The notes beneath the pieces were generated by a model. The model saw nothing but the letters and a program-made list of their open reading frames with translations. It was not told the DNA's origin and ran no database searches. DNA of 64,000 nucleotides from a bacterium SCSIO 12741. GTDB lineage: Bacteria > Bacteroidota > Bacteroidia > Flavobacteriales_G > Salibacteraceae. Below are positions 1-64,000 of this stretch, in pieces (the stretch's first letter is position 1; the number at the start of each line of letters is the position of its first letter). A program made the position numbers and the translations under genes. The DNA is taken from NCBI GenBank assembly GCA_024398055.1, contig CP073749.1, forward strand, positions 1,550,594 through 1,614,593, written 5' to 3'.

Positions 1-66
1 ATCGTCCGCCTGACTCTTTCCATTTTGGATCAAACGGATCGGGTTAAGGAAGTGGTCTCCTCTTAA
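1..66 (+). CDS. Possible 3' end of a gene entering from the left
   Basis: Frame 1 is open from the window edge to a TAA at 64-66 and encodes 21 residues ending in DRVKEVVSS. It would be convergent with the delta-60 gene that ends at 95, a normal gap. The piece is too short to assign a family. The other two plus-strand frames stop within the first 50 bases. This is an inference from an open frame only. Confidence 0.3.
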   Translation: MVRLTLSILDQTDRVKEVVSS

Positions 67-94
67 AAGGCCAGGTATAGGATTGACTTTCGCC

Positions 95-1576
95 TTAGCG
101 TTTTACAACCTTGAAATAACGTTGCTCTCCATTCTGGGTCAGCTTCAAGGTGTACATCCCGCTTGGAAGATCGTCTATTGCAAAGGAGTAACTTCCTTTT
201 GCACTCCAAAACCCATTTTCCATAGGTCGAACCAGTGCGCCATTTTGATTGTACAAATCCAGGGTTACTTGATCCGATAAATCTTCTGTCAATACAACAT
301 TTAACCACCTGGAGGTCGGATTGGGGTAAATGGTAACTGGCTCTAAAGAAGCTGGATAACTAATCCAGCTAACCAGAGAATTGCGGTAACGAGCTACTTT
401 ACCATTGGCACTCACCACGATTCTCCTTTCGGGCTGCAAAATCATAGAATACTCCGCTCCCATACCCATTGGGGTGAGATCGGTAATGGTAATGCCATTG
501 GTTCCAAACGTAGAATCTACCTGCCCATAGATGTCGTATCGAATCAACGCCAGGTGATACTCCAAATTCATTTGGACTCTGCCGCACACCACGATTTTCT
601 TATCGGATTGAACCGCCACCTCATGGGCCTCATCTCGGTCTAAGGTCAATGAAGTTTCAACTACACCTGCCTGGCCAAAATCGGTATCGAGAGATCCAGA
701 CGGGTCAAACCGAACCACGATGATATCATTGGCCCCTGAACGTCCAGCAGCAATGATTTTTCCATCATACTGAACAGTCACAGAATTAAAAATACCCTCT
801 TGTTCAATATCAGCGACACCGTTGATACCAAAGGTGGAATCCACATCTCCATTACGCAGATACCTAACCAAGGCCAAGGAATCTCCAGCTTTTTGACCAC
901 AAGCCAGTATTTTTCCATCAGCCTGAAGAGCCAATGCTTTCAGGTTATCGTTTCCGGCCTGGCCACGAGCAGATGATAAATCCGTGTTTACGACACCTCC
1001 ATTTCCAAAAGATAGATCTGGGGTTCCATCGAGATTGTATTGGGCCAGTGTAAAATAGGTACTGGCCACGATAAAGGATTGTCCTCCTACCAAGATCTTG
1101 TCATCGTAATGAACGACCATGGCATTCAACAAACTCATATTTCGATTGATAACAAAACCCGTATCACCAAAAGTGGTATCTAAGCTTCCATCGGCTTCAA
1201 ACTTCATGACCACTCCCATGGCATCTCCATCTCCAGCAAACAAAATTTTGCCATCCGGTAAAATGGCCAGATCCCGGGCTACATTCCAGTGAGACTGAGG
1301 TACTCTTGTAACTGCTCTACCATGGGTTCCAAAAGTGGAGTCCGGAATTCCCTCTGGCTTCAGTTTAGTTAAGCTAAAATCGGAAGCGAAAGTGGAGAAA
1401 TAGCCCCCTACAAAAAGGCTACCATCCCTGTCTATTTTCACAGCTCCATAAGTATCCGTTGAAGTGTAGATTCCTCCGGAGCCAAAAGTTGAGTCCAAGG
1501 TTCCATCCTGGGCTCTTAAAGAGCCACCAAGAAAAGTAATACCAAGAAGTAATAGGGGCAAAAGTCTTGCGTGCAT
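95..1576 (-). CDS. Secreted delta-60 repeat protein with T9SS sorting domain
   Basis: A 493-residue protein with an N-terminal signal peptide (hydrophobic LLPLLLLGITFLGGSLRA, then QDG). Seven copies of the delta-60 signature (LDSTFG, PDSTFG, LDTTFG, PDLSFG, VDSTFG, LDTDFG, VDSTFG, each followed by a short Gly-rich turn) are spaced about 50-60 residues apart, as in beta-propeller-like surface proteins. The last ~75 residues are a typical T9SS type A sorting domain (YPNPTSRWLNV, then LYNQNGALV, SGMYTLKL and a basic end FKVVKR). It is probably exported through the T9SS and anchored at or released from the cell surface. The ligand is unknown. It is transcribed alone, convergent with the left-edge frame. 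Confidence 0.88.
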   Translation of the reverse strand: MHARLLPLLLLGITFLGGSLRAQDGTLDSTFGSGGIYTSTDTYGAVKIDRDGSLFVGGYFSTFASDFSLTKLKPEGIPDSTFGTHGRAVTRVPQSHWNVARDLAILPDGKILFAGDGDAMGVVMKFEADGSLDTTFGDTGFVINRNMSLLNAMVVHYDDKILVGGQSFIVASTYFTLAQYNLDGTPDLSFGNGGVVNTDLSSARGQAGNDNLKALALQADGKILACGQKAGDSLALVRYLRNGDVDSTFGINGVADIEQEGIFNSVTVQYDGKIIAAGRSGANDIIVVRFDPSGSLDTDFGQAGVVETSLTLDRDEAHEVAVQSDKKIVVCGRVQMNLEYHLALIRYDIYGQVDSTFGTNGITITDLTPMGMGAEYSMILQPERRIVVSANGKVARYRNSLVSWISYPASLEPVTIYPNPTSRWLNVVLTEDLSDQVTLDLYNQNGALVRPMENGFWSAKGSYSFAIDDLPSGMYTLKLTQNGEQRYFKVVKR

Positions 1577-1671
1577 CGTAAGTGGGTTCCTAATGGTTAT
1601 TCTATAACCTTAAGACCCAGCAAACCCATTTTCGCTGCACGAGGGAAAATTGAACGTTACAAAAAACTCGA

Positions 1672-3690
1672 TTAAAAATTCATTCGCTGCTTTTCTCTGG
1701 GGAGAACCACCGGATCCTTGGGAACAAATTCAATGTCCATATATTCCATATTTCCTTCTGGCGATATCTTGAGCATCAAAGATTGGTAGGGCTCAAAAGT
1801 GAGTTGAACTTTTTGCTGTTTGCCGGCAACATTTAAAACCACCTCACGAACCTCCGAACGATCACTATAGGATTGGCCACAATAGACCGGGTACACCAAT
1901 TTTTTAGCCGGACCCTGTGCGAGAAACAGGTAGTGCGTTCCATCGGGTTCAACTCGACACCAATAGTCGGGTGCAAACTCTCCTTGAACGAGTGGAGGGT
2001 GATCAACCACTTCTTCAAATTCATTCGAAACATTCGGTAAAGACCTTAATTTGCTCAAAAGATCCCCGTACTTGCCAGATTTGATTTTTCCAGGCTCCAT
2101 GGGTATCCATTTCAAACATACGGGCAATCCAACCTTGGCCAACTGAACGATGCGTTCCAAAGCCCTTACGTCCATGTATTTGACATCCACATACAGCATG
2201 GAAAACTGAGCATCTCCAACCTTTAACTTTCCGTCTTCAAATTGGGCTTGTTCCAGAAAATGCCGATTGATCCAAAGAGGGTGATAACCCTCGGTCTCCT
2301 CAGGAGGGTCAATGTAGCGCATCTCATATTCGCCCCACACCCAAACGCGTTGCCTCTCCTTGGGATAAGCGCCTTGCATAACGCCATCCTCATAGGGAAT
2401 ATAAACGGCCACATCTGAGTAGGTAACTCCTTTTTGAAGTATCCCGCTTACTTTTTCCATGTACGCATTGAATGCCGGAAGCTCTTCACTCAAACTACCT
2501 CCCGGCCCAAAGTAGGTCGTTGCAAAAAATTCAAGTGTATCCGAGCCCTTGGGATTGTAGGGCATTCCGTGGTAAACGTGCTGATTAACTCCCTGGGCAA
2601 ACATCGCATCTGCCACCATTTTTAAATCAGCTGTTTGTTCCTTGCGCAGGTAGGTGGCTGGAAAACCATACATACAGGTAAAAGTCTCACTGGAAACCAT
2701 AGGCTTCGAAGCCAGGCAAGCCGACGAGCTCACGATCAACGAATAGTTCGGATTGTTGAGCATGGACTCAGTTTCCGGAATATCCACCAGCGAATAAGTC
2801 GTCATCACATCTGTGGGTGAGGCCAGGCATTGAACCCTGGACCAGGCCCCCAATTCTTTGCACTTTTGGACGTAAGGTTTAAAAAATCCATTGGTCACAT
2901 ATTCATCGAGTAGCAACATGTAATCGTAACGAACATGCGGAAAGGAATCGAGGCCTTGCTCCATGTAAGGAATGATATCGTAACCAAATTTCTTTTGGAA
3001 GGTAGAGTCAAAACCAGGCGTCCAGATTTTATTGGTCCCATTCAATTTAATTTCCCAGGAATCCGTAAAAAGCGCAGACTTAGAACCTTTCAAAGCCTCT
3101 TTCAAGGCATCTCCAACGGGCTGGGCAAAAAGGTTAAAGGCATTACTGTCCAAATGATTGACCACCAATTGATTCTCAGGCCACGACCAGGCAAATGTGA
3201 GCCACTGCCTAAATGATGTATCGCCATAGATTTGAGTAGTGTGCTCCTTGTCAATGTTGATGCCGGCTACTGGCCAGGCGCTACCGAAAGTAAAATCACA
3301 GGCCAGGCCAATGGAATCGGCGTAAGATTTCGTGTAAGCCACTACTTCGGACCATTCGGGACTCAACCATTTTTGCGCAGAAGAATCAACTGGGTAATGC
3401 CGGTTGTAGCTTTTAGCATACATACCCTGGTAGCGGTGAAGTGGATAAACCCAGGCAATCTCTACACCGCCAAAGTTGTTTTCCTTGGCCCAATCCAATT
3501 GGTGTTTCACATCGGGCTTTTTGATTTCTGTTGCGAACCACCACCATCGTGTACACGGCTTGGAGCTGGGATAAAAGGATTCTCGAGTCTCCTGAAGATC
3601 GGTATCGGTTGATTCTGGGGATTCACAACTTCCTAAAGCCCATAAAAGACCGATTAGAAAGAAAATAAATGGGGTGTTTTTTATCATCAT
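1672..3690 (-). CDS. GH106-like glycoside hydrolase lipoprotein (putative alpha-L-rhamnosidase)
   Basis: A protein of 672 residues from the chosen start. The open frame extends to 3756, but that would run into the upstream transporter gene. ATG at 3690 gives a clean lipoprotein signal peptide (MMIKNTPFIF then FLIGLLWALGSC), so I prefer it. The mature N-terminus carries CTRWWWF and, about 30 residues later, NNFGGVEIAW, the pattern seen at the start of the GH106 (alpha-L-rhamnosidase) catalytic barrel. The protein is shorter than many GH106 enzymes, which often have extra beta domains, so activity on rhamnosides is an inference. It lies 43 bp downstream of a sugar transporter on the same strand, suggesting a two-gene operon for uptake and trimming of an oligosaccharide. 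Confidence 0.72.
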   Translation of the reverse strand: MMIKNTPFIFFLIGLLWALGSCESPESTDTDLQETRESFYPSSKPCTRWWWFATEIKKPDVKHQLDWAKENNFGGVEIAWVYPLHRYQGMYAKSYNRHYPVDSSAQKWLSPEWSEVVAYTKSYADSIGLACDFTFGSAWPVAGINIDKEHTTQIYGDTSFRQWLTFAWSWPENQLVVNHLDSNAFNLFAQPVGDALKEALKGSKSALFTDSWEIKLNGTNKIWTPGFDSTFQKKFGYDIIPYMEQGLDSFPHVRYDYMLLLDEYVTNGFFKPYVQKCKELGAWSRVQCLASPTDVMTTYSLVDIPETESMLNNPNYSLIVSSSACLASKPMVSSETFTCMYGFPATYLRKEQTADLKMVADAMFAQGVNQHVYHGMPYNPKGSDTLEFFATTYFGPGGSLSEELPAFNAYMEKVSGILQKGVTYSDVAVYIPYEDGVMQGAYPKERQRVWVWGEYEMRYIDPPEETEGYHPLWINRHFLEQAQFEDGKLKVGDAQFSMLYVDVKYMDVRALERIVQLAKVGLPVCLKWIPMEPGKIKSGKYGDLLSKLRSLPNVSNEFEEVVDHPPLVQGEFAPDYWCRVEPDGTHYLFLAQGPAKKLVYPVYCGQSYSDRSEVREVVLNVAGKQQKVQLTFEPYQSLMLKISPEGNMEYMDIEFVPKDPVVLPREKQRMNF

Positions 3691-3733
3691 GGTAATTCTC
3701 GTATCAAAGAAACGAATTGATTCATAATACGCT

Positions 3734-5041
3734 TTACTTGTGAGCCAGCTCGGCACTAATTTCCTCCAACGATTTCCCTTTGGTTTCTGGCATACTACGG
3801 CTTACCCACATCCATTGCCCAACCATCATAATCGCAAAAAGAGCAAACACACTTCCGGCACCAATCGTTGCCATTCCCACCGGGATCAATGACGGAATGA
3901 AGGCTGCTAATATCCAATGAACCGTAGATCCCATAGCCTGTCCGGAAGCTCGTAAATGATTGGGAAAAAGCTCGGCGATAAAAACCCAGATCACCGTTCC
4001 CTGGCCCACTGCATGGGAGGCAATAAACAAGAAAAGAAAAAGTGGCACTGCCAGTCCTGACCAACCCAAGAGAAAAGAAAGAGCCACCAAAGACAAGGAA
4101 ACGATGTAGCCAACGGATCCGATAACCATCAGTGTTTTACGACCTACTCGATCAATGAGAGCCATACCCAAAAGGGTAAAAATCAAATTGGTTACGCCAA
4201 TTCCCACACTGCTCAAAAAAGCTGATTTTTCAGCCAATCCAGCCTCTTCAAAAATTCGCGGCCCGTAATACATAACCGCATTGATTCCAGAAAACTGATT
4301 AAAAAAGGCGATAAGAATGACAGCCATCAAGGCCGGTCTATAGGCGGGGCTGAATATGGTCTCAGAAGCTTTATTTTTCCCTTCTTTCAACTTGACCATT
4401 CGATTATCCACGCCTACCACACCCAATTTGCTCCAGACCTCTTTGGCCTCCATTTCTTTTCCGGACAATACCAGCCACCTCGGACTTCTTGGAATCAATA
4501 AAATAAGTAGGCAATAAATCAAAGCGGGTATGGCTTCAGCTCCAAGCATATACCGCCATGCGTTTTCCCCCAAGCCACTCAACAGGAAATTGGATAAAAA
4601 GGCAACCAGAATACCCAAAACAATACTCAACTGATACATGGCCACCAACCGACCGCGACGGTCTGCAGGGGCAATTTCTGAAAGATAGGCCGGAGCAGCA
4701 ATCGTTGATGCACCCACTCCAAGTCCACCAATAAATCGGAAAAAGGCAAACGAATACGGATCACTCACTAAGGCCGAACCAATAGCAGAAACCAGGTAAA
4801 GAAAGCCAATTCCAATCAAGGTCTTTTTTCTCCCGAGCCGGTTGGTCGGGTATCCGCCCAGCAGGGCTCCGGCAACCGTTCCCCAAAGAGCCATTCCCAT
4901 TACTACCGAACCATGAAACAACTCAGAACTGTTCCACAACTCCTGAAGGCTCTTGTCTGCACCTGAAATAACGATGGTATCAAAACCAAAAAGGAAACCG
5001 GCGAGTGCAACCACCAAAGCCCACATAAAAACCTTGTTCAT
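3734..5041 (-). CDS. Sugar porter family MFS transporter
   Basis: A 435-residue protein with about 12 transmembrane helices. Sugar-porter hallmarks are visible: GFDTIVISGA in helix 1, NRLGRKK and DRVGRKT in the two intracellular loops, FNQFSGINAVMYYGP in the middle helix, and the C-terminal signature PETKGKSLEEI. These place it with XylE/GalP-type proton-coupled hexose or pentose importers of the inner membrane. The frame opens at 5074, but ATG at 5041 starts directly before the first helix as in homologues. It is the first gene of a likely operon with the GH106-like enzyme. The exact sugar cannot be read from sequence. Confidence 0.87.
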   Translation of the reverse strand: MNKVFMWALVVALAGFLFGFDTIVISGADKSLQELWNSSELFHGSVVMGMALWGTVAGALLGGYPTNRLGRKKTLIGIGFLYLVSAIGSALVSDPYSFAFFRFIGGLGVGASTIAAPAYLSEIAPADRRGRLVAMYQLSIVLGILVAFLSNFLLSGLGENAWRYMLGAEAIPALIYCLLILLIPRSPRWLVLSGKEMEAKEVWSKLGVVGVDNRMVKLKEGKNKASETIFSPAYRPALMAVILIAFFNQFSGINAVMYYGPRIFEEAGLAEKSAFLSSVGIGVTNLIFTLLGMALIDRVGRKTLMVIGSVGYIVSLSLVALSFLLGWSGLAVPLFLFLFIASHAVGQGTVIWVFIAELFPNHLRASGQAMGSTVHWILAAFIPSLIPVGMATIGAGSVFALFAIMMVGQWMWVSRSMPETKGKSLEEISAELAHK

Positions 5042-5154
5042 ATTCGCTTTGCTTAGGATCACCAAAATAGCCATTTTACAACAACTTCAAATTCAAGGCT
5101 TAATGGCTTTGACACCTCCAAAACTTGAATGGCTGAGAAATTTATCTTTACGAC

Positions 5155-6395
5155 ATGAAACGAAAGGCTTTCCTGTTCTTGGCGTTTTTACTTTGCGTGT
5201 CTATTGGGTGGACCCTAGGCTTTCTTAGGCTTCCTATCGTGGATGTTCAGCATTCATTTTGGGTAGGTGGTTTGGCGGGTGCAGCAGCCATCTTATTGCT
5301 CGTTGTTCTGGTTCAACTAATCCGTGCTTCGCAAAAGCTTTCCCGAAGCCGTAGACCCCAGGAAGGAAAAGCCCGTCGAATACTTGTTTTAGGCCTGTCT
5401 GTGCTGCTTATCGCGGCCATTACCTTGGGCGGATTTGGATTCCAATGGAGTCAAAAAACGCTCCGAGAACAGCGTCATCAACTTGAGCAGCAAGCGCAGA
5501 TTATTGAATCCATCAAAACGAGCAATCCCTCCCAAATAATGGAGCAAGTATTGCAGGAAATGGTGGCCCAGTTAAAATCAAATCCTGATAGTTCTTTGTC
5601 TGCCACAACGCGAAAGCAGATCATTGAGCTTAGCCAGGCATTTCGCCCCTACCCTTATTGGCAGGGAGATAGTCTTACACCCAATGCATATAGTCCGGAA
5701 AGAGGACAGTTGCTCCAGGCTTTACTTGCTCTTCAAATCGATTCCTCCTCGTTGCAGCAAATTTTGAACTCCGCTGATTTTTCTAATGCTGACCTTCAAA
5801 ACGCCAACTTACAGGGCAAAAACCTGACAGGTATTCACATGCCGAATGCCTTACTAAGAGATGCTAATCTGGAGGGAGCAACATTCAGCCAGGCCAATTT
5901 GGAGGGTTGTGAACTCTGGGGGCTCAACTGAATTCTGCACAACTCGATTCCTGCAACCTGAGACGTGCCGATTTGAGGTGGACTTCTTTACACCAAGCAA
6001 ACCTCGCCTCCGCCAATTTAGATGGAGCCGACTTGAGCCAGGCCAACTTGGTTCAGGCCAAACTCAAAAATGCAACTTCACTCTGGTCTTTTTGGAGGGG
6101 AACCATGCTCAACCACGCCGATTTGAGGGGCACCAATTTGAAGGGTGCCAAAATGGATAAGGCCAATTTTTCGAACGCCAATCTGAATCAAAGTTTACTT
6201 AAGGACGCCACCTTTGAAAAGGCCATTTTTACCCAGGTTCAACTCGAAGAAGCCGCTGTGGAAGATACCTGGTTGGAGCGGTTTGCCATTCAAAATGTAA
6301 TTGACGGCGAGTCCATTTTGAACCGGTTCGAAGTCATCAAAAAGGCACCTTCCTTTTTTCCGAAGGAGAAGTACCAATTGCAACTCAAGAAGTAA
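5155..6395 (+). CDS. Membrane-anchored pentapeptide-repeat protein, interrupted by a frameshift
   Basis: Two frames make one gene. The first (5155-5931) encodes three transmembrane segments (about residues 1-25, 35-57 and 78-98), a short coiled coil, and then pentapeptide repeats (ADLQNANLQGKNLTGI and so on). It stops at TGA shortly after a run of five G at 5918-5922. The other frame continues the repeats without a gap (GAQLNSAQLDSCNL, ANLASANLDGADL) to TAA at 6395. Adding one G to the run joins the halves into about 413 residues with the repeat period intact. Pentapeptide repeats form a right-handed quadrilateral beta-helix, and the role here is unknown. Either a base is missing from the assembly or the gene is truncated. 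Confidence 0.8.
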
Positions 6396-6403
6396 ATGAG
6401 GTG

Positions 6404-7420
6404 CTATCTTTCGTACAGGTATTTCCGACTTTGTACATCCATGATCTTTTGCGAGAATCGAATGACGATTTCCTGATCTGGTCTGAATGGTTTAAACGCA
6501 ACCTGAAAAGACCAACTGTAGAATTCCTGTAAATCGTTGAGGTAATTGGCGAGTAATTCTGGGGTCCATTCAGTAGCTGGATTAATGGAATATTTCTTCT
6601 TAAGATCAAGCCCCAGTTGCTGGCCCCATTCATTGTTGATCATGTCCACGTAATTGTCCACTGGGTTATCATCCGGGTGACTCAACTGATCTTCGGTAAA
6701 CTCTCCGGTAAGGAGCTCGGGCATGGCATAACGTTCATGAAGGTCTGCCACAAAATCGGCCAGCTTTCTGGAATACAACGTGGTGATAAAAGCTTGGGCA
6801 GTGATGTGGTTGAAGGAGTTGATATATCCTTTTTCGGAACTATCTCTTGCCGTTAGATACGCCAATTCGGGAGTGCTGATGTTTTGGGTGTGGGCCAAAG
6901 CCAAATCGTAGAATGCGAAATCCTTCTCCCCAAATAAGTTGGATCGCCGGCGGGCCAATAAAAAAACTTGTTGCAAAGACTCCCGGTTGGCCACAGAATA
7001 GGGACTCGAAATACCAAACTTCAACTTATCATACAGGTCGGCATTCTTAACGGCAGCCACTTCTTTTTGGGTGATTCCACTCTCCAAAACGCTCACCACA
7101 CCGCCACCGCCAGCACATTGAAGCATAACCACTTTATGGTGAATGGTACTATCACTTTCGAAGTTCGAACTATCTTGGGTGTAGAATAGGTTAATCTCTT
7201 TTTTGAGCTCCTCTAAGTTTTCAAAACGGGAGGCCAATAGAGCAGCCACAACGGTAGGATAGGTTGAACTTGAATCAAACTCCGAAACTCTTCGGGCCGA
7301 TTTTTTGCATGGTTCTCCGACTAATTTAGGCGCACTTGGTTGACACCCTAAAAAAACGAGAACTCCGATGATCCCAATCCAGAGAAATGATAAATGCGAG
7401 ATGGATAAATTTCCTTTCAT
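6404..7420 (-). CDS. Lipoprotein of unknown function
   Basis: 338 residues. The signal peptide ends in a lipobox (IIGVLVFLGC, with QPSAPK after the cysteine), so the protein is a lipoprotein exported by Sec. The mature part is largely helical and contains a short glycine stretch (QCAGGGGVVSVLES, about residues 100-113), but I recognise no domain. It is convergent with the pentapeptide-repeat gene, ending 8 bp from it, and is transcribed alone. No function is proposed. Confidence 0.72.
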   Translation of the reverse strand: MKGNLSISHLSFLWIGIIGVLVFLGCQPSAPKLVGEPCKKSARRVSEFDSSSTYPTVVAALLASRFENLEELKKEINLFYTQDSSNFESDSTIHHKVVMLQCAGGGGVVSVLESGITQKEVAAVKNADLYDKLKFGISSPYSVANRESLQQVFLLARRRSNLFGEKDFAFYDLALAHTQNISTPELAYLTARDSSEKGYINSFNHITAQAFITTLYSRKLADFVADLHERYAMPELLTGEFTEDQLSHPDDNPVDNYVDMINNEWGQQLGLDLKKKYSINPATEWTPELLANYLNDLQEFYSWSFQVAFKPFRPDQEIVIRFSQKIMDVQSRKYLYER

Positions 7421-7528
7421 TAAACGGCTTTAAAGTTAGGGAAAGAAGGAAAATCACCATGATTGAACCTCCTGCCTCAATTAATCATTTAATACGTAAT
7501 TTGGAGCACCGCTGAAAAGCCATTTTTT

Positions 7529-9013
7529 ATGATTAAAAAACACCTGTTTTTCTTTCTCATAGGGTCTCTGATAGCCACCTCTATACAAGGCCAGGAGCTT
7601 AATATTTTAGATTTCGGTGCAGTGGGCGATGGCCAAACTTTAAATACCAAGGCCATTCAATTGGCTGTGGATAAGGCCCATGAGCAGGGAGGTGGACGTG
7701 TGGTTGTGCCGGCCGGTGACTTCCTTTCCGGAACCATTATCCTCAAGTCTAATGTGGAGTTGCACCTGGAAAAGAAAGCGACCATTTTAGGGAGCACCAA
7801 TCAGGATCATTACCAGAAACTCAATCGTTGGAAAGGCCTCATCATGGCCGATAGTGCCTCTCGTATCGCCATTACAGGAAAAGGAACTCTAAACGGTCAG
7901 GGAGCAAAACTGGCGATGAGTATCGACAGCCTCTTTTACATTGGTGAATTGGACAGTATCGACTACAAATTTCCTGAAATGAGGCCCAAATGGTACTTGC
8001 GTCCTCAGCTTATCGAATTTGTGAATTGCCAGCACATTCGGGTGGAAGGAATCACCCTTAAAAATGCCTCTTGTTGGGTACAAAGCTATGATCGCTGTTA
8101 CCATTTGGTGATCGATCAAATCCGCGTGGAAAGTGATGTTTATTGGAACAATGACGGGATGGACATCGTGGACAGCCGAAACGTTCAACTCACCAATTCC
8201 TATTTCAACTCGGGAGATGATGGCATCTGCATTAAATCCTACAAGGACGATTTGATTTGTGATAGCATCTACATTGCCAATTGCACGATTAGATCAAGTG
8301 CCAGTGCTGTTAAACTGGGCATTGCGGGCCGTGGCGGGTTTACCAATATCGTGATCCGGGACATTAAGGTATTTGACACCTTCCGATCGGCCATTACCAT
8401 TCAATCGGTTTATGGGGGAAAAGTGGAAGATATTTTGGTGGAGAATGTAGTGGCTACCAATACGGGTAACGCCATATTCCTTCGATTGGGAGATAGCAAG
8501 TATGCGCATAAACCTCCGGGCACCTTAAAAAACGTAACCATACGAAACGTAAAAGTGACTGTGCCCTTCGAACGTCCTGATTACAACTATCAAATGCGAG
8601 GCCCGGAGTTGGCTTTCTTTCACAACCCGTTTCCATCCTCTATCGTAGGAATTCCAGGTCACCCCATTCAGAATATAACCTTGGAGAACATCGAGATCAG
8701 CTACCCGGGACGTGGAAACAAGGCCTATGCTTACCTGCCCTTAACGAGACTTAATTCTATTCCGGAACGGGAAAAACACTATCCGGAGTTTTCCATGTTT
8801 GGTGAATTACCTGCCTGGGGATTTTATGTACGCCATGCTGAAGGAATAACCTTCAAAAATGTAGTACTTAAAATCAGGGATGTCGATTACCGGCCAGCCA
8901 TCGTGTTTGATGACGTCAAAAACTCGGAGCTAAAAGGAGTGGAAATAAAGGGCGATGAAAAGAAGCAACAGTTCTTCTTTCATCAATCAGAAAACATTCG
9001 TGAATTGAAGTAG
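7529..9013 (+). CDS. Glycoside hydrolase family 28 (polygalacturonase-type) enzyme
   Basis: 494 residues with a signal peptide (FFFLIGSLIATSIQGQ). The N-terminus has LDFGAVGDGQTLNT and GGGRVVVPAG, the start of a pectate-lyase-like right-handed beta-helix. The GH28 active-site signatures follow: NNDGMDIVDS (about residue 207) and SGDDGICIKS (about residue 229), containing the three catalytic aspartates, then KLGIAGRGG. GH28 enzymes hydrolyse galacturonan, rhamnogalacturonan or related uronans, and the specificity is not readable here. Its proximity to the GH106-like enzyme and sugar transporter suggests a pectin- or ulvan-like substrate, but there is no SusC/SusD pair nearby. Confidence 0.9.
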   Translation: MIKKHLFFFLIGSLIATSIQGQELNILDFGAVGDGQTLNTKAIQLAVDKAHEQGGGRVVVPAGDFLSGTIILKSNVELHLEKKATILGSTNQDHYQKLNRWKGLIMADSASRIAITGKGTLNGQGAKLAMSIDSLFYIGELDSIDYKFPEMRPKWYLRPQLIEFVNCQHIRVEGITLKNASCWVQSYDRCYHLVIDQIRVESDVYWNNDGMDIVDSRNVQLTNSYFNSGDDGICIKSYKDDLICDSIYIANCTIRSSASAVKLGIAGRGGFTNIVIRDIKVFDTFRSAITIQSVYGGKVEDILVENVVATNTGNAIFLRLGDSKYAHKPPGTLKNVTIRNVKVTVPFERPDYNYQMRGPELAFFHNPFPSSIVGIPGHPIQNITLENIEISYPGRGNKAYAYLPLTRLNSIPEREKHYPEFSMFGELPAWGFYVRHAEGITFKNVVLKIRDVDYRPAIVFDDVKNSELKGVEIKGDEKKQQFFFHQSENIRELK

Positions 9014-9016
9014 AGA

Positions 9017-9307
9017 TCACTTTTTGAGAACCTTTGGAACCTTAAAGTAATCGCTGTCTTTGAGGGGCGCATTTTTCAAAGCATCTTCCTTGGAAATGGT
9101 AACCTCAGCCTTGTCTTCTCTAACATGGGAAGTTTGCTGGGTCATGTAGATCAAAGGCTCAACACCATCCGTATTTACTTCTTCCAGTTTCTCTACGAAT
9201 CCGAGCATACGATTCAAGTCATTTTGAACCTGTTTCTTTTCCTCTCCTTCAAACTCAAGGCGAGCCAAGCCGGCCAATCGATCTATCAGTTCTTCGTTAA
9301 TTTCCAT
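9017..9307 (-). CDS. gatC: Aspartyl/glutamyl-tRNA amidotransferase subunit C
   Basis: 96 residues, the family's usual length. Recognisable features are LIDRLAGLARLEF near the N-terminus, a central LNRMLGFVEKLEEVNTDGVEP and the C-terminal LKNAPLKDSDYFKVPKVL. GatC stabilises the GatCAB complex, which converts Glu-tRNA(Gln) to Gln-tRNA(Gln) (and Asp-tRNA(Asn) to Asn-tRNA(Asn)) in organisms lacking the direct synthetase. It overlaps the upstream plsC gene by 11 bp, so the two are co-transcribed and probably translationally coupled. gatA and gatB are not in the window. Confidence 0.95.
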   Translation of the reverse strand: MEINEELIDRLAGLARLEFEGEEKKQVQNDLNRMLGFVEKLEEVNTDGVEPLIYMTQQTSHVREDKAEVTISKEDALKNAPLKDSDYFKVPKVLKK

Positions 9308-10052
9308 AAAACGGAATTTTACTTTTAATGGTCTCGAACGTTTGTTCGCGCAAAGCTACTAAATCTTCGTCGGTCATGCCCTTGGTTTGAATTGGCTTAT
9401 GGATGAAGCAAGGACAGATTCCTGGTGAAGCCTGGGCCTTAAAATACCCTCCGTTCATCATCCTTTTGTAGTTGGATGTAAACGTGACGGGCACAATAGG
9501 CACCCCAGTATCAATAGCAACTTTAAAGGCTCCATTCTTAAAACGCTTCATGCGCGGCGTGTGATTTGGAATGGTTCCTTCCGGAAAAATGACCAAAACC
9601 TTACCTTCTTCGAGCACCTGGCGAGCCTCCTGAAGAGCTCGGTGCGAATCCTTTCGATTCGCACGGTTTACCGAAATGTTCATTCCACTGCGGAAGAAAA
9701 TTCGAATGAGTGGCCATTGGTTTAATTCGGCTTTGCCCATAAAAACAAAGTGCTCCTTGATAATTTGATACATAAACACAATATCCAGGTAGGAGCTGTG
9801 GTTCGAAACCAAAATATAAGGACCCTTGGGTAAGTTTTCTTTTCCATGTGCCCGTAGAATAATTCCAGACGAAAGCCTCATCAACCAAGACCACACCCGA
9901 AACCAAAACATGCCTCGCTTAAAATTTTTGCGATTCATGTTATACACAAAGAAGGGGTAAAGAAGAAGCAAGTACACGAAAAACAGCAGCACGAAGTAGG
10001 TCTTGTACAAAACCATAAAAGGAAGCCGAATCCAGTGTAGGAGTTTCTTCAT
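9297..10052 (-). CDS. plsC: 1-acyl-sn-glycerol-3-phosphate acyltransferase
   Basis: 251 residues. An N-terminal hydrophobic anchor (about residues 12-38) precedes the acyltransferase motifs NHSSYLD (the catalytic HX4D box, about residue 79) and FPEGTIPNH (block III), with VPIVPVTF further on. It transfers a second acyl chain to lysophosphatidic acid in membrane phospholipid synthesis on the inner membrane. A perfect TACCTTTG promoter element sits only 7 bp before the ATG, so the transcript leader should be very short. It shares a transcript with gatC. Confidence 0.92.
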   Translation of the reverse strand: MKKLLHWIRLPFMVLYKTYFVLLFFVYLLLLYPFFVYNMNRKNFKRGMFWFRVWSWLMRLSSGIILRAHGKENLPKGPYILVSNHSSYLDIVFMYQIIKEHFVFMGKAELNQWPLIRIFFRSGMNISVNRANRKDSHRALQEARQVLEEGKVLVIFPEGTIPNHTPRMKRFKNGAFKVAIDTGVPIVPVTFTSNYKRMMNGGYFKAQASPGICPCFIHKPIQTKGMTDEDLVALREQTFETIKSKIPFYGN

Positions 10053-10059
10053 GAGCCGC

Positions 10060-10067
10060 CAAAGGTA
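10060..10067 (-). promoter_or_regulatory. Bacteroidota -7 promoter element before plsC-gatC
   Basis: TACCTTTG on the minus strand matches TAnnTTTG and ends 7 bp from the plsC ATG. A matching -33 box is not obvious. Confidence 0.6.
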
Positions 10068-10142
10068 GCTAAACCCATCCTATGGTCTTCGTGGAATTTA
10101 ATTGTGCCGGAAGTTTCTTCTTGGAATCCGGGGGCGTAATTT

Positions 10143-10150
10143 TAAATTTG
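10143..10150 (+). promoter_or_regulatory. Promoter of trpS
   Basis: TAAATTTG matches TAnnTTTG, with a TTG at 10121-10123, 19 bp upstream, as the -33 box. The trpS ATG follows 16 bp after the element. Confidence 0.7.
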
Positions 10151-10166
10151 CGCTTTTACAATCATT

Positions 10167-11144
10167 ATGGCGAGAATATTAACCGGAATACAAAGTACAG
10201 GAACCCCACATTTGGGTAACATTTTGGGGGCCATCCTACCCGCTATTCAAATGGCTAATGAAGGAAGCAATGATTCCTATTTGTTCATGGCCGACTTGCA
10301 TGCTCTAACCCAAATCAAAGATGCAGCTACCCTACAAACGGGAAACAACAGTACGGCCGCTACCTGGTTGGCTTTTGGGTTGGACACGGACAAGACTATT
10401 TTCTACCGCCAAAGTGATGTACCCGAAACGGCTGAACTGGCCTGGTACCTGGAATGTTTCTTTCCATACCAAAGACTTACGCTGGCCCACTCCTTTAAAG
10501 ACAAATCAGACCGTTTGCAAGATGTAAATGCGGGCTTGTTTACCTATCCCATGCTGATGGCCGCTGACATTTTGTTGTACGACGCCAATTTTGTTCCTGT
10601 AGGTAAGGATCAACTTCAGCACCTGGAAATGACCCGTGATGTGGCTTCCCGATTCAACAATCAAATGGGTGAAACCCTGATTTTACCGGAAGCCAAACTG
10701 GACGACAACACCATGTATGTTCCCGGAACGGATGGAAACAAAATGAGTAAGTCCAGAGGAAATATCATTAATATCTTCCTTCCGGAGAAAAAGTTGCGGA
10801 AGCAAATCATGGGTATTGTAACGGATAGCACGCCTTTGGAAGAGCCGAAAGATCCGGATAGCTGCAATGCCTTTGCCCTCTATAGCCTGCTCGCTACGGA
10901 AGAGCAAACAGCCGCTATGCGGGAGAAATACCTGGCTGGTGGATATGGATTTGGTCATGCTAAGCAGGAACTTTTCGAATTGGTTCTTGAACGTTTTGCA
11001 GAGCCCAGAGAGAAGTACAACCACTACATGGAAAATCCCGAGGAAATCAATCGAATATTGCTTGCTGGAGCGGAAAAAGCTCGGAAAACGGCTCGTGAGG
11101 TATTGAATCGAGTACGGGTAAAATTAGGAGTCGGGGAACTCTAA
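10167..11144 (+). CDS. trpS: Tryptophanyl-tRNA synthetase
   Basis: 325 residues, the normal bacterial size. The class I signatures are present: GTPHLGNILGA (HIGH-type motif, about residue 11) and NKMSKSRGN (KMSKS, about residue 190), with VGKDQLQHLEMTRD and ADILLYDANFVPVG between them. It charges tRNA(Trp) in the cytoplasm. The gene is monocistronic with its own promoter and overlaps the convergent PKD lipoprotein gene by 4 bp. Confidence 0.97.
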   Translation: MARILTGIQSTGTPHLGNILGAILPAIQMANEGSNDSYLFMADLHALTQIKDAATLQTGNNSTAATWLAFGLDTDKTIFYRQSDVPETAELAWYLECFFPYQRLTLAHSFKDKSDRLQDVNAGLFTYPMLMAADILLYDANFVPVGKDQLQHLEMTRDVASRFNNQMGETLILPEAKLDDNTMYVPGTDGNKMSKSRGNIINIFLPEKKLRKQIMGIVTDSTPLEEPKDPDSCNAFALYSLLATEEQTAAMREKYLAGGYGFGHAKQELFELVLERFAEPREKYNHYMENPEEINRILLAGAEKARKTAREVLNRVRVKLGVGEL

Positions 11145-12256
11145 ATCGGATAGGCAACTCCGATCCAGCCGGTCATGTCTGTTAGTTTTTTGGACTCTCC
11201 TGTGGCTGAGAAAACTTCGCAACTGAACAACACCTGCATTCTTTTAACCGGGGTGCGGTTGTCATTGGTGAGTGAATACTCCTCTATGGTTAGAATTTCA
11301 AATTCATGGGAAGGGTCCTGAGGATTGATTTCAGTAGAGTAAAAAACACCATACTCATCTTCGTATTCAACCACTACAGTGTTCAGTTGAAGTTCTCCAT
11401 TCTGAACAATGTTTTCCGAAACTTCGGTCTCAAAATTTGCAGCAGTAAAGGTGGTTTCTTCATTCACAATCACGTTTTGACAGCTTTGTGAAATACAGCC
11501 CAAGTGGTCGGTAATGGTCAAACAAACTTGTTCGGTGCTTTGAAATTGGTCGTGAACCATTTCCAGAGTTGGTGTTGTCGCCGTAATTCCGTTGGAAAAC
11601 TCCCAAAGGTACTTCTTTGCCACCCCACCCGTATTTTGGGCCCTAAAGAGCAATACATTGCCTCCATACTCCAATTCAAACCCAGCTTTACAGTCGTTTC
11701 CAGGGTATACTCGAGTACACAATTCACTTTCTCTTCCCTTGGAAGTGTTCACCGTTAGACACACATCATAATAGGATTGATCCAAATTGAAGGTGTGCGT
11801 TGTTTTTACTCCCTCGGCACTTCCACCATCTCCAAAGTTCCAGGAATAAGTTACTCCATTAGCATTGCTGGTATACGTTTCCGAAGCGTCAAATTCAATG
11901 GTATAGGTGGGACGTGTATCTTTTTGTTTGAAGTCGATACTCCCTTTTTTCAAAACCTCAATTGGAACTCTTCCGGGCTGAGATTCTCTAAAACGAAGGG
12001 CTACTGTACGCGTACATCCGGATTGGCATCCAGCCGGCTCCAGTTTCCCGTAATATTCCCATACTCCATTAGCATCCTGAGACGCCTGAGTATTCATGTA
12101 GTAATTGTTGTCTCCAGCGGTTTGATTATAGGCTTGATCATCTACTTTTCCGGAAAGGAAAAAGTCGGGTTCATCATAACTGTTATCTGGAAATTCCTTT
12201 TTCTCACAGGAACTCGCCACCAAGAGGAGTAATATGCCCAGAGTTAGAAGGCGCAT
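11141..12256 (-). CDS. PKD-domain lipoprotein, third gene of the sigma/anti-sigma operon
   Basis: 371 residues. The lipobox is VASSC, followed by EKKEFPDNS. The middle of the protein has a PKD-type beta-sandwich (IEFDASETYTSN, then YSWNFGDGGSAEG and VCLTVNTSKG) and a second PKD-like unit (KYLWEFSNGITATTP, then VCLTITDHLGC). Several cysteine pairs suggest disulfides outside the cytoplasm. The start overlaps the stop of the upstream beta-barrel/anti-sigma gene by one base, so translation is probably coupled. That makes it the best candidate partner, ligand receptor or target of the barrel protein. The function is inferred from context only. Confidence 0.82.
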   Translation of the reverse strand: MRLLTLGILLLLVASSCEKKEFPDNSYDEPDFFLSGKVDDQAYNQTAGDNNYYMNTQASQDANGVWEYYGKLEPAGCQSGCTRTVALRFRESQPGRVPIEVLKKGSIDFKQKDTRPTYTIEFDASETYTSNANGVTYSWNFGDGGSAEGVKTTHTFNLDQSYYDVCLTVNTSKGRESELCTRVYPGNDCKAGFELEYGGNVLLFRAQNTGGVAKKYLWEFSNGITATTPTLEMVHDQFQSTEQVCLTITDHLGCISQSCQNVIVNEETTFTAANFETEVSENIVQNGELQLNTVVVEYEDEYGVFYSTEINPQDPSHEFEILTIEEYSLTNDNRTPVKRMQVLFSCEVFSATGESKKLTDMTGWIGVAYPI

Positions 12257-13470
12257 TAAAAATTGCTTAGGCGGTAGGACAATCTCAAACGAAGTTCGAG
12301 GTTGCGGTTATCACCGGCTTCAAAAAATTGGTCTTGCGTAACATCTTTAAGTCCGTAGCTTCCTAAAACACCCACTTTGAAGCGGTTGTCCACTTCGTAG
12401 TCGTATCCCGCTCTTATGGCGATGTCCAAAGAGTTAAATCCATTTTGATATCCCCAATGGGTTTGGGTTTCTGTGGATGATCCAGCAAGGATTTCTTCTT
12501 CTGTGCTGGTTACATCGCTTTTAACACTCAACAAATAAGAGACAGAGGCTCCAGCAAAAAGCGTGTGCTTGGCAGCCGGGCTAAAGCGAACATCAAGAGG
12601 AAGTTCGAGGTAGTGCATCGAGCGAGCTTTGATCTGAGTTGTTTTAACCGTTTTTCCAAAACCGTAGTCCACTTCGGTAAAAGTGAGAGTCGATCCCTTT
12701 CCGCTCAGGGCTTTGTAGTTCAAACCCGTTTCGATAGCCCAACGACTGTTGAGGTGATAAGCGTAATAGATGCCCGCATTTTGAAGAATCTTTCCTCCAA
12801 AAATTCCGGTTCGTTGCTGCAATCCTTCATTCAAAAGAAGGCCGGCACGCAAGCCAATTTCACTCCGCTTATTGCGAATACTATTTCGATCGATTGGATC
12901 ACCGCTGGTTTCCATGGAAGCTCCATCCAAATCCCATGTGCTGCTGTTTACCGCAAAGCCCTTGGGCATTAAAGAATGCAACTCGGCAGATGAGGATGCC
13001 ATGGCCGCCAATTCCTGAGCTTCAGGCTGATCTTGAGGTAATGCTTCTTCCGAAACGGCAGAAACGGGGCTCTCTTGATCTGCAGAAATAGTTTCATTAG
13101 GTACTACCGAAAGTGTACTCTCAGCAGAAGATGTAGCAGATGGAAGGGGTGATTCAGATTCTGTTTCTGGAAAAAGAGAGGCCGTACTTACCGCACTTGA
13201 AGTTTGGTCCGTTGCCGCATTAGAAGCTTTTTCAGCGATTTGGTCAGCACCAATTACAGCGGGTGCCTCTTCGTCCGATCCCAGGAAGAACCAACCACCC
13301 GATAGCAACAACAGTGCAGCTACAGCCATTCCGGCTCGGCGGTACCAGTTAACCTTTGTACGCTGATCGAGCATAGACTCCATCTGCTCCCAAGAGTTCG
13401 CACTGAACTCGGGATTGACGTCTTCTAAACCCTTGCGAAAGAGGTCGTCTATATTACCTGGTTTGTCCAT
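12256..13470 (-). CDS. Predicted dual-membrane-spanning anti-sigma factor (N-terminal cytoplasmic segment, C-terminal outer-membrane barrel)
   Basis: 404 residues with an unusual layout. Residues 1-45 are a charged cytoplasmic segment (IDDLFRKGLEDVNPEFSANSW). Residues 46-64 form one inner-membrane helix (AGMAVAALLLLSGGWFFLG). About residues 66-180 are a Ser/Glu/Ala/Pro-rich, probably disordered linker. About residues 200-404 are a PorT/OmpW-like beta-barrel ending in LRLSYRLSNF with a terminal aromatic residue. There is no signal peptide. Together with the sigma factor it overlaps by 17 bp, this fits the dual-membrane-spanning anti-sigma family reported in Bacteroides thetaiotaomicron. There a cytoplasmic tail binds the sigma factor while the barrel sits in the outer membrane. 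The signal sensed is unknown. Confidence 0.8.
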   Translation of the reverse strand: MDKPGNIDDLFRKGLEDVNPEFSANSWEQMESMLDQRTKVNWYRRAGMAVAALLLLSGGWFFLGSDEEAPAVIGADQIAEKASNAATDQTSSAVSTASLFPETESESPLPSATSSAESTLSVVPNETISADQESPVSAVSEEALPQDQPEAQELAAMASSSAELHSLMPKGFAVNSSTWDLDGASMETSGDPIDRNSIRNKRSEIGLRAGLLLNEGLQQRTGIFGGKILQNAGIYYAYHLNSRWAIETGLNYKALSGKGSTLTFTEVDYGFGKTVKTTQIKARSMHYLELPLDVRFSPAAKHTLFAGASVSYLLSVKSDVTSTEEEILAGSSTETQTHWGYQNGFNSLDIAIRAGYDYEVDNRFKVGVLGSYGLKDVTQDQFFEAGDNRNLELRLRLSYRLSNF

Positions 13471-14035
13471 AGAGGAGTTGTTCGGACTGCTCCACCGAAC
13501 GGGCGATCATTGCTCTCAGTTTTTTACGGGCAAAGGAAAGGTGCCATTTGGATGTTCCCTCCGAGATTTCAAGCTTAACGCCGATCTCTTTGTGCGAATA
13601 TCCTTCCATGGTGTAAAGGTTGAATACCTTCCGGCTTTCGGGCGGTAAGCTTTGCACCATTTCAAGCAATTCCTCTGCTTCAAACTGCAGGTCTGCCACA
13701 TTGAATGCTACCCAGTCGTTCGCCGAACCATCCGATTGGATGTCTTTGAACTGGACGATGCTCTTTTCCTTGTTGTGCTTCCGGTAGTTGTCGATGATCG
13801 TGTTGATCATAATTCTCCGAATCCACGCTTCAAAGGGGCGATCGTTGCTGTAGGTCTTGAGTTTTGTCAAGATTTTGAGAAAACCCTGATTCAAGAGAAA
13901 CTCCGCATCTTCCTTATTGCGCTCATAGCGCAGGCAGATAGCAAGCAGGGTGCTGTAGCAGGTATTGTAAAGCTTGAATTGAGCCTTACGATTGTCCTTC
14001 ATGCACTTTTTTAAGAGTTCCTTATCTACAAACAT
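13454..14035 (-). CDS. ECF RNA polymerase sigma factor
   Basis: 193 residues. Sigma region 2 is visible at about residues 25-95 (CLRYERNKEDAEFLLNQGF, then FEAWIRRIMINTIIDNYRK). Region 4 is at about 120-180 (LPPESRKVFNLYTMEGYSH, with KEIGVKLEISEGTSKWHLS as the helix-turn-helix). This is an extracytoplasmic-function sigma-70 factor, likely silenced by the protein encoded immediately downstream, whose start overlaps its end by 17 bp. It has a perfect -7 element 17 bp upstream of its ATG. It was not possible to identify a distinct promoter recognised by this factor itself. Confidence 0.93.
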   Translation of the reverse strand: MFVDKELLKKCMKDNRKAQFKLYNTCYSTLLAICLRYERNKEDAEFLLNQGFLKILTKLKTYSNDRPFEAWIRRIMINTIIDNYRKHNKEKSIVQFKDIQSDGSANDWVAFNVADLQFEAEELLEMVQSLPPESRKVFNLYTMEGYSHKEIGVKLEISEGTSKWHLSFARKKLRAMIARSVEQSEQLLYGQTR

Positions 14036-14052
14036 TTAACTGAGTAAGCTAA

Positions 14053-14060
14053 CAAATATA
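14053..14060 (-). promoter_or_regulatory. Promoter element of the sigma/anti-sigma operon
   Basis: TATATTTG on the minus strand matches TAnnTTTG and ends 17 bp before the sigma-factor ATG. It suggests basal expression by the housekeeping sigma factor. Confidence 0.6.
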
Positions 14061-14124
14061 CAAACCAGAACGATACGTTCGAAGTTGCATGCTCCTTGTA
14101 ATCAGTAAATTATTATTCCAAATC

Positions 14125-15117
14125 CTATTTTATCACCAACGGAATTGTCCTTATTCCATCTGATGTAATCATTTCTAACCAATAAAAACCGGCTGGCAAA
14201 TTCGTCGTTTCTACTCCGAAATCCCCATCATACTTTAGATGTTGGACTTCAAGACCTTGACTGTTTCGCAACCGAATTTCGGTACTCGACTCTACCCCTT
14301 GGAGGTAAAATCGATCGTTTACCGGGTTGGGAAAAACTTTTATTTCCGGACTATTTTTTTCTAAATCTGCTGCTCCAAGAGCATCCAAAACCTCAACAGA
14401 TTCCTTTCCAATGATAAAATGAAGGTTCTCCAAAGTAGGATTCGCAGAGTTAAATTCCATGGAAACAGTTGCCATCGATTTACCTGGGTAATCTACAACC
14501 AAGCCCAAAGTGAGCAGCGGTAATTGGTCTACTACAAACTTGCCTTGTTGATTGGAGTAGGTTTGAGCAATCACACGGCCTTGTGCATTCAACACAATGA
14601 CCTGGACACCACTGGCCAATTCACCTTCCAGGTGGTTTACCACCCCAGATCCGTAGGTTAACGTGCCCGAAACTCGAGCGGTACCCGTGGATGCCAATGT
14701 TTTGGATTGTAAGGATATGTCTTTGTGATCCATATCCCCGTTTAAGACCAGAGCGGTTGACTCTTTCCATTGAACTTGATTGCCATAATACGTATCCAGG
14801 TAATCATGCGACTGGGCCGAAACCATTCTGGCCTGAACATAATAAGTTCCTGGAATAAGGAGATCAAATTCATAGTCCCCATTTTCTCCGTAAGAGGTAA
14901 CTGAATCAATTTTTTCAGCATGCCCGGGTAATTGTTCCCGGTAGAGAAACACCTTTACGGAATCCATGGTAAAGCTTCCTTTAAAAACTTTTCCCGATAA
15001 AGAATAGAACGCATCAGCCGACCTAACCACTTGACTGTCATTAGATTGCCCAAATGCAAAAAGCACAAGAAACAACCCTGGAAGAAGACTTCCAATTATT
15101 TTCCAATCACGGTTCAT
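14125..15117 (-). CDS. Secreted protein with carboxypeptidase-regulatory-like domains and T9SS sorting domain
   Basis: 330 residues with a signal peptide (IIGSLLPGLFLVLFAFGQ). The mature protein has two prealbumin-like beta-sandwich units: YSLSGKVFKGSF with YEFDLLIPGTYYVQA, and ARVSGTLTYGSG with GKFVVDQLPLLTLGLVV. The C-terminal T9SS type A sorting domain is clear (VFPNPVNDRFYLQG, then GFYWLEM). It is a surface or secreted protein of unknown role, transcribed on its own. Confidence 0.82.
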   Translation of the reverse strand: MNRDWKIIGSLLPGLFLVLFAFGQSNDSQVVRSADAFYSLSGKVFKGSFTMDSVKVFLYREQLPGHAEKIDSVTSYGENGDYEFDLLIPGTYYVQARMVSAQSHDYLDTYYGNQVQWKESTALVLNGDMDHKDISLQSKTLASTGTARVSGTLTYGSGVVNHLEGELASGVQVIVLNAQGRVIAQTYSNQQGKFVVDQLPLLTLGLVVDYPGKSMATVSMEFNSANPTLENLHFIIGKESVEVLDALGAADLEKNSPEIKVFPNPVNDRFYLQGVESSTEIRLRNSQGLEVQHLKYDGDFGVETTNLPAGFYWLEMITSDGIRTIPLVIK

Positions 15118-15169
15118 CCGGCATCCATAAGCTTAGACGGAAAAAACGGGTAAAAAGTTGGTTACTAGG

Positions 15170-15709
15170 CTAATTGTTTTGCTTTCGAATTCTTTTATAG
15201 GTTCTAATGGCGATCATCAGCAAGCCTGAAAACACCAAAAGTCCAATTAGTCCCCATACCCAATTGATTAGATCACGGAGGGAAATGATGAACACGATAC
15301 TCACCAAAAAGACAGTGGCTACTTCATTCCAAATACGCAGTTTAAAGGAGCTGTGCTTGTAACGATCCTGGGCCAGATTTCTGAAAATAGAATGACAAGC
15401 AATGTGGTAGAGGTATAAGCCAAAAACAAAACTCAACTTTAGGTGCATAAATGGGGCTGTGAGCAAGGAAGGATTGAGGTAGAGCATTCCACCGGCAAAT
15501 ACTCCGGTCAAAATTGCTGAGGGCCAGGTAATGCCATACCAGAGCCGTTTTTGCATCAAACGAAACTGGCGAATCAATATGCTTCGCTCCGGCTCTTCCT
15601 TTTCGGAAGCTTCGGTTTGGTAAATAAACAAGCGAACAATGTAGAACAGCCCGGCAAACCAGGTGACTACAAAGATGATGTGAAGCGCCTTGAAATAGAG
15701 GTAAGACAT
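15170..15709 (-). CDS. hemJ: HemJ-type protoporphyrinogen IX oxidase (CopD family)
   Basis: 179 residues from ATG at 15709. The frame opens at 15736, but the promoter element at 15723-15730 lies inside that extension, and MSYLYFKALHIIFVVTWFAG is the usual HemJ N-terminus. There are four to five transmembrane helices. The conserved histidine and arginine of the first helix (KALHIIFVVTWFAGLFYIVR) are present, with a second histidine in LYHIACHSIFR. HemJ oxidises protoporphyrinogen IX to protoporphyrin IX in haem synthesis. The gene lies 40 kb from hemA-hemC-hemD in this window. It is divergent from the thioesterase gene. Confidence 0.85.
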   Translation of the reverse strand: MSYLYFKALHIIFVVTWFAGLFYIVRLFIYQTEASEKEEPERSILIRQFRLMQKRLWYGITWPSAILTGVFAGGMLYLNPSLLTAPFMHLKLSFVFGLYLYHIACHSIFRNLAQDRYKHSSFKLRIWNEVATVFLVSIVFIISLRDLINWVWGLIGLLVFSGLLMIAIRTYKRIRKQNN

Positions 15710-15722
15710 CTCAATTTTTACG

Positions 15723-15730
15723 CAAAAGTA
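15723..15730 (-). promoter_or_regulatory. Promoter element of hemJ
   Basis: TACTTTTG on the minus strand matches TAnnTTTG, 13 bp before the chosen ATG. Confidence 0.6.
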
Positions 15731-15768
15731 AAGCACTCGGAACTAGGCCCGCCTTTTGAGGATCGAAT

Positions 15769-15776
15769 TAACTTTG
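15769..15776 (+). promoter_or_regulatory. Promoter element of the acyl-CoA thioesterase gene
   Basis: TAACTTTG matches TAnnTTTG and ends 11 bp before the ATG at 15788. It is arranged back-to-back with the hemJ element 38 bp away. Confidence 0.6.
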
Positions 15777-15787
15777 CAAAAAAAATT

Positions 15788-16297
15788 ATGAAGGCTAGAA
15801 AAGCATCTGAATCACTCACCATATCCACCCGAATTGTACTTCCCAACGACACCAATGTTTTGAATAATCTCATGGGCGGGCAATTGCTGAGCTGGATGGA
15901 TGTTACAGCTGCCATATCGGCCCACCGTCATTGCGGTCGCGTGGTAGTTACTGCTTCCGTCAACAATGTTTCGTTCAACCACCCAATAGCCTTGGGCGAC
16001 ATTGTGACGATTGAGTCCAAAGTTTCTCGGGCTTTTTCGTCTTCCATGGAAGTTTACATCGACGTCTACGTGGAGCACCGCACCAGTGGTGAAAAAATCA
16101 AATGCAACGAAGCTATCTACACCTTCGTTGCGGTCGATCAAAATGGAAGTTCAATAGAGGTTCCGGGCTTAAAGCCCGAAACCGAATTAGAAGTTAAACG
16201 CTTTGAAGGAGCGCTGAGACGTCGGCAGCTCAGCCTGATTTTGGCAGGGAAAATGGATCCTTCCCAGGCTACCGAGCTCAAGGCGCTGTTTTCCTAA
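15788..16297 (+). CDS. Acyl-CoA thioesterase (hotdog fold)
   Basis: 169 residues. An open frame extends far upstream through hemJ, but ATG at 15788 follows the promoter element and gives the family's usual start. The YciA/BACH-type motifs are NDTNVLNNLMGGQLLSWMD (the catalytic Asn/Asp region) and NNVSFNHPIALGDIVTIESK, and the C-terminus is charged. Members hydrolyse acyl-CoA to free fatty acid and CoA in the cytoplasm. It overlaps the convergent membrane-protein gene by 4 bp. Confidence 0.9.
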   Translation: MKARKASESLTISTRIVLPNDTNVLNNLMGGQLLSWMDVTAAISAHRHCGRVVVTASVNNVSFNHPIALGDIVTIESKVSRAFSSSMEVYIDVYVEHRTSGEKIKCNEAIYTFVAVDQNGSSIEVPGLKPETELEVKRFEGALRRRQLSLILAGKMDPSQATELKALFS

Positions 16298-16800
16298 GCA
16301 GAAGCGGCTTTAAAAGCCTTTGGCCCGTATAGCGGACCTTCGTATTCAGCGGAAGACATACCGAGGTACATCACGTAAAGCCCGTTGAACAGAATAACAA
16401 GGATGTAATTAACGATTCCTCGTTTGCCGAAGCAATTGCATAGCTCAATGTAAACAGTGGCAATGAAAATGGCCATAATGGTCATCATAGCTACCATGGT
16501 TACGTTTGCGGCCATGCTATGATCACCCGTCAAAACAATGTAAGCAATGATGGGTGGAGGGATCATTAAAAAAAGGCTTTGCCAAGCCGGCCGTCCCATG
16601 ATTTTAAGGAAAATAACCACGTTCCAAACCGGGATGATGCTGGCCACCCCTGGAAGGCTGCACTTGTAGTACAAAACCCATTGTCCGAGGATGCCGAAGG
16701 CTATGAGTAGCCCGAGCAAAACCCATAAAAATTCGTTATTACCAGCGTACTGGTAAAATTCAATAAAAGGTAATTTTAACAGAGTATGAAGTTGTTCCAT
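16294..16800 (-). CDS. Small multi-pass membrane protein (DUF5684-like)
   Basis: 168 residues from ATG at 16800; the longer frame to 16854 has no support. About five transmembrane segments are visible. The stretch KCSLPGVASIIPVWNVVIFL followed by GRPAW resembles the DUF5684 family, common in Bacteroidota, in which a cytoplasmic-face loop with PGxxxxxP and W/N residues precedes a helix. I know of no assigned function. It overlaps the thioesterase 3' end by 4 bp. Confidence 0.75.
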   Translation of the reverse strand: MEQLHTLLKLPFIEFYQYAGNNEFLWVLLGLLIAFGILGQWVLYYKCSLPGVASIIPVWNVVIFLKIMGRPAWQSLFLMIPPPIIAYIVLTGDHSMAANVTMVAMMTIMAIFIATVYIELCNCFGKRGIVNYILVILFNGLYVMYLGMSSAEYEGPLYGPKAFKAASA

Positions 16801-16905
16801 AGGCACAAAAAATTTAAGTTTCAATAAAGATACCCAAATCTGCCAGAAACACAACCGCGTTCTACCCCGGCTCAGAAAACATTAACAAACAGCTTTTTAA
16901 CGGTA

Positions 16906-17322
16906 TTAACCGTTGACCAATTCGGCTTGCTGGGGCTGTTTTTGGTTGATGTCTTTGATGACTGCACCCATGTTGCAAGTACCCGTAAAGATGGCCTCTG
17001 GTTCGATGGAAAGCTTCACCGTTTCGATGTCGGCATGGAGCCTTGCGGTCGCTTGAAGTGAGAGTAGATTTTCGACCTTGACTTTCCCTTTGACTTCCCC
17101 GGAAATATTGGCGTTTTGGCAAATAATTTCACCTTCAATTCGACCGGTGCTACCCACTACAACTTTGCCTTTTGACTGAACCGTACCAAACAGAATTCCA
17201 TCGATTCTAATGTCACCATTAGTTTCAATATCACCTGTGATTTTAGTCCCATTGGCAATGTGATTTCGTGCGCCTGATTCTCCTTCTCCGTTGCGCGCCA
17301 TATTCTTCCTGTTTTTTAACAT
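16906..17322 (-). CDS. Bactofilin (polymer-forming cytoskeletal protein)
   Basis: 138 residues. The beta-helical bactofilin core is at about residues 20-120 (NGTKITGDIETNGDIRIDG, then GKVVVGSTGRIEGEI, and KVENLLSLQATARLHADIET with KLSIEPEAIFTGTCNMG), flanked by short disordered ends. Bactofilins self-assemble into filaments at the membrane and localise wall-modifying enzymes. Its own TATCTTTG element at 17342-17349 supports the first ATG at 17322 over an internal one at 17301. It lies 42 bp downstream of porW and near an M23 endopeptidase, a combination that fits the known bactofilin-peptidase partnership. Confidence 0.92.
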   Translation of the reverse strand: MLKNRKNMARNGEGESGARNHIANGTKITGDIETNGDIRIDGILFGTVQSKGKVVVGSTGRIEGEIICQNANISGEVKGKVKVENLLSLQATARLHADIETVKLSIEPEAIFTGTCNMGAVIKDINQKQPQQAELVNG

Positions 17323-17341
17323 ACCGGGAAAATTAAGGGGC

Positions 17342-17349
17342 CAAAGATA
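17342..17349 (-). promoter_or_regulatory. Promoter element of the bactofilin gene
   Basis: TATCTTTG on the minus strand matches TAnnTTTG. It lies in the 42-bp gap after porW and 19 bp before the bactofilin ATG, so bactofilin can be transcribed independently. Confidence 0.55.
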
Positions 17350-17364
17350 ACGATTATCAACAAT

Positions 17365-19923
17365 TCACAGTTGATAATTCTTCTTCATGAATTCCTCGTA
17401 GAGCTCAGGGCGGTTGTCCTTGAAGAAGATTGCGTAGTTGTTATAGGAGATGATTAAGAACTTGAAATTCTGTTGATTAATCTTTTTCAAGCTCGTATGA
17501 TTTCCCTTAAAGGATTCGTAGTAATCCTGAGCGCCTAATTCATTAGAAAATTGCTTGATGGCAATCATGTAATTATCGCCCATCACGATCGCTTCATCCA
17601 CGGTCAATCCTTTCATGGCATGGTAGGCCTTGTTGTAATTGGCCACCGATTTCTTGATTTCAGAAATATCATGTCCGGATTTAGGCACCAGGAGAACCGC
17701 CAGGTATTTTGAATTCTTCTCATAGGAATAAGGTGGAGGAGGCTTTACTTCGCTCACCTTCTTTTCGGCTGTTAGAATACTAATCTTGTTTTGAGCATCT
17801 TTAGCCTCATCGGTACCCGAATGACGGCCGGCAAAATCTTTGAGACTGGCCACCAATTCACCCTTATTCCCCTGCCCTTTACTCAGGGCCTTTAAATAGA
17901 GGAATTTTAGCTTGTAATCGTTATCCGGGTACTTCGCCATGGATTTGTCCACATAGTCGATACAAGCCTGATAAAAGCCGCGTGAATAGTAGTAGTAACA
18001 CTTGTTGTATCGATCTCTAACGGCTTTGTTCTTATCGGTGAGTTTGGAGGCGTAATCCGGGTCTTTGATAATCTTGGCGTAATCACTGTTTGGATAACGA
18101 TAGAGGATGTAGTTTTTGTAGTAATTCGCCGAATCCCTACCGAGGTCGTAATACATCCGATACAAGCGGTAGTAACAGTTCATGTGGTGCTCTGAGGTAT
18201 CAAAGCGGCTAACAAGATTTCGGAATGCTCCAATGGCGGCAGGAATGTCCTGCATATTCTCTTTGTAAATATTCCCCATCGCGTAATAGGCATCGGCGAT
18301 CTTTTTGTTGGACTCAGCCAAAGCTTCGTCGGTAAAGGGGATATCCTTTAGGTACTGGGTACGATCGGTGATTCCTGCCATAACAGAGTCACCCATACTA
18401 TCGTTAAAGTCAGCAAAATCGTCGGGCGAAATACTGGTCTTATCACTCCTTCTCCAATCGTCGGCGTTTGCCCGGTTTCCCCATACCTTTTTAAACTCTG
18501 CCTCTCCTATCTGGAGGTTTCGGTCGTTGTAGAAATACCATTTACCCTTGGCAGCGGTGGGGTCATCGAAACCTGAAAATCCTGAAGATTCTGGAATGGC
18601 GTTCTCTTGCTCCTCTTCTAATCGGCGTTTCTCTTCCTCTGCTGCAATTCGATCATCAATAATATTGTCGATGTAGGCCTCCAGCTCATCTTCACTCAGG
18701 TTGCGCAATTGCTGAACACTGTCTTCAAATTGAACAATGAGCATCTGCTCCACCAGGTCCTTCAAACTCTGTTGGATGTTTACAATCTGGGCATGATCCG
18801 GAAAATCATCGGGAATGTACTGAACCGTACTATCGTAATAGGCCTGAGCTGGAATATACTCGGGGCGATCAAAATACAATTCTGCCAAGGTCAGGAACGA
18901 CAATCCTTTTTGATAGTCATCATCTACGCTCGTTTTAGTAGACAGAGTAAGGGCTCGAATTTGTTTTTCTTCTTCCCCTTCAGCCTCGTATACTTCAGAA
19001 AGAGCATAGTATAATTTGTCGCGATATTCCAGGTTCTTTTCGTCGCGAAGCATTTTTAGCAATACTCGCTTAATGTCGTAGGCACTTCCATCATCAGAGG
19101 TATAGGCCAGGGCTCGGTTCATTTGAGCCCAGAATTCCATTTCATACTCGGGGTGCCGTTTAACCACGGCCTGATACATTTCATTGGCTCGGATCGTCTC
19201 TCCTTCTTCAGCATAAAGCTGAGCCAGAATAAACATCCACCGGGTTCCAATTTGCTTGTCCTTTTGCCATTTAATGGCCTCTTCAAGAAGAATGATGGCC
19301 TTGGTTACATCTCCGGTTCGTAGAGAATATTCCGCCGCTAAAGCTTTAAACTCGGCCATGTACTTTTCTGGAATATCACCATCGTTGTTCATGACGTAGA
19401 TGATGTTTTCCGCCCGATCCATTTCTTCCGTTTCAAACAACGTGCGGATCATCCATAGCTGGGCCTCATATTTGGTCTCGGTTTTCTTAAACTTCTTGTG
19501 TACGTATTTAAAGATGGGCTTACATTCCTTGTAATTCTTTTCGTAGAAATAGGCTTTCCCAATCAACATCCAGGCCTCATCGATCCATTTACAGTACTCT
19601 TTACCTTTAATGTCCATGGAGTGAAATTCGATAACCCGGCTACATTTTTTAATCACCACGTCCATGTCACCTTGAATGGCATTGGCCGCATCGTCATCTC
19701 CATAAATAAACAAAGGCAGGCGTTCCCGGTAGTTATCCCGGTGGCCATTTGCCAGCTTTTCCGTTCCACCTCTATAGGCCTCTTTGGCATTGAAATAGCC
19801 ATTCCAACGGGCGTTGGTATTGTGGTAAAAACGGTTGAGTGCGGTGTTCTTCTTTTGGGAACAAGAAGTCACCAGAAGAATCACTCCAAACAACAGAATA
19901 GGTATGTAGGTTTTCGTCTTCAA
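17365..19923 (-). CDS. porW: Type IX secretion/gliding lipoprotein PorW (SprE)
   Basis: 852 residues. The start is TTG at 19923: no ATG or GTG lies in frame between the promoter and the lipoprotein signal (YIPILLFGVILLVTSC). The mature part begins with FYHNTNARWNGYFNAKEAYR, the typical PorW/SprE opening. It continues with many TPR helices over about residues 80-420, an acidic coiled segment (RIAAEEEKRRLEEEQENA) and a second TPR block. PorW is an outer-membrane lipoprotein needed for T9SS function and, in gliding species, motility. It links the PorK/N ring to the translocon. Six likely T9SS substrates are in this window. A TAATTTTG element lies 43 bp upstream. Confidence 0.88.
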   Translation of the reverse strand: MKTKTYIPILLFGVILLVTSCSQKKNTALNRFYHNTNARWNGYFNAKEAYRGGTEKLANGHRDNYRERLPLFIYGDDDAANAIQGDMDVVIKKCSRVIEFHSMDIKGKEYCKWIDEAWMLIGKAYFYEKNYKECKPIFKYVHKKFKKTETKYEAQLWMIRTLFETEEMDRAENIIYVMNNDGDIPEKYMAEFKALAAEYSLRTGDVTKAIILLEEAIKWQKDKQIGTRWMFILAQLYAEEGETIRANEMYQAVVKRHPEYEMEFWAQMNRALAYTSDDGSAYDIKRVLLKMLRDEKNLEYRDKLYYALSEVYEAEGEEEKQIRALTLSTKTSVDDDYQKGLSFLTLAELYFDRPEYIPAQAYYDSTVQYIPDDFPDHAQIVNIQQSLKDLVEQMLIVQFEDSVQQLRNLSEDELEAYIDNIIDDRIAAEEEKRRLEEEQENAIPESSGFSGFDDPTAAKGKWYFYNDRNLQIGEAEFKKVWGNRANADDWRRSDKTSISPDDFADFNDSMGDSVMAGITDRTQYLKDIPFTDEALAESNKKIADAYYAMGNIYKENMQDIPAAIGAFRNLVSRFDTSEHHMNCYYRLYRMYYDLGRDSANYYKNYILYRYPNSDYAKIIKDPDYASKLTDKNKAVRDRYNKCYYYYSRGFYQACIDYVDKSMAKYPDNDYKLKFLYLKALSKGQGNKGELVASLKDFAGRHSGTDEAKDAQNKISILTAEKKVSEVKPPPPYSYEKNSKYLAVLLVPKSGHDISEIKKSVANYNKAYHAMKGLTVDEAIVMGDNYMIAIKQFSNELGAQDYYESFKGNHTSLKKINQQNFKFLIISYNNYAIFFKDNRPELYEEFMKKNYQL

Positions 19924-19966
19924 CCTGAATGGTGCGTTTAGCGAAGCTAACCAAACGACTGACGCG

Positions 19967-19974
19967 CAAAATTA
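19967..19974 (-). promoter_or_regulatory. Promoter element of porW
   Basis: TAATTTTG on the minus strand matches TAnnTTTG, 43 bp before the TTG start. Confidence 0.5.
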
Positions 19975-20052
19975 TTTTATTTTTTTAGCAGAACGTTGCT
20001 AAGTTCAAGAAAGCTCGTTAAGTCAAATTATAAGATATTTGCTGATTCACAG

Positions 20053-20943
20053 ATGGAAAGCAAGAAAAAACAGCCCAAGGCACAAAAAATGATGAAGCGA
20101 ATCCGACACAAGTCGAGACTCGTAATCATGAATGACGACACCTTTGAAGAGCAGTTTTCCATGAATCTGTCTATGCTTAACGTCTTCACCTGGGGCGGAC
20201 TCTTTCTCCTATTTTTTGCCACTGTGATCACCTTGATCATTGCCTTTACTCCACTGCGTGAGCTTATTCCAGGCTACGCGGACATTCACACTCGAAAGCT
20301 GGCTACCTATGCTGATATTCGAGCTGACTCCTTACAAAATGTGGTTCGCCAAAATAAATTGTACCTCGATAATATTAAGGCTATCATGGAAGGCAATGTA
20401 CCTAATGGCGAAGATTCCAGTCAGGGAAAGCCTCTGGTACAAAGTGCAGGGTTTCAACCCAGCTCCGATCAACCTTCGGAGGATGAAAATACGCTTCGGG
20501 ATCATGTAGAAAGAGAAGAGCGCTACAATTTATCCCATCAGGAATCGGGTAACGGAGAAGATCCGCTTAATCAACTGGTGCTTTTTGCCCCTATTAAAGG
20601 AATGATCAGCTCACCCTACGAAGCCAGCTTAAAGCACTATGGTATAGATGTGGTTCCTGCATCCGAAGATGCCTCAGTAAAAGCCACCTATAAAGGCATG
20701 GTGATTCAGGCTTCCTGGACTTCGGAAGAAGGGCATGTTTTGGTGATTCAGCATCCGGGTAACCTCATTTCGGTGTACAAACACAACTCCGTGCTACTCA
20801 AAAAAGCAGGCGACCTGGTAAAAGCCGGTGAGGCGATCGCTATGGTGGGCAACTCCGGAGAACTTTCCACAGGACCTCATCTTCATTTTGAGCTGTGGTT
20901 CAACGGCCAACCTGTAGATCCTGGGAAGTATATGGTCTTTTAG
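20053..20943 (+). CDS. M23 family (LytM) peptidoglycan endopeptidase, membrane-anchored
   Basis: 296 residues from ATG at 20053. Earlier in-frame codons give no better N-terminus. A basic cytoplasmic tail with RLVIMNDDTFEEQFSMNLS precedes one transmembrane helix (about residues 45-67) and a periplasmic linker. The LytM domain follows at about residues 175-295. The zinc motifs are intact: HYGIDVV (HxxxD) and GPHLHFELW (HxH). It should cleave peptide cross-links in peptidoglycan. It is divergent from porW and bactofilin, and its terminator is shared with accC. Confidence 0.92.
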   Translation: MESKKKQPKAQKMMKRIRHKSRLVIMNDDTFEEQFSMNLSMLNVFTWGGLFLLFFATVITLIIAFTPLRELIPGYADIHTRKLATYADIRADSLQNVVRQNKLYLDNIKAIMEGNVPNGEDSSQGKPLVQSAGFQPSSDQPSEDENTLRDHVEREERYNLSHQESGNGEDPLNQLVLFAPIKGMISSPYEASLKHYGIDVVPASEDASVKATYKGMVIQASWTSEEGHVLVIQHPGNLISVYKHNSVLLKKAGDLVKAGEAIAMVGNSGELSTGPHLHFELWFNGQPVDPGKYMVF

Positions 20944-20946
20944 GTT

Positions 20947-21115
20947 GAATCTTAAATCATAAGGGAAAATCTTAAATCTTAATTTCCTGAAAATTTGACT
21001 TCAGCTTTAACATTTAAAATTGAGCCCCTCTCTTTCTCTCTTTTTTTAGGCATAAAAAAAGCCCCGAAAATTCGAGGCTTTTAAAATATAGATCAATCCT
21101 TAAGATTTAAGATTC
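20947..21115. repeat. 12-bp inverted repeat flanking the terminator between the M23 gene and accC
   Basis: GAATCTTAAATC at 20947-20958, an 11-bp copy at 20968-20978, and the exact reverse complement GATTTAAGATTC at 21104-21115, which covers the accC stop codon. They enclose the hairpin at 21057-21082. The role is unknown. Confidence 0.45.
21057..21082. terminator. Bidirectional terminator between the M23 gene and accC
   Basis: AAAAGCC pairs with GGCTTTT, then after one mismatch CGAA pairs with TTCG. A/T tracts lie on both sides, serving two convergent genes. Confidence 0.75.
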
Positions 21116-22474
21116 ACTCTTGTAGTCCCATTCTTCCAGGAACTTGGTTGTAAAATCACCTTCGATAAACCGTTCGTTTCTCATCAGTCTGTTGTGGAAA
21201 GGAATGGTCGTTTTCACTCCTTCAACAATGTACTCACCCAAGGCTCTTTCCATCTTTTTGATGGCTTCTTCCCGGGTTTGAGCAACGGTGATCAATTTAG
21301 ATACCATGGAATCGTAGTTAGGTGGAATCGTATACCCCGCATAAACGTGAGTATCGATACGAATTCCAATCCCTCCTGGTTCGTGGTAATTGGTGATTTT
21401 ACCCGGACTTGGAATCCAATTTCTGAACGGATCTTCCGCATTGATACGACACTGAATAGCGTGCCCTTTAGGGAAGTAGTTCTTTCCAGAAATAGATTCA
21501 CCTGCAGCGATCAAAATCTGCTCCTTAATCAGGTCAAACTGGATCACCTCTTCGGTAATCGTGTGCTCCACCTGAATACGGGTGTTCATCTCCATGAAGT
21601 AGAAATTGCGGTGCTTGTCTACCAAGAATTCTACGGTACCTACACCTTCATATCCTACTGCTTGTCCAGCGCGAATAGCAGCTTCACCCATGGCCTTTCT
21701 CAACTTAGGAGTCATGAAAGGAGAAGGTGTTTCTTCAACCAACTTCTGGTGACGACGCTGAATAGAACAGTCTCTTTCAGAAAGGTGACAAACCGTTCCG
21801 TACATATCACCAGCAATCTGGATTTCGATGTGACGTGGCTCCTCAATGAATTTCTCCATGTACATACCATCATTTCCGAAGGCAGCAGCAGCTTCACGTT
21901 TGGTCGAATACCAAGCATCTTCTAATTCTTCATCATTCCAGGCAACGCGCATACCCTTACCTCCACCACCGGCGGTAGCTTTCAGCATAATAGGGTAAAC
22001 GATTTCGTTGGCTACTTTCTTCGCCGTTTCAAAATCAGGAAGAATACCTTCTGATCCAGGAACACAAGGAACACCTGCAGCAATCATAGTAGACTTAGCC
22101 GTAGCCTTGTCTCCCATTCCTTCAATCATTTCAGGAGATGCTCCGATGAATTTGATTCCGTTTTCTTCACAAATCTTAGAGAATTTGGCGTTTTCAGAAA
22201 GGAATCCGTATCCTGGGTGAATAGCGTCTGCGTTCGTGATTTCAGCAGCTGAGATGATGTTTGGTATGCGTAGGTAAGAATCCGTACTGGAAGCTGGACC
22301 AATACATACCGCTTCGTCAGCAAACCTTACCGGTAAGCTGTCTTTGTCTGCCGTGGAATATACAGCCACGGTTTTGATCCCCATTTCTTTACAAGTACGA
22401 ATAACGCGCAATGCGATTTCACCTCTGTTGGCGATCAATATCTTCTTAAAAAGCTTTGCTTTCTGCTTTTTCAT
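21107..22474 (-). CDS. accC: Acetyl-CoA carboxylase, biotin carboxylase subunit
   Basis: 455 residues, standard length. The N-terminal [18 protein letters not shown], the ATP-grasp glycine loop [12 protein letters not shown] (about residue 165) and [14 protein letters not shown] (about residue 293, with the catalytic Glu/Asn/Arg region) are intact. It carboxylates biotin on AccB using bicarbonate and ATP, the first half of malonyl-CoA synthesis. It is the last gene of the yceD-rpmF-plsX-fabH-accB-accC run and lies 35 bp after accB. Confidence 0.97.
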
Positions 22475-22509
22475 AGGCTCCTATTTTGATCCGAAAATCA
22501 GTTTACCAA

Positions 22510-23058
22510 TTAGCTTGGGTCAACCAAAAATAGAGGCTGATCGTACTCTACTGGAGTGGCATCGTCTACCAACACCTTCACGATCTTACCAGATACCTCA
22601 GATTCGATTTCGTTAAACAACTTCATCGCTTCAATGATGCATACTACGTCTCCACTGTTGATCGTATCACCAACATTGCAGAATACGGGCTTATCAGGAG
22701 ATGGAGAGCGGTAGAAGGTACCGATCATAGGTGATTTTACTTCAATGTACTTCGAGTTGTCCTCGGCAGCAGCTTCAGGTGCAGGTGCAGCAGCTGGAGC
22801 CGGTGCGGGTGCAGGTGCCGGAGCGGCAGCCACAGGGGCCACAGGAGCCACAGGGGCAGCTGGCATGGCGGCAGGTACATGAGGTACGTTTGCCATAGGT
22901 ACCGCTTGAATAACGGTTTGCTCAGCAGCAGCTTTTCCTTTAGGTTTAGGTGCCGGCGTTTTGATCACCAACTTTACGTCGTTCATCTCAAGTTCTACCT
23001 CGCTGACGCCTGATCTGGCTACAAACTTGATTAATGCCTGAATGTCTTCAATTTTCAT
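22510..23058 (-). CDS. accB: Acetyl-CoA carboxylase biotin carboxyl carrier protein
   Basis: 182 residues. An N-terminal domain ([22 protein letters not shown]) is joined by a long Ala/Pro linker (about residues 50-100) to a biotinyl domain. Its lysine lies in [15 protein letters not shown] (about residue 146). AccB carries carboxybiotin between AccC and the transferase. It sits 11 bp after fabH in the fatty-acid operon. The low-complexity Ala/Pro linker is normal for the family. Confidence 0.96.
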
Positions 23059-23069
23059 ATTGTCAGTGT

Positions 23070-24077
23070 TTATTTTGTATTAGCTCCGTCGTATGCCCAC
23101 TTAACGTAAACAGCTCCCCAGGTAAATCCACCTCCAAAAGCCGACAGAATCAGGTTATCTCCTTTTTTTAATTTATCCTCCCATTCCCACAAGCAAAGTG
23201 GAATGGTTCCGGAAGTTGTATTTCCGTATCGTTGAATGTTAATCATCACCTTGGACGGATCTAAATCCATCCGGCTGGCTGTCGCATCAATGATTCGTAG
23301 GTTAGCCTGGTGAGGAACCAGCCAATCTACTGAGTCCCCGGTAAGGTTGTTACGGGTCATCACGTCAGCTGAAACTTCAGCCATATTGGTTACGGCAAAT
23401 TTGAATACCTGCTTGCCTTCTTGATGCACAAAATGCTGATTGGCCTCTACAGTTTCATGACTGGCCGGCAATACCGAACCACCTGCAGGCTGAACCAAGT
23501 GCTTAACACCGGATCCATCAGAATGCAGTTTAAAGTCCATGATACCTACTTCATCTTCGGTAGGTTCCAGCAAAACAGCTCCGGCACCATCTCCAAAAAT
23601 CACACAAGTTGTGCGATCGTCGTAGTTGATAATCGAACTCATTTTGTCTGCTCCCACAACCACTACTTTCTTGTATTTCCCGGTTTCAATAAACTGAGAA
23701 GCAGTGGACAAGCTGTAGATGAATCCCGAACAGGCCGCACCTACGTCAAAACTCCAAGCATTTTTCGCTCCGATTTTGTCGCAAATAACATTGGCTGTAG
23801 CAGGAAAGTTGTAATCTCCGGTTACCGTACCGCAAATAAGCAGATCGATATCCATGGGCTCAATGCCCCGTTTCTTGCAAAGCTCCAATACCGCCGGAAC
23901 AGCTAAATCAGAAGCTCCGGTTTTTTCACCCTTCAAGATTCGTCGTTCTTTGATACCCGTTCGGGTGGTAATCCACTCGTCCGTAGTATCTACGATTTTT
24001 TCCAGGTCCTTATTGGATAAAACATCAGGCGGTACATATCCCCCAACGGCAGTAATTGCTGCTCTGATTTTTCCCAT
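23070..24077 (-). CDS. fabH: 3-oxoacyl-ACP synthase III
   Basis: 335 residues. The Cys-His-Asn triad is visible in [14 protein letters not shown] (about residue 113), [12 protein letters not shown] (about residue 257) and [11 protein letters not shown] (about residue 287). The N-terminus is the usual [17 protein letters not shown]. It condenses a short acyl-CoA with malonyl-ACP to start fatty-acid chains. In this phylum the primer can be branched, but that cannot be read here. Its start overlaps the plsX stop by one base. Confidence 0.97.
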
Positions 24078-25015
24078 TATTGAAAGGCGTTTTTGATTTT
24101 ATCCGCTAAACGAGCCTTAGCCACATCGAGCGAATGTTTGAGCATATTTTTGATGGCTTCCGGACTGGATATACCGTGACCGATGATCACGTTACCATTA
24201 ACACCCAAAACAGGTGTACCACCATAAAGTTCATAATTAAAGCGATCGAAAAATTCGTCTTGAATCCCTCGTTTCTTAATCATCGAATAAAAGGCTTCCG
24301 CTTCCTTAAGCATCACGTTACCGGTAAATCCGTCACAAACAATGACATTGACGTCGCTATTGAAAATATCGCGTCCCTCCACATTACCTACAAAACGAAA
24401 ATCCGGAGAATCTTTCATGAGTCCATGAGCGGCCTGGGCGAGCAGGCTACCTTTTTCTTCTTCTTCGCCAATATTAAGCAATCCTACTTTAGGTTCGGTT
24501 ATTCCAAACACACTTTCGGCGTAAACCGACCCCAAAATTCCGAACTGATACAAAACATCCGGTTTTACATCGGGGTTAATTCCCACATCCAGTAAGATGG
24601 TCATCGACCCATCTGGACAAGGTAGTGCTGTAGTAATACTTGGGCGAATCACCCCTTCCACTGCGCGAATAGTAAACATGGATCCGGCCAGCATAGCGCC
24701 TGAATTACCGGCACTGGCGAATACATCAATTTCCCCTTTTTTCAGCAGGTGAAAGCCGAGGGCAATGGAAGAATTAGGTGAATTTTTGAAAGCACGAGCC
24801 GGATGATCGGCCATGCGAATAAATTCCGTGGTGTGAACGTAATTGAAGCGGTAGGGATCCAGTCCTTCCTTCTCGACCCGAGCCTTAATTTCATCCCGGT
24901 TGCCGATAAGAACGATATCTATTTCTTCGGGGAGTTCTCGCCGTGCTTCAACGGCTCCGAGTATGGTTGACTCGGGTGCAAAATCCCCTCCGTAGATATC
25001 TAGCCCTAAACGCAT
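24077..25015 (-). CDS. plsX: Phosphate acyltransferase PlsX
   Basis: 312 residues. Family signatures include LDIYGGDFAPESTILGA at the N-terminus, SAGNSGAMLAGSMF in the middle and VCDGFTGNVMLKEAEA. It converts acyl-ACP to acyl-phosphate for the first acylation of glycerol-3-phosphate. It lies 40 bp after rpmF and overlaps fabH by one base, the conserved rpmF-plsX-fabH order of many bacteria. Confidence 0.96.
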   Translation of the reverse strand: MRLGLDIYGGDFAPESTILGAVEARRELPEEIDIVLIGNRDEIKARVEKEGLDPYRFNYVHTTEFIRMADHPARAFKNSPNSSIALGFHLLKKGEIDVFASAGNSGAMLAGSMFTIRAVEGVIRPSITTALPCPDGSMTILLDVGINPDVKPDVLYQFGILGSVYAESVFGITEPKVGLLNIGEEEEKGSLLAQAAHGLMKDSPDFRFVGNVEGRDIFNSDVNVIVCDGFTGNVMLKEAEAFYSMIKKRGIQDEFFDRFNYELYGGTPVLGVNGNVIIGHGISSPEAIKNMLKHSLDVAKARLADKIKNAFQ

Positions 25016-25055
25016 ATATTATGGTAAGAAAGGGAAGCTAAAATAGATATTCTAT

Positions 25056-25247
25056 TTAAACTTCGCTCGCTTTCTCCATCACAACTTTGCCCTTGTAGTA
25101 TAGTTTGCCTTCAAACCAGTGAGCGCGGTGATAGAGATGGGGCTGACCCGTTGTAGGGCAGGTAGTTACAGTAGGTGCTACTGTTTTGTAATGCGTCCGT
25201 CTCTTATCTCTTCTTGTCTTTGACGTTTTACGTTTAGGATGTGCCAT
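25056..25247 (-). CDS. rpmF: 50S ribosomal protein L32
   Basis: 63 residues. It begins [20 protein letters not shown], typical of L32, with [16 protein letters not shown] in the middle. The zinc-binding cysteines of some L32 variants are mostly absent (one Cys only), so this is a C-minus-like form. It is preceded 9 bp upstream by the DUF177 gene, the usual partner. Confidence 0.95.
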
Positions 25248-25256
25248 CTTCGTAAA

Positions 25257-25780
25257 TTATTTCCGTTTCAAACTTTTCAATGCATTCCAGCGGGGATCGG
25301 TTGATTCCTCTTCCTCTCCTTCGCCGTAATTCAGCTCTTCAATTTTCTTGACCATTTCCGGATCACATTCTCCCTCATTATGCACATTTTTTAATGGTAA
25401 AGCCAAGTGTATGAATTCATACAGCAACTGACTCACGTCGTATTTATGTGCCGCAGGGATATGTGGATGAGTTCGTCTTCATGCCAGGAGGGTTCATCCG
25501 TAAACTTCCCAACTACTCTTTGCTCAATCGCCATGGGAACATCCATAGGATTCATACAAAGGTCGCAAGGAACCGAAACCGAACCTTCAATTGTAAAATT
25601 CAACTCCAGCATGCTTTCTCTCTTGTCCAGCAACACTTCTGCCGCTAAACTCCCGTCCTGAATCAGGTTTTCACCAAATCCATTCTGCTCAAAAAATTCA
25701 AAGAACTTTTTATCCAACTCAAACTGAAATGTATGTTTCCCTGTACTTAAGCCGGATAGCCTAATTTCATAGCGTTCCAT
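25257..25780 (-). CDS. YceD/DUF177 family protein, interrupted by a frameshift
   Basis: The first frame (ATG 25780; an upstream TTG at 25789 is also possible) runs to a stop at 25433 and encodes the DUF177 N-terminus, including the paired cysteines of VPCDLCMNP. Close to its end, at a GGG run (25456-25458, CCC on the coding strand), the other frame takes over with AAHKYDVSQLLYEFIHLALP, then KNVHNEGECDPEMV and the end LKSLKRK at TAA 25257. One extra base in the run joins them into about 175 residues, the normal family size. DUF177 is linked to 23S rRNA maturation and L32 in other organisms. A real loss in the same operon as rpmF seems unlikely, so a missing base in the sequence is favoured. 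Confidence 0.85.
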
Positions 25781-25802
25781 ACCTTTCAAGTTTTCGAGCC
25801 GG

Positions 25803-25810
25803 CAAATTTA
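25803..25810 (-). promoter_or_regulatory. Promoter element of the DUF177-rpmF-fatty acid operon
   Basis: TAAATTTG on the minus strand matches TAnnTTTG, 22 bp before the ATG at 25780. It lies in the 64-bp gap after pdxA. Confidence 0.6.
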
Positions 25811-25844
25811 TAAAAATTAATCATACAACAGCCGTAAGAAATTC

Positions 25845-26939
25845 TCAGTCTCCTCGGTTGTCTCTGATTTTTGCCTTTTTCAAGGGGTTTTCTGATAACT
25901 TTCTGTAATCCTTACGATTACGGAATACTTCAAGCGCCAAATAAACGGCATTTCTAAAAGATTGTTCACTCGCCACATTTTTCCCGGCGATATCATAGCC
26001 CGTTCCATGGTCCGGAGAAGTTCTAACAATGGGTAACCCAGCAGTAAAATTCACCCCCTGATCGAAAGACAGCACCTTGAAGGGTGTTAAGCCCTGATCG
26101 TGGTACATGGAAAGGATGCCATCGTACTTCTTATAATTGGGCGAACCCATAAACCCATCGGATGGGAAGGGACCAAATGCGCGAATACCTTTGGAGAAAG
26201 CTTCTTCAATAGCTGGAATGATAATTTCCTGCTCTTCCTTTCCAATGGTTCCGTTATCTCCGGAATGAGGATTTAATCCCAATACAGCGATATTGGGTCG
26301 CGTTAATCCAAAGTCCTGAATGAGAGATTTGTTAAAGATCTCCAGCTTTTTAACAATTAACTCTTTGGTGATCAGTCCGGCCACATCCTTCAAAGCCACG
26401 TGTCCTGTAACTGTACCCATTCGCAAATTGTCATGGGCCAATATCATCAATGGGTGATCCTCATTAGCGTAATTAGCCAAATACTCGGTATGGCCCGCAA
26501 AAGGAAAATCCTCTGACTGAATGTTGTGTTTATTGATCGGAGCTGTAACCAATACATCGAGCTTGTTAGCCGCCAAATCGCGGGTAGCCGCATCCAGCGA
26601 CAAGAAGGCATATTTACCACCTTCAGCCGTGGAATTCCCGATTTCCAGTGGAACCTCTTCCTTCCACACCTCGATGACATTCGTTTTCTTGGAGTTTGCC
26701 TTATCGGCGTCTTCTACCACCTGAAAGCTAAAGTCTTGAATACCGAGAAGCTTGCGATGAGCTCGGGCCATGGAATGCGAAACATAAATAACGGGGGTAC
26801 AGATTTCAAACATCCGGGAATCCAAGAAGGTTTTGATAATCACCTCCAGACCAATTCCATTGATGTCACCAACCGAAATACCAACCCTTAGCTTTCCACT
26901 CTTGGGCTTCGATTTTGAGTGCTTTTTTCGGGCGACCAT
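25845..26939 (-). CDS. pdxA: 4-hydroxythreonine-4-phosphate dehydrogenase
   Basis: 364 residues, slightly longer than usual because of a basic N-terminal tail (VARKKHSKSKPKSGK). Family motifs are VGISVGDINGIGLEVI, FAGHTEYLA, GHVALKDV, LNPHSGDNGTIG and YHDQGLTPFKVLSFD followed by TSPDHGTGYDIAG, which carry the metal-binding histidines. It makes 3-amino-2-oxopropyl phosphate in the DXP-dependent branch of vitamin B6 synthesis, which uses the product of Dxs (dxs is also in this window). It lies 2 bp after pepA, so the two are co-transcribed. Confidence 0.96.
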   Translation of the reverse strand: MVARKKHSKSKPKSGKLRVGISVGDINGIGLEVIIKTFLDSRMFEICTPVIYVSHSMARAHRKLLGIQDFSFQVVEDADKANSKKTNVIEVWKEEVPLEIGNSTAEGGKYAFLSLDAATRDLAANKLDVLVTAPINKHNIQSEDFPFAGHTEYLANYANEDHPLMILAHDNLRMGTVTGHVALKDVAGLITKELIVKKLEIFNKSLIQDFGLTRPNIAVLGLNPHSGDNGTIGKEEQEIIIPAIEEAFSKGIRAFGPFPSDGFMGSPNYKKYDGILSMYHDQGLTPFKVLSFDQGVNFTAGLPIVRTSPDHGTGYDIAGKNVASEQSFRNAVYLALEVFRNRKDYRKLSENPLKKAKIRDNRGD

Positions 26940-26941
26940 GA

Positions 26942-28396
26942 TCAGCCTTTTTCAACCGTTCTTTTGAAGAAATCGAAGAGCATACGCACTCCCACACCGG
27001 TTCCTTCAATGCCGCGGTAATTTTTATTGGTGTGATTGTAAGCTGGCCCAGCAATATCCAAGTGGATATATGGATAAGCCGAATTACCATCATCATCTTT
27101 GGTAAAGTACTCCAGGAATTTACCGGCAGTGATCATTCCAGCCTCAGGGCCACCAATGTTTTTGATATCGGCGATATGAGATTTCATTTGATCGGCATAT
27201 TCATCCCAGAATGGAAACTGAACAACACGCTCGTAGGTTTCATAACCACTTTGGATCAATTCATCCTGGTAAGTCTGATCTGCGTTACCCATAGAAATCA
27301 TGGCCTGATCTCCAATGGCTCGAGCAGCTGCTCCCGTAAGTGTAGCTAAATCGATAACCAACTTCGGATTGAATTTTCTCGCATAAGAAAGAGCATCAGC
27401 CAAAATCATACGACCTTCTGCATCGGTATTCAACACCTCTACGGTCATGCCGTTGTGCATGTGAATAACATCACCCGGAGCATAAGCGTTTCCGTCAGGT
27501 CTGTTTTCCGTAGCAGGAACCAATCCAATTACCCAGATTGGAAGCTTTGCCTTGGTTAATGCACAGATGGTTCCAACCACAGCGGCGGAACCTCCCATAT
27601 CAGACTTCATGTAGTCCATGGAATTTGGCGTCGGCTTAAGACTTAACCCTCCCGTATCGTACACCACACCTTTACCTACTAAAATGTATGGCTCAGCGTT
27701 TACGGCATTTTCTGGCTTCCACTCCATGGTGGAAAATGTTGGAGGATTAGGAGATCCCATATTTACAGCCAACAGACCTCCCATTTTCATACTCTGGATC
27801 TTGGCCTTGTTAAAGACTTCCACTTTGAATCCAAGATCATCGCCCAAATCCATAATGTCGTGAGCATATTGCTCGGCCGTCAAATAAGACAAGGGCTCGT
27901 TAACGAAGGTTCTTGCCAGGCCATTGGCCCAAACAACCGCATTTAACTCAACAATATCATTGTCCTCCACACCATCAATGGCGATACTCTTCAAGGAGTT
28001 TTTACGCTTATCCTGATCGGAGAAATATTTTAGAAACTGGTAATTGGTCATACCCACACCCTCGGCAAATGCCAAACGCAAATAGGCGTCTACAGAACCA
28101 TAAATAGCTACTTCTTCCACACCCAAACCGTTCAGTGAATTACATACCTGAGCGGCAGCGATACGGGCTTTCTCTTTATTCATATAAGCCCGAGAATCGG
28201 CAGATACTTGATACACAAAAACCTGACCGGTCAAACGATTCAAATGAACGGTGCTTTTCTTCTCACCCAGTTGATCAGCAACAAAACTCTTTTCTGCATC
28301 GCTCAACACCCCGTCTGGGATAGCGTCTACAGATTCACAAAGGATAATTTGATTAGGGTAGTTATCAGTACCGGTTTTATGGAATAGATTGCTCAT
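26942..28396 (-). CDS. pepA: Leucyl aminopeptidase (M17 family)
   Basis: 484 residues. The C-terminal catalytic domain carries the two-metal motifs GKGVVYDTGGLSLKP, MKSDMGGSAAVVG and the M17 signature NTDAEGRMILADAL, so the catalytic lysine, aspartates and glutamate are present. It releases N-terminal amino acids from peptides in the cytoplasm. A TACTTTTG promoter element lies 22 bp before the ATG. pdxA follows after 2 bp. Confidence 0.95.
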   Translation of the reverse strand: MSNLFHKTGTDNYPNQIILCESVDAIPDGVLSDAEKSFVADQLGEKKSTVHLNRLTGQVFVYQVSADSRAYMNKEKARIAAAQVCNSLNGLGVEEVAIYGSVDAYLRLAFAEGVGMTNYQFLKYFSDQDKRKNSLKSIAIDGVEDNDIVELNAVVWANGLARTFVNEPLSYLTAEQYAHDIMDLGDDLGFKVEVFNKAKIQSMKMGGLLAVNMGSPNPPTFSTMEWKPENAVNAEPYILVGKGVVYDTGGLSLKPTPNSMDYMKSDMGGSAAVVGTICALTKAKLPIWVIGLVPATENRPDGNAYAPGDVIHMHNGMTVEVLNTDAEGRMILADALSYARKFNPKLVIDLATLTGAAARAIGDQAMISMGNADQTYQDELIQSGYETYERVVQFPFWDEYADQMKSHIADIKNIGGPEAGMITAGKFLEYFTKDDDGNSAYPYIHLDIAGPAYNHTNKNYRGIEGTGVGVRMLFDFFKRTVEKG

Positions 28397-28418
28397 AAAT
28401 TAGGACATTTTAAGGGGG

Positions 28419-28426
28419 CAAAAGTA
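28419..28426 (-). promoter_or_regulatory. Promoter element of pepA-pdxA
   Basis: TACTTTTG on the minus strand matches TAnnTTTG, 22 bp before the pepA ATG. Confidence 0.6.
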
Positions 28427-28451
28427 GGTAAAAAGCAGGGACAGATAGGGC

Positions 28452-28505
28452 AAAAAAAGAAGGCTCCCCGCTACCTTTTGTTAAAGGTATACCAGAAAGC
28501 CTTCT
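28452..28505 (-). terminator. Terminator after hppD
   Basis: On the minus strand AGAAGGCT and AGCCTTCT form an outer stem, with an inner TACCTT/AAGGTA stem, followed by a run of seven T. It ends the hmgA-hppD transcript just upstream of the pepA promoter. Confidence 0.75.
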
Positions 28506-28529
28506 AACTTCTATCGTGACGGGTTATAC

Positions 28530-29675
28530 CTAAAGAGTACCCCGATTTTCCTGCTCTCTTTCAATCGCTTCGAAAAGGGCCTTAAAGTTTCCTTTTCCAA
28601 AGGATTGCGCTCCTTTACGTTGAATAATTTCGAAGAAAAGGGTAGGACGGTCTGCTACAGGCTTGGTAAACAACTGCAACAGGTATCCTTCATCATCGCG
28701 ATCGATTAGAATACCACGCTCACGCAACGGAGCCAACTCCTCATCGATGCTTCCTACGCGATCCATTACGGTTTCGTAGTAGGTATCGGGCACGTGTAGG
28801 AATTCTACTCCGCGACGCATCATTTCAGATACGGTGTGAACAATATCCTTGGTAGCTACAGCGATGTGCTGAACCCCAGCTCCGTTGTAAAAATCCAGGT
28901 ATTCTTCTACCTGAGACTTCTTACGACCCTCTGCAGGCTCATTGATTGGGAATTTGATACGACCGTTTCCATTGGTCATCACCTTACTCATGAGAGCGGT
29001 GTATTCCGTAGAAATATCTTTATCATCAAAAGAAACAAGCTGAGTAAAGCCCATAACTTTAGAGTAGAACTCAGACCAAGTATCCATTTCATTCCAACCT
29101 ACATTACCCACCATGTGATCGATGTATTGCAAGCCAATTGGCTCCGGATTGTAGTCAGATTCCCACTTCTCGTATCCAGGAAGGAAAACACCATCGTACT
29201 CACTTCTTTCTACGAAAATGTGAACCGTCTCTCCGTAGGTATGAATTCCTGAACGAACTACTTTTCCGTATTTATCAGACTCTTCAACCGGCTCCATGTA
29301 GGATTTAGCACCGCGGCTGGTAGTCTCTTCCCAAGCTTTTCTGGCATCAGGAACCCAAAGGGCTACTACCTTAACACCATCACCATGGGTTTCGATATGC
29401 TTGTTGATTTCCCCACCTTCAGTCATTGGCGAGGTAAGCACCAATCTAATTTTGTTTTGTTGAAGAACGTAAGACACGCGGTCTTTCACTCCTGTTTCCA
29501 ATCCGGCATAACCCAAAGATTGAAACCCAAATGCTGTTTTGTAGAAGTGAGCGGCTTGCTTCGCATTTCCTACATACAATTCCACATAATCAGTTCCCAA
29601 AAGAGGCAAGAAATCCTCTGCTCCATCGAAGATTTTTTCTAATCCGTATTCTACGTTTTTTAATCCAGTGCTCAT
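28530..29675 (-). CDS. hppD: 4-hydroxyphenylpyruvate dioxygenase
   Basis: 381 residues with two vicinal-oxygen-chelate halves. The iron ligands can be placed in QYIDHMVGNV (His), VQHIAVATKDI (His) and FFEIIQRKGAQSFG (Glu), the last being the family C-terminal signature. It converts 4-hydroxyphenylpyruvate to homogentisate in tyrosine breakdown. It follows hmgA by 35 bp on the same strand, and the pair covers two consecutive steps. Confidence 0.97.
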   Translation of the reverse strand: MSTGLKNVEYGLEKIFDGAEDFLPLLGTDYVELYVGNAKQAAHFYKTAFGFQSLGYAGLETGVKDRVSYVLQQNKIRLVLTSPMTEGGEINKHIETHGDGVKVVALWVPDARKAWEETTSRGAKSYMEPVEESDKYGKVVRSGIHTYGETVHIFVERSEYDGVFLPGYEKWESDYNPEPIGLQYIDHMVGNVGWNEMDTWSEFYSKVMGFTQLVSFDDKDISTEYTALMSKVMTNGNGRIKFPINEPAEGRKKSQVEEYLDFYNGAGVQHIAVATKDIVHTVSEMMRRGVEFLHVPDTYYETVMDRVGSIDEELAPLRERGILIDRDDEGYLLQLFTKPVADRPTLFFEIIQRKGAQSFGKGNFKALFEAIEREQENRGTL

Positions 29676-29710
29676 AGTTCTATCAATTGAGTCTAATAAA
29701 TGTAAGTTTT

Positions 29711-30871
29711 TTAATGCTCCAACCAGCTACGGTAGTAGTCGTCGTCTGAAATTTTCATCGCGTCCTCAGTTAGCATCAGCGGCTTGAAAGTATCAACCAT
29801 TACAGCCAATTCGAGGGTCTCTTTTTTACCGATACTTCTTTCCATTGCACCTGGGTGTGGTCCATGAGGAATTCCCGCTGGGTGCAAGGTCAAGTGTCCC
29901 GGGGCAATATCGTTTCGGCTCATAAAGTCACCATCTACGTAATAAAGCACCTCGTCAGAGTCGATGTTGCTGTGGTGATAAGGCGCTGGAATAGCTTGCG
30001 GGTGATAGTCGTATAAACGAGGCACGAACGAGCAAATCACGAAAGCATCGGTTTCAAAAGTTTGGTGGATGGGTGGAGGTAAGTGTACCCGTCCAGTAAT
30101 GGGCTCGAATTCGTAAATCGAGAAAGCGTAAGGGTAATTGTAACCATCCCAACCAGCTACGCTAAAGGGGTGCGCAGCGTAAATATAGTCATGCACCTGG
30201 CCTTGCTTTTTAATCTTGATTAAGAACTCACCCTGCTCATTGTGTGTTTCCAACTCCGATGGCGGGCGGAAATCACGCTCACAGAAAGGAGAGTGCTCCA
30301 ACATTTGACCGAAGTTGTTGCGGTATCTTTTCGGTGTAAAAACCGGGTGCTTCGAAGTGGTATAAAAAAGTCTGTTTTCGTTTGAATCGAACTTAAGCGT
30401 GTAGATCATTCCACGTGGAATAACCAGGTAATCTCCTTTCTTAAAAGGAATATTCCCCAACATAGTGCGCAAGGTTCCGCTTCCCACGTGAACAAAAATC
30501 ACTTCGTCTTCATCTGCATTTTTGTAGAAATAGTCGACCTCCTGAGAAGTAGGCGCGGCCAGTTCGAGAAGCACATCGCCGTTAACCATAATGGGTACAC
30601 GAGCTTCAAGATGATCTGCGGCCGGAGGCACTTGAAATCCTTTTAAGCGCTGAGATTTCAGGTTACGTTCTACAGCAATTTTTGGAGTTACATCTTTTGA
30701 ACCCAAAATTTGGGATACCTGAGTCGGTCGGTTAACGTGGTACAACAGCGATGACATTCCAGCAAATCCTGCAGTACCAAATAGCTCCTCATAGTGCAAT
30801 CCGCCATCTTCCTTTTCAAAGGTGATGTGACGCTTGGAGGGAAAGTTTCCCAGCTTGTGATAAAAAGGCAT
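29711..30871 (-). CDS. hmgA: Homogentisate 1,2-dioxygenase
   Basis: 386 residues. The cupin-type fold shows VHVGSGTLRTMLGNI, FKKGDYLVIPRG and the metal-binding region LHPAGIPHGPHPGAMER near the C-terminus. It opens the ring of homogentisate to maleylacetoacetate. The sequence is shorter than the mammalian enzyme and matches the compact form common in Bacteroidota. It is the first gene of the operon with hppD. The upstream region has a good promoter and a perfect 12-bp palindrome (see the separate entries). Confidence 0.93.
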   Translation of the reverse strand: MPFYHKLGNFPSKRHITFEKEDGGLHYEELFGTAGFAGMSSLLYHVNRPTQVSQILGSKDVTPKIAVERNLKSQRLKGFQVPPAADHLEARVPIMVNGDVLLELAAPTSQEVDYFYKNADEDEVIFVHVGSGTLRTMLGNIPFKKGDYLVIPRGMIYTLKFDSNENRLFYTTSKHPVFTPKRYRNNFGQMLEHSPFCERDFRPPSELETHNEQGEFLIKIKKQGQVHDYIYAAHPFSVAGWDGYNYPYAFSIYEFEPITGRVHLPPPIHQTFETDAFVICSFVPRLYDYHPQAIPAPYHHSNIDSDEVLYYVDGDFMSRNDIAPGHLTLHPAGIPHGPHPGAMERSIGKKETLELAVMVDTFKPLMLTEDAMKISDDDYYRSWLEH

Positions 30872-30900
30872 AATCGTTCAGTGCTTAATTTAAATCCGTC

Positions 30901-30908
30901 CAAAAGTA
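30901..30908 (-). promoter_or_regulatory. Promoter of hmgA-hppD
   Basis: TACTTTTG on the minus strand matches TAnnTTTG, with a TTG at 30931-30929 exactly 20 bp upstream as the -33 box. The ATG follows after 29 bp. Confidence 0.7.
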
Positions 30909-30931
30909 GCGAGTCCCCCAGCCTTGAACAA

Positions 30932-30943
30932 TGATATATATCA
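30932..30943. promoter_or_regulatory. Perfect palindrome next to the hmgA -33 box (candidate operator)
   Basis: TGATATATATCA is a 12-bp perfect palindrome that abuts the -33 TTG of the hmgA promoter. The position suits an activator or repressor of tyrosine catabolism. No regulator gene for it is identified. Confidence 0.4.
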
Positions 30944-31002
30944 ACTTTGAAAAGCAATGAACTCGCTGTCAATCCTATAGAAATAGGCCGTATCTTTACG
31001 CT

Positions 31003-31362
31003 GTGAAATCGGCTATCCTAATCCTTTTATTTGGAGCACTCTACTTAACTTCCTTTGGGCAAGTATCACTTTCTGTGACTTCTCCTGAGGCGCTTAAAAA
31101 TCAGAGTCGATTGGATTATGGCCTTTCACAACCGACCATTCAGCAAACCATGACCGTCGGCCAACTCCGTGAAATCAACCATTACCTTTCTCGAAGCTGC
31201 TATACCCCTTTCTGGTCGGTTTATGTACCGGCAAATGCTTGTGGACCTATCGATAATCCCTGGTGCGCCAGGACTGCAGGTGATGCTATAATCGGCGGAA
31301 CGGTGGTTTGGCTAAAAGAATCATTATTTCACAATCGTCCTTTATTTCCAAGTTGGCGGTAA
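31003..31362 (+). CDS. Small secreted protein of unknown function
   Basis: 119 residues from a GTG start. A signal peptide (SAILILLFGALYLTSFGQ) is followed by a compact mature domain with three cysteines (SRSCYTPFW, ANACGPIDNPWCARTAG) and a short hydrophobic GDAIIGGTVVWL stretch. A near-consensus TATCTTTA lies just upstream. I recognise no family. It is divergent from hmgA across 131 bp. Confidence 0.6.
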   Translation: MKSAILILLFGALYLTSFGQVSLSVTSPEALKNQSRLDYGLSQPTIQQTMTVGQLREINHYLSRSCYTPFWSVYVPANACGPIDNPWCARTAGDAIIGGTVVWLKESLFHNRPLFPSWR

Positions 31363-31544
31363 ACCGGATTAGGTCATTTTCCTTTTCGGTACAATGGAAA
31401 ACTTTATTGGGACCTTGGGAAGTAAATTTGTTCTGGAAGGCATAAAACCAAAATGTTCGGTACTTTTGGCCACGTCTAACTACTTTAAATTAACATTCGT
31501 ATTGGTCTGATTTATTGGATCATAAAAAATTTTCCTAGCTATTT

Positions 31545-31949
31545 ATGAGTTACGAGGGTAGTCATATAACCTGTATCAGAATCAAGGAGTTAATCGAGCG
31601 AAAAAAGTTGAGCAGTGAAAAGCTGGCAAACATAGCCGGAGTCTCTGTTCCATCGATCAACAACTACCGTTGGGGAAAACGCATTCCCCGTGCGGACTTA
31701 ATTTTACGACTTAGCGAACACTTCAACCTAAGTCCTAACTGGTTTTTTGGAGTTGGATCCGATGATCTGGATGTGGTCAGAGAAGATCCAGAAATGTACA
31801 AAAATGAGAACCGGGAACTCCGAGCAGAAAACACCTTTCTGAAAAAGCAAAACGACATGAGCGATCGGATGACCAAGGAGTTGATCACCGAAATCCAAGA
31901 CCTGGAGGACAAGCTCAGAAGGCTCACCAAAAAACTGGAAGAGAAATAA
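31545..31949 (+). CDS. XRE-family helix-turn-helix regulator with C-terminal coiled coil
   Basis: 134 residues. The HTH domain at about residues 10-65 reads RIKELIERKKLSSEKLANIA with VSVPSINNYRWGKRIPRAD and ends with LSEHFNLSPNWFFG, the usual XRE fold. Residues about 85-132 are a strongly charged coiled coil (NRELRAENTFLKKQNDM, QDLEDKLRRLTKKLEEK), which probably gives dimerisation. It is an orphan regulator between a small secreted protein and the threonine dehydrogenase. The target is unknown. Confidence 0.85.
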   Translation: MSYEGSHITCIRIKELIERKKLSSEKLANIAGVSVPSINNYRWGKRIPRADLILRLSEHFNLSPNWFFGVGSDDLDVVREDPEMYKNENRELRAENTFLKKQNDMSDRMTKELITEIQDLEDKLRRLTKKLEEK

Positions 31950-32048
31950 AATCCGACTTTGATTTAAGTCTCTTACTTCCCTTTTGGCACGGGCTCATTG
32001 CTTAACACAATTTGCTTCATTTGACCGATTTCGACATTCGTTTTTGGA

Positions 32049-32056
32049 TACATTTG
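32049..32056 (+). promoter_or_regulatory. Promoter element of the threonine dehydrogenase gene
   Basis: TACATTTG matches TAnnTTTG and ends 14 bp before the first ATG (32071). Confidence 0.6.
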
Positions 32057-32070
32057 TAGACCTTATTTGA

Positions 32071-33024
32071 ATGAAGCCTATGTCGGAAAGAATTTTGGTC
32101 ATTGGAGCCCTGGGTCAGGTTGGGCAAGAGTTACTTGAGTCGTTGGCCGCAGATTATGGTGCGGAGAATGTAATTGCGTCAGATGTAAAGGATGCTCCGG
32201 ATTTCATCTATCCATACGAGCAGCTGGATGTGTTAGACAAAGACCGGCTGTTTGGTATCGTTAAGAAATATGGAATTACGCAGGTATACAACTTAGCTGC
32301 CCTGCTCTCAGCAACAGCCGAAAAGCATGTAGACTTTGCCTGGAGGCTGTCTATGGACGGACAATTCAATGTGCTAAACCTGGCGAAAGAAAATCACATT
32401 AAAAAGATTTTCTGGCCCAGTTCGATTGCGGTTTTTGGTCCGACTACACCGAAAGACAATACTCCTCAACACACCGTCATTGAACCCAATACGGTATATG
32501 GAATTGGTAAAATGGCAGGAGAAATGTGGAATCAATATTACCACCAGAAATACGGGGTGGATGTGCGTGGCGTGCGCTACCCTGGATTGATTGGTTGGAA
32601 AAGTTTACCCGGTGGAGGTACTACGGATTATGCTGTAGACATCTTCTACTCGGCTTTACGTGGTGAGCAGTTTAACTGCTTCCTTAACCCGGATACTTCG
32701 CTCCCTATGATGCACATGGAGGATGCCGTAAGAGCCACCCGGGAAATCATGGAAGCTCCAGCAGAATGGGTTCGCCTACGAACGTGCTACAACATTGCCG
32801 CAATGAGCTTTAATCCCGCCGAACTGACCTCGGAAATTCAAAAACACATTCCTGATTTTTCCATCAGTTACTCACCCGATTACCGCCAGGAAATTGCCAA
32901 TACCTGGCCAGCCGCCATCAACGATAAAGAGGCTCGTCAAGATTGGAAATGGCAAGAAAAGTACGACCTAAAAGGGTTGACCGAAAACATGATCGAAAAC
33001 CTTAAAGAACGAGCTACAGTATGA
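32071..33024 (+). CDS. SDR-type L-threonine 3-dehydrogenase / NAD-dependent epimerase family
   Basis: 317 residues. The Rossmann loop is IGALGQVGQELLE near the N-terminus. The SDR active site is SSIAVFG with YGIGKMAGE (Ser and YxxxK). The C-terminal region (RQEIANTWPAAINDKEARQD) matches the short-chain form of threonine dehydrogenase known from flavobacteria. That enzyme makes 2-amino-3-ketobutyrate from threonine. A second ATG at 32080 (MSERILVIG) is an equally good start. It overlaps the M28 peptidase by 4 bp. Confidence 0.88.
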   Translation: MKPMSERILVIGALGQVGQELLESLAADYGAENVIASDVKDAPDFIYPYEQLDVLDKDRLFGIVKKYGITQVYNLAALLSATAEKHVDFAWRLSMDGQFNVLNLAKENHIKKIFWPSSIAVFGPTTPKDNTPQHTVIEPNTVYGIGKMAGEMWNQYYHQKYGVDVRGVRYPGLIGWKSLPGGGTTDYAVDIFYSALRGEQFNCFLNPDTSLPMMHMEDAVRATREIMEAPAEWVRLRTCYNIAAMSFNPAELTSEIQKHIPDFSISYSPDYRQEIANTWPAAINDKEARQDWKWQEKYDLKGLTENMIENLKERATV

Positions 33025-34022
33025 AACTGCAAGCTGCAACCTTAGCCATTTTCCTTCTAATCATTTGGGGCTGCGAAGAAGACAAACCCAAAAGACAATT
33101 AGGAACGGGAGCTGCCCCTAAATCTACTTTTAAGCCAGTAGCTAAACCAGCATTCAATGCAGATAGTGCCTACCACTACATAGATCAACAAGTAGCCTTT
33201 GGGCCTCGGGTTCCGGGTACCAAGGAGCACAAGGCTTGTGCCGATTATCTATCTGCCGAAATGACTCGTTTTGGTTGGGATGTAGAGGTTCAAGATATTA
33301 CCGTAGAAGTATTTAATGGCCAAAAATTGCCGGCTTATAACATCATGGCTAGCTACGACAAGGCCAATCCCAATCGGGTTGTTCTATTTGCACATTGGGA
33401 TACTCGCCCCTTTGCCGATCGTGACGATTCACGGGAAAATGTACCTATTCCGGGAGCCAATGATGGCGCCTCAGGAGTAGGAGTTTTAATGGAAATGGCT
33501 CGGGTTATCGCTCAGGATAGCCTTAAACCCAATGTGGGAATAGACATTGTGTTTTTTGATGCTGAAGACTATGGCAAACCCAGCCAGGCCATGGGAGGCC
33601 AAGACGGAAACACTTGGTGTCTGGGCTCTCAATATTGGAGTCAAAACCTACCTGAAGGTTATCAACCTAAGTATGGCGTTTTATTAGACATGGTAGGTGC
33701 TACCGGCGCCGTGTTCCCTAAGGAAGGGGTGTCTATGCAGTACAACCCTGAGTTGGTCGACCGGGTATGGTACCTGGCGGGTAAATTGGGCTACGGAAAT
33801 TACTTCGTTCCTAAGATCGCCCCTGGAGGCATTACGGACGACCACCTTTACGTAAATCGCCTGGCTGGAATCCCTACTATCGACATCATTCACTACCACC
33901 ATGACCGTCGCGATTTTGGTCATTTTCACCACCGTCACACGGACGACATGGCTATTATCGATACCAAGACCTTGCATGCGGTAGGGGTGACCGTTTTGGA
34001 GCTCATCTACCGCGAAGACTGA
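33021..34022 (+). CDS. M28 family lipoprotein peptidase / glutaminyl cyclase-like
   Basis: 333 residues. The signal peptide ends at a lipobox (AIFLLIIWGC). The catalytic domain shows FAHWDTRPFADRD, GANDGASGVGVLMEMAR and VFFDAEDYGKP, the metal-binding and catalytic pattern shared by M28 aminopeptidases and glutaminyl-peptide cyclotransferases. HNxDD-like features and overall length favour the cyclase-type branch. Its likely site is the periplasm or outer membrane, where it may cyclise N-terminal Gln of exported proteins or trim peptides. It overlaps the upstream dehydrogenase by 4 bp, so they form an operon although no shared pathway is evident. Confidence 0.88.
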   Translation: MKLQAATLAIFLLIIWGCEEDKPKRQLGTGAAPKSTFKPVAKPAFNADSAYHYIDQQVAFGPRVPGTKEHKACADYLSAEMTRFGWDVEVQDITVEVFNGQKLPAYNIMASYDKANPNRVVLFAHWDTRPFADRDDSRENVPIPGANDGASGVGVLMEMARVIAQDSLKPNVGIDIVFFDAEDYGKPSQAMGGQDGNTWCLGSQYWSQNLPEGYQPKYGVLLDMVGATGAVFPKEGVSMQYNPELVDRVWYLAGKLGYGNYFVPKIAPGGITDDHLYVNRLAGIPTIDIIHYHHDRRDFGHFHHRHTDDMAIIDTKTLHAVGVTVLELIYRED

Positions 34023-34097
34023 GTTTTTTAGGAGATTTACCAACGTTTCATAATCTTGAAGCGTTATTGATGTATATACATTCAAAATCTCACATCT

Positions 34098-34919
34098 ATG
34101 AAACTCAGTTACCTACTCCGCGGTGCGGTCTTTAGCATTGGATCAATCGTAGCCGTCAGCCTTTTCATGTCCTATTCAAACTCCCCTGCTCCCAAGGGTT
34201 ACACAGGCTCTCCAGCAGATGGTCGAACGTGCGGAACCAATGGCGGGTGTCATGGTGGCGGAGCAACGCAAATGCCGGGAATGATCATCACCGATATTCC
34301 TGCTGAAGGATACACGCCGGGCCAGACTTACAACGTGTCAGTTATGGTTAGAGATTCGGGTAGAATGGTATTTGGCTTCTCCCTTACTGCTCAAAACAAT
34401 GCAGGTGATGGCTTGGGAACGCTGATTCCAGGAGCCGGAACAGAATTGAGCAACGATAACATTTACATCTCTCATAAAACCGGAACCACTCGCAGTGGCA
34501 ATAGCAAAACCTGGCCATTCCAATGGAAAGCACCTGCTGCCGGTACCGGTACTGTTAGTTTCTACGCAACCGGAAATGCGGGTAATGATAACCGGATGGC
34601 CAGTGGAGATAACGTCTATATGGATGCCCTTACCGTAGAAGAAAAAAGCGGCGGCGGTACCACTGGTATTCAAGTTAATGCGAACCATGAAGATGCCTTC
34701 TCCATATTCCCAAATCCTGCTCAGGATTTTATGCGGGTACATTCTAAAAACGCAGGCTTGCTCACAGTTTACAATTTGAATGGGGAATTGATGTTGGAGC
34801 AACAGCTAAACCACGATCTTGAAACGGTAGATGTAAGCACTCTTGAAAGAGGTCTCTACGTAGTCAATTTCGACAATGGGGTTGATGCCTTATTGCAGCA
34901 GACCTTAATTAAGTACTAG
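34098..34919 (+). CDS. Secreted choice-of-anchor V (Reeler-like) protein with T9SS sorting domain
   Basis: 273 residues. After a signal peptide, the motif GRTCGTNGGCHGGG (about residues 42-55) introduces a beta-sandwich (YNVSVMVRDSGRMVFGFSL) of the choice-of-anchor V / Reeler-like type, usually ahead of a sorting signal. The C-terminus is a T9SS type A domain (IFPNPAQDFMRV, LTVYNLNGELML, ERGLYVVNF). The CxxxxxCH element could bind a metal or haem, but that is speculation. It is followed by a strong terminator. Confidence 0.82.
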   Translation: MKLSYLLRGAVFSIGSIVAVSLFMSYSNSPAPKGYTGSPADGRTCGTNGGCHGGGATQMPGMIITDIPAEGYTPGQTYNVSVMVRDSGRMVFGFSLTAQNNAGDGLGTLIPGAGTELSNDNIYISHKTGTTRSGNSKTWPFQWKAPAAGTGTVSFYATGNAGNDNRMASGDNVYMDALTVEEKSGGGTTGIQVNANHEDAFSIFPNPAQDFMRVHSKNAGLLTVYNLNGELMLEQQLNHDLETVDVSTLERGLYVVNFDNGVDALLQQTLIKY

Positions 34920-34938
34920 TACAAGAAGATATTTATGG

Positions 34939-34974
34939 AAAAGCCTTCTCGCTTTGGTGGGAGGGCTTTTTTTG
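34939..34974 (+). terminator. Terminator after the choice-of-anchor V gene
   Basis: AAGCCTTCTCGC pairs with GTGGGAGGGCTT (including G-T pairs) around a short loop, followed by a T7 run. Confidence 0.85.
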
Positions 34975-35208
34975 TTTTGAATTTTAAATGTTCAGGTAAA
35001 ATGATGAACTTTTAATGAATTTGGAAGTCATAAGGTTACTTTAAAGGTCATCATCCTGCTTCTTCAGCACTCCTAACCAAAAATTTTAATTCGGTCATTT
35101 TGGGTTTGAATTCGGTATTCGTCGTCAGCAAGTCATTAGCCAACTTTGTGGTAATCAGCATAATCCATATCCTGGATTTAATATCGCCTGATTCTCGCAT
35201 TAACAGCT

Positions 35209-37295
35209 ATGAAAAGAATTATTTGCGCATTTGTGGCCCTAGGAGGAATCCTTTTTGCCCAGGGTCAGGGTTTCCGAATGGAATGGGCCCAGGGAATTGG
35301 TAATCTTGGAAACAACGGAACCGATCAGACTTTCCAAATAGCCTCAGATTCAAAAGGTAATGTCTTCTTTACAGGATACTATTCCAATACGGTTGACTTT
35401 AATCCTTCTCCACAGGTTATCGAAAACAGAACATCCCATGGCAACAAGGATTTATTTATTCTCAAATTAGACTCCACCGGAACCTTTAAAAGAGTCCTGA
35501 CCACAGGTGGGCGAAACACAGACCAAACTGAAGCCATCTCGATAGATGCAAATGACCATGTTTACCTTGCTGGGTATTTCTTGGACACCTCCGATTTTGA
35601 TCCGGGTCCGGCACAGGACCTTCATATTTCTAATGGTCTTACCGATGCCTTCATCCTGAAACTGGATTCATCGGGCCAACTGATCAGAGCACATTCTTTT
35701 GGGGGGCAGGTAATGAGAATATAAAAGATATAGCTACGGATCATAACGGAAATTTATACGTCACAGGCAGTTTCGAAGGCTTCATGGATTTTGATCCTGG
35801 CCCTGACACTACCTATTACCAGTCTGAAGGCTCGAGTGATCTTTTCATCTCCAAATTTGACCCAAATGGTAAACTTTTATGGACTAAAACCCTAGGGTCT
35901 TTTGGTATCGATGAAGGTGAAGATGTGGAAGTTGACAGCCATGGAAATGTTTTTCTTACGGGCAAAACCTGGGGCATTGTTGATATGGATCCGGGCCCTG
36001 GAAACTTTTATCGTGGAGATTCAGGAATTTACCAATCCTTTGTACTTAAGCTTGATAACCAAGGCCAATTTCTTTGGTCCTCTGTGCTCGCTAACGGGTT
36101 ACAGAGCTATGGAAATGAAATCGCTCTAGGCTCGAACGGAGAAGTTTTCTCTATTGGCTATATGGTAGGAACGATTGATTTTGACCCCGATACTGGTCAA
36201 CATATACTGACCTCGGGAGTAAAAGGATGCACCTTTGTACAAGGGCTCAATAATAACGGTGATTTGTTGTGGGCTTCGACTTTGGATTTTGACGGAAACA
36301 TCAGGGCCAGGGATCTCGCAATCGATCCTATTGGACAGCTCTACCTATCAGGTGTTTTTTTAGGATCTGTAGATTTCGATCCTGGTCCGGGTCAGAAGCG
36401 GGTAACAGGTGTTCACAATACTTTTCAGGGGTTTATGTTAAAATTAACCCCTTCCGGCCACTTTACTTGGGTTAAGGTTTTAGAATCCAATGGAGACAAC
36501 ATTATTACTGATATTCAACTTACTCCATCCAATCGGCTATTAATCTCAGCCAACTCCGGCACACCCTTGGATATGGATCCAAATGGGTCTATTCATCAAA
36601 TAAATATTCAAGGTTCATTGCGGAGTTCAGCTATCGCTGTCTATAGTCAAAACGCCTGCCAACCATCTGCCGGTGTAGACCAACAAACCTCTTGCCGTAC
36701 CTTCACCTGGATTGATGGTCAAACCTATACTTCGGATGATTCGACGGCAACCTATACCCTCACAAATAAAAGTGGGTGTGACTCTGTGGTAACTTTAGAC
36801 CTCACCATTCAAAAAGTGGACACCCAAATTACTCGAGTGGGTGACACTCTTCATGCTTTGGCTCAAGGGCTGGCCTATTTCCAATGGCTCGATTGCGACA
36901 GCAACTATAAGGCAATTCCCGGTGCGTCTCATTCAAAGTTTGCTCCTAGCAAACCTGGACAATACGCTGTAGCCATCAATCAAAATTGGTGCTTTGATAC
37001 AACCTCTTGTAGTACGTACTTTCCTTCCGATAATGGCACCAACGTTGACGAGCTTCGTACAGAAAGACCAGTATTCAATGCTTATCCAAACCCTTGTTCA
37101 AAATTTATTCAGTTAAGTTCTACTCACCCAGGGACACTAACCATTCATAACCTAAATGGAGAAAAGGTTCAGGATTATTACATTCAGAAAGAAGCACGAA
37201 AAATTGATGTTGCTCACTTAAAGCAAGGCGTGTACTTGCTCATTTTCGAAAGTGAAGCAGGGCAAATGGATCACCGTAGTTTAGTGAAATATTAG
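35209..37295 (+). CDS. Secreted DFDPGP-repeat protein with T9SS sorting domain, interrupted by a frameshift
   Basis: The first frame (35209-35724) has a signal peptide (ICAFVALGGILFAQG) and two repeat units. It stops just after a run of six G at 35702-35707. The other frame picks up directly (AGNENIKDIATDHNGNLYVT) and runs to 37295. One extra G gives a single protein of about 695 residues. Seven repeats carry the acidic loop DFDPGP or close variants (DFNPSP, DMDPGP, DFDPDT, DMDPNG), spaced about 50 residues apart, as in a beta-propeller-like surface protein with possible calcium loops. A cysteine-containing domain and a T9SS type A domain (AYPNPCSKFIQL, GVYLLIFE) end the protein. Confidence 0.82.
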
Positions 37296-37302
37296 ATTGC
37301 CT

Positions 37303-37752
37303 TTATTCAAACCCAGTATCCGGAGGCAAATTCTCTCCCTCGGCAGCTTTTACAGCCAATTGGTCGCAGCGCTCGTTTTCTTTGATGTTGGCATGGCCTT
37401 TTACCCAGACAAAACGCACATTATGCTTGGGATATACCTCCAGGAATTTGAGCCATAAATCCACGTTCTTCTTGTCCTTAAAGCCTTTGCGCCTCCAATT
37501 TTGAAGCCAGCCTTTTTCCACAGCGTCAACCACGTATTTGGAATCGGAAAAAACGGTTACTTCATGGCCATAACCTTTGAGCTCCTTGAGAGCAACAATA
37601 ACGGCCAATAGCTCCATTCGGTTGTTGGTGGTTCGCCTGAATCCAGCGGAAAGTTCCTTTCGGTGAACACCTGAGAGCAAAACAGCTCCATAACCACCGG
37701 GTCCGGGGTTGCCTTTTGCGGCACCGTCGGTATAAATAATGATCTGTGCGAT
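37303..37752 (-). CDS. rnhA: Ribonuclease HI (no conventional start codon)
   Basis: The RNase HI fold is complete: [16 protein letters not shown] (first catalytic Asp), NNRMELLAV (Glu), [11 protein letters not shown] (Asp) and [16 protein letters not shown] (His region and last Asp). It cleaves RNA in RNA-DNA hybrids. In this frame the codons between the dxs stop (37763) and the TDG motif are ATC, ATC, GCA, CAG, ATC, ATT, ATT, with no ATG, GTG or TTG. The first TTG is inside the domain at 37680 and would remove the first aspartate. I place the start at the ATC at 37752 (or 37755), which would give an N-terminus like that of homologues. It begins 8-11 bp after dxs. Confidence 0.85.
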
Positions 37753-37762
37753 GATGGTGAGT

Positions 37763-39694
37763 TTACCCCGTGAGAGAATGAGATTTGCGGGATACCATTT
37801 TCAGGCAAGCTTCTACTACGGATTGGGCATCGTAATCGCACTCCCGGTATAATTCAGCCTGGGTACCGTGCTCCACAATACGATCTGGAATTCCAAGACG
37901 AATAACCTGAGCCTTGTAGCCGTGATCGGCCATGAATTCAACAATAGCACTACCAAATCCACCTTGAATACAACCGTCTTCCAAAGTCACTACTTTGTCG
38001 AATTTGGAGAACACTTCGTGCAACATGATTTCATCCAATGGCTTGGCAAAACGCATATCGTAGTGAGCAACGTTCAATCCTTTTTCTTCCAACTGCTGAG
38101 TGGCCTTAACGGCTTCGTTTCCGATGGCTCCGATGGTTAAAACGGCAACATCTTCCCCATTCTTAATCTTCCGGCCTTTACCTACCTTGATTTCGCGGAA
38201 AGGTCTTTTCCAATCAGGCATAATTCCAGTTCCACGAGGATAGCGAATCACCCAAGGATGGGCATTCTTTTCCATTTGAGAAGAATACATCAGGTTTCTA
38301 AGCTCTTCTTCATCCATTGGAGCAGACACGATCATATTAGGAATACAACGCATAAATGCCAAGTCGTAAGCACCATGATGGGTTTGTCCATCAGCTCCAA
38401 CTAATCCACCTCGGTCGAGACAGAAAACCACGTGTAAATCCTGAATGGCTACATCGTGGATCACATTGTCATAAGCCCGCTGCATAAAGGAACTGTAGAT
38501 GTTGCAAAAAGGAACCATCCCCTGAGTAGCCAAACCAGCCGAGAAAGTAACAGCGTGCTGCTCGGCAATACCCACATCGAAAGCCCGATCAGGCATGGCT
38601 TCCATCATGTACTTGAGCGAACACCCTGTAGGCATTGCTGGAGTAATTCCCATGATTTTGTCATTCTTTTCAGCCAGCTCAATGATGGAATGACCAAAAA
38701 CATCCTGAAACTTGGGAGGCTGAGGAGACTTAGGAACCACCTTAACAATCTCTCCAGTTTCTTTATTAAAGAGCCCGGGAGCATGCCAGGTAGTAGAACT
38801 TCCTTCTTCTGCAGGTCCATATCCCTTTCCTTTTACGGTAAGGCAATGGAGGATTTTTGGACCTGGAATATCTTTTAAATCCCGAAGTACTTTGGCCACA
38901 TGAATAGGATCGTGCCCATCGATAGGGCCGAAATACCGCCAATTGAGGGATTCGAAATAGTTCGAGTTTTTGAGTAGTGAGGACTTAATTCCATTTTCGA
39001 TCCGCGCTACAATTTCACGAGCATTGGACCCGAACTTAGAAAGCTTACCGAGCAAGGTCCAAACCTCATCCTTTACTGTGTTGTAGGTATGAGAAGTACT
39101 AATGTCTGTTAAATACTCCTTCAAGGCCCCTACGTTCGGGTCGATAGACATACAGTTGTCATTGAGAACAACAATCATGTCCGTATTTTCTGCACCACCA
39201 TGGTTCAGTCCTTCAAAGGCCAAACCAGCTGTCATAGCACCGTCGCCAATGACCGCAATGTGCTGAATGTCTTTTTTGTTTTGGTATCGATTGGCTACCG
39301 ACATCCCCAGTGCCGTAGAAATCGAAGTACTGGAGTGTCCCACTCCCATAGTATCGTATTCGCTTTCCTTCCTTTTGGGAAAACCAGAAATACCTTTGTA
39401 CTTCCGATTGGTGTGAAAGCGCTCCCGTCTTCCGGTCAGAATCTTGTGACCGTAGGCCTGGTGCCCAACGTCCCAAACAATCTGATCTCTGGGTGTATCG
39501 AATACGTAGTGCAGGGCCACGGTAAGTTCTACCACGCCAAGGCTGGCACCGAAGTGGCCTCCTTTTTGCGACACTACATCAACAATGAATTCACGAAGTT
39601 CTTGGGAAACCTGGGGTAGATCTTCCAAGCTTAGTTTACGCAAATCTTCAGGAATGACGATCTGACTAAGAAGCGGACCTGTTTTAATATCCAT
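37763..39694 (-). CDS. dxs: 1-deoxy-D-xylulose-5-phosphate synthase
   Basis: 643 residues. The TPP-binding region is [20 protein letters not shown] with NDNCMS, the N-terminal signature is [12 protein letters not shown], and the transketolase motif is [17 protein letters not shown]. It condenses pyruvate and glyceraldehyde 3-phosphate to DXP, the entry to the non-mevalonate isoprenoid pathway and a precursor of thiamine and pyridoxal phosphate (see pdxA). A promoter element lies 17 bp upstream. rnhA follows immediately. Confidence 0.97.
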
Positions 39695-39711
39695 GATAAC
39701 AAACTAATGTG

Positions 39712-39719
39712 CAAATATA
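39712..39719 (-). promoter_or_regulatory. Promoter element of dxs-rnhA
   Basis: TATATTTG on the minus strand matches TAnnTTTG, 17 bp before the dxs ATG. Confidence 0.6.
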
Positions 39720-39802
39720 ATAGGAAGATTTTCCTCCGTCTCTGTAGTACAAATTCAAATTTTTTTTGTTCAAACGCCGCGAATCGACCATTTTTGAAAA
39801 TA

Positions 39803-41647
39803 ATGAACCACCACGTGTCCATATTCCTGGTTATCCTAACCCTGTTCTCAGGCTCGATTTCGGCCCAATCCAACATTCAAGTTCGCAACAAAGCCAAGGA
39901 CTTGTATCACGGTCATCGCATTGTTTATCAAGTAATGACCAAGGATACCAACATCCGACATGGCAACTACATTTACTATTTCCACGGACAAAAAGTGGTG
40001 GAAGGAAAATACCACATTGGAAAAAAGCATGGTGCCTGGAAGCGGTTTTACCCCAATGGTGAGGTGTATGTGAAAGCCAACTACATCATGGATCGCAAGC
40101 ATGGAAAATGGGAATACTTTTTTTCAGACGGTTCTATGCGTGCCCAAACCTTCTTTAAGGGTGGACAAAAAACCGGCGTATGGAAAGGTTACTACTATGG
40201 CGGTTATCCTGCCATCGTTCACCAATACCGAGCGGATACCTTAACGGGTGATCAAATTCGGTACTACCACCCTTCCGACACCAAAGACAAACATGTAGAC
40301 CCCATTAAAAAGGAGCTCTACCGCATCCGAACAGATGGTAAGATTTACAAGGAACAGTACTTTCCATCCGGCAAGCTTTACCAAAAAGTGGTCATGCTGG
40401 GAGAAAAAGTAGACAGCATCCGCGAAACGTACTACCACACCACGCTGCTTTGGTCGCGATTTAAGTATACCCAAGGAAGGTTGGACGCGATCTACGATTA
40501 CAACAACCCCGTAGGCCGAGATCATAATCGAGGAACTTTTAGAAACGGAAGTGGAGAGCTGCTTCTTTACCACTACGATGGATCTCTGGCGAGCCGGGTG
40601 GATATGCTTGGCGGCAAAACTCATGGCAAAGTGACTTACTTTTTCAATGAGCAAAAGACTTCTGAGGGGTATTACACCCGTGGAAACCGGACGGGAACCT
40701 GGAAAAGCTATAACATCTTTAAAAAGAAACAGAAGCTGGAAAAAGAAACGCACTATTTCAGCAACGACAGCGCCTTTATCATCGAATACCACGGCGATGG
40801 CAGAGCCCGATCTGAAGGGACAGTAGTCAATAATAAAAAAGAGGGCATCTGGAGAACCTACGATTTGTACGATGAATTGAGGTCAGTGGTTCACTACAAG
40901 AATGGACTCAAGCATGGTAATTTTACCGACTACAATCCGGGTGGCTACATCAATGTAAAAGGAGGCTACTACCACAATATTAAAGTGGGCACCTGGAATT
41001 ACTACAACGACTTTGGCCGGGTAGGGTACAAAGAAGTATACACCAATCAAGTAACTGCTCGTGAATCTTACTTCGCAAGTGATTCCTGCCGCCCAAGAGA
41101 CCAAATGGAAAGAACTTTCTACTCCATATCAAGGAGCGTTTCACTCAATGATAGAATCACGGCCTACTTGTCTGCAAACCGAACGGTCCTCCATTTTGAT
41201 TCATACATTGGCAAAGGACGGTTCCCGAATTATGTTTTCTTTTCCTCTCAGCGAAACAGCAGTGATGAGTACAGCAACCAAGCCACCTTACTGGAACCCC
41301 GACTGCTCACTCAAAGCAGCCAGGCCGAAATCAATAAAGTAGAAGACTACGATTTAGGTTTATTACTTAAAACCCTAAATCCAATTAGACTACGGAACAA
41401 AAAAGAGCCAAGCGATCCAAAAATTGGCGTGGGAATGGTCCTGGTAGAATTTGATGAGTTTGGAAGTGTATCCAAAGCGTCCACTCTTCGCGGAATAGAT
41501 CAGGAATGGGATCAAAAAATCCTGAAACTCTACACCGATCAATACACCTTTTGGGAACCGGCTTGGGTATCAGAGTTGCCCATCGCGGTAAGGATGGAGC
41601 AAAAGATTCCTATTGAGTACCTGGAAGTGAAAAAACTAAAGAAATGA
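39803..41647 (+). CDS. Secreted MORN/YwqK-repeat protein with TonB-like C-terminal domain
   Basis: 614 residues from ATG at 39803, which starts a signal peptide ([20 protein letters not shown]); the frame opens earlier at 39707. The body has many YwqK/MORN-type repeats of the form GxKHGxWxxYxxNG ([44 protein letters not shown] and others). The C-terminus (about 95 residues) resembles the TonB C-terminal domain: [17 protein letters not shown] then [21 protein letters not shown] and a final basic tail. It is therefore a periplasmic or surface repeat protein, not an antitoxin despite the family name used for YwqK. It overlaps the convergent trxA by 12 bp. Confidence 0.78.
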
Positions 41648-41932
41648 TTCCACTGCCTGGCGAATTTGCTGAGCAGGAATGACACCAGCCTGGCGCCACT
41701 TAAGTTCTCCATTTTTAAAAACGACCAAAGTAGGCACTGCCTGAATCTGGTACTTAGAGGCCAATGCCTGGTTTTTATCAATGTCGATTTTGATCACCCT
41801 TGCTTTATCTCCTAATTCTGCCGCAACTTGCTGAACCATGGGGCTCAATGCCTTACAAGGTGCACACCAATCGGCGTAAAAGTCGATCAAAACCGGCTTG
41901 TCAGAATCAATGATGTCTTTGAATGTCGCCAT
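41636..41932 (-). CDS. trxA: Thioredoxin
   Basis: 98 residues. The redox motif [12 protein letters not shown] (about residues 21-32) is the canonical CxPC form, with the cis-proline segment [11 protein letters not shown]. It reduces disulfides in the cytoplasm (no signal peptide). It follows the rhodanese lipoprotein by one base and overlaps the MORN gene end. Confidence 0.93.
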
Positions 41933-41933
41933 C

Positions 41934-42359
41934 TTATTTGCTTACTTCATATCCTTTGGAAGACCAAGCGTCAAATCCACCGGTTACGTTATAAACGGTC
42001 TTAAAGCCCCAATCATTCATCTTGTCGGAAGCGTTAGCACTACGACCACCTGCTTTGCAGTACACATAAACCGTAGCGTTTTTGTCCAACTCATTTACCT
42101 TCTTTTCAAAATCTGGATCCATAATATCGATGACGATGGCACCTGGCACAGTTCCACTGGCCACTTCACCTGGAGTACGTACATCCAAAATGATTCCCGG
42201 CTTTTCCGATTTCATAGTGTTGAACTCGTCCACAGAAATGTCCTTTACCGTAGCGGCTGATTGTTCTTGGTTTTGATCAGCAGAACCACCGTTGCAGGCA
42301 GTTGTGATCATAGAGGTTCCCATCAGTAGCACAGCTACCATTAACTTCAATGTTTTCAT
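41934..42359 (-). CDS. Rhodanese-domain lipoprotein
   Basis: 141 residues. The lipoprotein signal ends at ITTAC. The rhodanese domain shows [18 protein letters not shown] and the active-site loop [13 protein letters not shown] with its cysteine. It may transfer sulfur or act as a thiol-redox component outside the cytoplasm, coupled to the adjacent trxA gene (1 bp apart). A TAATTTTG element ends only 5 bp before the ATG, which predicts a nearly leaderless transcript. Confidence 0.88.
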
Positions 42360-42364
42360 AGATG

Positions 42365-42372
42365 CAAAATTA
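42365..42372 (-). promoter_or_regulatory. Promoter element of the rhodanese-trxA operon
   Basis: TAATTTTG on the minus strand matches TAnnTTTG, 5 bp before the ATG. Confidence 0.5.
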
Positions 42373-42400
42373 ACAAGACAATTTTGACTAATACCGTGAC

Positions 42401-42919
42401 TCAGGTTACAATCAACACCTTCACCCGGTAGTCTTTTTCTTCAAGTCCGTATACTTTGAGTTTTCCTTTGTACTCCCATCCTTGAGCGGGAATCAAAACC
42501 ATTCGGTTGAAGGTTTGGTTAAAGGTACCTGTTTGTTCTCGGGTCATTTCAAGATAAACCAGCTTGTTGTCGACTAATTTAACGTCCACCATTTGGCTAC
42601 CGGACGATTTTTGCGGTCGATATTCAATAATGGTAGTATCCCCTTTTTCAATGGTTTTGGACTCAATATCCGGTCTTTCGTAAAAAGTTTGCAAAGCCGA
42701 ATCAAGTGGAGCAAACTCTTTCGTCCATTCAATGGTGCTCAAGGTTTTCTTTTCCACCTTGTCTTCCCATACAAACTGTTTTTCAATAGCCGAGGTTGCC
42801 GCCTTCATTTCAGCTTTGGCCTCTTGGAAGGGAAAAGGAATCTCCGCTTCCTTTTTGGAGGATGGGTTGCACCCGATCAGGGAAACCGCAATGAGCGAAA
42901 CAATTAATACTTGACGCAT
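42401..42919 (-). CDS. Lipoprotein of unknown function
   Basis: 172 residues. The lipobox is SLIGC, followed by NPSSKKEAE. The mature protein is charged and mostly beta-structured in its second half (VDVKLVDNKLVYLEMTREQ, GWEYKGKLKVYG). I recognise no family. Its start overlaps the end of the deiodinase-like gene by 16 bp, so both belong to one transcript. The context suggests an envelope role only. Confidence 0.7.
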   Translation of the reverse strand: MRQVLIVSLIAVSLIGCNPSSKKEAEIPFPFQEAKAEMKAATSAIEKQFVWEDKVEKKTLSTIEWTKEFAPLDSALQTFYERPDIESKTIEKGDTTIIEYRPQKSSGSQMVDVKLVDNKLVYLEMTREQTGTFNQTFNRMVLIPAQGWEYKGKLKVYGLEEKDYRVKVLIVT

Positions 42920-43566
42920 ATTTCGTCTATGGGTTTACGGGAAATATCGGGCACCTGAGTTCCATCTTTGGGGTACCCAACAGGTATCAGCAAGAAGGCT
43001 CTTTCATTTTTAGGCCTCCCCAACACTTCTTGTAAAAAGTTCATTGGACTCGGCGTGTGGGTAAGGGATGCTAAACCGGCCATATGAATGGCTGAAAGCA
43101 ACATTCCTACAGATATGCCCACAGATTCGTTGACGTAGTAATTCGTTTTTTTCTGCTCTCCTTCTAAGTCAAATACTTTTTTGAAAACCACAATGAGATA
43201 GGGGGCTATTTCTAAAAAGGGTTTGTGTTGATCCGTTCCAAAGGGCTCCAGGTCTTTCAACCACTCATCGCTCATACGGCCATGGTAATTTTCATACTCT
43301 TCCTTTTCAGCCGCCTCTCTGATTTTTCTTTTTATTTCAGGATCGCCTACCAGACAATAGGTCCATGGCTGCTTATGAGCTCCGGATGGAGCCGTTCCAG
43401 CGGTGAGAATAATATTCTCCAAAACCTTTGGATCAACCGGCTTGTCAGAAAACTCACGAACCGATCTTCTGCGGTTCATTTCCTGGTAAAAATTTTGGGA
43501 GCGCTCCTGCATTTCAGATTCGCTAAAAGATTGGAAATCGTAAGGGATAAAAAGACTTTTTTCCAC
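42904..43566 (-). CDS. Iodotyrosine deiodinase-like nitroreductase-fold flavoprotein
   Basis: 220 residues from a GTG at 43566; a TTG at 43587 would add 7. The core NRRRSVREFSDKPVDP and APSGAHKQPW are FMN-binding features of the nitroreductase fold. It differs from general nitroreductases by a lid segment EKEEYENYHGRMSDEWLKDL followed by GTDQHKPFLE. As I recall the family, the lid Glu, Tyr and Lys that clamp the amino-acid backbone of the substrate in iodotyrosine deiodinase sit in equivalent places. Later motifs AGLASLTHTPSPMNFL and LLIPVGYP also match. It may dehalogenate halotyrosines. It overlaps the lipoprotein gene by 16 bp. Confidence 0.8.
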   Translation of the reverse strand: MEKSLFIPYDFQSFSESEMQERSQNFYQEMNRRRSVREFSDKPVDPKVLENIILTAGTAPSGAHKQPWTYCLVGDPEIKRKIREAAEKEEYENYHGRMSDEWLKDLEPFGTDQHKPFLEIAPYLIVVFKKVFDLEGEQKKTNYYVNESVGISVGMLLSAIHMAGLASLTHTPSPMNFLQEVLGRPKNERAFLLIPVGYPKDGTQVPDISRKPIDEICVKY

Positions 43567-43625
43567 GGTCAAAAAATTTGTGTGCAAATTAATGATTCCT
43601 GCCGGTTTGTTCTATTTTAGTTTAA

Positions 43626-44201
43626 ATGAAGAATCTGGTAGTATTTGCTTCGGGAACCGGAAGTAACGCTCGAAAAATCCACGAGCATTTTCAGGATAGC
43701 GATTTGGCCCACATATCCTTAATCGTGGGAAACAAAGAAAATGCGGGGGTATGGGACCTGGCTAAAGAAAATGACATTCCCACCCTGTTGGTCAAAAAAA
43801 AGGACCTTGAGTCTCCCGAAAACTTACTCGACACACTCCGAAAAGCAAATACAGATCTGATCGTTCTGGCCGGATTCCTACTCAAAATTCCAGACGAATT
43901 AGTCGCCGCTTACCCCAATCAAATTATCAATATTCACCCCTCTCTTCTGCCCAAGTACGGTGGCAAGGGCATGTATGGACACTTTGTTCATGAGGCCGTA
44001 GTGGCTGCCGGTGAAAAGGAAAGCGGAATAACCATCCATTTTGTGAATGAAGCATACGACGAAGGAGCCATCATCACGCAACAAAGGTGCGCTCTAGATC
44101 AAGACGATACACCCCAAGACGTTGCCCACAAGGTGCAAAAGCTCGAACATCGGTATTTTCCGACAGTGGTCGAGGAACTGTTGCTTGGGAAGAATGGTTA
44201 G
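43626..44201 (+). CDS. purN: Phosphoribosylglycinamide formyltransferase
   Basis: 191 residues. FASGTGSNARKIHEHF at the start is the phosphate-binding loop, NIHPSLLPKYGGKGMYG holds the active-site Asn/His, and ESGITIHFVNEAYDEGAII carries the catalytic Asp region. It adds a formyl group from 10-formyl-THF to GAR in purine synthesis. The gene is divergent from the deiodinase-like gene and transcribed alone. Confidence 0.95.
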   Translation: MKNLVVFASGTGSNARKIHEHFQDSDLAHISLIVGNKENAGVWDLAKENDIPTLLVKKKDLESPENLLDTLRKANTDLIVLAGFLLKIPDELVAAYPNQIINIHPSLLPKYGGKGMYGHFVHEAVVAAGEKESGITIHFVNEAYDEGAIITQQRCALDQDDTPQDVAHKVQKLEHRYFPTVVEELLLGKNG

Positions 44202-44285
44202 AAAACTTTTGCCTGCCTTTTGCGAAATTAAATATGCCCGCATAGGAAGTGCATCATTTTTAAGTAGGACTAATAATTATTCGTT

Positions 44286-45125
44286 ATGAACAACATTGAC
44301 TTCAGCAAATACGCTGATTTGATTAGCCAGATGGCGGTCGAATTTGGCGGAAAAATTGCCGCTGGCCTGGCCATTCTCATTCTGGGATTCTGGATCGTCG
44401 GCATGATCATGGGAGTTATCAGACGTCGTCTTGAAAGCCAGGACCTCTCTCCCTCTCTAAAGCCTTTTATTCTGGGCATGACCAAAATGCTCCTTCGCGT
44501 ATTGGTCGTAATAAGCGCCTTGGGCGCTCTGGGAATCGAAATGACCTCCTTCGTTGCCATCTTAGGTTCGGTTGGTTTTGCCATCGGCTTGGCCTTGAGC
44601 GGAACGCTTCAAAACTTTGCCGGCGGAGTAATGATTCTATTCTTCAAACCCTACAAAGTAGGAGATTGGATTGAAGCTCAAGGATATTCCGGAGCCGTAA
44701 ATGAAATCGGCATTTTCAATACAGTACTGACCACCGGTGATAACAAAGCCATCATTATTCCCAATGAAAACATGTGGAAAGGGTCCTTGGTGAACTACTC
44801 CAGAATGGGCACTCGCCGGGTAGACTGGGTATTTGGTATTGCCTATGGCGACGATTACGATCACGCCAAAGCAACTTTGCAACGCTACCTCGATGAAGAC
44901 CCACGTATCAAAAAAGATCCTGAAACCTTTATAGGCCTGGTAGAACTGGCAGATAGCTCAGTAAATATTGCTGTAAGAGGCTGGGTAGACGGCGCCGATT
45001 ATTGGGGAGTTTTCTTCGATATGAACGAAAAAGTTTACAAGAATTTTGATAAAGAAGGATTGTCCATTCCTTATCCTCAAATGGACGTTCATGTACACAA
45101 GTCTGCCACTGCCGCGGACGCCTAA
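44286..45125 (+). CDS. MscS family mechanosensitive channel
   Basis: 279 residues. Three transmembrane segments are visible: about residues 17-40, 58-80 and the pore helix near residue 90-115. The pore helix shows FVAILGSVGFAIGLALSGTLQNFAGGVMILFF, the Gly/Ala-rich MscS lining. The cytoplasmic beta domain follows (FKPYKVGDWIEAQGYSGAV). It releases solutes on hypo-osmotic shock. It is followed 14 bp later by a DUF3078 gene on the same strand. Confidence 0.93.
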   Translation: MNNIDFSKYADLISQMAVEFGGKIAAGLAILILGFWIVGMIMGVIRRRLESQDLSPSLKPFILGMTKMLLRVLVVISALGALGIEMTSFVAILGSVGFAIGLALSGTLQNFAGGVMILFFKPYKVGDWIEAQGYSGAVNEIGIFNTVLTTGDNKAIIIPNENMWKGSLVNYSRMGTRRVDWVFGIAYGDDYDHAKATLQRYLDEDPRIKKDPETFIGLVELADSSVNIAVRGWVDGADYWGVFFDMNEKVYKNFDKEGLSIPYPQMDVHVHKSATAADA

Positions 45126-45139
45126 ATACAAAACAGAGA

Positions 45140-46102
45140 TTGGATATGAAAAAAAGAATTTACTTGAATCTTCTTCTTGCCGCGGCTCTATTGATAGGCC
45201 CGGCTACCTCTTTTGCCCAAGCCGATTCATCTTCGGCAGCACCTTCGGATACGAGCTACTGGAAAAAAGGAGGAACATTTAGCCTAAATATTGCCCAAAC
45301 CAGTTTGGTTAACTGGGCAGCGGGTGGTGAAAACTCGGTGGCCGCAAACGGTTTATTCAAAGTTTTTGCCAATTACAAAAAAGGAAAATACAATTGGGAA
45401 AATGACCTTTTGGTTGGATACGGGGGAATTTTGTCTGGAGAGGATCCCTGGAACAAAACCGATGACCGTATTGAGTTTAACTCCAAAGGGGGCCGCGAAG
45501 CTGCGAAGAAATGGTACTACTCGGCTTTTATCAATTTCCGTACTCAGATGTTTGATGGTTATGCTTTGCCTAATGACTCAGACCTGATCTCTACCTTCAT
45601 GGCACCTGGTTACCTCACCATGGGTCTCGGTATGGATTACAAGCCAGACGATCATTTTTCGGCTAACATTTCACCGGTTGCTGGTAAAATCACCTTTGTT
45701 GGAAATCAGGATCTGGCCAATTTTGGAGCCTTTGGTGTAGAAGCTGCTACTTATGATACCAATGGTCGAATTATCACCGAAGGTGAAAACATTCGCTACG
45801 AGTTCGGGGGTAACTTATCGCTTCGTTACGTGAATACCATTGCCAAAAACATTGATTTGGACACCAAGATTAATTTCTTCTCCAACTATTTGGATCGTCC
45901 GGGCAATATTGACGTCAACTGGGATTTGCTCCTAAAAATGAAGGTAAACAAGTGGCTTTCAGCAAGTCTAACCACTTCTCTCATCTACGATCACGACATC
46001 GATATCCCGATTGACACGACCGGAGATGGCAAAGAAGATTCCGTAGGTCCTCGTACTCAGTTTAAGGAGGTTCTTGGAGTTGGTTTGAGCCTATCATTTT
46101 AA
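45140..46102 (+). CDS. DUF3078 outer-membrane family protein
   Basis: 320 residues. A signal peptide (NLLLAAALLIGPATSFAQA) is followed by FSLNIAQTSLVNWAAGGENS and WENDLLVGYGG, the DUF3078 hallmark, and a long amphipathic beta region ending in the LGVGLSLSF-type terminal aromatic of an outer-membrane barrel. No activity is known. It is likely co-transcribed with the upstream mscS-type gene. Confidence 0.87.
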   Translation: MDMKKRIYLNLLLAAALLIGPATSFAQADSSSAAPSDTSYWKKGGTFSLNIAQTSLVNWAAGGENSVAANGLFKVFANYKKGKYNWENDLLVGYGGILSGEDPWNKTDDRIEFNSKGGREAAKKWYYSAFINFRTQMFDGYALPNDSDLISTFMAPGYLTMGLGMDYKPDDHFSANISPVAGKITFVGNQDLANFGAFGVEAATYDTNGRIITEGENIRYEFGGNLSLRYVNTIAKNIDLDTKINFFSNYLDRPGNIDVNWDLLLKMKVNKWLSASLTTSLIYDHDIDIPIDTTGDGKEDSVGPRTQFKEVLGVGLSLSF

Positions 46103-46103
46103 A

Positions 46104-46111
46104 TATATTTG
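46104..46111 (+). promoter_or_regulatory. Promoter element of the GH3-family gene
   Basis: TATATTTG matches TAnnTTTG and ends 7 bp before the ATG at 46119. A TTTG at 46084-46087 is 16 bp upstream. The transcript leader would be very short. Confidence 0.5.
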
Positions 46112-46118
46112 AGCCCGT

Positions 46119-47615
46119 ATGGGCCTCAAATCATATCTGGCAAAATACTATGCTTCCTTCCTGGTTGGTCGCTTAAGAAAAGCGGTTGCACAACCGGTGC
46201 AGGAACAGCAAAAGGTGCTTGATCACCTCATTCGATCGTCTCAGAACACGGTTTTCGGAAAGGACCATCATTTCGATCAGATTTCCGATTACGAATCGTT
46301 TAAGAAACAGGTTCCGGTAAGAGACTACGAACAACTTAGGCCCTACATTGATCAGATTCTGGATGGTCAGTCTGATGTTATGTGGCCGGGAAAACCCATC
46401 TACTTGTGCAAGACCTCAGGAACCACTTCTGGTGCCAAGTACATTCCGATTAGTAAAGAATCGATTCACAACCACATCAATTCGGCAAAAATGGCCCTAC
46501 TCTGCTACGTGCATGAAACGGGAAACAGCCAGTTTGTGGATGGAAAAATGATCTTTCTTCAAGGTAGTCCGACTTTAGAAAAAAAGGCAGGAATCAATTT
46601 TGGACGTCTGTCGGGTATTGTGGCTCACCATGTACCGGGCTACCTTCAAAAAAATCGTCTTCCGAGCTTTGAAACCAATAGCATTGAGGATTGGGAAGAA
46701 AAGGTGGATGCCATTGTTGGCGAGACTCAAACAGAAGACCTTCGGCTTATCTCAGGAATCCCATCCTGGGTTCAGATGTACTTTGAAAGGCTCATTAAAT
46801 CAACTGGAAAAAAATCCATCGCCGAAGTATTTCCAAACTTCTCCCTGTTCGTTTATGGAGGGGTAAACTTCAAACCCTACGAATCGATTTTTCAAAAACT
46901 GATTGGACGAAATGTGGATTTGGTAGAGACCTATCCGGCCTCTGAGGGATTCATAGCCTTTCAAGACAGTCAGAAAAATGAGGGCCTCCTTCTGGTGATC
47001 AACGACGGGATATTCTACGAATTTATTCCCACCGACGAATACTTTAATGATAACCCTACAAGGGTAAGCTTGAAGGATGTGGAAGTAGGTGTGAATTATG
47101 CCATCATTCTCAACACCAACGCCGGACTTTGGGGCTACAGCATCGGTGATACCGTAAAATTTGTTTCCAAAAGCCCCTATCGTCTGATAGTAACCGGACG
47201 GATCAAGCATTTTACCTCCGCTTTTGGAGAGCACGTAATTGCCGAAGAGGTGGAAGGTGCAATGAAACATGCCCTGGAAAACAGCGATGCCATTGTACGC
47301 GAATTTCACGTTGCTCCACAGGTAAGTCCGGCATCTGGACTTCCATTTCATCAGTGGTTTGTAGAGTTTGAAAAAGAGCCTTCCCACCCTGATCAATTTG
47401 CGGATTTGCTGGACAAAAAGCTACAGGAAAAAAACCCCTACTACCTGGATTTGATTCAAGGAAACATTTTACGCCCCTTGGTTGTTACTTCGATGAAAGA
47501 TCGAGGCTTTGTAGAGTTTATGAAATCGGCCGGAAAACTGGGTGGACAAAATAAAGTACCCCGATTATCGAATGACCGAAGCATAGCCGATCAACTTGAA
47601 TCGTATGCGCTATAG
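46119..47615 (+). CDS. GH3 auxin-responsive promoter family adenylating enzyme
   Basis: 498 residues. It matches the GH3 family of acyl-acid-amido synthetases: CKTSGTTSGAKYIPISKES (the P-loop-like adenylation motif), VETYPASEGFIAFQD and GDTVKFVSKSPYRLIVTGRIKHFTSAFGEH in the C-terminal half. Plant members conjugate amino acids to jasmonate or auxin. Bacterial members are widespread in Bacteroidota and the substrate is unknown. No signal peptide is present, so it is cytoplasmic. It overlaps the next gene by 11 bp. Confidence 0.9.
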   Translation: MGLKSYLAKYYASFLVGRLRKAVAQPVQEQQKVLDHLIRSSQNTVFGKDHHFDQISDYESFKKQVPVRDYEQLRPYIDQILDGQSDVMWPGKPIYLCKTSGTTSGAKYIPISKESIHNHINSAKMALLCYVHETGNSQFVDGKMIFLQGSPTLEKKAGINFGRLSGIVAHHVPGYLQKNRLPSFETNSIEDWEEKVDAIVGETQTEDLRLISGIPSWVQMYFERLIKSTGKKSIAEVFPNFSLFVYGGVNFKPYESIFQKLIGRNVDLVETYPASEGFIAFQDSQKNEGLLLVINDGIFYEFIPTDEYFNDNPTRVSLKDVEVGVNYAIILNTNAGLWGYSIGDTVKFVSKSPYRLIVTGRIKHFTSAFGEHVIAEEVEGAMKHALENSDAIVREFHVAPQVSPASGLPFHQWFVEFEKEPSHPDQFADLLDKKLQEKNPYYLDLIQGNILRPLVVTSMKDRGFVEFMKSAGKLGGQNKVPRLSNDRSIADQLESYAL

Positions 47616-48306
47616 GTTAATCATTATCGCCCTCACCCCCATTCTTTTATGTGGATCTTGCCTTATTTTCCAACCTGGAATTCATGAAATTTATAGGGAA
47701 AACACCCAAGAAACCTACGACGCGATAATCGTCCCTGGAATTCCATTTGATCCGCCAGAGTGGGACAAAATCATGGAAACCCGGGTTCTTTGGTCGGTAT
47801 ACCTCTACCGCAAAGGAATAACCCAAAACATCATTTTCACCGGGTCTGCCGTTCATAGTCCGTACCGGGAATCCACCATTATGGCTGAATACGCCAAAAA
47901 GTATGGTATCCCTGCCGAACATATATTTGAGGAAGGAAAAGCCGAACACGGGTCGGAAAACTTGTATTACTCCTACAAACTGGCCAAAAAACTGGGATTC
48001 GAAAAGGTAGCCTTAGCCACAGACCCCTATCAGGGTGCCATGATGTTTAAGCACAATCGGAAGTTTGATCTCAACATACCCTACATTCCCTTGCTCTATG
48101 ATTCCTTGTTTACCATGGAATTTGAAGAAGTGAAAATTGATTACCAAAAAGCCTACGTAGACAGTTTTGTTAAGCTCAACGAAAGGCTTTCCCCAATAGA
48201 TCAGTACAAAAACTCCATGGGGCGGCGGGTAAAGCAGCAAATTAAGGATGAAAAGAAGGCCGAGAAAAAGGCCAGGAAAGAAGCCCAGAAAAAGATGGGG
48301 AATTAA
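47605..48306 (+). CDS. SanA/YdcF-like DUF218 membrane-anchored protein
   Basis: 233 residues. The longer frame starts at a TTG (47596); the ATG at 47605 begins MRYRLIIIALTPILLCGSC, a lipoprotein-like N-terminus. The DUF218 fold shows YDAIIVPGIPFDPPEW, NIIFTGSAVHSPYRES and KVALATDPYQGAMM. SanA/YdcF proteins act near the membrane in envelope stress, with uncertain chemistry. It overlaps the GH3-family gene by 11 bp. The C-terminus is highly basic (KKAEKKARKEAQKK). Confidence 0.82.
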   Translation: MRYRLIIIALTPILLCGSCLIFQPGIHEIYRENTQETYDAIIVPGIPFDPPEWDKIMETRVLWSVYLYRKGITQNIIFTGSAVHSPYRESTIMAEYAKKYGIPAEHIFEEGKAEHGSENLYYSYKLAKKLGFEKVALATDPYQGAMMFKHNRKFDLNIPYIPLLYDSLFTMEFEEVKIDYQKAYVDSFVKLNERLSPIDQYKNSMGRRVKQQIKDEKKAEKKARKEAQKKMGN

Positions 48307-48340
48307 TTTTTCTTTCTTTGGTTATCCCATTGGTAGCCAT

Positions 48341-48348
48341 TAATTTTG
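48341..48348 (+). promoter_or_regulatory. Promoter of the TPR membrane-protein gene
   Basis: TAATTTTG matches TAnnTTTG, and TTTG at 48317-48320 is exactly 20 bp upstream as the -33 box. The ATG at 48368 follows 19 bp later. Confidence 0.7.
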
Positions 48349-48367
48349 CCGACCCAATTATAAGCCC

Positions 48368-48883
48368 ATGGTAAATAAGATTATCAAGTACGTTTTGATT
48401 GCCCTTTGCACCGCTATGATGGCCTACGAGTTTTACGAAGGTCACATCGGAAATGGCATCATGTTTATTCTGATTATTGCCGTTATCGTCTTGTTGCTTT
48501 TCAAACATGAGGTTAACCTAATTGCCTTTTTCCAAATCAGAAGGCAAAAGTTTGAAAGTGCCGAAAAGATTTTGGGCTGGGTAAAGCACCCTGAGCAAAT
48601 GCCTAAAAAACAAGAGGCTTATTACTACTTCCTTACCGGATTGTGTGCCTCTCAGGGCAAGAACATGTCAAAAAGTGAGAAGTACTTCAAACGAGCACTG
48701 AACGCCGGATTGAATATGGACCATGACATTGCGATGGCCAATTTAAACTTAGCCGGTATTGCTATGGCTCGCAGACGGAAAAGAGAAGCTATGACCTACC
48801 TGACTCAGGTTAAAAAGCATGATCCACAAAAATTGCTGGCCGACCAGGTGAAGATGCTGAAGAGCAACATGGGTCGCATATAG
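48368..48883 (+). CDS. Small membrane protein with TPR-like helices
   Basis: 171 residues. Two transmembrane helices (about residues 5-22 and 28-46: NGIMFILIIAVIVLLLF) precede a cytoplasmic TPR-like region (QEAYYYFLTGLCASQGKNM then SEKYFKRALNAGLNMDHD and ANLNLAGIAMARRRKREA). It may assemble protein partners at the membrane. No specific function is known. It has its own promoter. Confidence 0.78.
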   Translation: MVNKIIKYVLIALCTAMMAYEFYEGHIGNGIMFILIIAVIVLLLFKHEVNLIAFFQIRRQKFESAEKILGWVKHPEQMPKKQEAYYYFLTGLCASQGKNMSKSEKYFKRALNAGLNMDHDIAMANLNLAGIAMARRRKREAMTYLTQVKKHDPQKLLADQVKMLKSNMGRI

Positions 48884-49000
48884 TTTTCCACAACCTCCTC
48901 ACTTACAGCCATCTGGCATTGCCGCGATTCGAATAGCCAATTAACATCGCGCCGTGTAAAACCTTAGTTTCGATACAAGTGTATTGCGGAATCACCCAGC

Positions 49001-49008
49001 TATATTTG
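49001..49008 (+). promoter_or_regulatory. Promoter element of the response-regulator gene
   Basis: TATATTTG matches TAnnTTTG, 22 bp before the ATG at 49031. Confidence 0.55.
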
Positions 49009-49030
49009 AAATGTTCCAATATTGATACAC

Positions 49031-49423
49031 ATGTCACCTGAATTCTCCAATATCCATGTACTGCTGGTTGAGAACGATGAGATCGCCATCTTCGTTATGG
49101 AAAAGATTCTCAAGCCACATTACCGCTTAACCGTAGCACGTAATGGAATCGAAGCCATCCATTTGGCTCATAAACAGAATTTTGACGTGATTCTTATGGA
49201 TATCGAATTGGGTCATTCCATGGACGGAAGCGAAGTCTTGGAAGCTATGAAGCAAAACGGCATGCCAGACGAAACCTTGGTTTACGCCATCACCGGTTTG
49301 GGCATTCCTGAAGACGAAGAATACTTCCTAAGTTTAGGATTCGACCGCTTCTTCCACAAGCCTATCGATCATCGCCAAATGGCTGAAATAATCCGTCAGG
49401 ATTGTTACGTAAAAACCTTGTAA
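49031..49423 (+). CDS. Single-domain response regulator (receiver only)
   Basis: 130 residues from ATG at 49031; the TTG at 49022 adds 3. The CheY-like receiver shows IHVLLVENDEIAIF (acidic pocket), DVILMDIELG with the phosphoacceptor Asp (about residue 56), YAITGLG and FFHKPID with the conserved Lys. There is no output domain and no adjacent kinase, so it is an orphan receiver that may pass phosphate to a partner or act by protein contact. Confidence 0.9.
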   Translation: MSPEFSNIHVLLVENDEIAIFVMEKILKPHYRLTVARNGIEAIHLAHKQNFDVILMDIELGHSMDGSEVLEAMKQNGMPDETLVYAITGLGIPEDEEYFLSLGFDRFFHKPIDHRQMAEIIRQDCYVKTL

Positions 49424-49440
49424 AAGGTTCCCTTTAAATT

Positions 49441-50112
49441 TTAGAAAGGAGAAATGGTGATTCCCACATTCCAGGGAACCAATCGTTGACCCTTGCCTTC
49501 TTCAAACAAGGTGGAAAGGCTATAATAGCCGGATAAGCCTACCCTTCCATATCCCACTCGAGCTGAAAGTCCATACCGAGTACGCGTTAAATTTGGGTGG
49601 ATAAAGTCTTTGTATACCCCTTCATCGGTCACCACATGGGTGTGTGATCCTAAACGAAACCCTACTTTAAATCCTACAGCAGCCTTCCAGGAGTGTCCAC
49701 TGGAATTGGGCTTGGATCGGTAACGGATTTCAACCGGAATGTCGAAGTAATTGGTAACGTATTTGTTTCGTTTGTAAGAGGAGTCTTCAGGCATCGGTAT
49801 GAATTGAGCATAATCGCCCAAAACGGAATCCTTGTGTAGCAACATAGCATTGTTGTAGTAATTGGCATTGCTATATCCAATACCAATGGCTCCACTCAGG
49901 GTCTTCACCTTAAACTGGTGATCGTACAACAACTGAAAAGATGCTCCAAATCCAAAATCGAAATGGACACCTGCCGGCTGGTTTCCTAAAGACTCGTAGG
50001 TCAGGTCAACTAGAAGGTTATCTTCTTTAATGGGCTTTCCCGTTCTCTGCCCCCGTTGGGCCATGGCTCCAAAGGCCACCATCAACAACAGGGTTGTAAT
50101 CAGTACTCTCAT
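49441..50112 (-). CDS. Outer-membrane beta-barrel protein
   Basis: 223 residues. A signal peptide (MRVLITTLLLMVAFGAMAQ) is followed by alternating beta strands (GVHFDFGFGASFQLLYDHQF, VEIRYRSKP, VGFKVGFRLGSHTH) and a terminal VGITISPF, the pattern of an OmpW/PorT-type barrel. The substrate is unknown. It is convergent with the response regulator, 17 bp apart. Confidence 0.83.
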   Translation of the reverse strand: MRVLITTLLLMVAFGAMAQRGQRTGKPIKEDNLLVDLTYESLGNQPAGVHFDFGFGASFQLLYDHQFKVKTLSGAIGIGYSNANYYNNAMLLHKDSVLGDYAQFIPMPEDSSYKRNKYVTNYFDIPVEIRYRSKPNSSGHSWKAAVGFKVGFRLGSHTHVVTDEGVYKDFIHPNLTRTRYGLSARVGYGRVGLSGYYSLSTLFEEGKGQRLVPWNVGITISPF

Positions 50113-50357
50113 AGCTTTTCAATCGCTGCAAATGTAAGTCATTTCATCACCTCGTACACCTTCCTATTGGGAAAGCCAAGATTTCGCAATGCCTCATTTA
50201 CTTCTTGTGGTTCAATGCAATCCAACTTCCACTCTGAACTCCAAAATTCAACGCTTATTGTACACTGACGACCAACCCTTTGAAAAACTTTCCGTCAATC
50301 CTAAGAGCCACTGAGCCTAATAGCAGGTGGCAAACAATCAATTTCAAACAACGGGCT

Positions 50358-50365
50358 TATTTTTG
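50358..50365 (+). promoter_or_regulatory. Possible promoter element overlapping the VCBS gene start
   Basis: TATTTTTG matches TAnnTTTG but ends only 4 bp before the ATG at 50370, which would give a leaderless message. It could be chance. Confidence 0.3.
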
Positions 50366-50369
50366 CTGC

Positions 50370-52682
50370 ATGAGAAATTTTCTACATAACCTTCTGTTTT
50401 GCCTGGTCTTAGTTCTCACCACGGGAGCCTTAAATGCACAGGTTAAGCTTTCGGAATACGGGAGGTTCGATTCCATTGCGGTATACCAATATGGGGATAG
50501 CCTATACTTCCCTTGGGCCGGCGGGTTTAATGCTCCCCAGTTTTCAAAAATGAATTTGAATGGGGATTCCTTGCCCGATTTATTGATTTTTGATCGAGAT
50601 GGATGGTGTGCCCGACCATTTTTAAATAGTGGAGATCGTGGATTACGTCCTTACCGCTATGCACCGGAGTATGAAGTGGGGTTCCCCAAAATGTGGCACT
50701 ACACGCTCATGCGGGACTACAACCACGACGGGCGAGAAGATATTTTTACCAGCTACAACGGAGACTTTAGGGTATTTGAAAATACCTCAACTGGTTTTTC
50801 CGCCGATTCATTGCAGTTTACCCAACAGCTTTTTAAAGCCCCTTGGGACACCACACAGTTAGAGAATTACCTGACTTGTAAATACTACGCTAATCCACCC
50901 CAATACATTTACACCAATGTATACAACTCCGTAAACGACATGCCCGGAATTGCGGATGTGGACCGGGACGGTGATTTGGATATCCTGGCCTTTGGCAACG
51001 GTTCCGGCTCGGTATACTGGTATGAAAACAAAGGTGCAGATCAAGGCTATCCAGATGAACTCCGGCTTGAGCTTTTAGAGTTGTGCTGGGGCCGATTTAT
51101 GGAAAGCGCCATTGACTTTTCTATGCTTTTGGGAAGCTGTAAGGGCCTTGGACCTAATCTGTCTGGAACCCGCCACAGCGGAGGATCCTCCATTTACCTA
51201 AATGACATGAACTGCAATGGATTGACTGACATTGTATTTGGTGATAACGACTACCGGAATATGATTGCTGGATTCAACACAGGAATGCATTCCAGCGCAA
51301 ACATTACAAATCAGGACACCAGTTACCCATCATCCAACGTTCCTGTAGATGTTATTTCGTTTCCTGCTGCGTATGGTTTTGACGGAGACAACGACGGCCG
51401 AGAGGATTTTGTAGTAGCGCCCAATGCTTCAGAACTGTATATGGACAAAAACCAGGTTCAGATTTACCTCAATAGAGGTTTGGATTCCTGCATAAGGCTT
51501 GCCCGACAACCTGATCCTTACCTCGTAACAGACCTAATCGACTTAGGCACTAATTCTCACCCCCAATTTTTCGATTTGGACCAGGATGGACTCACCGACA
51601 TCCTTTGCGGAAGTATGGGCTATTTCGACACTACTCAAAGAACTTTTGTAAGCAAGATCAGCTATTTCAAGAATACGGGTACCGCTCAAAGAGCAGAGTA
51701 CGTGTTAGCCACCGAAGACTTGCTTGGAGCTGCATCTCCAGCTGATACCGGGTTGCACCCCACGTTTGGAGATATGGACAACGATGGCGATATGGACATG
51801 CTCATTGCCTCTTTCGACGGTTCAGTCTATTACTACGAAAATCAAGCAGCAAGCCCTCAGGATTCAGCCGTTTTTGTTCCTCAATCTACCTCCTACGATC
51901 AAATCTGGCTGGGAAAAAATGCACACCCGTATTTGTTTGATGTAAACAACGACAACAAATTGGATTTACTGGTAGGTTACCAGGGATCATCCATCCAATA
52001 TTTTCAGAACGTAGGTAGCGTTCAAGTCGCTCATTTCGACACTGCTTTTATGGAGCCTAATTTTGGTGGAATCCATCACAGCAATGCCAGCGGGGTTGGA
52101 AACCTCACCATCACCATTCAGGATATAGATACAGCTGGAAAAACGATAGATACCCTTGGAGAAATGAGCTCAGAGCGGATGGTTTTTATCGGATCCTCTG
52201 AAGGCCTTGTATACCTCTACGATCAGTTTAGTCCAAACACCGGTGCTCAATTTAGGATTCGCGACAGTCTATTTCTTTACACCCGAGATGTAAGTCTTTC
52301 CATGGCAGACATTGATGGTGACGAAAAGCCAGATATGATTTATGGACACCGCACCGGAGGGTTAAGTATTTTGATCAAGGATGGTGGCAACACCGTTCCT
52401 CAACCTGTTGACTCCACCGTTAGTGTGAACGAATCCACTATTGAATCTGGGCAATTTAGCTTATTTCCCAACCCCGGAACCGGCGCTGTTTCCATCAAAA
52501 ACCCCAACAACCACCTGATTTCTGCGGTAGAAGTATGGAGTACAACAGGGCAATTGGTCCAACGATTTGAAGAGCTAAATAATTCTCAATTTGAAATTAT
52601 TAACCAAAAGCCAGGCATATATTTGATTCGAATTACCCACGAAAAGGGTATCTTCACTACAAGGTATCTACTGGCACCTTAA
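50370..52682 (+). CDS. Secreted VCBS/FG-GAP repeat protein with T9SS sorting domain (first of a tandem pair)
   Basis: 770 residues from ATG at 50370, which opens the signal peptide LLFCLVLVLTTGALNAQ; the frame extends to 50280. The body has many VCBS/FG-GAP calcium-type loops (DYNHDGREDIF, DVDRDGDLDIL, DMDNDGDMDML, DVNNDNKLDLL, DIDGDEKPDMI), giving a beta-propeller. The end is a T9SS type A domain (LFPNPGTGAVSI, PGIYLIRI). It is about as long as and closely similar to the next gene. Confidence 0.9.
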   Translation: MRNFLHNLLFCLVLVLTTGALNAQVKLSEYGRFDSIAVYQYGDSLYFPWAGGFNAPQFSKMNLNGDSLPDLLIFDRDGWCARPFLNSGDRGLRPYRYAPEYEVGFPKMWHYTLMRDYNHDGREDIFTSYNGDFRVFENTSTGFSADSLQFTQQLFKAPWDTTQLENYLTCKYYANPPQYIYTNVYNSVNDMPGIADVDRDGDLDILAFGNGSGSVYWYENKGADQGYPDELRLELLELCWGRFMESAIDFSMLLGSCKGLGPNLSGTRHSGGSSIYLNDMNCNGLTDIVFGDNDYRNMIAGFNTGMHSSANITNQDTSYPSSNVPVDVISFPAAYGFDGDNDGREDFVVAPNASELYMDKNQVQIYLNRGLDSCIRLARQPDPYLVTDLIDLGTNSHPQFFDLDQDGLTDILCGSMGYFDTTQRTFVSKISYFKNTGTAQRAEYVLATEDLLGAASPADTGLHPTFGDMDNDGDMDMLIASFDGSVYYYENQAASPQDSAVFVPQSTSYDQIWLGKNAHPYLFDVNNDNKLDLLVGYQGSSIQYFQNVGSVQVAHFDTAFMEPNFGGIHHSNASGVGNLTITIQDIDTAGKTIDTLGEMSSERMVFIGSSEGLVYLYDQFSPNTGAQFRIRDSLFLYTRDVSLSMADIDGDEKPDMIYGHRTGGLSILIKDGGNTVPQPVDSTVSVNESTIESGQFSLFPNPGTGAVSIKNPNNHLISAVEVWSTTGQLVQRFEELNNSQFEIINQKPGIYLIRITHEKGIFTTRYLLAP

Positions 52683-52717
52683 CGTGCGCTAAGGATTAGT
52701 TTTTAAAACAGCAAACT

Positions 52718-55057
52718 ATGAAACAAGTCACAAACCCGATACTCGGATTTTTGGGCATTCTGCTAGTGGGCGGATTCCTAAGTTCCGATCTGAATGCTCA
52801 GACTGAGGTTAAGCTAATCCAGTATGGTAGATACGATTCTATTGAAGTCTCCAACAGTCATGGTGTGATGCAAATGCCGTGGTTGGGAGGTATGGAAACT
52901 CCCCAGTTTTCTCCGTTCAATCTTAATGGAGACAGCTTGATGGACTTGGTGTTCTTCGATCGTGATGTGTTTCTTCCCAGAACTTTGATCAATACGGGTT
53001 TGCCTGGCGATGACGCCTATCGTCATGCTCCGGAATACGAAGCTGCCTTCCCAAAAATGTGGGATTTTGCTCTTTTCCGCGACTACGATCACGACGGAAA
53101 ACACGACATTTTTACAGCCTCAGACGTAGGCGACTTTCGAGTGTTTAAAAATGAGTCCAGCACCTTTGATCCTGATTCGATGGACTTTATGGGTCAACTC
53201 TTTCCAGCACACTGGGACAGCAACTTCATGTATAAAAACTTAACGGCCAGGTACTATGTAAATGGCCTTTCCAAGCCCTACTTCTACACCAATGTATTTT
53301 GTGGCTCCCCCGATATTCCAGCCATTGTGGATGCGGATAACGATGGAGACTTAGATATCATGGCCTTTGACACTCCAAATTTTCAATATTGGAGAAACAT
53401 GCAAGTGGAATGGGGCAGCTCCAAGCCTTTGGATTTTATGCTTTACGACATTTGTTGGGGCCAACTGAGAGAAGGCTCCATTGGTTTTAACCTGGATTTG
53501 CACTCGTGCTTTGGTATGATACCACCCGCAGCCCCAGGCGGACGACACGCACCTACCAAAACCATTTTGCTGGAAGATATGGATTGCAACGGCCTACCCG
53601 ACTTGATGATAGGCGACCAGGGCTTTCCTAACATGATTGTGGGCTACAATTTTGGAAACGTAGATACGGCAATTGTTACCCAACAAGACACGTCTTATCC
53701 TTCCAAGGATGTTCCTGTTGAGCTACACTCCTTCCCTGCTGCCTACACCTTCGATGCGGACAATGATGGCCTGCGCGACCTGGTAATTGCACCCAATGAC
53801 ATTGAAGGCTACTTAAATACGGAGCAAGTCTTACTGTATAAAAACGAAGGTGATTCCAGCTGCCCGGATTATAAATACCAGTTTGATCCGCTTTTTGAAA
53901 GAGACGTAATTGACTTGGGAAGAAATGCCTACCCCGTATTTTTCAATGTGGATGGTGATAGCCTGATGGATATTGTTTGTGGAGGATATGGCGTTTACCA
54001 GCCTTCCTTAGGGACATTTGACAGCCGATTGGCTTATTACAAAAATGTGGGAACCACTACCTCTCCTGAGTTTAAATTCATTACCCGGGATTTAATTCCC
54101 ACACCTAACCCGATTGATACCGGACTATATCCCGCCTTTGGTGATCTGGATAATGACGGTGACCAGGACTTGCTTTTGGCTACAGCCCAGGGCTATTTGC
54201 ACTACTATGAAAATCAAGCGGCTTCAGCACAGGATTCTGCGGAATTTGTGAGGACGTCGGTGAGTTATAATGGAAAATCGTTTGGTAGGAACCCGAGACT
54301 CTATCTGTATGATGTGAATGACGATGGCAAGTTGGACATTTTGTTGGGCGATAAGGGAAATACTATTCGCTACTACAACAATACCGGAACTGCCCAAGTG
54401 GCGGACTTCAGCCCTACCAGCGTGGATAGCACATTTGGCAACATCTCCCTCGCCGATCAATGGGGCCATGGAAATTTAACGGTAGTTATTAAAGACATGG
54501 ACACCAATGGCGTGGAGAGCAACGACCCGAATGATACTTCGATCAAGCGATTCATGTTCGTTTCTGCCGGATCTGGCTGGATGTATTTATACGATCAGTT
54601 TAGCAGCACCCGTGGCGCCTCTTTCCGCTTACTGGATAGCCTGTACATCTACACCAGACACCCAAGCATTCACATGGAAGACCTAACCGGCGATGGTAAG
54701 CCGGATATGATATTCGGACATCGTGCTGGTGGGATGAGTATTTTGTTGAAAGATGGAGGAAACATCATCCGTCCACCCGAAATTGATACTACATCAGTTG
54801 AAGAGATTAGTGCAAATCAAACGACGCTAAAACTGTATCCCAATCCGGGTATTGATGAGTTGTTCTTCCACAACCCGGATGGTGAAATCATTCTGTCTAT
54901 GGAAATGCTGGATATGACCGGCAAACAAGTACATCAGATGGATTATCCAGGGAATGGGCCCGTCGTTGTATCTAACTTACCTTCAGGCTCATACATTGTT
55001 CGTATCCAAACCGATAAGGAACTAATAAGCCTACCCTACTTTAAGTCTGATCAGTAG
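52718..55057 (+). CDS. Secreted VCBS/FG-GAP repeat protein with T9SS sorting domain (second of a tandem pair)
   Basis: 779 residues with a signal peptide (ILGFLGILLVGGFLSSDLNAQ). It has the same loop series as its neighbour (DYDHDGKHDIF, DADNDGDLDIM, DLDNDGDQDLL, DVNDDGKLDIL, DLTGDGKPDMI) and shares many whole segments with it, such as GDSLMDLVFFDRD and TQQDTSYPSKDVPVE. The C-terminus is a T9SS domain (LYPNPGIDELFF, SGSYIVRI). It follows the first copy by 35 bp, so the pair arose by duplication and is probably co-transcribed. Confidence 0.9.
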   Translation: MKQVTNPILGFLGILLVGGFLSSDLNAQTEVKLIQYGRYDSIEVSNSHGVMQMPWLGGMETPQFSPFNLNGDSLMDLVFFDRDVFLPRTLINTGLPGDDAYRHAPEYEAAFPKMWDFALFRDYDHDGKHDIFTASDVGDFRVFKNESSTFDPDSMDFMGQLFPAHWDSNFMYKNLTARYYVNGLSKPYFYTNVFCGSPDIPAIVDADNDGDLDIMAFDTPNFQYWRNMQVEWGSSKPLDFMLYDICWGQLREGSIGFNLDLHSCFGMIPPAAPGGRHAPTKTILLEDMDCNGLPDLMIGDQGFPNMIVGYNFGNVDTAIVTQQDTSYPSKDVPVELHSFPAAYTFDADNDGLRDLVIAPNDIEGYLNTEQVLLYKNEGDSSCPDYKYQFDPLFERDVIDLGRNAYPVFFNVDGDSLMDIVCGGYGVYQPSLGTFDSRLAYYKNVGTTTSPEFKFITRDLIPTPNPIDTGLYPAFGDLDNDGDQDLLLATAQGYLHYYENQAASAQDSAEFVRTSVSYNGKSFGRNPRLYLYDVNDDGKLDILLGDKGNTIRYYNNTGTAQVADFSPTSVDSTFGNISLADQWGHGNLTVVIKDMDTNGVESNDPNDTSIKRFMFVSAGSGWMYLYDQFSSTRGASFRLLDSLYIYTRHPSIHMEDLTGDGKPDMIFGHRAGGMSILLKDGGNIIRPPEIDTTSVEEISANQTTLKLYPNPGIDELFFHNPDGEIILSMEMLDMTGKQVHQMDYPGNGPVVVSNLPSGSYIVRIQTDKELISLPYFKSDQ

Positions 55058-55091
55058 ATCCTAATTCAACCCTCTTAAATGCGGTTTGTTC

Positions 55092-55099
55092 TACCTTTG
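55092..55099 (+). promoter_or_regulatory. Promoter element of the DAHP synthase/chorismate mutase gene
   Basis: TACCTTTG matches TAnnTTTG, 12 bp before the ATG at 55112. It excludes the upstream ATG at 55079 as the start. Confidence 0.6.
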
Positions 55100-55111
55100 C
55101 AGGCACAGGCT

Positions 55112-56239
55112 ATGAAGGGTTTGAACGAAAAAGGGAACGATCTTGTACTACCGAGGGTGAAGGATAAGAAACCACTATTAATTGCTGGGCCATGTAGCGC
55201 CGAAAGTGAGACACAGATCTTATCGGTTGCCGAATCTTTGGCGGCCCAAAAAAAGGTTCAGCTCTTTCGGGCAGGAATCTGGAAACCCAGAACCCGACCA
55301 GACAATTTTGAAGGAATTGGCGAAAAAGGATTACACTGGCTTCGGCGGGTTCAGGAAGAGTTTGGAATGCCTGCCATCACCGAAGTTGCCAACGCCCGGC
55401 ACACCCGAGAGGCTCTCGATCAGGGGTTAAAATACCTTTGGATTGGAGCTCGCACCACAGTGAATCCTTTTTCTGTTCAAGACATTGCAGATGCGCTAAA
55501 GGGCGCCCCTGTTACCGTATTTGTAAAAAATCCTATTCATCCAGATATAAACCTATGGATGGGTGCTATTGAACGGATTCAAAATGCAGGAGTGGCCCAT
55601 GTAGGCGCTATTCACCGAGGTTTTAGCACCTTTAGAAGTTCACCTTACCGCAACATTCCACTTTGGGAAATTCCCATTGAACTCCAACGTCGATTTCCTG
55701 ATCTGACACTCATTTGCGATCCCAGTCATATCGCTGGTAGTCGCCCGTTAATTCCTTTGGTGAGCCAAAAAGCTCTTGACTTGAACATGGCTGGACTTAT
55801 GGTAGAAGTTCACCCAAATCCGGAAGAAGCCTGGAGTGATGCCAAACAACAGCTTACACCTGGCCACTTCCACGACATGGTAGACCTGTTGTCGGTTCGT
55901 TCAGAACACGGGTCTGATGACGTCTTTATCAATCAATTGGAAGAATTGAGAGACAAAATCGACAAGCTGGATGAGGAGATTTTGAGCGCCTTGGAAGTTC
56001 GATTAAAGATGATTGAACAAATCGGTCAGTACAAAAGGCAGAACAATGTGACTGTTTACCAAATTGATCGGTGGAACGAAATCCTGAAAACCCGGGCCAA
56101 AATGGGTGGAGAACTCGGAATGGATGCCGAGTTTGTCAAGAAGCTCATGGAGTTGATCCACGTAGAATCCATTCGGATCCAAACGGGAATCATGCAGGAT
56201 CCTTCTCAGGGCCAAGACCCATTATCCGGTCAAGAATAG
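55112..56239 (+). CDS. Bifunctional DAHP synthase / chorismate mutase
   Basis: 375 residues. The DAHP synthase part shows IAGPCSAESETQ, FRAGIWKPRTRPDNF and LICDPSHIAGSRPLI. The C-terminal ~90 residues form an AroQ-type chorismate mutase helix bundle (LRDKIDKLDEEILSALEVRL and MIEQIGQYKR). Fusing the entry and branch enzymes of aromatic synthesis, often with the mutase acting as a sensor of the end product, is common in this phylum. The 3' end overlaps the convergent hemD by 50 bp. Confidence 0.93.
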   Translation: MKGLNEKGNDLVLPRVKDKKPLLIAGPCSAESETQILSVAESLAAQKKVQLFRAGIWKPRTRPDNFEGIGEKGLHWLRRVQEEFGMPAITEVANARHTREALDQGLKYLWIGARTTVNPFSVQDIADALKGAPVTVFVKNPIHPDINLWMGAIERIQNAGVAHVGAIHRGFSTFRSSPYRNIPLWEIPIELQRRFPDLTLICDPSHIAGSRPLIPLVSQKALDLNMAGLMVEVHPNPEEAWSDAKQQLTPGHFHDMVDLLSVRSEHGSDDVFINQLEELRDKIDKLDEEILSALEVRLKMIEQIGQYKRQNNVTVYQIDRWNEILKTRAKMGGELGMDAEFVKKLMELIHVESIRIQTGIMQDPSQGQDPLSGQE

Positions 56240-56846
56240 CTAACATTCCGTAACCCTTGGCTACCCGAGCCGAATACCCTTTGGTTCGAAGCGCCTCTGC
56301 TGTGGTTTCACCTATAGCTACCAATTGAACGCCTTTTGGTATTTCATGCTGATCGAAAAATGATTGAACATTGGATGGACTCGTAAAGGCAATAACATCC
56401 AAATCACCGGGTAATTCACAAGATCGATTAAGGGTTTCATAGGCCCCTACTTCGATTACCTGATCTGCAGGAAGAGCCTTTTGCACCGTCCTTTTTCCAA
56501 TGCGCGTTACAGGAAAAAGCACCTTTCCCTCACCGACCAGCTGACCAAACTGGGCTGCCGCTTTTTCTACAGGGTGCGATCCGATAAACTGAGGTGTTAA
56601 ACCTTGTTTGATGAGTTCACGAGCGGTTCCCTCCCCTAAGGCCGCAATTTTGGTTGTAGATGGAATCCTATTCCAGGCGTGGCGAACGGCCGACGGCGAA
56701 TTAAAAAACACCCATTGAATATCCTCTTCTACCGGCCCGAAAGGCAGCGGCTGAGTTTGAATAAACGGAGCTTCTACAAGCGTTAGAAAATGGGAAATTG
56801 AAGATTGGGCAAAGAGCGACCAATCAAGCTCTTTGGTGATTAAGAC
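56190..56846 (-). CDS. hemD: Uroporphyrinogen-III synthase domain (no conventional start; possible fusion to HemC)
   Basis: The frame is open from 56846, in the last codons of hemC, to TGA at 56190, giving about 218 residues of a HemD-like protein: VLITKELDWSLFAQSSISHF, WVFFNSPSAVRHAWN, LGEGTARELIKQG and AFTSPSNVQSFFD. It cyclises hydroxymethylbilane to uroporphyrinogen III. No ATG, GTG or TTG occurs in this frame between the upstream TGA and a GTG at 56711 inside the domain. The N-terminal ~45 residues of the fold, including VLITKEL, lie upstream of that GTG, so that codon is not a plausible start. The junction with hemC is an A9 run (56847-56855) that forms a -1 slippery sequence, discussed under findings. 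Confidence 0.8.
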   Translation of the reverse strand, partial: VLITKELDWSLFAQSSISHFLTLVEAPFIQTQPLPFGPVEEDIQWVFFNSPSAVRHAWNRIPSTTKIAALGEGTARELIKQGLTPQFIGSHPVEKAAAQFGQLVGEGKVLFPVTRIGKRTVQKALPADQVIEVGAYETLNRSCELPGDLDVIAFTSPSNVQSFFDQHEIPKGVQLVAIGETTAEALRTKGYSARVAKGYGMLAILDRIMGLGPEKDPA

Positions 56847-57760
56847 TTTTTTTTTACCTGATCCTGGATTCGATCCATCGCTTCCTGAACCAAGGCTTCA
56901 CCATCTTTTCCTTCTAGAAAAAATCGTTTTAACGGATCCCTTTCTTTGGCAGCATAAGAAACCCAAAGCTGAAACTGTCCCTCTTCTTCGCGACAATAAA
57001 CACCCAAAGGCAATTTACAACCCCCTTGACAACGATTGAGAATAGCTCGTTCGATATGGGTCGTTGTAGCTACCTGATCATCATTTAGGGCTTGGAGGGT
57101 TTGGCGCAATTCTTCATCTCCTTCTCTGATCTGAAGAGCTAAAACTCCTTGAGCGGGAGCCGGAATAAAAGCCGTAGGGTCCAAAATTTCAACGAAAAAA
57201 TCATCCAGTGGTAGCTCCAGGCGAGATACACCTGCCAGGGCAATAACAATGGCATCGTATTGTCCGTCGCGCAGCTTTTGAATTCTGGTAGGAACATTTC
57301 CGCGCAAATCATCCAGGTTTAGATCTTCCCTAAAGAATAAAAGCTGAGATCTTCTACGAGCCGATGAAGTTCCCACTTTGGCTCCCGATTTCAAACTTAG
57401 CGGCTTCGAGGTATCCACACTCTCTGGACGGATAAGTAGTAATTCAGATGGGTTTTCCCGATCCGAAACTGCTGCAATCGAGAGTCCTTCCGGTTGTTCG
57501 GTTTCCAGGTCTTTGTGGGAGTGAACCGCTAAATCAACCGACTCATCCAACAGAGCCTGCTCAATTTCCTTGGTAAAAAACCCTTTTCCCTCTAGCTTAT
57601 CAAAGCTGAGATGCTGGATTTTATCCCCTTGAGTCTTAATTATTTTGAGTTCGCAGCTTACACCTTGCTCAGCGAGCTGATCCTTTACACGATTGGCTTG
57701 CCAAAGGGCAAGATCACTTCCTCTGGTACCGATGATGATACCGGACTGACGATCCGACAT
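56840..57760 (-). CDS. hemC: Hydroxymethylbilane synthase (porphobilinogen deaminase)
   Basis: 306 residues, the normal size. ATP-free motifs of the family: IGTRGSDLALWQANRV, SHKDLETEQPEG, GTSSARRRSQLLF, DDLRGNVPTRI and NRCQGGCKLPLGVYC, which carries the cysteine that binds the dipyrromethane cofactor. It polymerises four porphobilinogens. Its start overlaps the hemA stop by one base. Its last codons are GTA AAA AAA AAG TCT TAA, containing the slippery run shared with hemD. Confidence 0.95.
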   Translation of the reverse strand: MSDRQSGIIIGTRGSDLALWQANRVKDQLAEQGVSCELKIIKTQGDKIQHLSFDKLEGKGFFTKEIEQALLDESVDLAVHSHKDLETEQPEGLSIAAVSDRENPSELLLIRPESVDTSKPLSLKSGAKVGTSSARRRSQLLFFREDLNLDDLRGNVPTRIQKLRDGQYDAIVIALAGVSRLELPLDDFFVEILDPTAFIPAPAQGVLALQIREGDEELRQTLQALNDDQVATTTHIERAILNRCQGGCKLPLGVYCREEEGQFQLWVSYAAKERDPLKRFFLEGKDGEALVQEAMDRIQDQVKKKS

Positions 57761-58989
57761 TACTTTTTTTCTTCTTTTAGTAGGATTTCCTTAGCCAAGA
57801 GCATAGGAGTGCTCATGTACTTTTTTTCGAGGTAAGAAACCACCTTATCCAGCGTTTCTCTGGAGTTTTGATCCAACTCGTCAATTTCCCGGGCAAAAAC
57901 TTCTTCGACTGCTCGTCTACGAATGTCTTTTACTTGCTCAGGCACTTTACGCATCGCCAGTTCTACTTGTCTCACCTTGTGAATGTTTACAAAGTCGTCC
58001 AAGTTTTCTTTAACGATGGCCTCGCAACGGTGCAATTCTCCTTTTCTCAATTCCAGGTTTTTCGCCGCCAAGTCTTTCAAAGACTCAACACCAATAAATT
58101 CCACCGACTCTTCTTTAACTATGTCAGAGTGGGTATCAGCAGGAACAGCCAGATCGATGATCGTTTTGTTTGCTGGTTGCTCTGGGTTAAGAGAAGCATA
58201 TATTTCAGGAGTGATAATCACTTCTTCAGATCCGGTACAGGTGATGAGTGCATCAAAAGGAGATTGAAAATCTTTCAACTCACTCAAAGCAAAAGCCTGA
58301 CCACCAATTTCGCGAACCAAATTTTCTGCCCGACTCAAGGTTCTGTTGAATATGTAAAAGTTGGTATAACCCGCTTTTTTCAATTTCAGCAGCATTGCTT
58401 TGTTGGTTTTTCCTGCACCAACAACCACAATTCCCGATTCGGTAGAAATTCCTTGTTCAATTAATCTGCGGTACGCCAGGTTAACGATGCTCACCGGGCG
58501 ATTAGCAATCAAAGTTTCCGTAAAAACTTGTTTTGCTGTTTCGATCGTCTTACGCATCAGGATGCGAATAAAGTCTCCGGTCAATCCGGCTTCTTTACAA
58601 TTTTGGTAGGCATCCTTGATCTGAGAAATAATTTCCCGTTCACCCACCACAAGTGAGTCCAAAGAACCCGCTACGCGAAATACATGATCAACGGCCTCCA
58701 AGTGAGAATAAACCAAAGCTTGCTTTTCAGCTTTGTCTACTTGCTCCTGGCTCCAATCTGGATAGATCTCAGCCAACATCTCATTTAGAAAATCAGCGGT
58801 TAACTCTTCCTCCGTGCGAAACCACATTTCCACTCGGTTACAGGTACTGAGAAACAACAATTCCTCTACCCGTGATCCCAAAAGTGACTGTAAGCGATTC
58901 TGGAGATTTTCAGGAGCGATGTGAAAGGCTCCTACTTGTTCGATACCAACCGAACTGTGCGTATATGTGACAGCATGAAAATACTTCAT
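57760..58989 (-). CDS. hemA: Glutamyl-tRNA reductase
   Basis: 409 residues from ATG at 58989 (the frame opens at 59010). The catalytic cysteine lies in LFLSTCNRVEMWF (about residue 50), the NADPH loop is VVVGAGKTNKAMLLKL (about residue 178) and the C-terminal dimerisation region is coiled. It reduces Glu-tRNA to glutamate-1-semialdehyde, the first step of the C5 haem pathway. It heads hemA-hemC-hemD. Confidence 0.96.
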   Translation of the reverse strand: MKYFHAVTYTHSSVGIEQVGAFHIAPENLQNRLQSLLGSRVEELLFLSTCNRVEMWFRTEEELTADFLNEMLAEIYPDWSQEQVDKAEKQALVYSHLEAVDHVFRVAGSLDSLVVGEREIISQIKDAYQNCKEAGLTGDFIRILMRKTIETAKQVFTETLIANRPVSIVNLAYRRLIEQGISTESGIVVVGAGKTNKAMLLKLKKAGYTNFYIFNRTLSRAENLVREIGGQAFALSELKDFQSPFDALITCTGSEEVIITPEIYASLNPEQPANKTIIDLAVPADTHSDIVKEESVEFIGVESLKDLAAKNLELRKGELHRCEAIVKENLDDFVNIHKVRQVELAMRKVPEQVKDIRRRAVEEVFAREIDELDQNSRETLDKVVSYLEKKYMSTPMLLAKEILLKEEKK

Positions 58990-59191
58990 ACAATAACGAT
59001 CGTCCTGCAAAAGTGCGGGGAAAGGCGAGTTACTTTGTCATGGAAATGTCAGAGAAAGTCTAAATAGAATCGTTCTAAATAGCCAACAGCCTCATGAAGG
59101 CCAATTATCTGATTGTGGGTGGTGTTTCCGGGTTATTAAAAGATTAGTAAAAATGCGTACTTTTAGGCGGAAACTAAAAAAATTGAATCCT

Positions 59192-59998
59192 ATGAAGAAA
59201 GTGCTGTTCTATTTACTGTCCGCTACGTTGGTTCTTAGTGCATGTAAAAAAGAAGGATGTACGGATGCGAATGCAACGAATTATGACGCTGATGCCAAAA
59301 CTGATGATGGATCTTGTACTTATCCTGACCCAGGGGATACTCAAAAGCCAGTAGCTACTATTGAGAAACCTGCAAATGCTACTGAATATGCCAAGAATGA
59401 TACCGTTGAAGTTCATATGGACTTTACCGATAATGTAGCTCTTTCTACATATACCTTGAAAGTTTCTGGTGGTAGTTGGGATCAAACGTTGACTGAGTCC
59501 ATTACTGGAACGAGTGCTCATGCTCACCAAAAATTGGTAGTAAGCAGCACCACTGCAGCTGGAGACTATACACTAACTGCTACTGCAACGGATAAGGCTG
59601 GAAATGTTTCCGCTGAATCTACCGTAACGATTAAGGTTACACAAGATGTTGCTGATAACGAAAAGCCAGTTATGCAAACTCCTGTAGTTACCTGGCCATT
59701 GGCTCCAAACCCCATGGAAGCTTCTACACCGAACAAAGTTCGTGTTCAAGTAACCGATAATATGGGAGTTGCTACTATCGTAACTACGCTTACGTTGAAA
59801 AGTGACGGATCGGAAATCGGAAAAACGACTACCGACGCTACCAAATTCAGCGATCCTAAGAACATTAATGAAGAAATTACTATCCAGCACTCTCCTCAAG
59901 GTGGAGTAGCCGAGTATGACATGGACCTAAAAGTTGTGTGTACTGATGCTGCAGGTAACTCTTCTGAAGAAACAATTGCTGTGAAGGGTAAGTTCTAA
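59192..59998 (+). CDS. DUF4625-like lipoprotein with Ig-type domains
   Basis: 268 residues from ATG at 59192. The signal peptide ends at a lipobox (VLSAC) followed by KKEGCTDANATNYDADA. That segment, with CTDANATNYDADAKTDDGSC, is a small cysteine-paired motif often found on surface lipoproteins of the phylum. Two Ig-like domains follow (VEVHMDFTDNVALSTYTLKV, KVRVQVTDNMGVATIV), each ending in a TDAAGN or TDKAGN strand typical of DUF4625. Role unknown. A near-consensus TACTTTTA lies at 59158. A strong terminator follows. Confidence 0.85.
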   Translation: MKKVLFYLLSATLVLSACKKEGCTDANATNYDADAKTDDGSCTYPDPGDTQKPVATIEKPANATEYAKNDTVEVHMDFTDNVALSTYTLKVSGGSWDQTLTESITGTSAHAHQKLVVSSTTAAGDYTLTATATDKAGNVSAESTVTIKVTQDVADNEKPVMQTPVVTWPLAPNPMEASTPNKVRVQVTDNMGVATIVTTLTLKSDGSEIGKTTTDATKFSDPKNINEEITIQHSPQGGVAEYDMDLKVVCTDAAGNSSEETIAVKGKF

Positions 59999-60020
59999 AC
60001 TACTTATCACACAAGATTTT

Positions 60021-60052
60021 AAAGGGCTTCCGATTTCGGGGCCCTTTTTTTA
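60021..60052 (+). terminator. Terminator after the DUF4625-like gene
   Basis: AAAGGGCTTC pairs with GGGGCCCTTT (with G-T pairs) and is followed by a T run. Confidence 0.8.
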
Positions 60053-60094
60053 TTCCCAAAGTTTGGTGAACCTTTTTACCTGAAAGTTGAATCA

Positions 60095-60130
60095 TAAAAA
60101 AACCCCGGAACTTGAACATTCAGGGGGTTT
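60095..60130 (-). terminator. Terminator after tRNA-Gln
   Basis: On the minus strand AAACCCC pairs with GGGGTTT, followed by a T7 run. It lies about 23 bp after the 3' end of the tRNA. Confidence 0.7.
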
Positions 60131-60152
60131 GATCTGCGATCTTTTGATCTTG

Positions 60153-60225
60153 TTGTCCCACTAGGGCTCGAACCTAGACTCTTCTGAACCAAAATCAGAC
60201 GTGTTGCCAGTTACACCATGGGACA
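60153..60225 (-). tRNA. tRNA-Gln (anticodon TTG)
   Basis: 73 nt on the minus strand. The acceptor stem TGTCCCA/TGGGACA closes perfectly. The anticodon stem TCTGA/TCAGA encloses loop TTTTGGT, whose central bases TTG read CAA. The T arm has GGTTCGAGCC and the discriminator is A. CCA is not encoded. The gene fits with the GatCAB route that charges this tRNA (gatC is at 9 kb). The 441-bp gene-free stretch between the DUF4625-like and DUF2723 genes contains this tRNA, two terminators and the promoter of the DUF2723 gene. Confidence 0.93.
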
Positions 60226-60392
60226 GCGTAATTTGGAGACGCGAAAGTAAATAAAATGTTTAAAACAGAAGGATAAATTTTCTCAGTATTCCGAAGCAGT
60301 TTACGAAAGTCCTTGATTTGACAACAGATCGAGAGATTGAAAAACCGCTTGTAGCTTGAGGAAATAGGCGAGGATAAATAGCAATAGATTAA

Positions 60393-60400
60393 TATATTTG
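60393..60400 (+). promoter_or_regulatory. Promoter element of the DUF2723 gene
   Basis: TATATTTG matches TAnnTTTG, 38 bp before the ATG. Confidence 0.6.
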
Positions 60401-60438
60401 CCCCTTTTGTATAAATAGGTACAAAACTCAACACATCT

Positions 60439-63400
60439 ATGAAAACTTTCAGGTTTTACAACAATCTGGTAGGTTGGCTGGTATGGTCCATTTCAACCAT
60501 TGTACTAATCATGACCGTCGAACCCACCGTTAGCTTCTGGGACTGTGGTGAATTTATCGCAACTGCTTTCCGCTTGGAAATCGGTCACCCACCAGGTGCT
60601 CCTACCTTTATGTTAATTGCCCGTTTCTTTACGCTTTTTGGGTCTCCTGAAGATGCCGGTTATTTGGTTAACATCCTGTCGGCGTTGAGTAGTTCGTTTG
60701 CCGTTTTGTTCTTGTTCTGGATTATTTCATCCATTGCCAAAAAGATTGTAATGAAGTCTGAGGAAGACTTTACAGCTGGAAATATCGCCGCTGTATTGGC
60801 CTCTTCTACCATTGGTGCTCTTGCCTTTTCTTTCTCCGATACTTTCTGGTTTTCGGCAGTAGAGGCTGAGGTATATGCCTTGTCCTTGTGTTTAACGGCT
60901 TTGGTTTTCTGGGCTATTTTGAAATGGGAGGAAGTTGCCGATGAACCACGTAGTGATCGTTGGTTGCTCTTCATCTTCTTCGTTATTGGATTGTCCATCG
61001 GGGTTCACCTATTGAACCTTCTTGCCATTCCAGCAATTTGCTTCGTTTATTACTTCAGACGTCACCAGGTTAACCGCAAAGGAATTGTTATCACCGCTGG
61101 TGTTGGATTCTTGCTTTTGATGATCATTCAGTATGGAATTATCCAAAAAATGCTTCGGGTAGCCGCTTACATGGAACTGTTCTCTGTAAACACCATGGGC
61201 TTGCCATTCAACTCTGGATTGATCATCTTCTTTGTTTTGCTTTCTGCGCTAATCGCCTATGGAGTTTACTACAGCCACCAAAACAGAAAGTATTTAGCCA
61301 ACTTAGCCTTGTTGGGCTTTGCGTTTGTATTGATCGGTTATTCTTCTTATGCCATCATTCTTATTCGTTCTTCCGCCAACCCTCCGTTGGATGAAAACGA
61401 TCCACAAAACGTATTTACCCTTCTGGCTTACTTAGGCCGTGAACAATATGGAGAGCGTCCTTTACTCATTGGTCACTCTTTTGCTTCTCCCTTGGATAAG
61501 GATGAACCTTATAAAGACGGAAAACAAGTTTGGTTTCAGGACGAAGCTTCTGGCAAATACATCGTATCCGATAAGAAAAAGGCCTCCATACCTAATTACG
61601 CCGGCGAATTCAACATGCTCTTCCCGAGAATGGCAAGTCAGGAAAGAAGACACCTTTCCGGCTATAAAAGATGGTCGAAGTTTAAGGGTAAAAAGGTTCG
61701 ATACAAGGTGGCTGGCAAAATGCAGGTCATCGAAAAGCCCACCATGGGAGAAAACATTCGCTTCCTGATGGACTACCAGCTTGGCTGGATGTATTTCCGC
61801 TATTTCATGTGGAACTTTGCCGGTCGACAAAATGATATTCAGGGGCACGGAGACATTGCCAATGGTAACTGGATTAGCGGTATCGACTTTATGGATTCGG
61901 CACGCCTAGGCCCACAAAGTACCTTGCCTGATTCACTGAAAAGCAACAAGGCTCGAAATACCTATTATTTCCTCCCCTTGATCCTGGGATTAATTGGACT
62001 GGTCTTCCATTACCGCCGCTCTATGAAGAGTGCCGTCGTGGTGACGATGCTGTTTATGTTTACCGGTATTTTGATTGTTGTTTACCTGAATCAAACTCCG
62101 ATGGAGCCTCGGGAGCGTGATTACGCTTATGTAGGTTCGTTTATGACCTTCTGTATTTGGATTGGATTAGGTCTGTTGGCCTTGTTTGACGCCTTGAAGA
62201 GATCGATGAAGCCCGTTATCGCAACAGGCTTGGCGCTCTTGATTTGTCTTCCAATTCCTACTATCCTTATCGCTCAAAACTGGGATGATCACGATCGTTC
62301 CGGGCGATACACAGCAAGAGACTTTGCGAAAATGTACCTCGATTCCTGTGAGCCTAACTCGGTTCTTTTCACGAACGGGGATAACGACACCTTCCCACTG
62401 TGGTACGTACAGGAGGTAGAAGGATATAGAACAGACGTACGTGTGATTAACCTGAGCCTTTTGAATACCGATTGGTACATTAATCAAATGCGTCGTAAGG
62501 CCTACAAATCTGGCCCCGTTCGCTTCACCATTCCTGAGCCAAAATACCGTCAGGGAACTCGTGATTACATTCCCGTAATTGACCGAAACAAAAAGAAGGA
62601 ACACGTGGACATCAAGCGTGTGGTTGAATTCTTCACCAATGAGAAGAATCAAGCGGTAATGGGTCAGAATAAGAAGATGAATTACTCCCCTACCAAGCTA
62701 TACTCCTTGAAGGTGGATACCAATAAATTCATCAACAACCCATCTATTCCTGAGGAAAAATGGGGCGAGATTGTTCCTGAAATTCAATGGACCGTCGGCC
62801 GAAGCTACCTGCTGAAGAAAGACATCATGATGATGGACTTGTTGGCTCACTTCAATTGGGACTTCCCAATTTACTACGCTATTACTACGGGTAATGACGC
62901 CTACTTGGGTCTTCAAGGTTACTTCCAGTTGGAAGGATTGACTTATCGTCTGGTACCTTATAAAGCTGCAAGCCCTGATGGACAAACGGGTTATGTACAC
63001 GCTGAAATCATGTATGACAACTTGATGAACAAGTTCCAGTTTGGTAATGTGAAGGATCCAAATGTATACGTGGATCACAACATTTTGAGAATGTGCATGA
63101 ACCTGAGAAACAACTTTGCTCGTTGTGCTGAGGCCTTGCACCGCCAAGGAAAGAACGACAAAGCTCTGGAAGTGCTTGATCGCTGTATGCTTGAAATGCC
63201 AAAAGAGAATGTTCCTTACAACTTCTTTGTACTACCTATTGCTGAGCTCTATTACAAGTTAGGTCAAACGGAAAAGGCGACTGCGATCCTTTCAGAAATG
63301 CGTGAAACCTACGTAGCTGAGTTGGATTACTACTTTGCCCTTGACCGTGATATGTATGCGAAGATTAAGAGTCAGGCGAAACAAACGATTTCTATCCTCT

Positions 63401-63519
63401 ACCGATTGAACCTCATGGCCAGTCAATATGTGCCTGGTGATCAGATCACCCAAGATTTGACGGATGATTTCAAGCGTTTGGAGGCTGACTTTAACCGATT
63501 AGAAGGAGTCGCACGTTAA
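60439..63519 (+). CDS. DUF2723 (TMEM260-type) multi-pass protein
   Basis: 1026 residues. The N-terminal half is a multi-helix membrane domain of the DUF2723 type: PTVSFWDCGEFIATAFRLEI near residue 28, then GHPPGAPTFMLIARFF and a series of helices, with a second membrane block near residues 505-600. The large C-terminal half is soluble with repeated helices (ALHRQGKNDKALEVLDRC, ELYYKLGQTEKATAILSEM) that look TPR-like. TMEM260 is a protein O-mannosyltransferase in animals, and a related glycosyltransferase role here is inferred. The next gene, a polysaccharide deacetylase, follows by 15 bp. Confidence 0.9.
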   Translation: MKTFRFYNNLVGWLVWSISTIVLIMTVEPTVSFWDCGEFIATAFRLEIGHPPGAPTFMLIARFFTLFGSPEDAGYLVNILSALSSSFAVLFLFWIISSIAKKIVMKSEEDFTAGNIAAVLASSTIGALAFSFSDTFWFSAVEAEVYALSLCLTALVFWAILKWEEVADEPRSDRWLLFIFFVIGLSIGVHLLNLLAIPAICFVYYFRRHQVNRKGIVITAGVGFLLLMIIQYGIIQKMLRVAAYMELFSVNTMGLPFNSGLIIFFVLLSALIAYGVYYSHQNRKYLANLALLGFAFVLIGYSSYAIILIRSSANPPLDENDPQNVFTLLAYLGREQYGERPLLIGHSFASPLDKDEPYKDGKQVWFQDEASGKYIVSDKKKASIPNYAGEFNMLFPRMASQERRHLSGYKRWSKFKGKKVRYKVAGKMQVIEKPTMGENIRFLMDYQLGWMYFRYFMWNFAGRQNDIQGHGDIANGNWISGIDFMDSARLGPQSTLPDSLKSNKARNTYYFLPLILGLIGLVFHYRRSMKSAVVVTMLFMFTGILIVVYLNQTPMEPRERDYAYVGSFMTFCIWIGLGLLALFDALKRSMKPVIATGLALLICLPIPTILIAQNWDDHDRSGRYTARDFAKMYLDSCEPNSVLFTNGDNDTFPLWYVQEVEGYRTDVRVINLSLLNTDWYINQMRRKAYKSGPVRFTIPEPKYRQGTRDYIPVIDRNKKKEHVDIKRVVEFFTNEKNQAVMGQNKKMNYSPTKLYSLKVDTNKFINNPSIPEEKWGEIVPEIQWTVGRSYLLKKDIMMMDLLAHFNWDFPIYYAITTGNDAYLGLQGYFQLEGLTYRLVPYKAASPDGQTGYVHAEIMYDNLMNKFQFGNVKDPNVYVDHNILRMCMNLRNNFARCAEALHRQGKNDKALEVLDRCMLEMPKENVPYNFFVLPIAELYYKLGQTEKATAILSEMRETYVAELDYYFALDRDMYAKIKSQAKQTISILYRLNLMASQYVPGDQITQDLTDDFKRLEADFNRLEGVAR

Positions 63520-63534
63520 TTCGTAACTTTCCGC

Positions 63535-64000
63535 ATGCCGTATTACCGAACGCCTGATAGCGTTTCCGGACTGCTTCGGAAGTATACCTTTCATTTATCA
63601 CGCCATGAGCGGGTATTGTACCTCACCTTTGATGATGGTCCACACCCGGTAATCACCCCACAAGTGCTTGAATTGCTTGAACATTTTAATGCCAAGGCAA
63701 GCTTCTTTTGTGTAGGTGATAACTTGAGAAAATATCCTGATGTTGCCGAACAGGTGCTTGAAAAAGGGCACTTGATTGGCAATCATACCTTCCATCATTT
63801 GAATGGATGGAAAACAGGAAACAAGTCGTATTTCAAAGATTTTCTCAGGGCCGAAAACCAACATGCCACTCAATGGTTCAGGCCACCCTACGGAAAGATT
63901 AAACCAATTCAGGCTAAAGCCATTTTTCGTACCCATCAAATTGCTATGTGGGATGTTCTCAGCGGCGATTACCGAAAAAGTGATTCCCCGGAGATTTGCA
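63535..64000 (+). CDS. Polysaccharide deacetylase (NodB family), cut by the window end
   Basis: 155 residues, incomplete at the 3' end. ATG at 63535 starts the frame. The NodB motifs are present: LYLTFDDGPHPVITP (motif 1, catalytic and metal-binding Asp), IGNHTFHHLNGW (motif 2, metal-binding histidines) and WFRPPYGKIKPIQ (motif 3), followed by MWDVLSGDY. No signal peptide is seen. It deacetylates N- or O-acetylated sugars, probably of a surface polysaccharide. It lies 15 bp after the DUF2723 gene, suggesting a shared transcript. Confidence 0.92.
   Translation, partial: MPYYRTPDSVSGLLRKYTFHLSRHERVLYLTFDDGPHPVITPQVLELLEHFNAKASFFCVGDNLRKYPDVAEQVLEKGHLIGNHTFHHLNGWKTGNKSYFKDFLRAENQHATQWFRPPYGKIKPIQAKAIFRTHQIAMWDVLSGDYRKSDSPEIC

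Follow-up and report, generated by a model that had tools for sequence, protein, structure and literature searches.

A startless hemD frame behind a conserved A run at the end of hemC: a probable slippage-made HemC-HemD fusion in Bacteroidota

Ribosomal -1 frameshifting in the dnaX gene of Escherichia coli is stimulated by two elements, an upstream Shine-Dalgarno-like (SD-like) element and a downstream hairpin. In the same organism, high shiftiness has been linked to lys-tRNA(UUU), especially where it reads AAG; when stimulators are lacking, a shift rate of about 0.3% is reached by the best V_VVA_AAG heptamers (PMC4066793). Bacterial RNA polymerase slips with high efficiency at runs of nine A or T (PMC5009743), and insertions are the commoner outcome in A/T runs (PMC5574713). 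Candidate dnaX genes whose long form needs a shift are mentioned as well (PMC5009743). HemC and HemD can be found as one protein: Leptospira interrogans has a HemC-HemD fusion with the same domain pair as described here (PMC8698207), which bears out what the first-pass annotation of this DNA had stated about Leptospira. This work describes a hemC-hemD junction within a 64 kb window (the whole stretch of DNA that was analysed) at which, judged from the sequence, HemD is very probably made as a HemC-HemD fusion through slippage at an A run.

All features of the junction lie on the minus strand. The hemC gene (porphobilinogen deaminase / hydroxymethylbilane synthase; 56840..57760), identified from the list of open reading frames (ORFs) and its PF01379 match, encodes 306 aa from an ATG start to a TAA at 56842-56840. 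Its 3' end reads GTA AAA AAA AAG TCT TAA and contains an A9 run (56847..56855; T9 on the plus strand), the proposed site of the frame change. Both A_AAA_AAA and A_AAA_AAG are in phase on this run, so the -1 heptamer that had been claimed for the end of hemC is indeed present. The HemD domain (uroporphyrinogen-III synthase; 56190..56846), delimited by its PF02602 match and a codon walk, lies in the -1 frame relative to HemC and comprises 218 aa from VLITKELDW, which begins at the GTC at 56846; a -1 shift had been predicted to lead into exactly this sequence, and the -1 frame reads accordingly. Upstream, the HemD frame is closed by an in-frame TGA (56898..56900, codon walk), 17 codons above the GTC. 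Its first ATG, GTG or TTG below the TGA is the GTG at 56709..56711, 45 codons inside the domain. The codon walk agrees here with the earlier claim that HemD has no start codon between the upstream TGA and a mid-domain GTG. The overlap of the HemC and HemD frames is confined to the stretch from TGA 56900-56898 through the HemC stop, and the pair is found in two frames, not in a single ORF. An ORF upstream of hemC (57760..59010), taken from the ORF list, shares one base with the hemC start; by eye, it is probably hemA (glutamyl-tRNA reductase). At the other end, hemD overlaps by 50 nt (56190-56239) with a convergent ORF (55079..56239) that, judged by eye, resembles DAHP synthase / chorismate mutase.

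A Pfam profile search matched HemC to PF01379 (E 1.7e-72, residues 8-219); its C-terminal domain PF03900 scored 23.1, under the cut-off of 26. HemD matched PF02602 (HEM4) with E 4.7e-30 and 104.9 bits against a cut-off of 27.5, covering residues 21-204 and profile positions 12-229. When HemD is begun at GTG 56711, the match does not start until profile position 45, and positions 12-44 are lost. The first strand, VLITK, lies in the startless frame outside the Pfam match; relatives align from residue 1 (e.g. L005 and L010), and the strand motif recurs at this position in the census described below. A sequence search for a solved structure of HemD returned none at E 0.01.

Comparison of the junction with close relatives, as the first-pass annotation had suggested, yielded 15 genomes from three families, the window's included, in which hemC ends in A9 or A10 and HemD follows in the -1 frame without a plausible start; other relatives carry fused genes. 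The run is A9 in 13 genomes and A10 in two (G002 and G005), where it begins one base earlier in the codon, so that the frames are still broken. The window's own family shows three arrangements, namely a one-frame HemC-HemD fusion, a split with an ordinary hemD start, and the window-type split. The last is found in 7 of its 35 sampled genomes, 29 of which have a HemC match (G000, G018, G002, G007, G005, G011 and G013). Within family f13, five genomes of genus g68 (G095, G298, G274, G248 and G320) are of the window type, amounting to 5 of the 10 sampled genomes of the family, and all five sampled genomes of the sister genus g28 are fused. The third family, f54, is represented by genus g165, all three seen members of which (G323, G442 and G452) have the window-type junction. 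Single-ORF HemC-HemD fusions are common in the window's own family and class. At junctions L008 and L227-L229, the run begins within a stop codon of the HemD frame and is followed after 3-4 nt by the HemC stop, which pins the frame change to the run or a few bases beyond.

A possible origin of the g68 arrangement is suggested by start-bearing junctions in several Crocinitomicaceae, where hemC ends TTA AAA AAG TGA and HemD starts at an overlapping GTG (VIPKRIFISR). The g68 junction reads TTA AAA AAA AAG TAG, with a GTA at the position of this GTG (VEPKRVFISK); on the HemC tree, g68 and those Crocinitomicaceae are not sisters. The hemC of L077 (CP034120.1, titled as a complete chromosome of Glaciecola amylolytica) falls inside Fluviicola on the tree and points to a mislabelled or mixed record; the metagenome-assembled genomes (MAGs) L080 and L104, titled Chitinophaga pinensis and Chryseobacterium gleum, likewise cluster with Crocinitomicaceae. 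In G161:C111 (junction L161), one TAA lies within the hemC match.

A census of split junctions was compiled after removal of duplicates (G320 merges into G248), of L002, of fused loci and of those lacking a HemD match. Among the 99 distinct junctions, 13 combine a startless HemD frame with A≥9, 82 a start with A<9, three a startless frame with A<9 and one a start with A≥9. In the three startless cases with a short run (L036, L109 and L125), HemD is not the immediate neighbour or starts farther along. The single start-bearing case with A≥9 (L143) has as its only start a GTG 106 nt upstream, inside hemC, which is not a plausible start. The absence of a plausible start is associated with A≥9. The corresponding Fisher table, 14/0 versus 0/82, has L143 moved to the startless class by hand and L036, L109 and L125 left out, and kinship among the genomes means that it yields no true probability. 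A few of the 82 start-bearing entries do not represent genuine HemC-HemD neighbours, among them L048, where a contig ends within a fused gene, and L122, L130, L138 and L161.

The distribution beyond close relatives was sampled at several levels. In a class sample of 395 genomes, 248 with HemC, 6 of the 20 split junctions fetched among the matches listed are of the A≥9 kind (G095, G248, G298, G320, G323 and G274, the last with only a distant GTG). A sample of the order of G323 (150 genomes, 112 matches) contained three window-type junctions in 30 loci. Among the matches listed for a phylum sample (395 genomes, 319 matches), A≥9 occurred in none of the 20 junctions fetched, of which 17 fall outside the class; at several of these junctions HemD is not next door, and at L302 the longest downstream frame has no start. 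No startless A≥9 junction occurred among the 80 loci of a named collection, which possibly lacks the records of the nearest relatives. For fused genes from all sources, A9 was found in one of 37 distinct junctions (L064), a count that does not include 14 more in which the strand motif was not located.

Runs of this length are not rare in themselves; the notable part is the location at the junction. The T9 at 56847-56855 on the plus strand, exactly nine long, is the sole A or T run of at least nine in the window, for which a first-order model expects about 4.3. The 5.1 Mb genome contains 59 exact A9 runs on both strands together, from which simple arithmetic gives a probability of about 3.5e-4 for an A9 within a given 60 nt of one strand. 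The other 58 runs of the genome were examined as 55 stretches. Of these runs, 25 are not contained in any frame whose total open length exceeds 250 nt, and among 13 of the remaining 33 that were read, four are in frame in long ORFs (L181, L184, L211 and L215) and one is at a frame change (L166). Since the former four are ordinary genes with an in-frame A9, A9 alone is no marker of a programmed site. At L166 (G000:C1, around 278286; positions 587-595), also in the window's genome, an A9 stands where a long frame ends and the -1 frame continues, so that this may be a second site of slippage or a gene that is broken; by eye, its protein resembles DUF4157.

Purifying selection acts on the startless HemD in three pairs of close relatives, with an omega of 0.16 for G323/G442, 0.14 for G095/G298 and 0.10 for G248/G320. 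Over the first 45 HemD codons, pN is lower than pS in all three pairs, with weak constraint in G095/G298 (L217/L218; pN 0.116 versus pS 0.163). Between more distant g68 members, pS reaches 0.72-0.81 and is near saturation, yet the run stays at nine. On a HemC tree built with a quick method and SH-aLRT support only, in which 48 of 129 inner branches are weak, the slippage label changes seven times, with at least three changes forced by starred branches. These changes mean that the slippage type either is ancient with frequent losses or arose repeatedly; as the genomes are related, the census does not represent 15 independent events.

The missing start, the conserved run and frame break, the selection on HemD and the fusion obtained in silico jointly lead us to propose that HemD is made by slippage. 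That slippage of either kind, by polymerase or ribosome, takes place is highly probable, although its occurrence, rate and agent are things we infer. In the proposed mechanism, hemC and hemD would act as one slippage-coupled gene. The majority of transcripts would carry nine A and give HemC alone (306 aa), and a fraction would gain one A, or lose two, and thereby enter the fusion frame; alternatively, ribosomes would slip back one base on A_AAA_AAG or A_AAA_AAA. The slipped product would be a HemC-HemD fusion of 523 aa, the only form of HemD. Two traits of transcriptional slippage are present: in 15 of 15 genomes an A/T homopolymer of about nine or more stands at the frame change, and in 15 of 15 an A inserted in silico joins the frames. 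The resulting protein, counted from the aligned HemC start, is 511-523 aa long, similar to the single-ORF fusions of relatives; for the window this agrees with the first-pass statement that A10 would fuse the frames. Loss of two A in silico gives the same fusion minus one residue, and after loss of one A or gain of two, HemC is extended by a foreign tail of no more than 15 residues. A mirror image is offered by L064 (CAJWDP010000015.1, a MAG), which has A9 at the same place and HemC-HemD fused in the zero frame; with one inserted A, its HemC ends in ...KKKVQP. The first-pass reading of HemD as a fusion made by ribosomal or transcriptional slippage is supported by the conservation of run and frame in 15 genomes.

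HemD might instead be translated alone from ATT, ATC, ATA or CTG, coupled to termination of hemC. Coupling is common elsewhere, as 82 of the 99 census junctions combine a short run with an in-frame HemD start, which in many of them overlaps the hemC stop (GTGA, ATGA), and one of the four codons precedes the first HemD strand in 4 of 14 A≥9 junctions (L143, L144, L145 and L229). At the other 10 of the 14, the window's included, none of them is present, for which reason the non-standard start was rejected; translation from an own start would also leave the association between startlessness and A≥9 unexplained, and we regard it as very improbable. A sequencing or assembly error, with a true run of A10 and a plain hemC-hemD fusion, would suit both the usual place of such errors, homopolymers, and the single-ORF fusions common in relatives. 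However, the same break in the same -1 frame recurs in 14 other assemblies from three families, 12 with A9 and two with A10 that are still out of frame. An error would need to hit the same spot in every one of these assemblies, so that the missing base, which the first-pass annotation had kept as an alternative, is very unlikely indeed and was rejected. It is also highly improbable that hemD is a decaying pseudogene replaced by the second HEM4 gene of the genome. This HEM4-family gene (L001, G000:C1:2064205-2064804) does score better on HEM4 than the junction hemD, but the latter is intact across 218 codons and the three pairs of relatives mentioned above retain purifying selection on HemD, on which grounds the pseudogene was rejected. 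The genes flanking L001 look to us like DUF4271 and rnpA, and HEM4 also matches in Bacteroides ihuae, where URO-D gave no match; from these neighbours and this match, L001 is probably no spare HemD and may not be the heme enzyme. URO-D, the next enzyme of the pathway, was found in the window's genome, which means that uroporphyrinogen III is needed.

Given slippage, RNA polymerase is somewhat more probably than not its main agent, and both machineries may act. The heptamer needs six A and a G, yet the run is never shorter than nine across the 15 genomes; genus g165 has its nine A in another codon phase (AAA AAA AAA GCC); and the -1 frame of all 15 equals the direction of a one-A insertion. RNA polymerase is favoured by this length, phase and direction together, and by the polymerase slippage at nine A or T and the prevalence of insertions cited above. 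Codon phase is a weak test between ribosome and polymerase, since it may descend from an ancestral LKK tail. The possibility that the ribosome does most of the slipping, by programmed -1 frameshifting on A_AAA_AAG, is a variant of the slippage explanation with overlapping odds, and we see it as possible but on the doubtful side. It is in keeping with A_AAA_AAG in phase in 9 of 15 genomes (the window and eight others), A_AAA_AAC in three and A_AAA_AAA in all, and with a single tRNA-Lys (UUU) and no CUU among 42 tRNA-like places, a result for which 150 of 348 candidates were scored and a miss is possible. The 70 nt downstream of the junction also fold somewhat better (mean z -1.10, n=15) than at start-bearing junctions (-0.44, n=67; p 0.029), in a test based on simple base shuffles and on sequences that are related. 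A search for a conserved downstream hairpin at the 15 junctions gave a weak folding signal only; by eye, no downstream helix or upstream SD-like element is shared by the 15 genomes, and AAGGAG occurs just upstream in G002 only. Further points against a mainly ribosomal origin are the 9-10 A kept in all 15 genomes where six suffice, the roughly 0.3% shift of unstimulated heptamers in E. coli, and the six genomes that either end in AAC (three) or have the other phase (three). The emphasis which the first-pass annotation had placed on the ribosomal dnaX heptamer is upheld in part: the heptamer is in phase in the window, but the run of at least nine and the g165 phase point rather to the polymerase.

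We know of few chromosomal genes in free-living bacteria that depend wholly on slippage for a core-pathway enzyme. Annotation may list hemD here as absent, as truncated (from GTG 56711) or as a pseudogene. A dose-setting switch between the two consecutive heme enzymes, in which the length of the A run sets the ratio of HemC to HemC-HemD, is conceivable, if somewhat short of probable; at least three lineages have retained or reacquired the run, with relatives that show fused genes or an ordinary hemD start, and the mirror form L064 exists. As no other route to HemD is visible, flux to uroporphyrinogen III, and so to heme, would under this reading depend directly on slippage by RNA polymerase or the ribosome. 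Natural controls are available, with fused, normally started and slippage-dependent forms within one family, A9 and A10 runs, two phases and the mirror case. The locus is a good system to study why bacteria keep a slippery run over a fusion, and whether the HemC : HemC-HemD ratio matters.

Slippage genes of the dnaX and tssM type and the HemC-HemD fusion are already known, and slippage between hemC and hemD appears to be new. A literature search gave no report of it among the titles and abstracts listed, most subscription papers lying outside its scope, and in the GeneTack survey (PMC3711429), none of the terms tried in the main text led to a heme gene. Single-ORF fusions of Bacteroidota have the same domains and a similar length, in one open frame instead of the broken frame of the window. 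With E. coli dnaX the junction has in common the in-phase A_AAA_AAG and, on the candidates scored, a single tRNA-Lys(UUU); it differs by a run that is longer than needed, and no shared SD-like stimulator or downstream hairpin was seen. The dnaX gene of Thermus thermophilus is another parallel, with a run of nine, two products per gene and insertion of extra A (PMC5009743). In that gene, however, the zero frame gives the long product, whereas the long product of hemC-hemD would need a slip and belongs to heme synthesis. A similar layout is found in tssM1 of Citrobacter rodentium, where a stop follows shortly past a poly-A run and an added A restores the full length, giving two length variants, and tssM3 of Yersinia pseudotuberculosis has the reverse arrangement, as L064 does relative to the window (PMC4256274). 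The tssM1 run is A11 as against A9-A10 here, and slippage in tssM adds a domain of one protein, whereas at the hemC-hemD junction it would add a separate enzyme.
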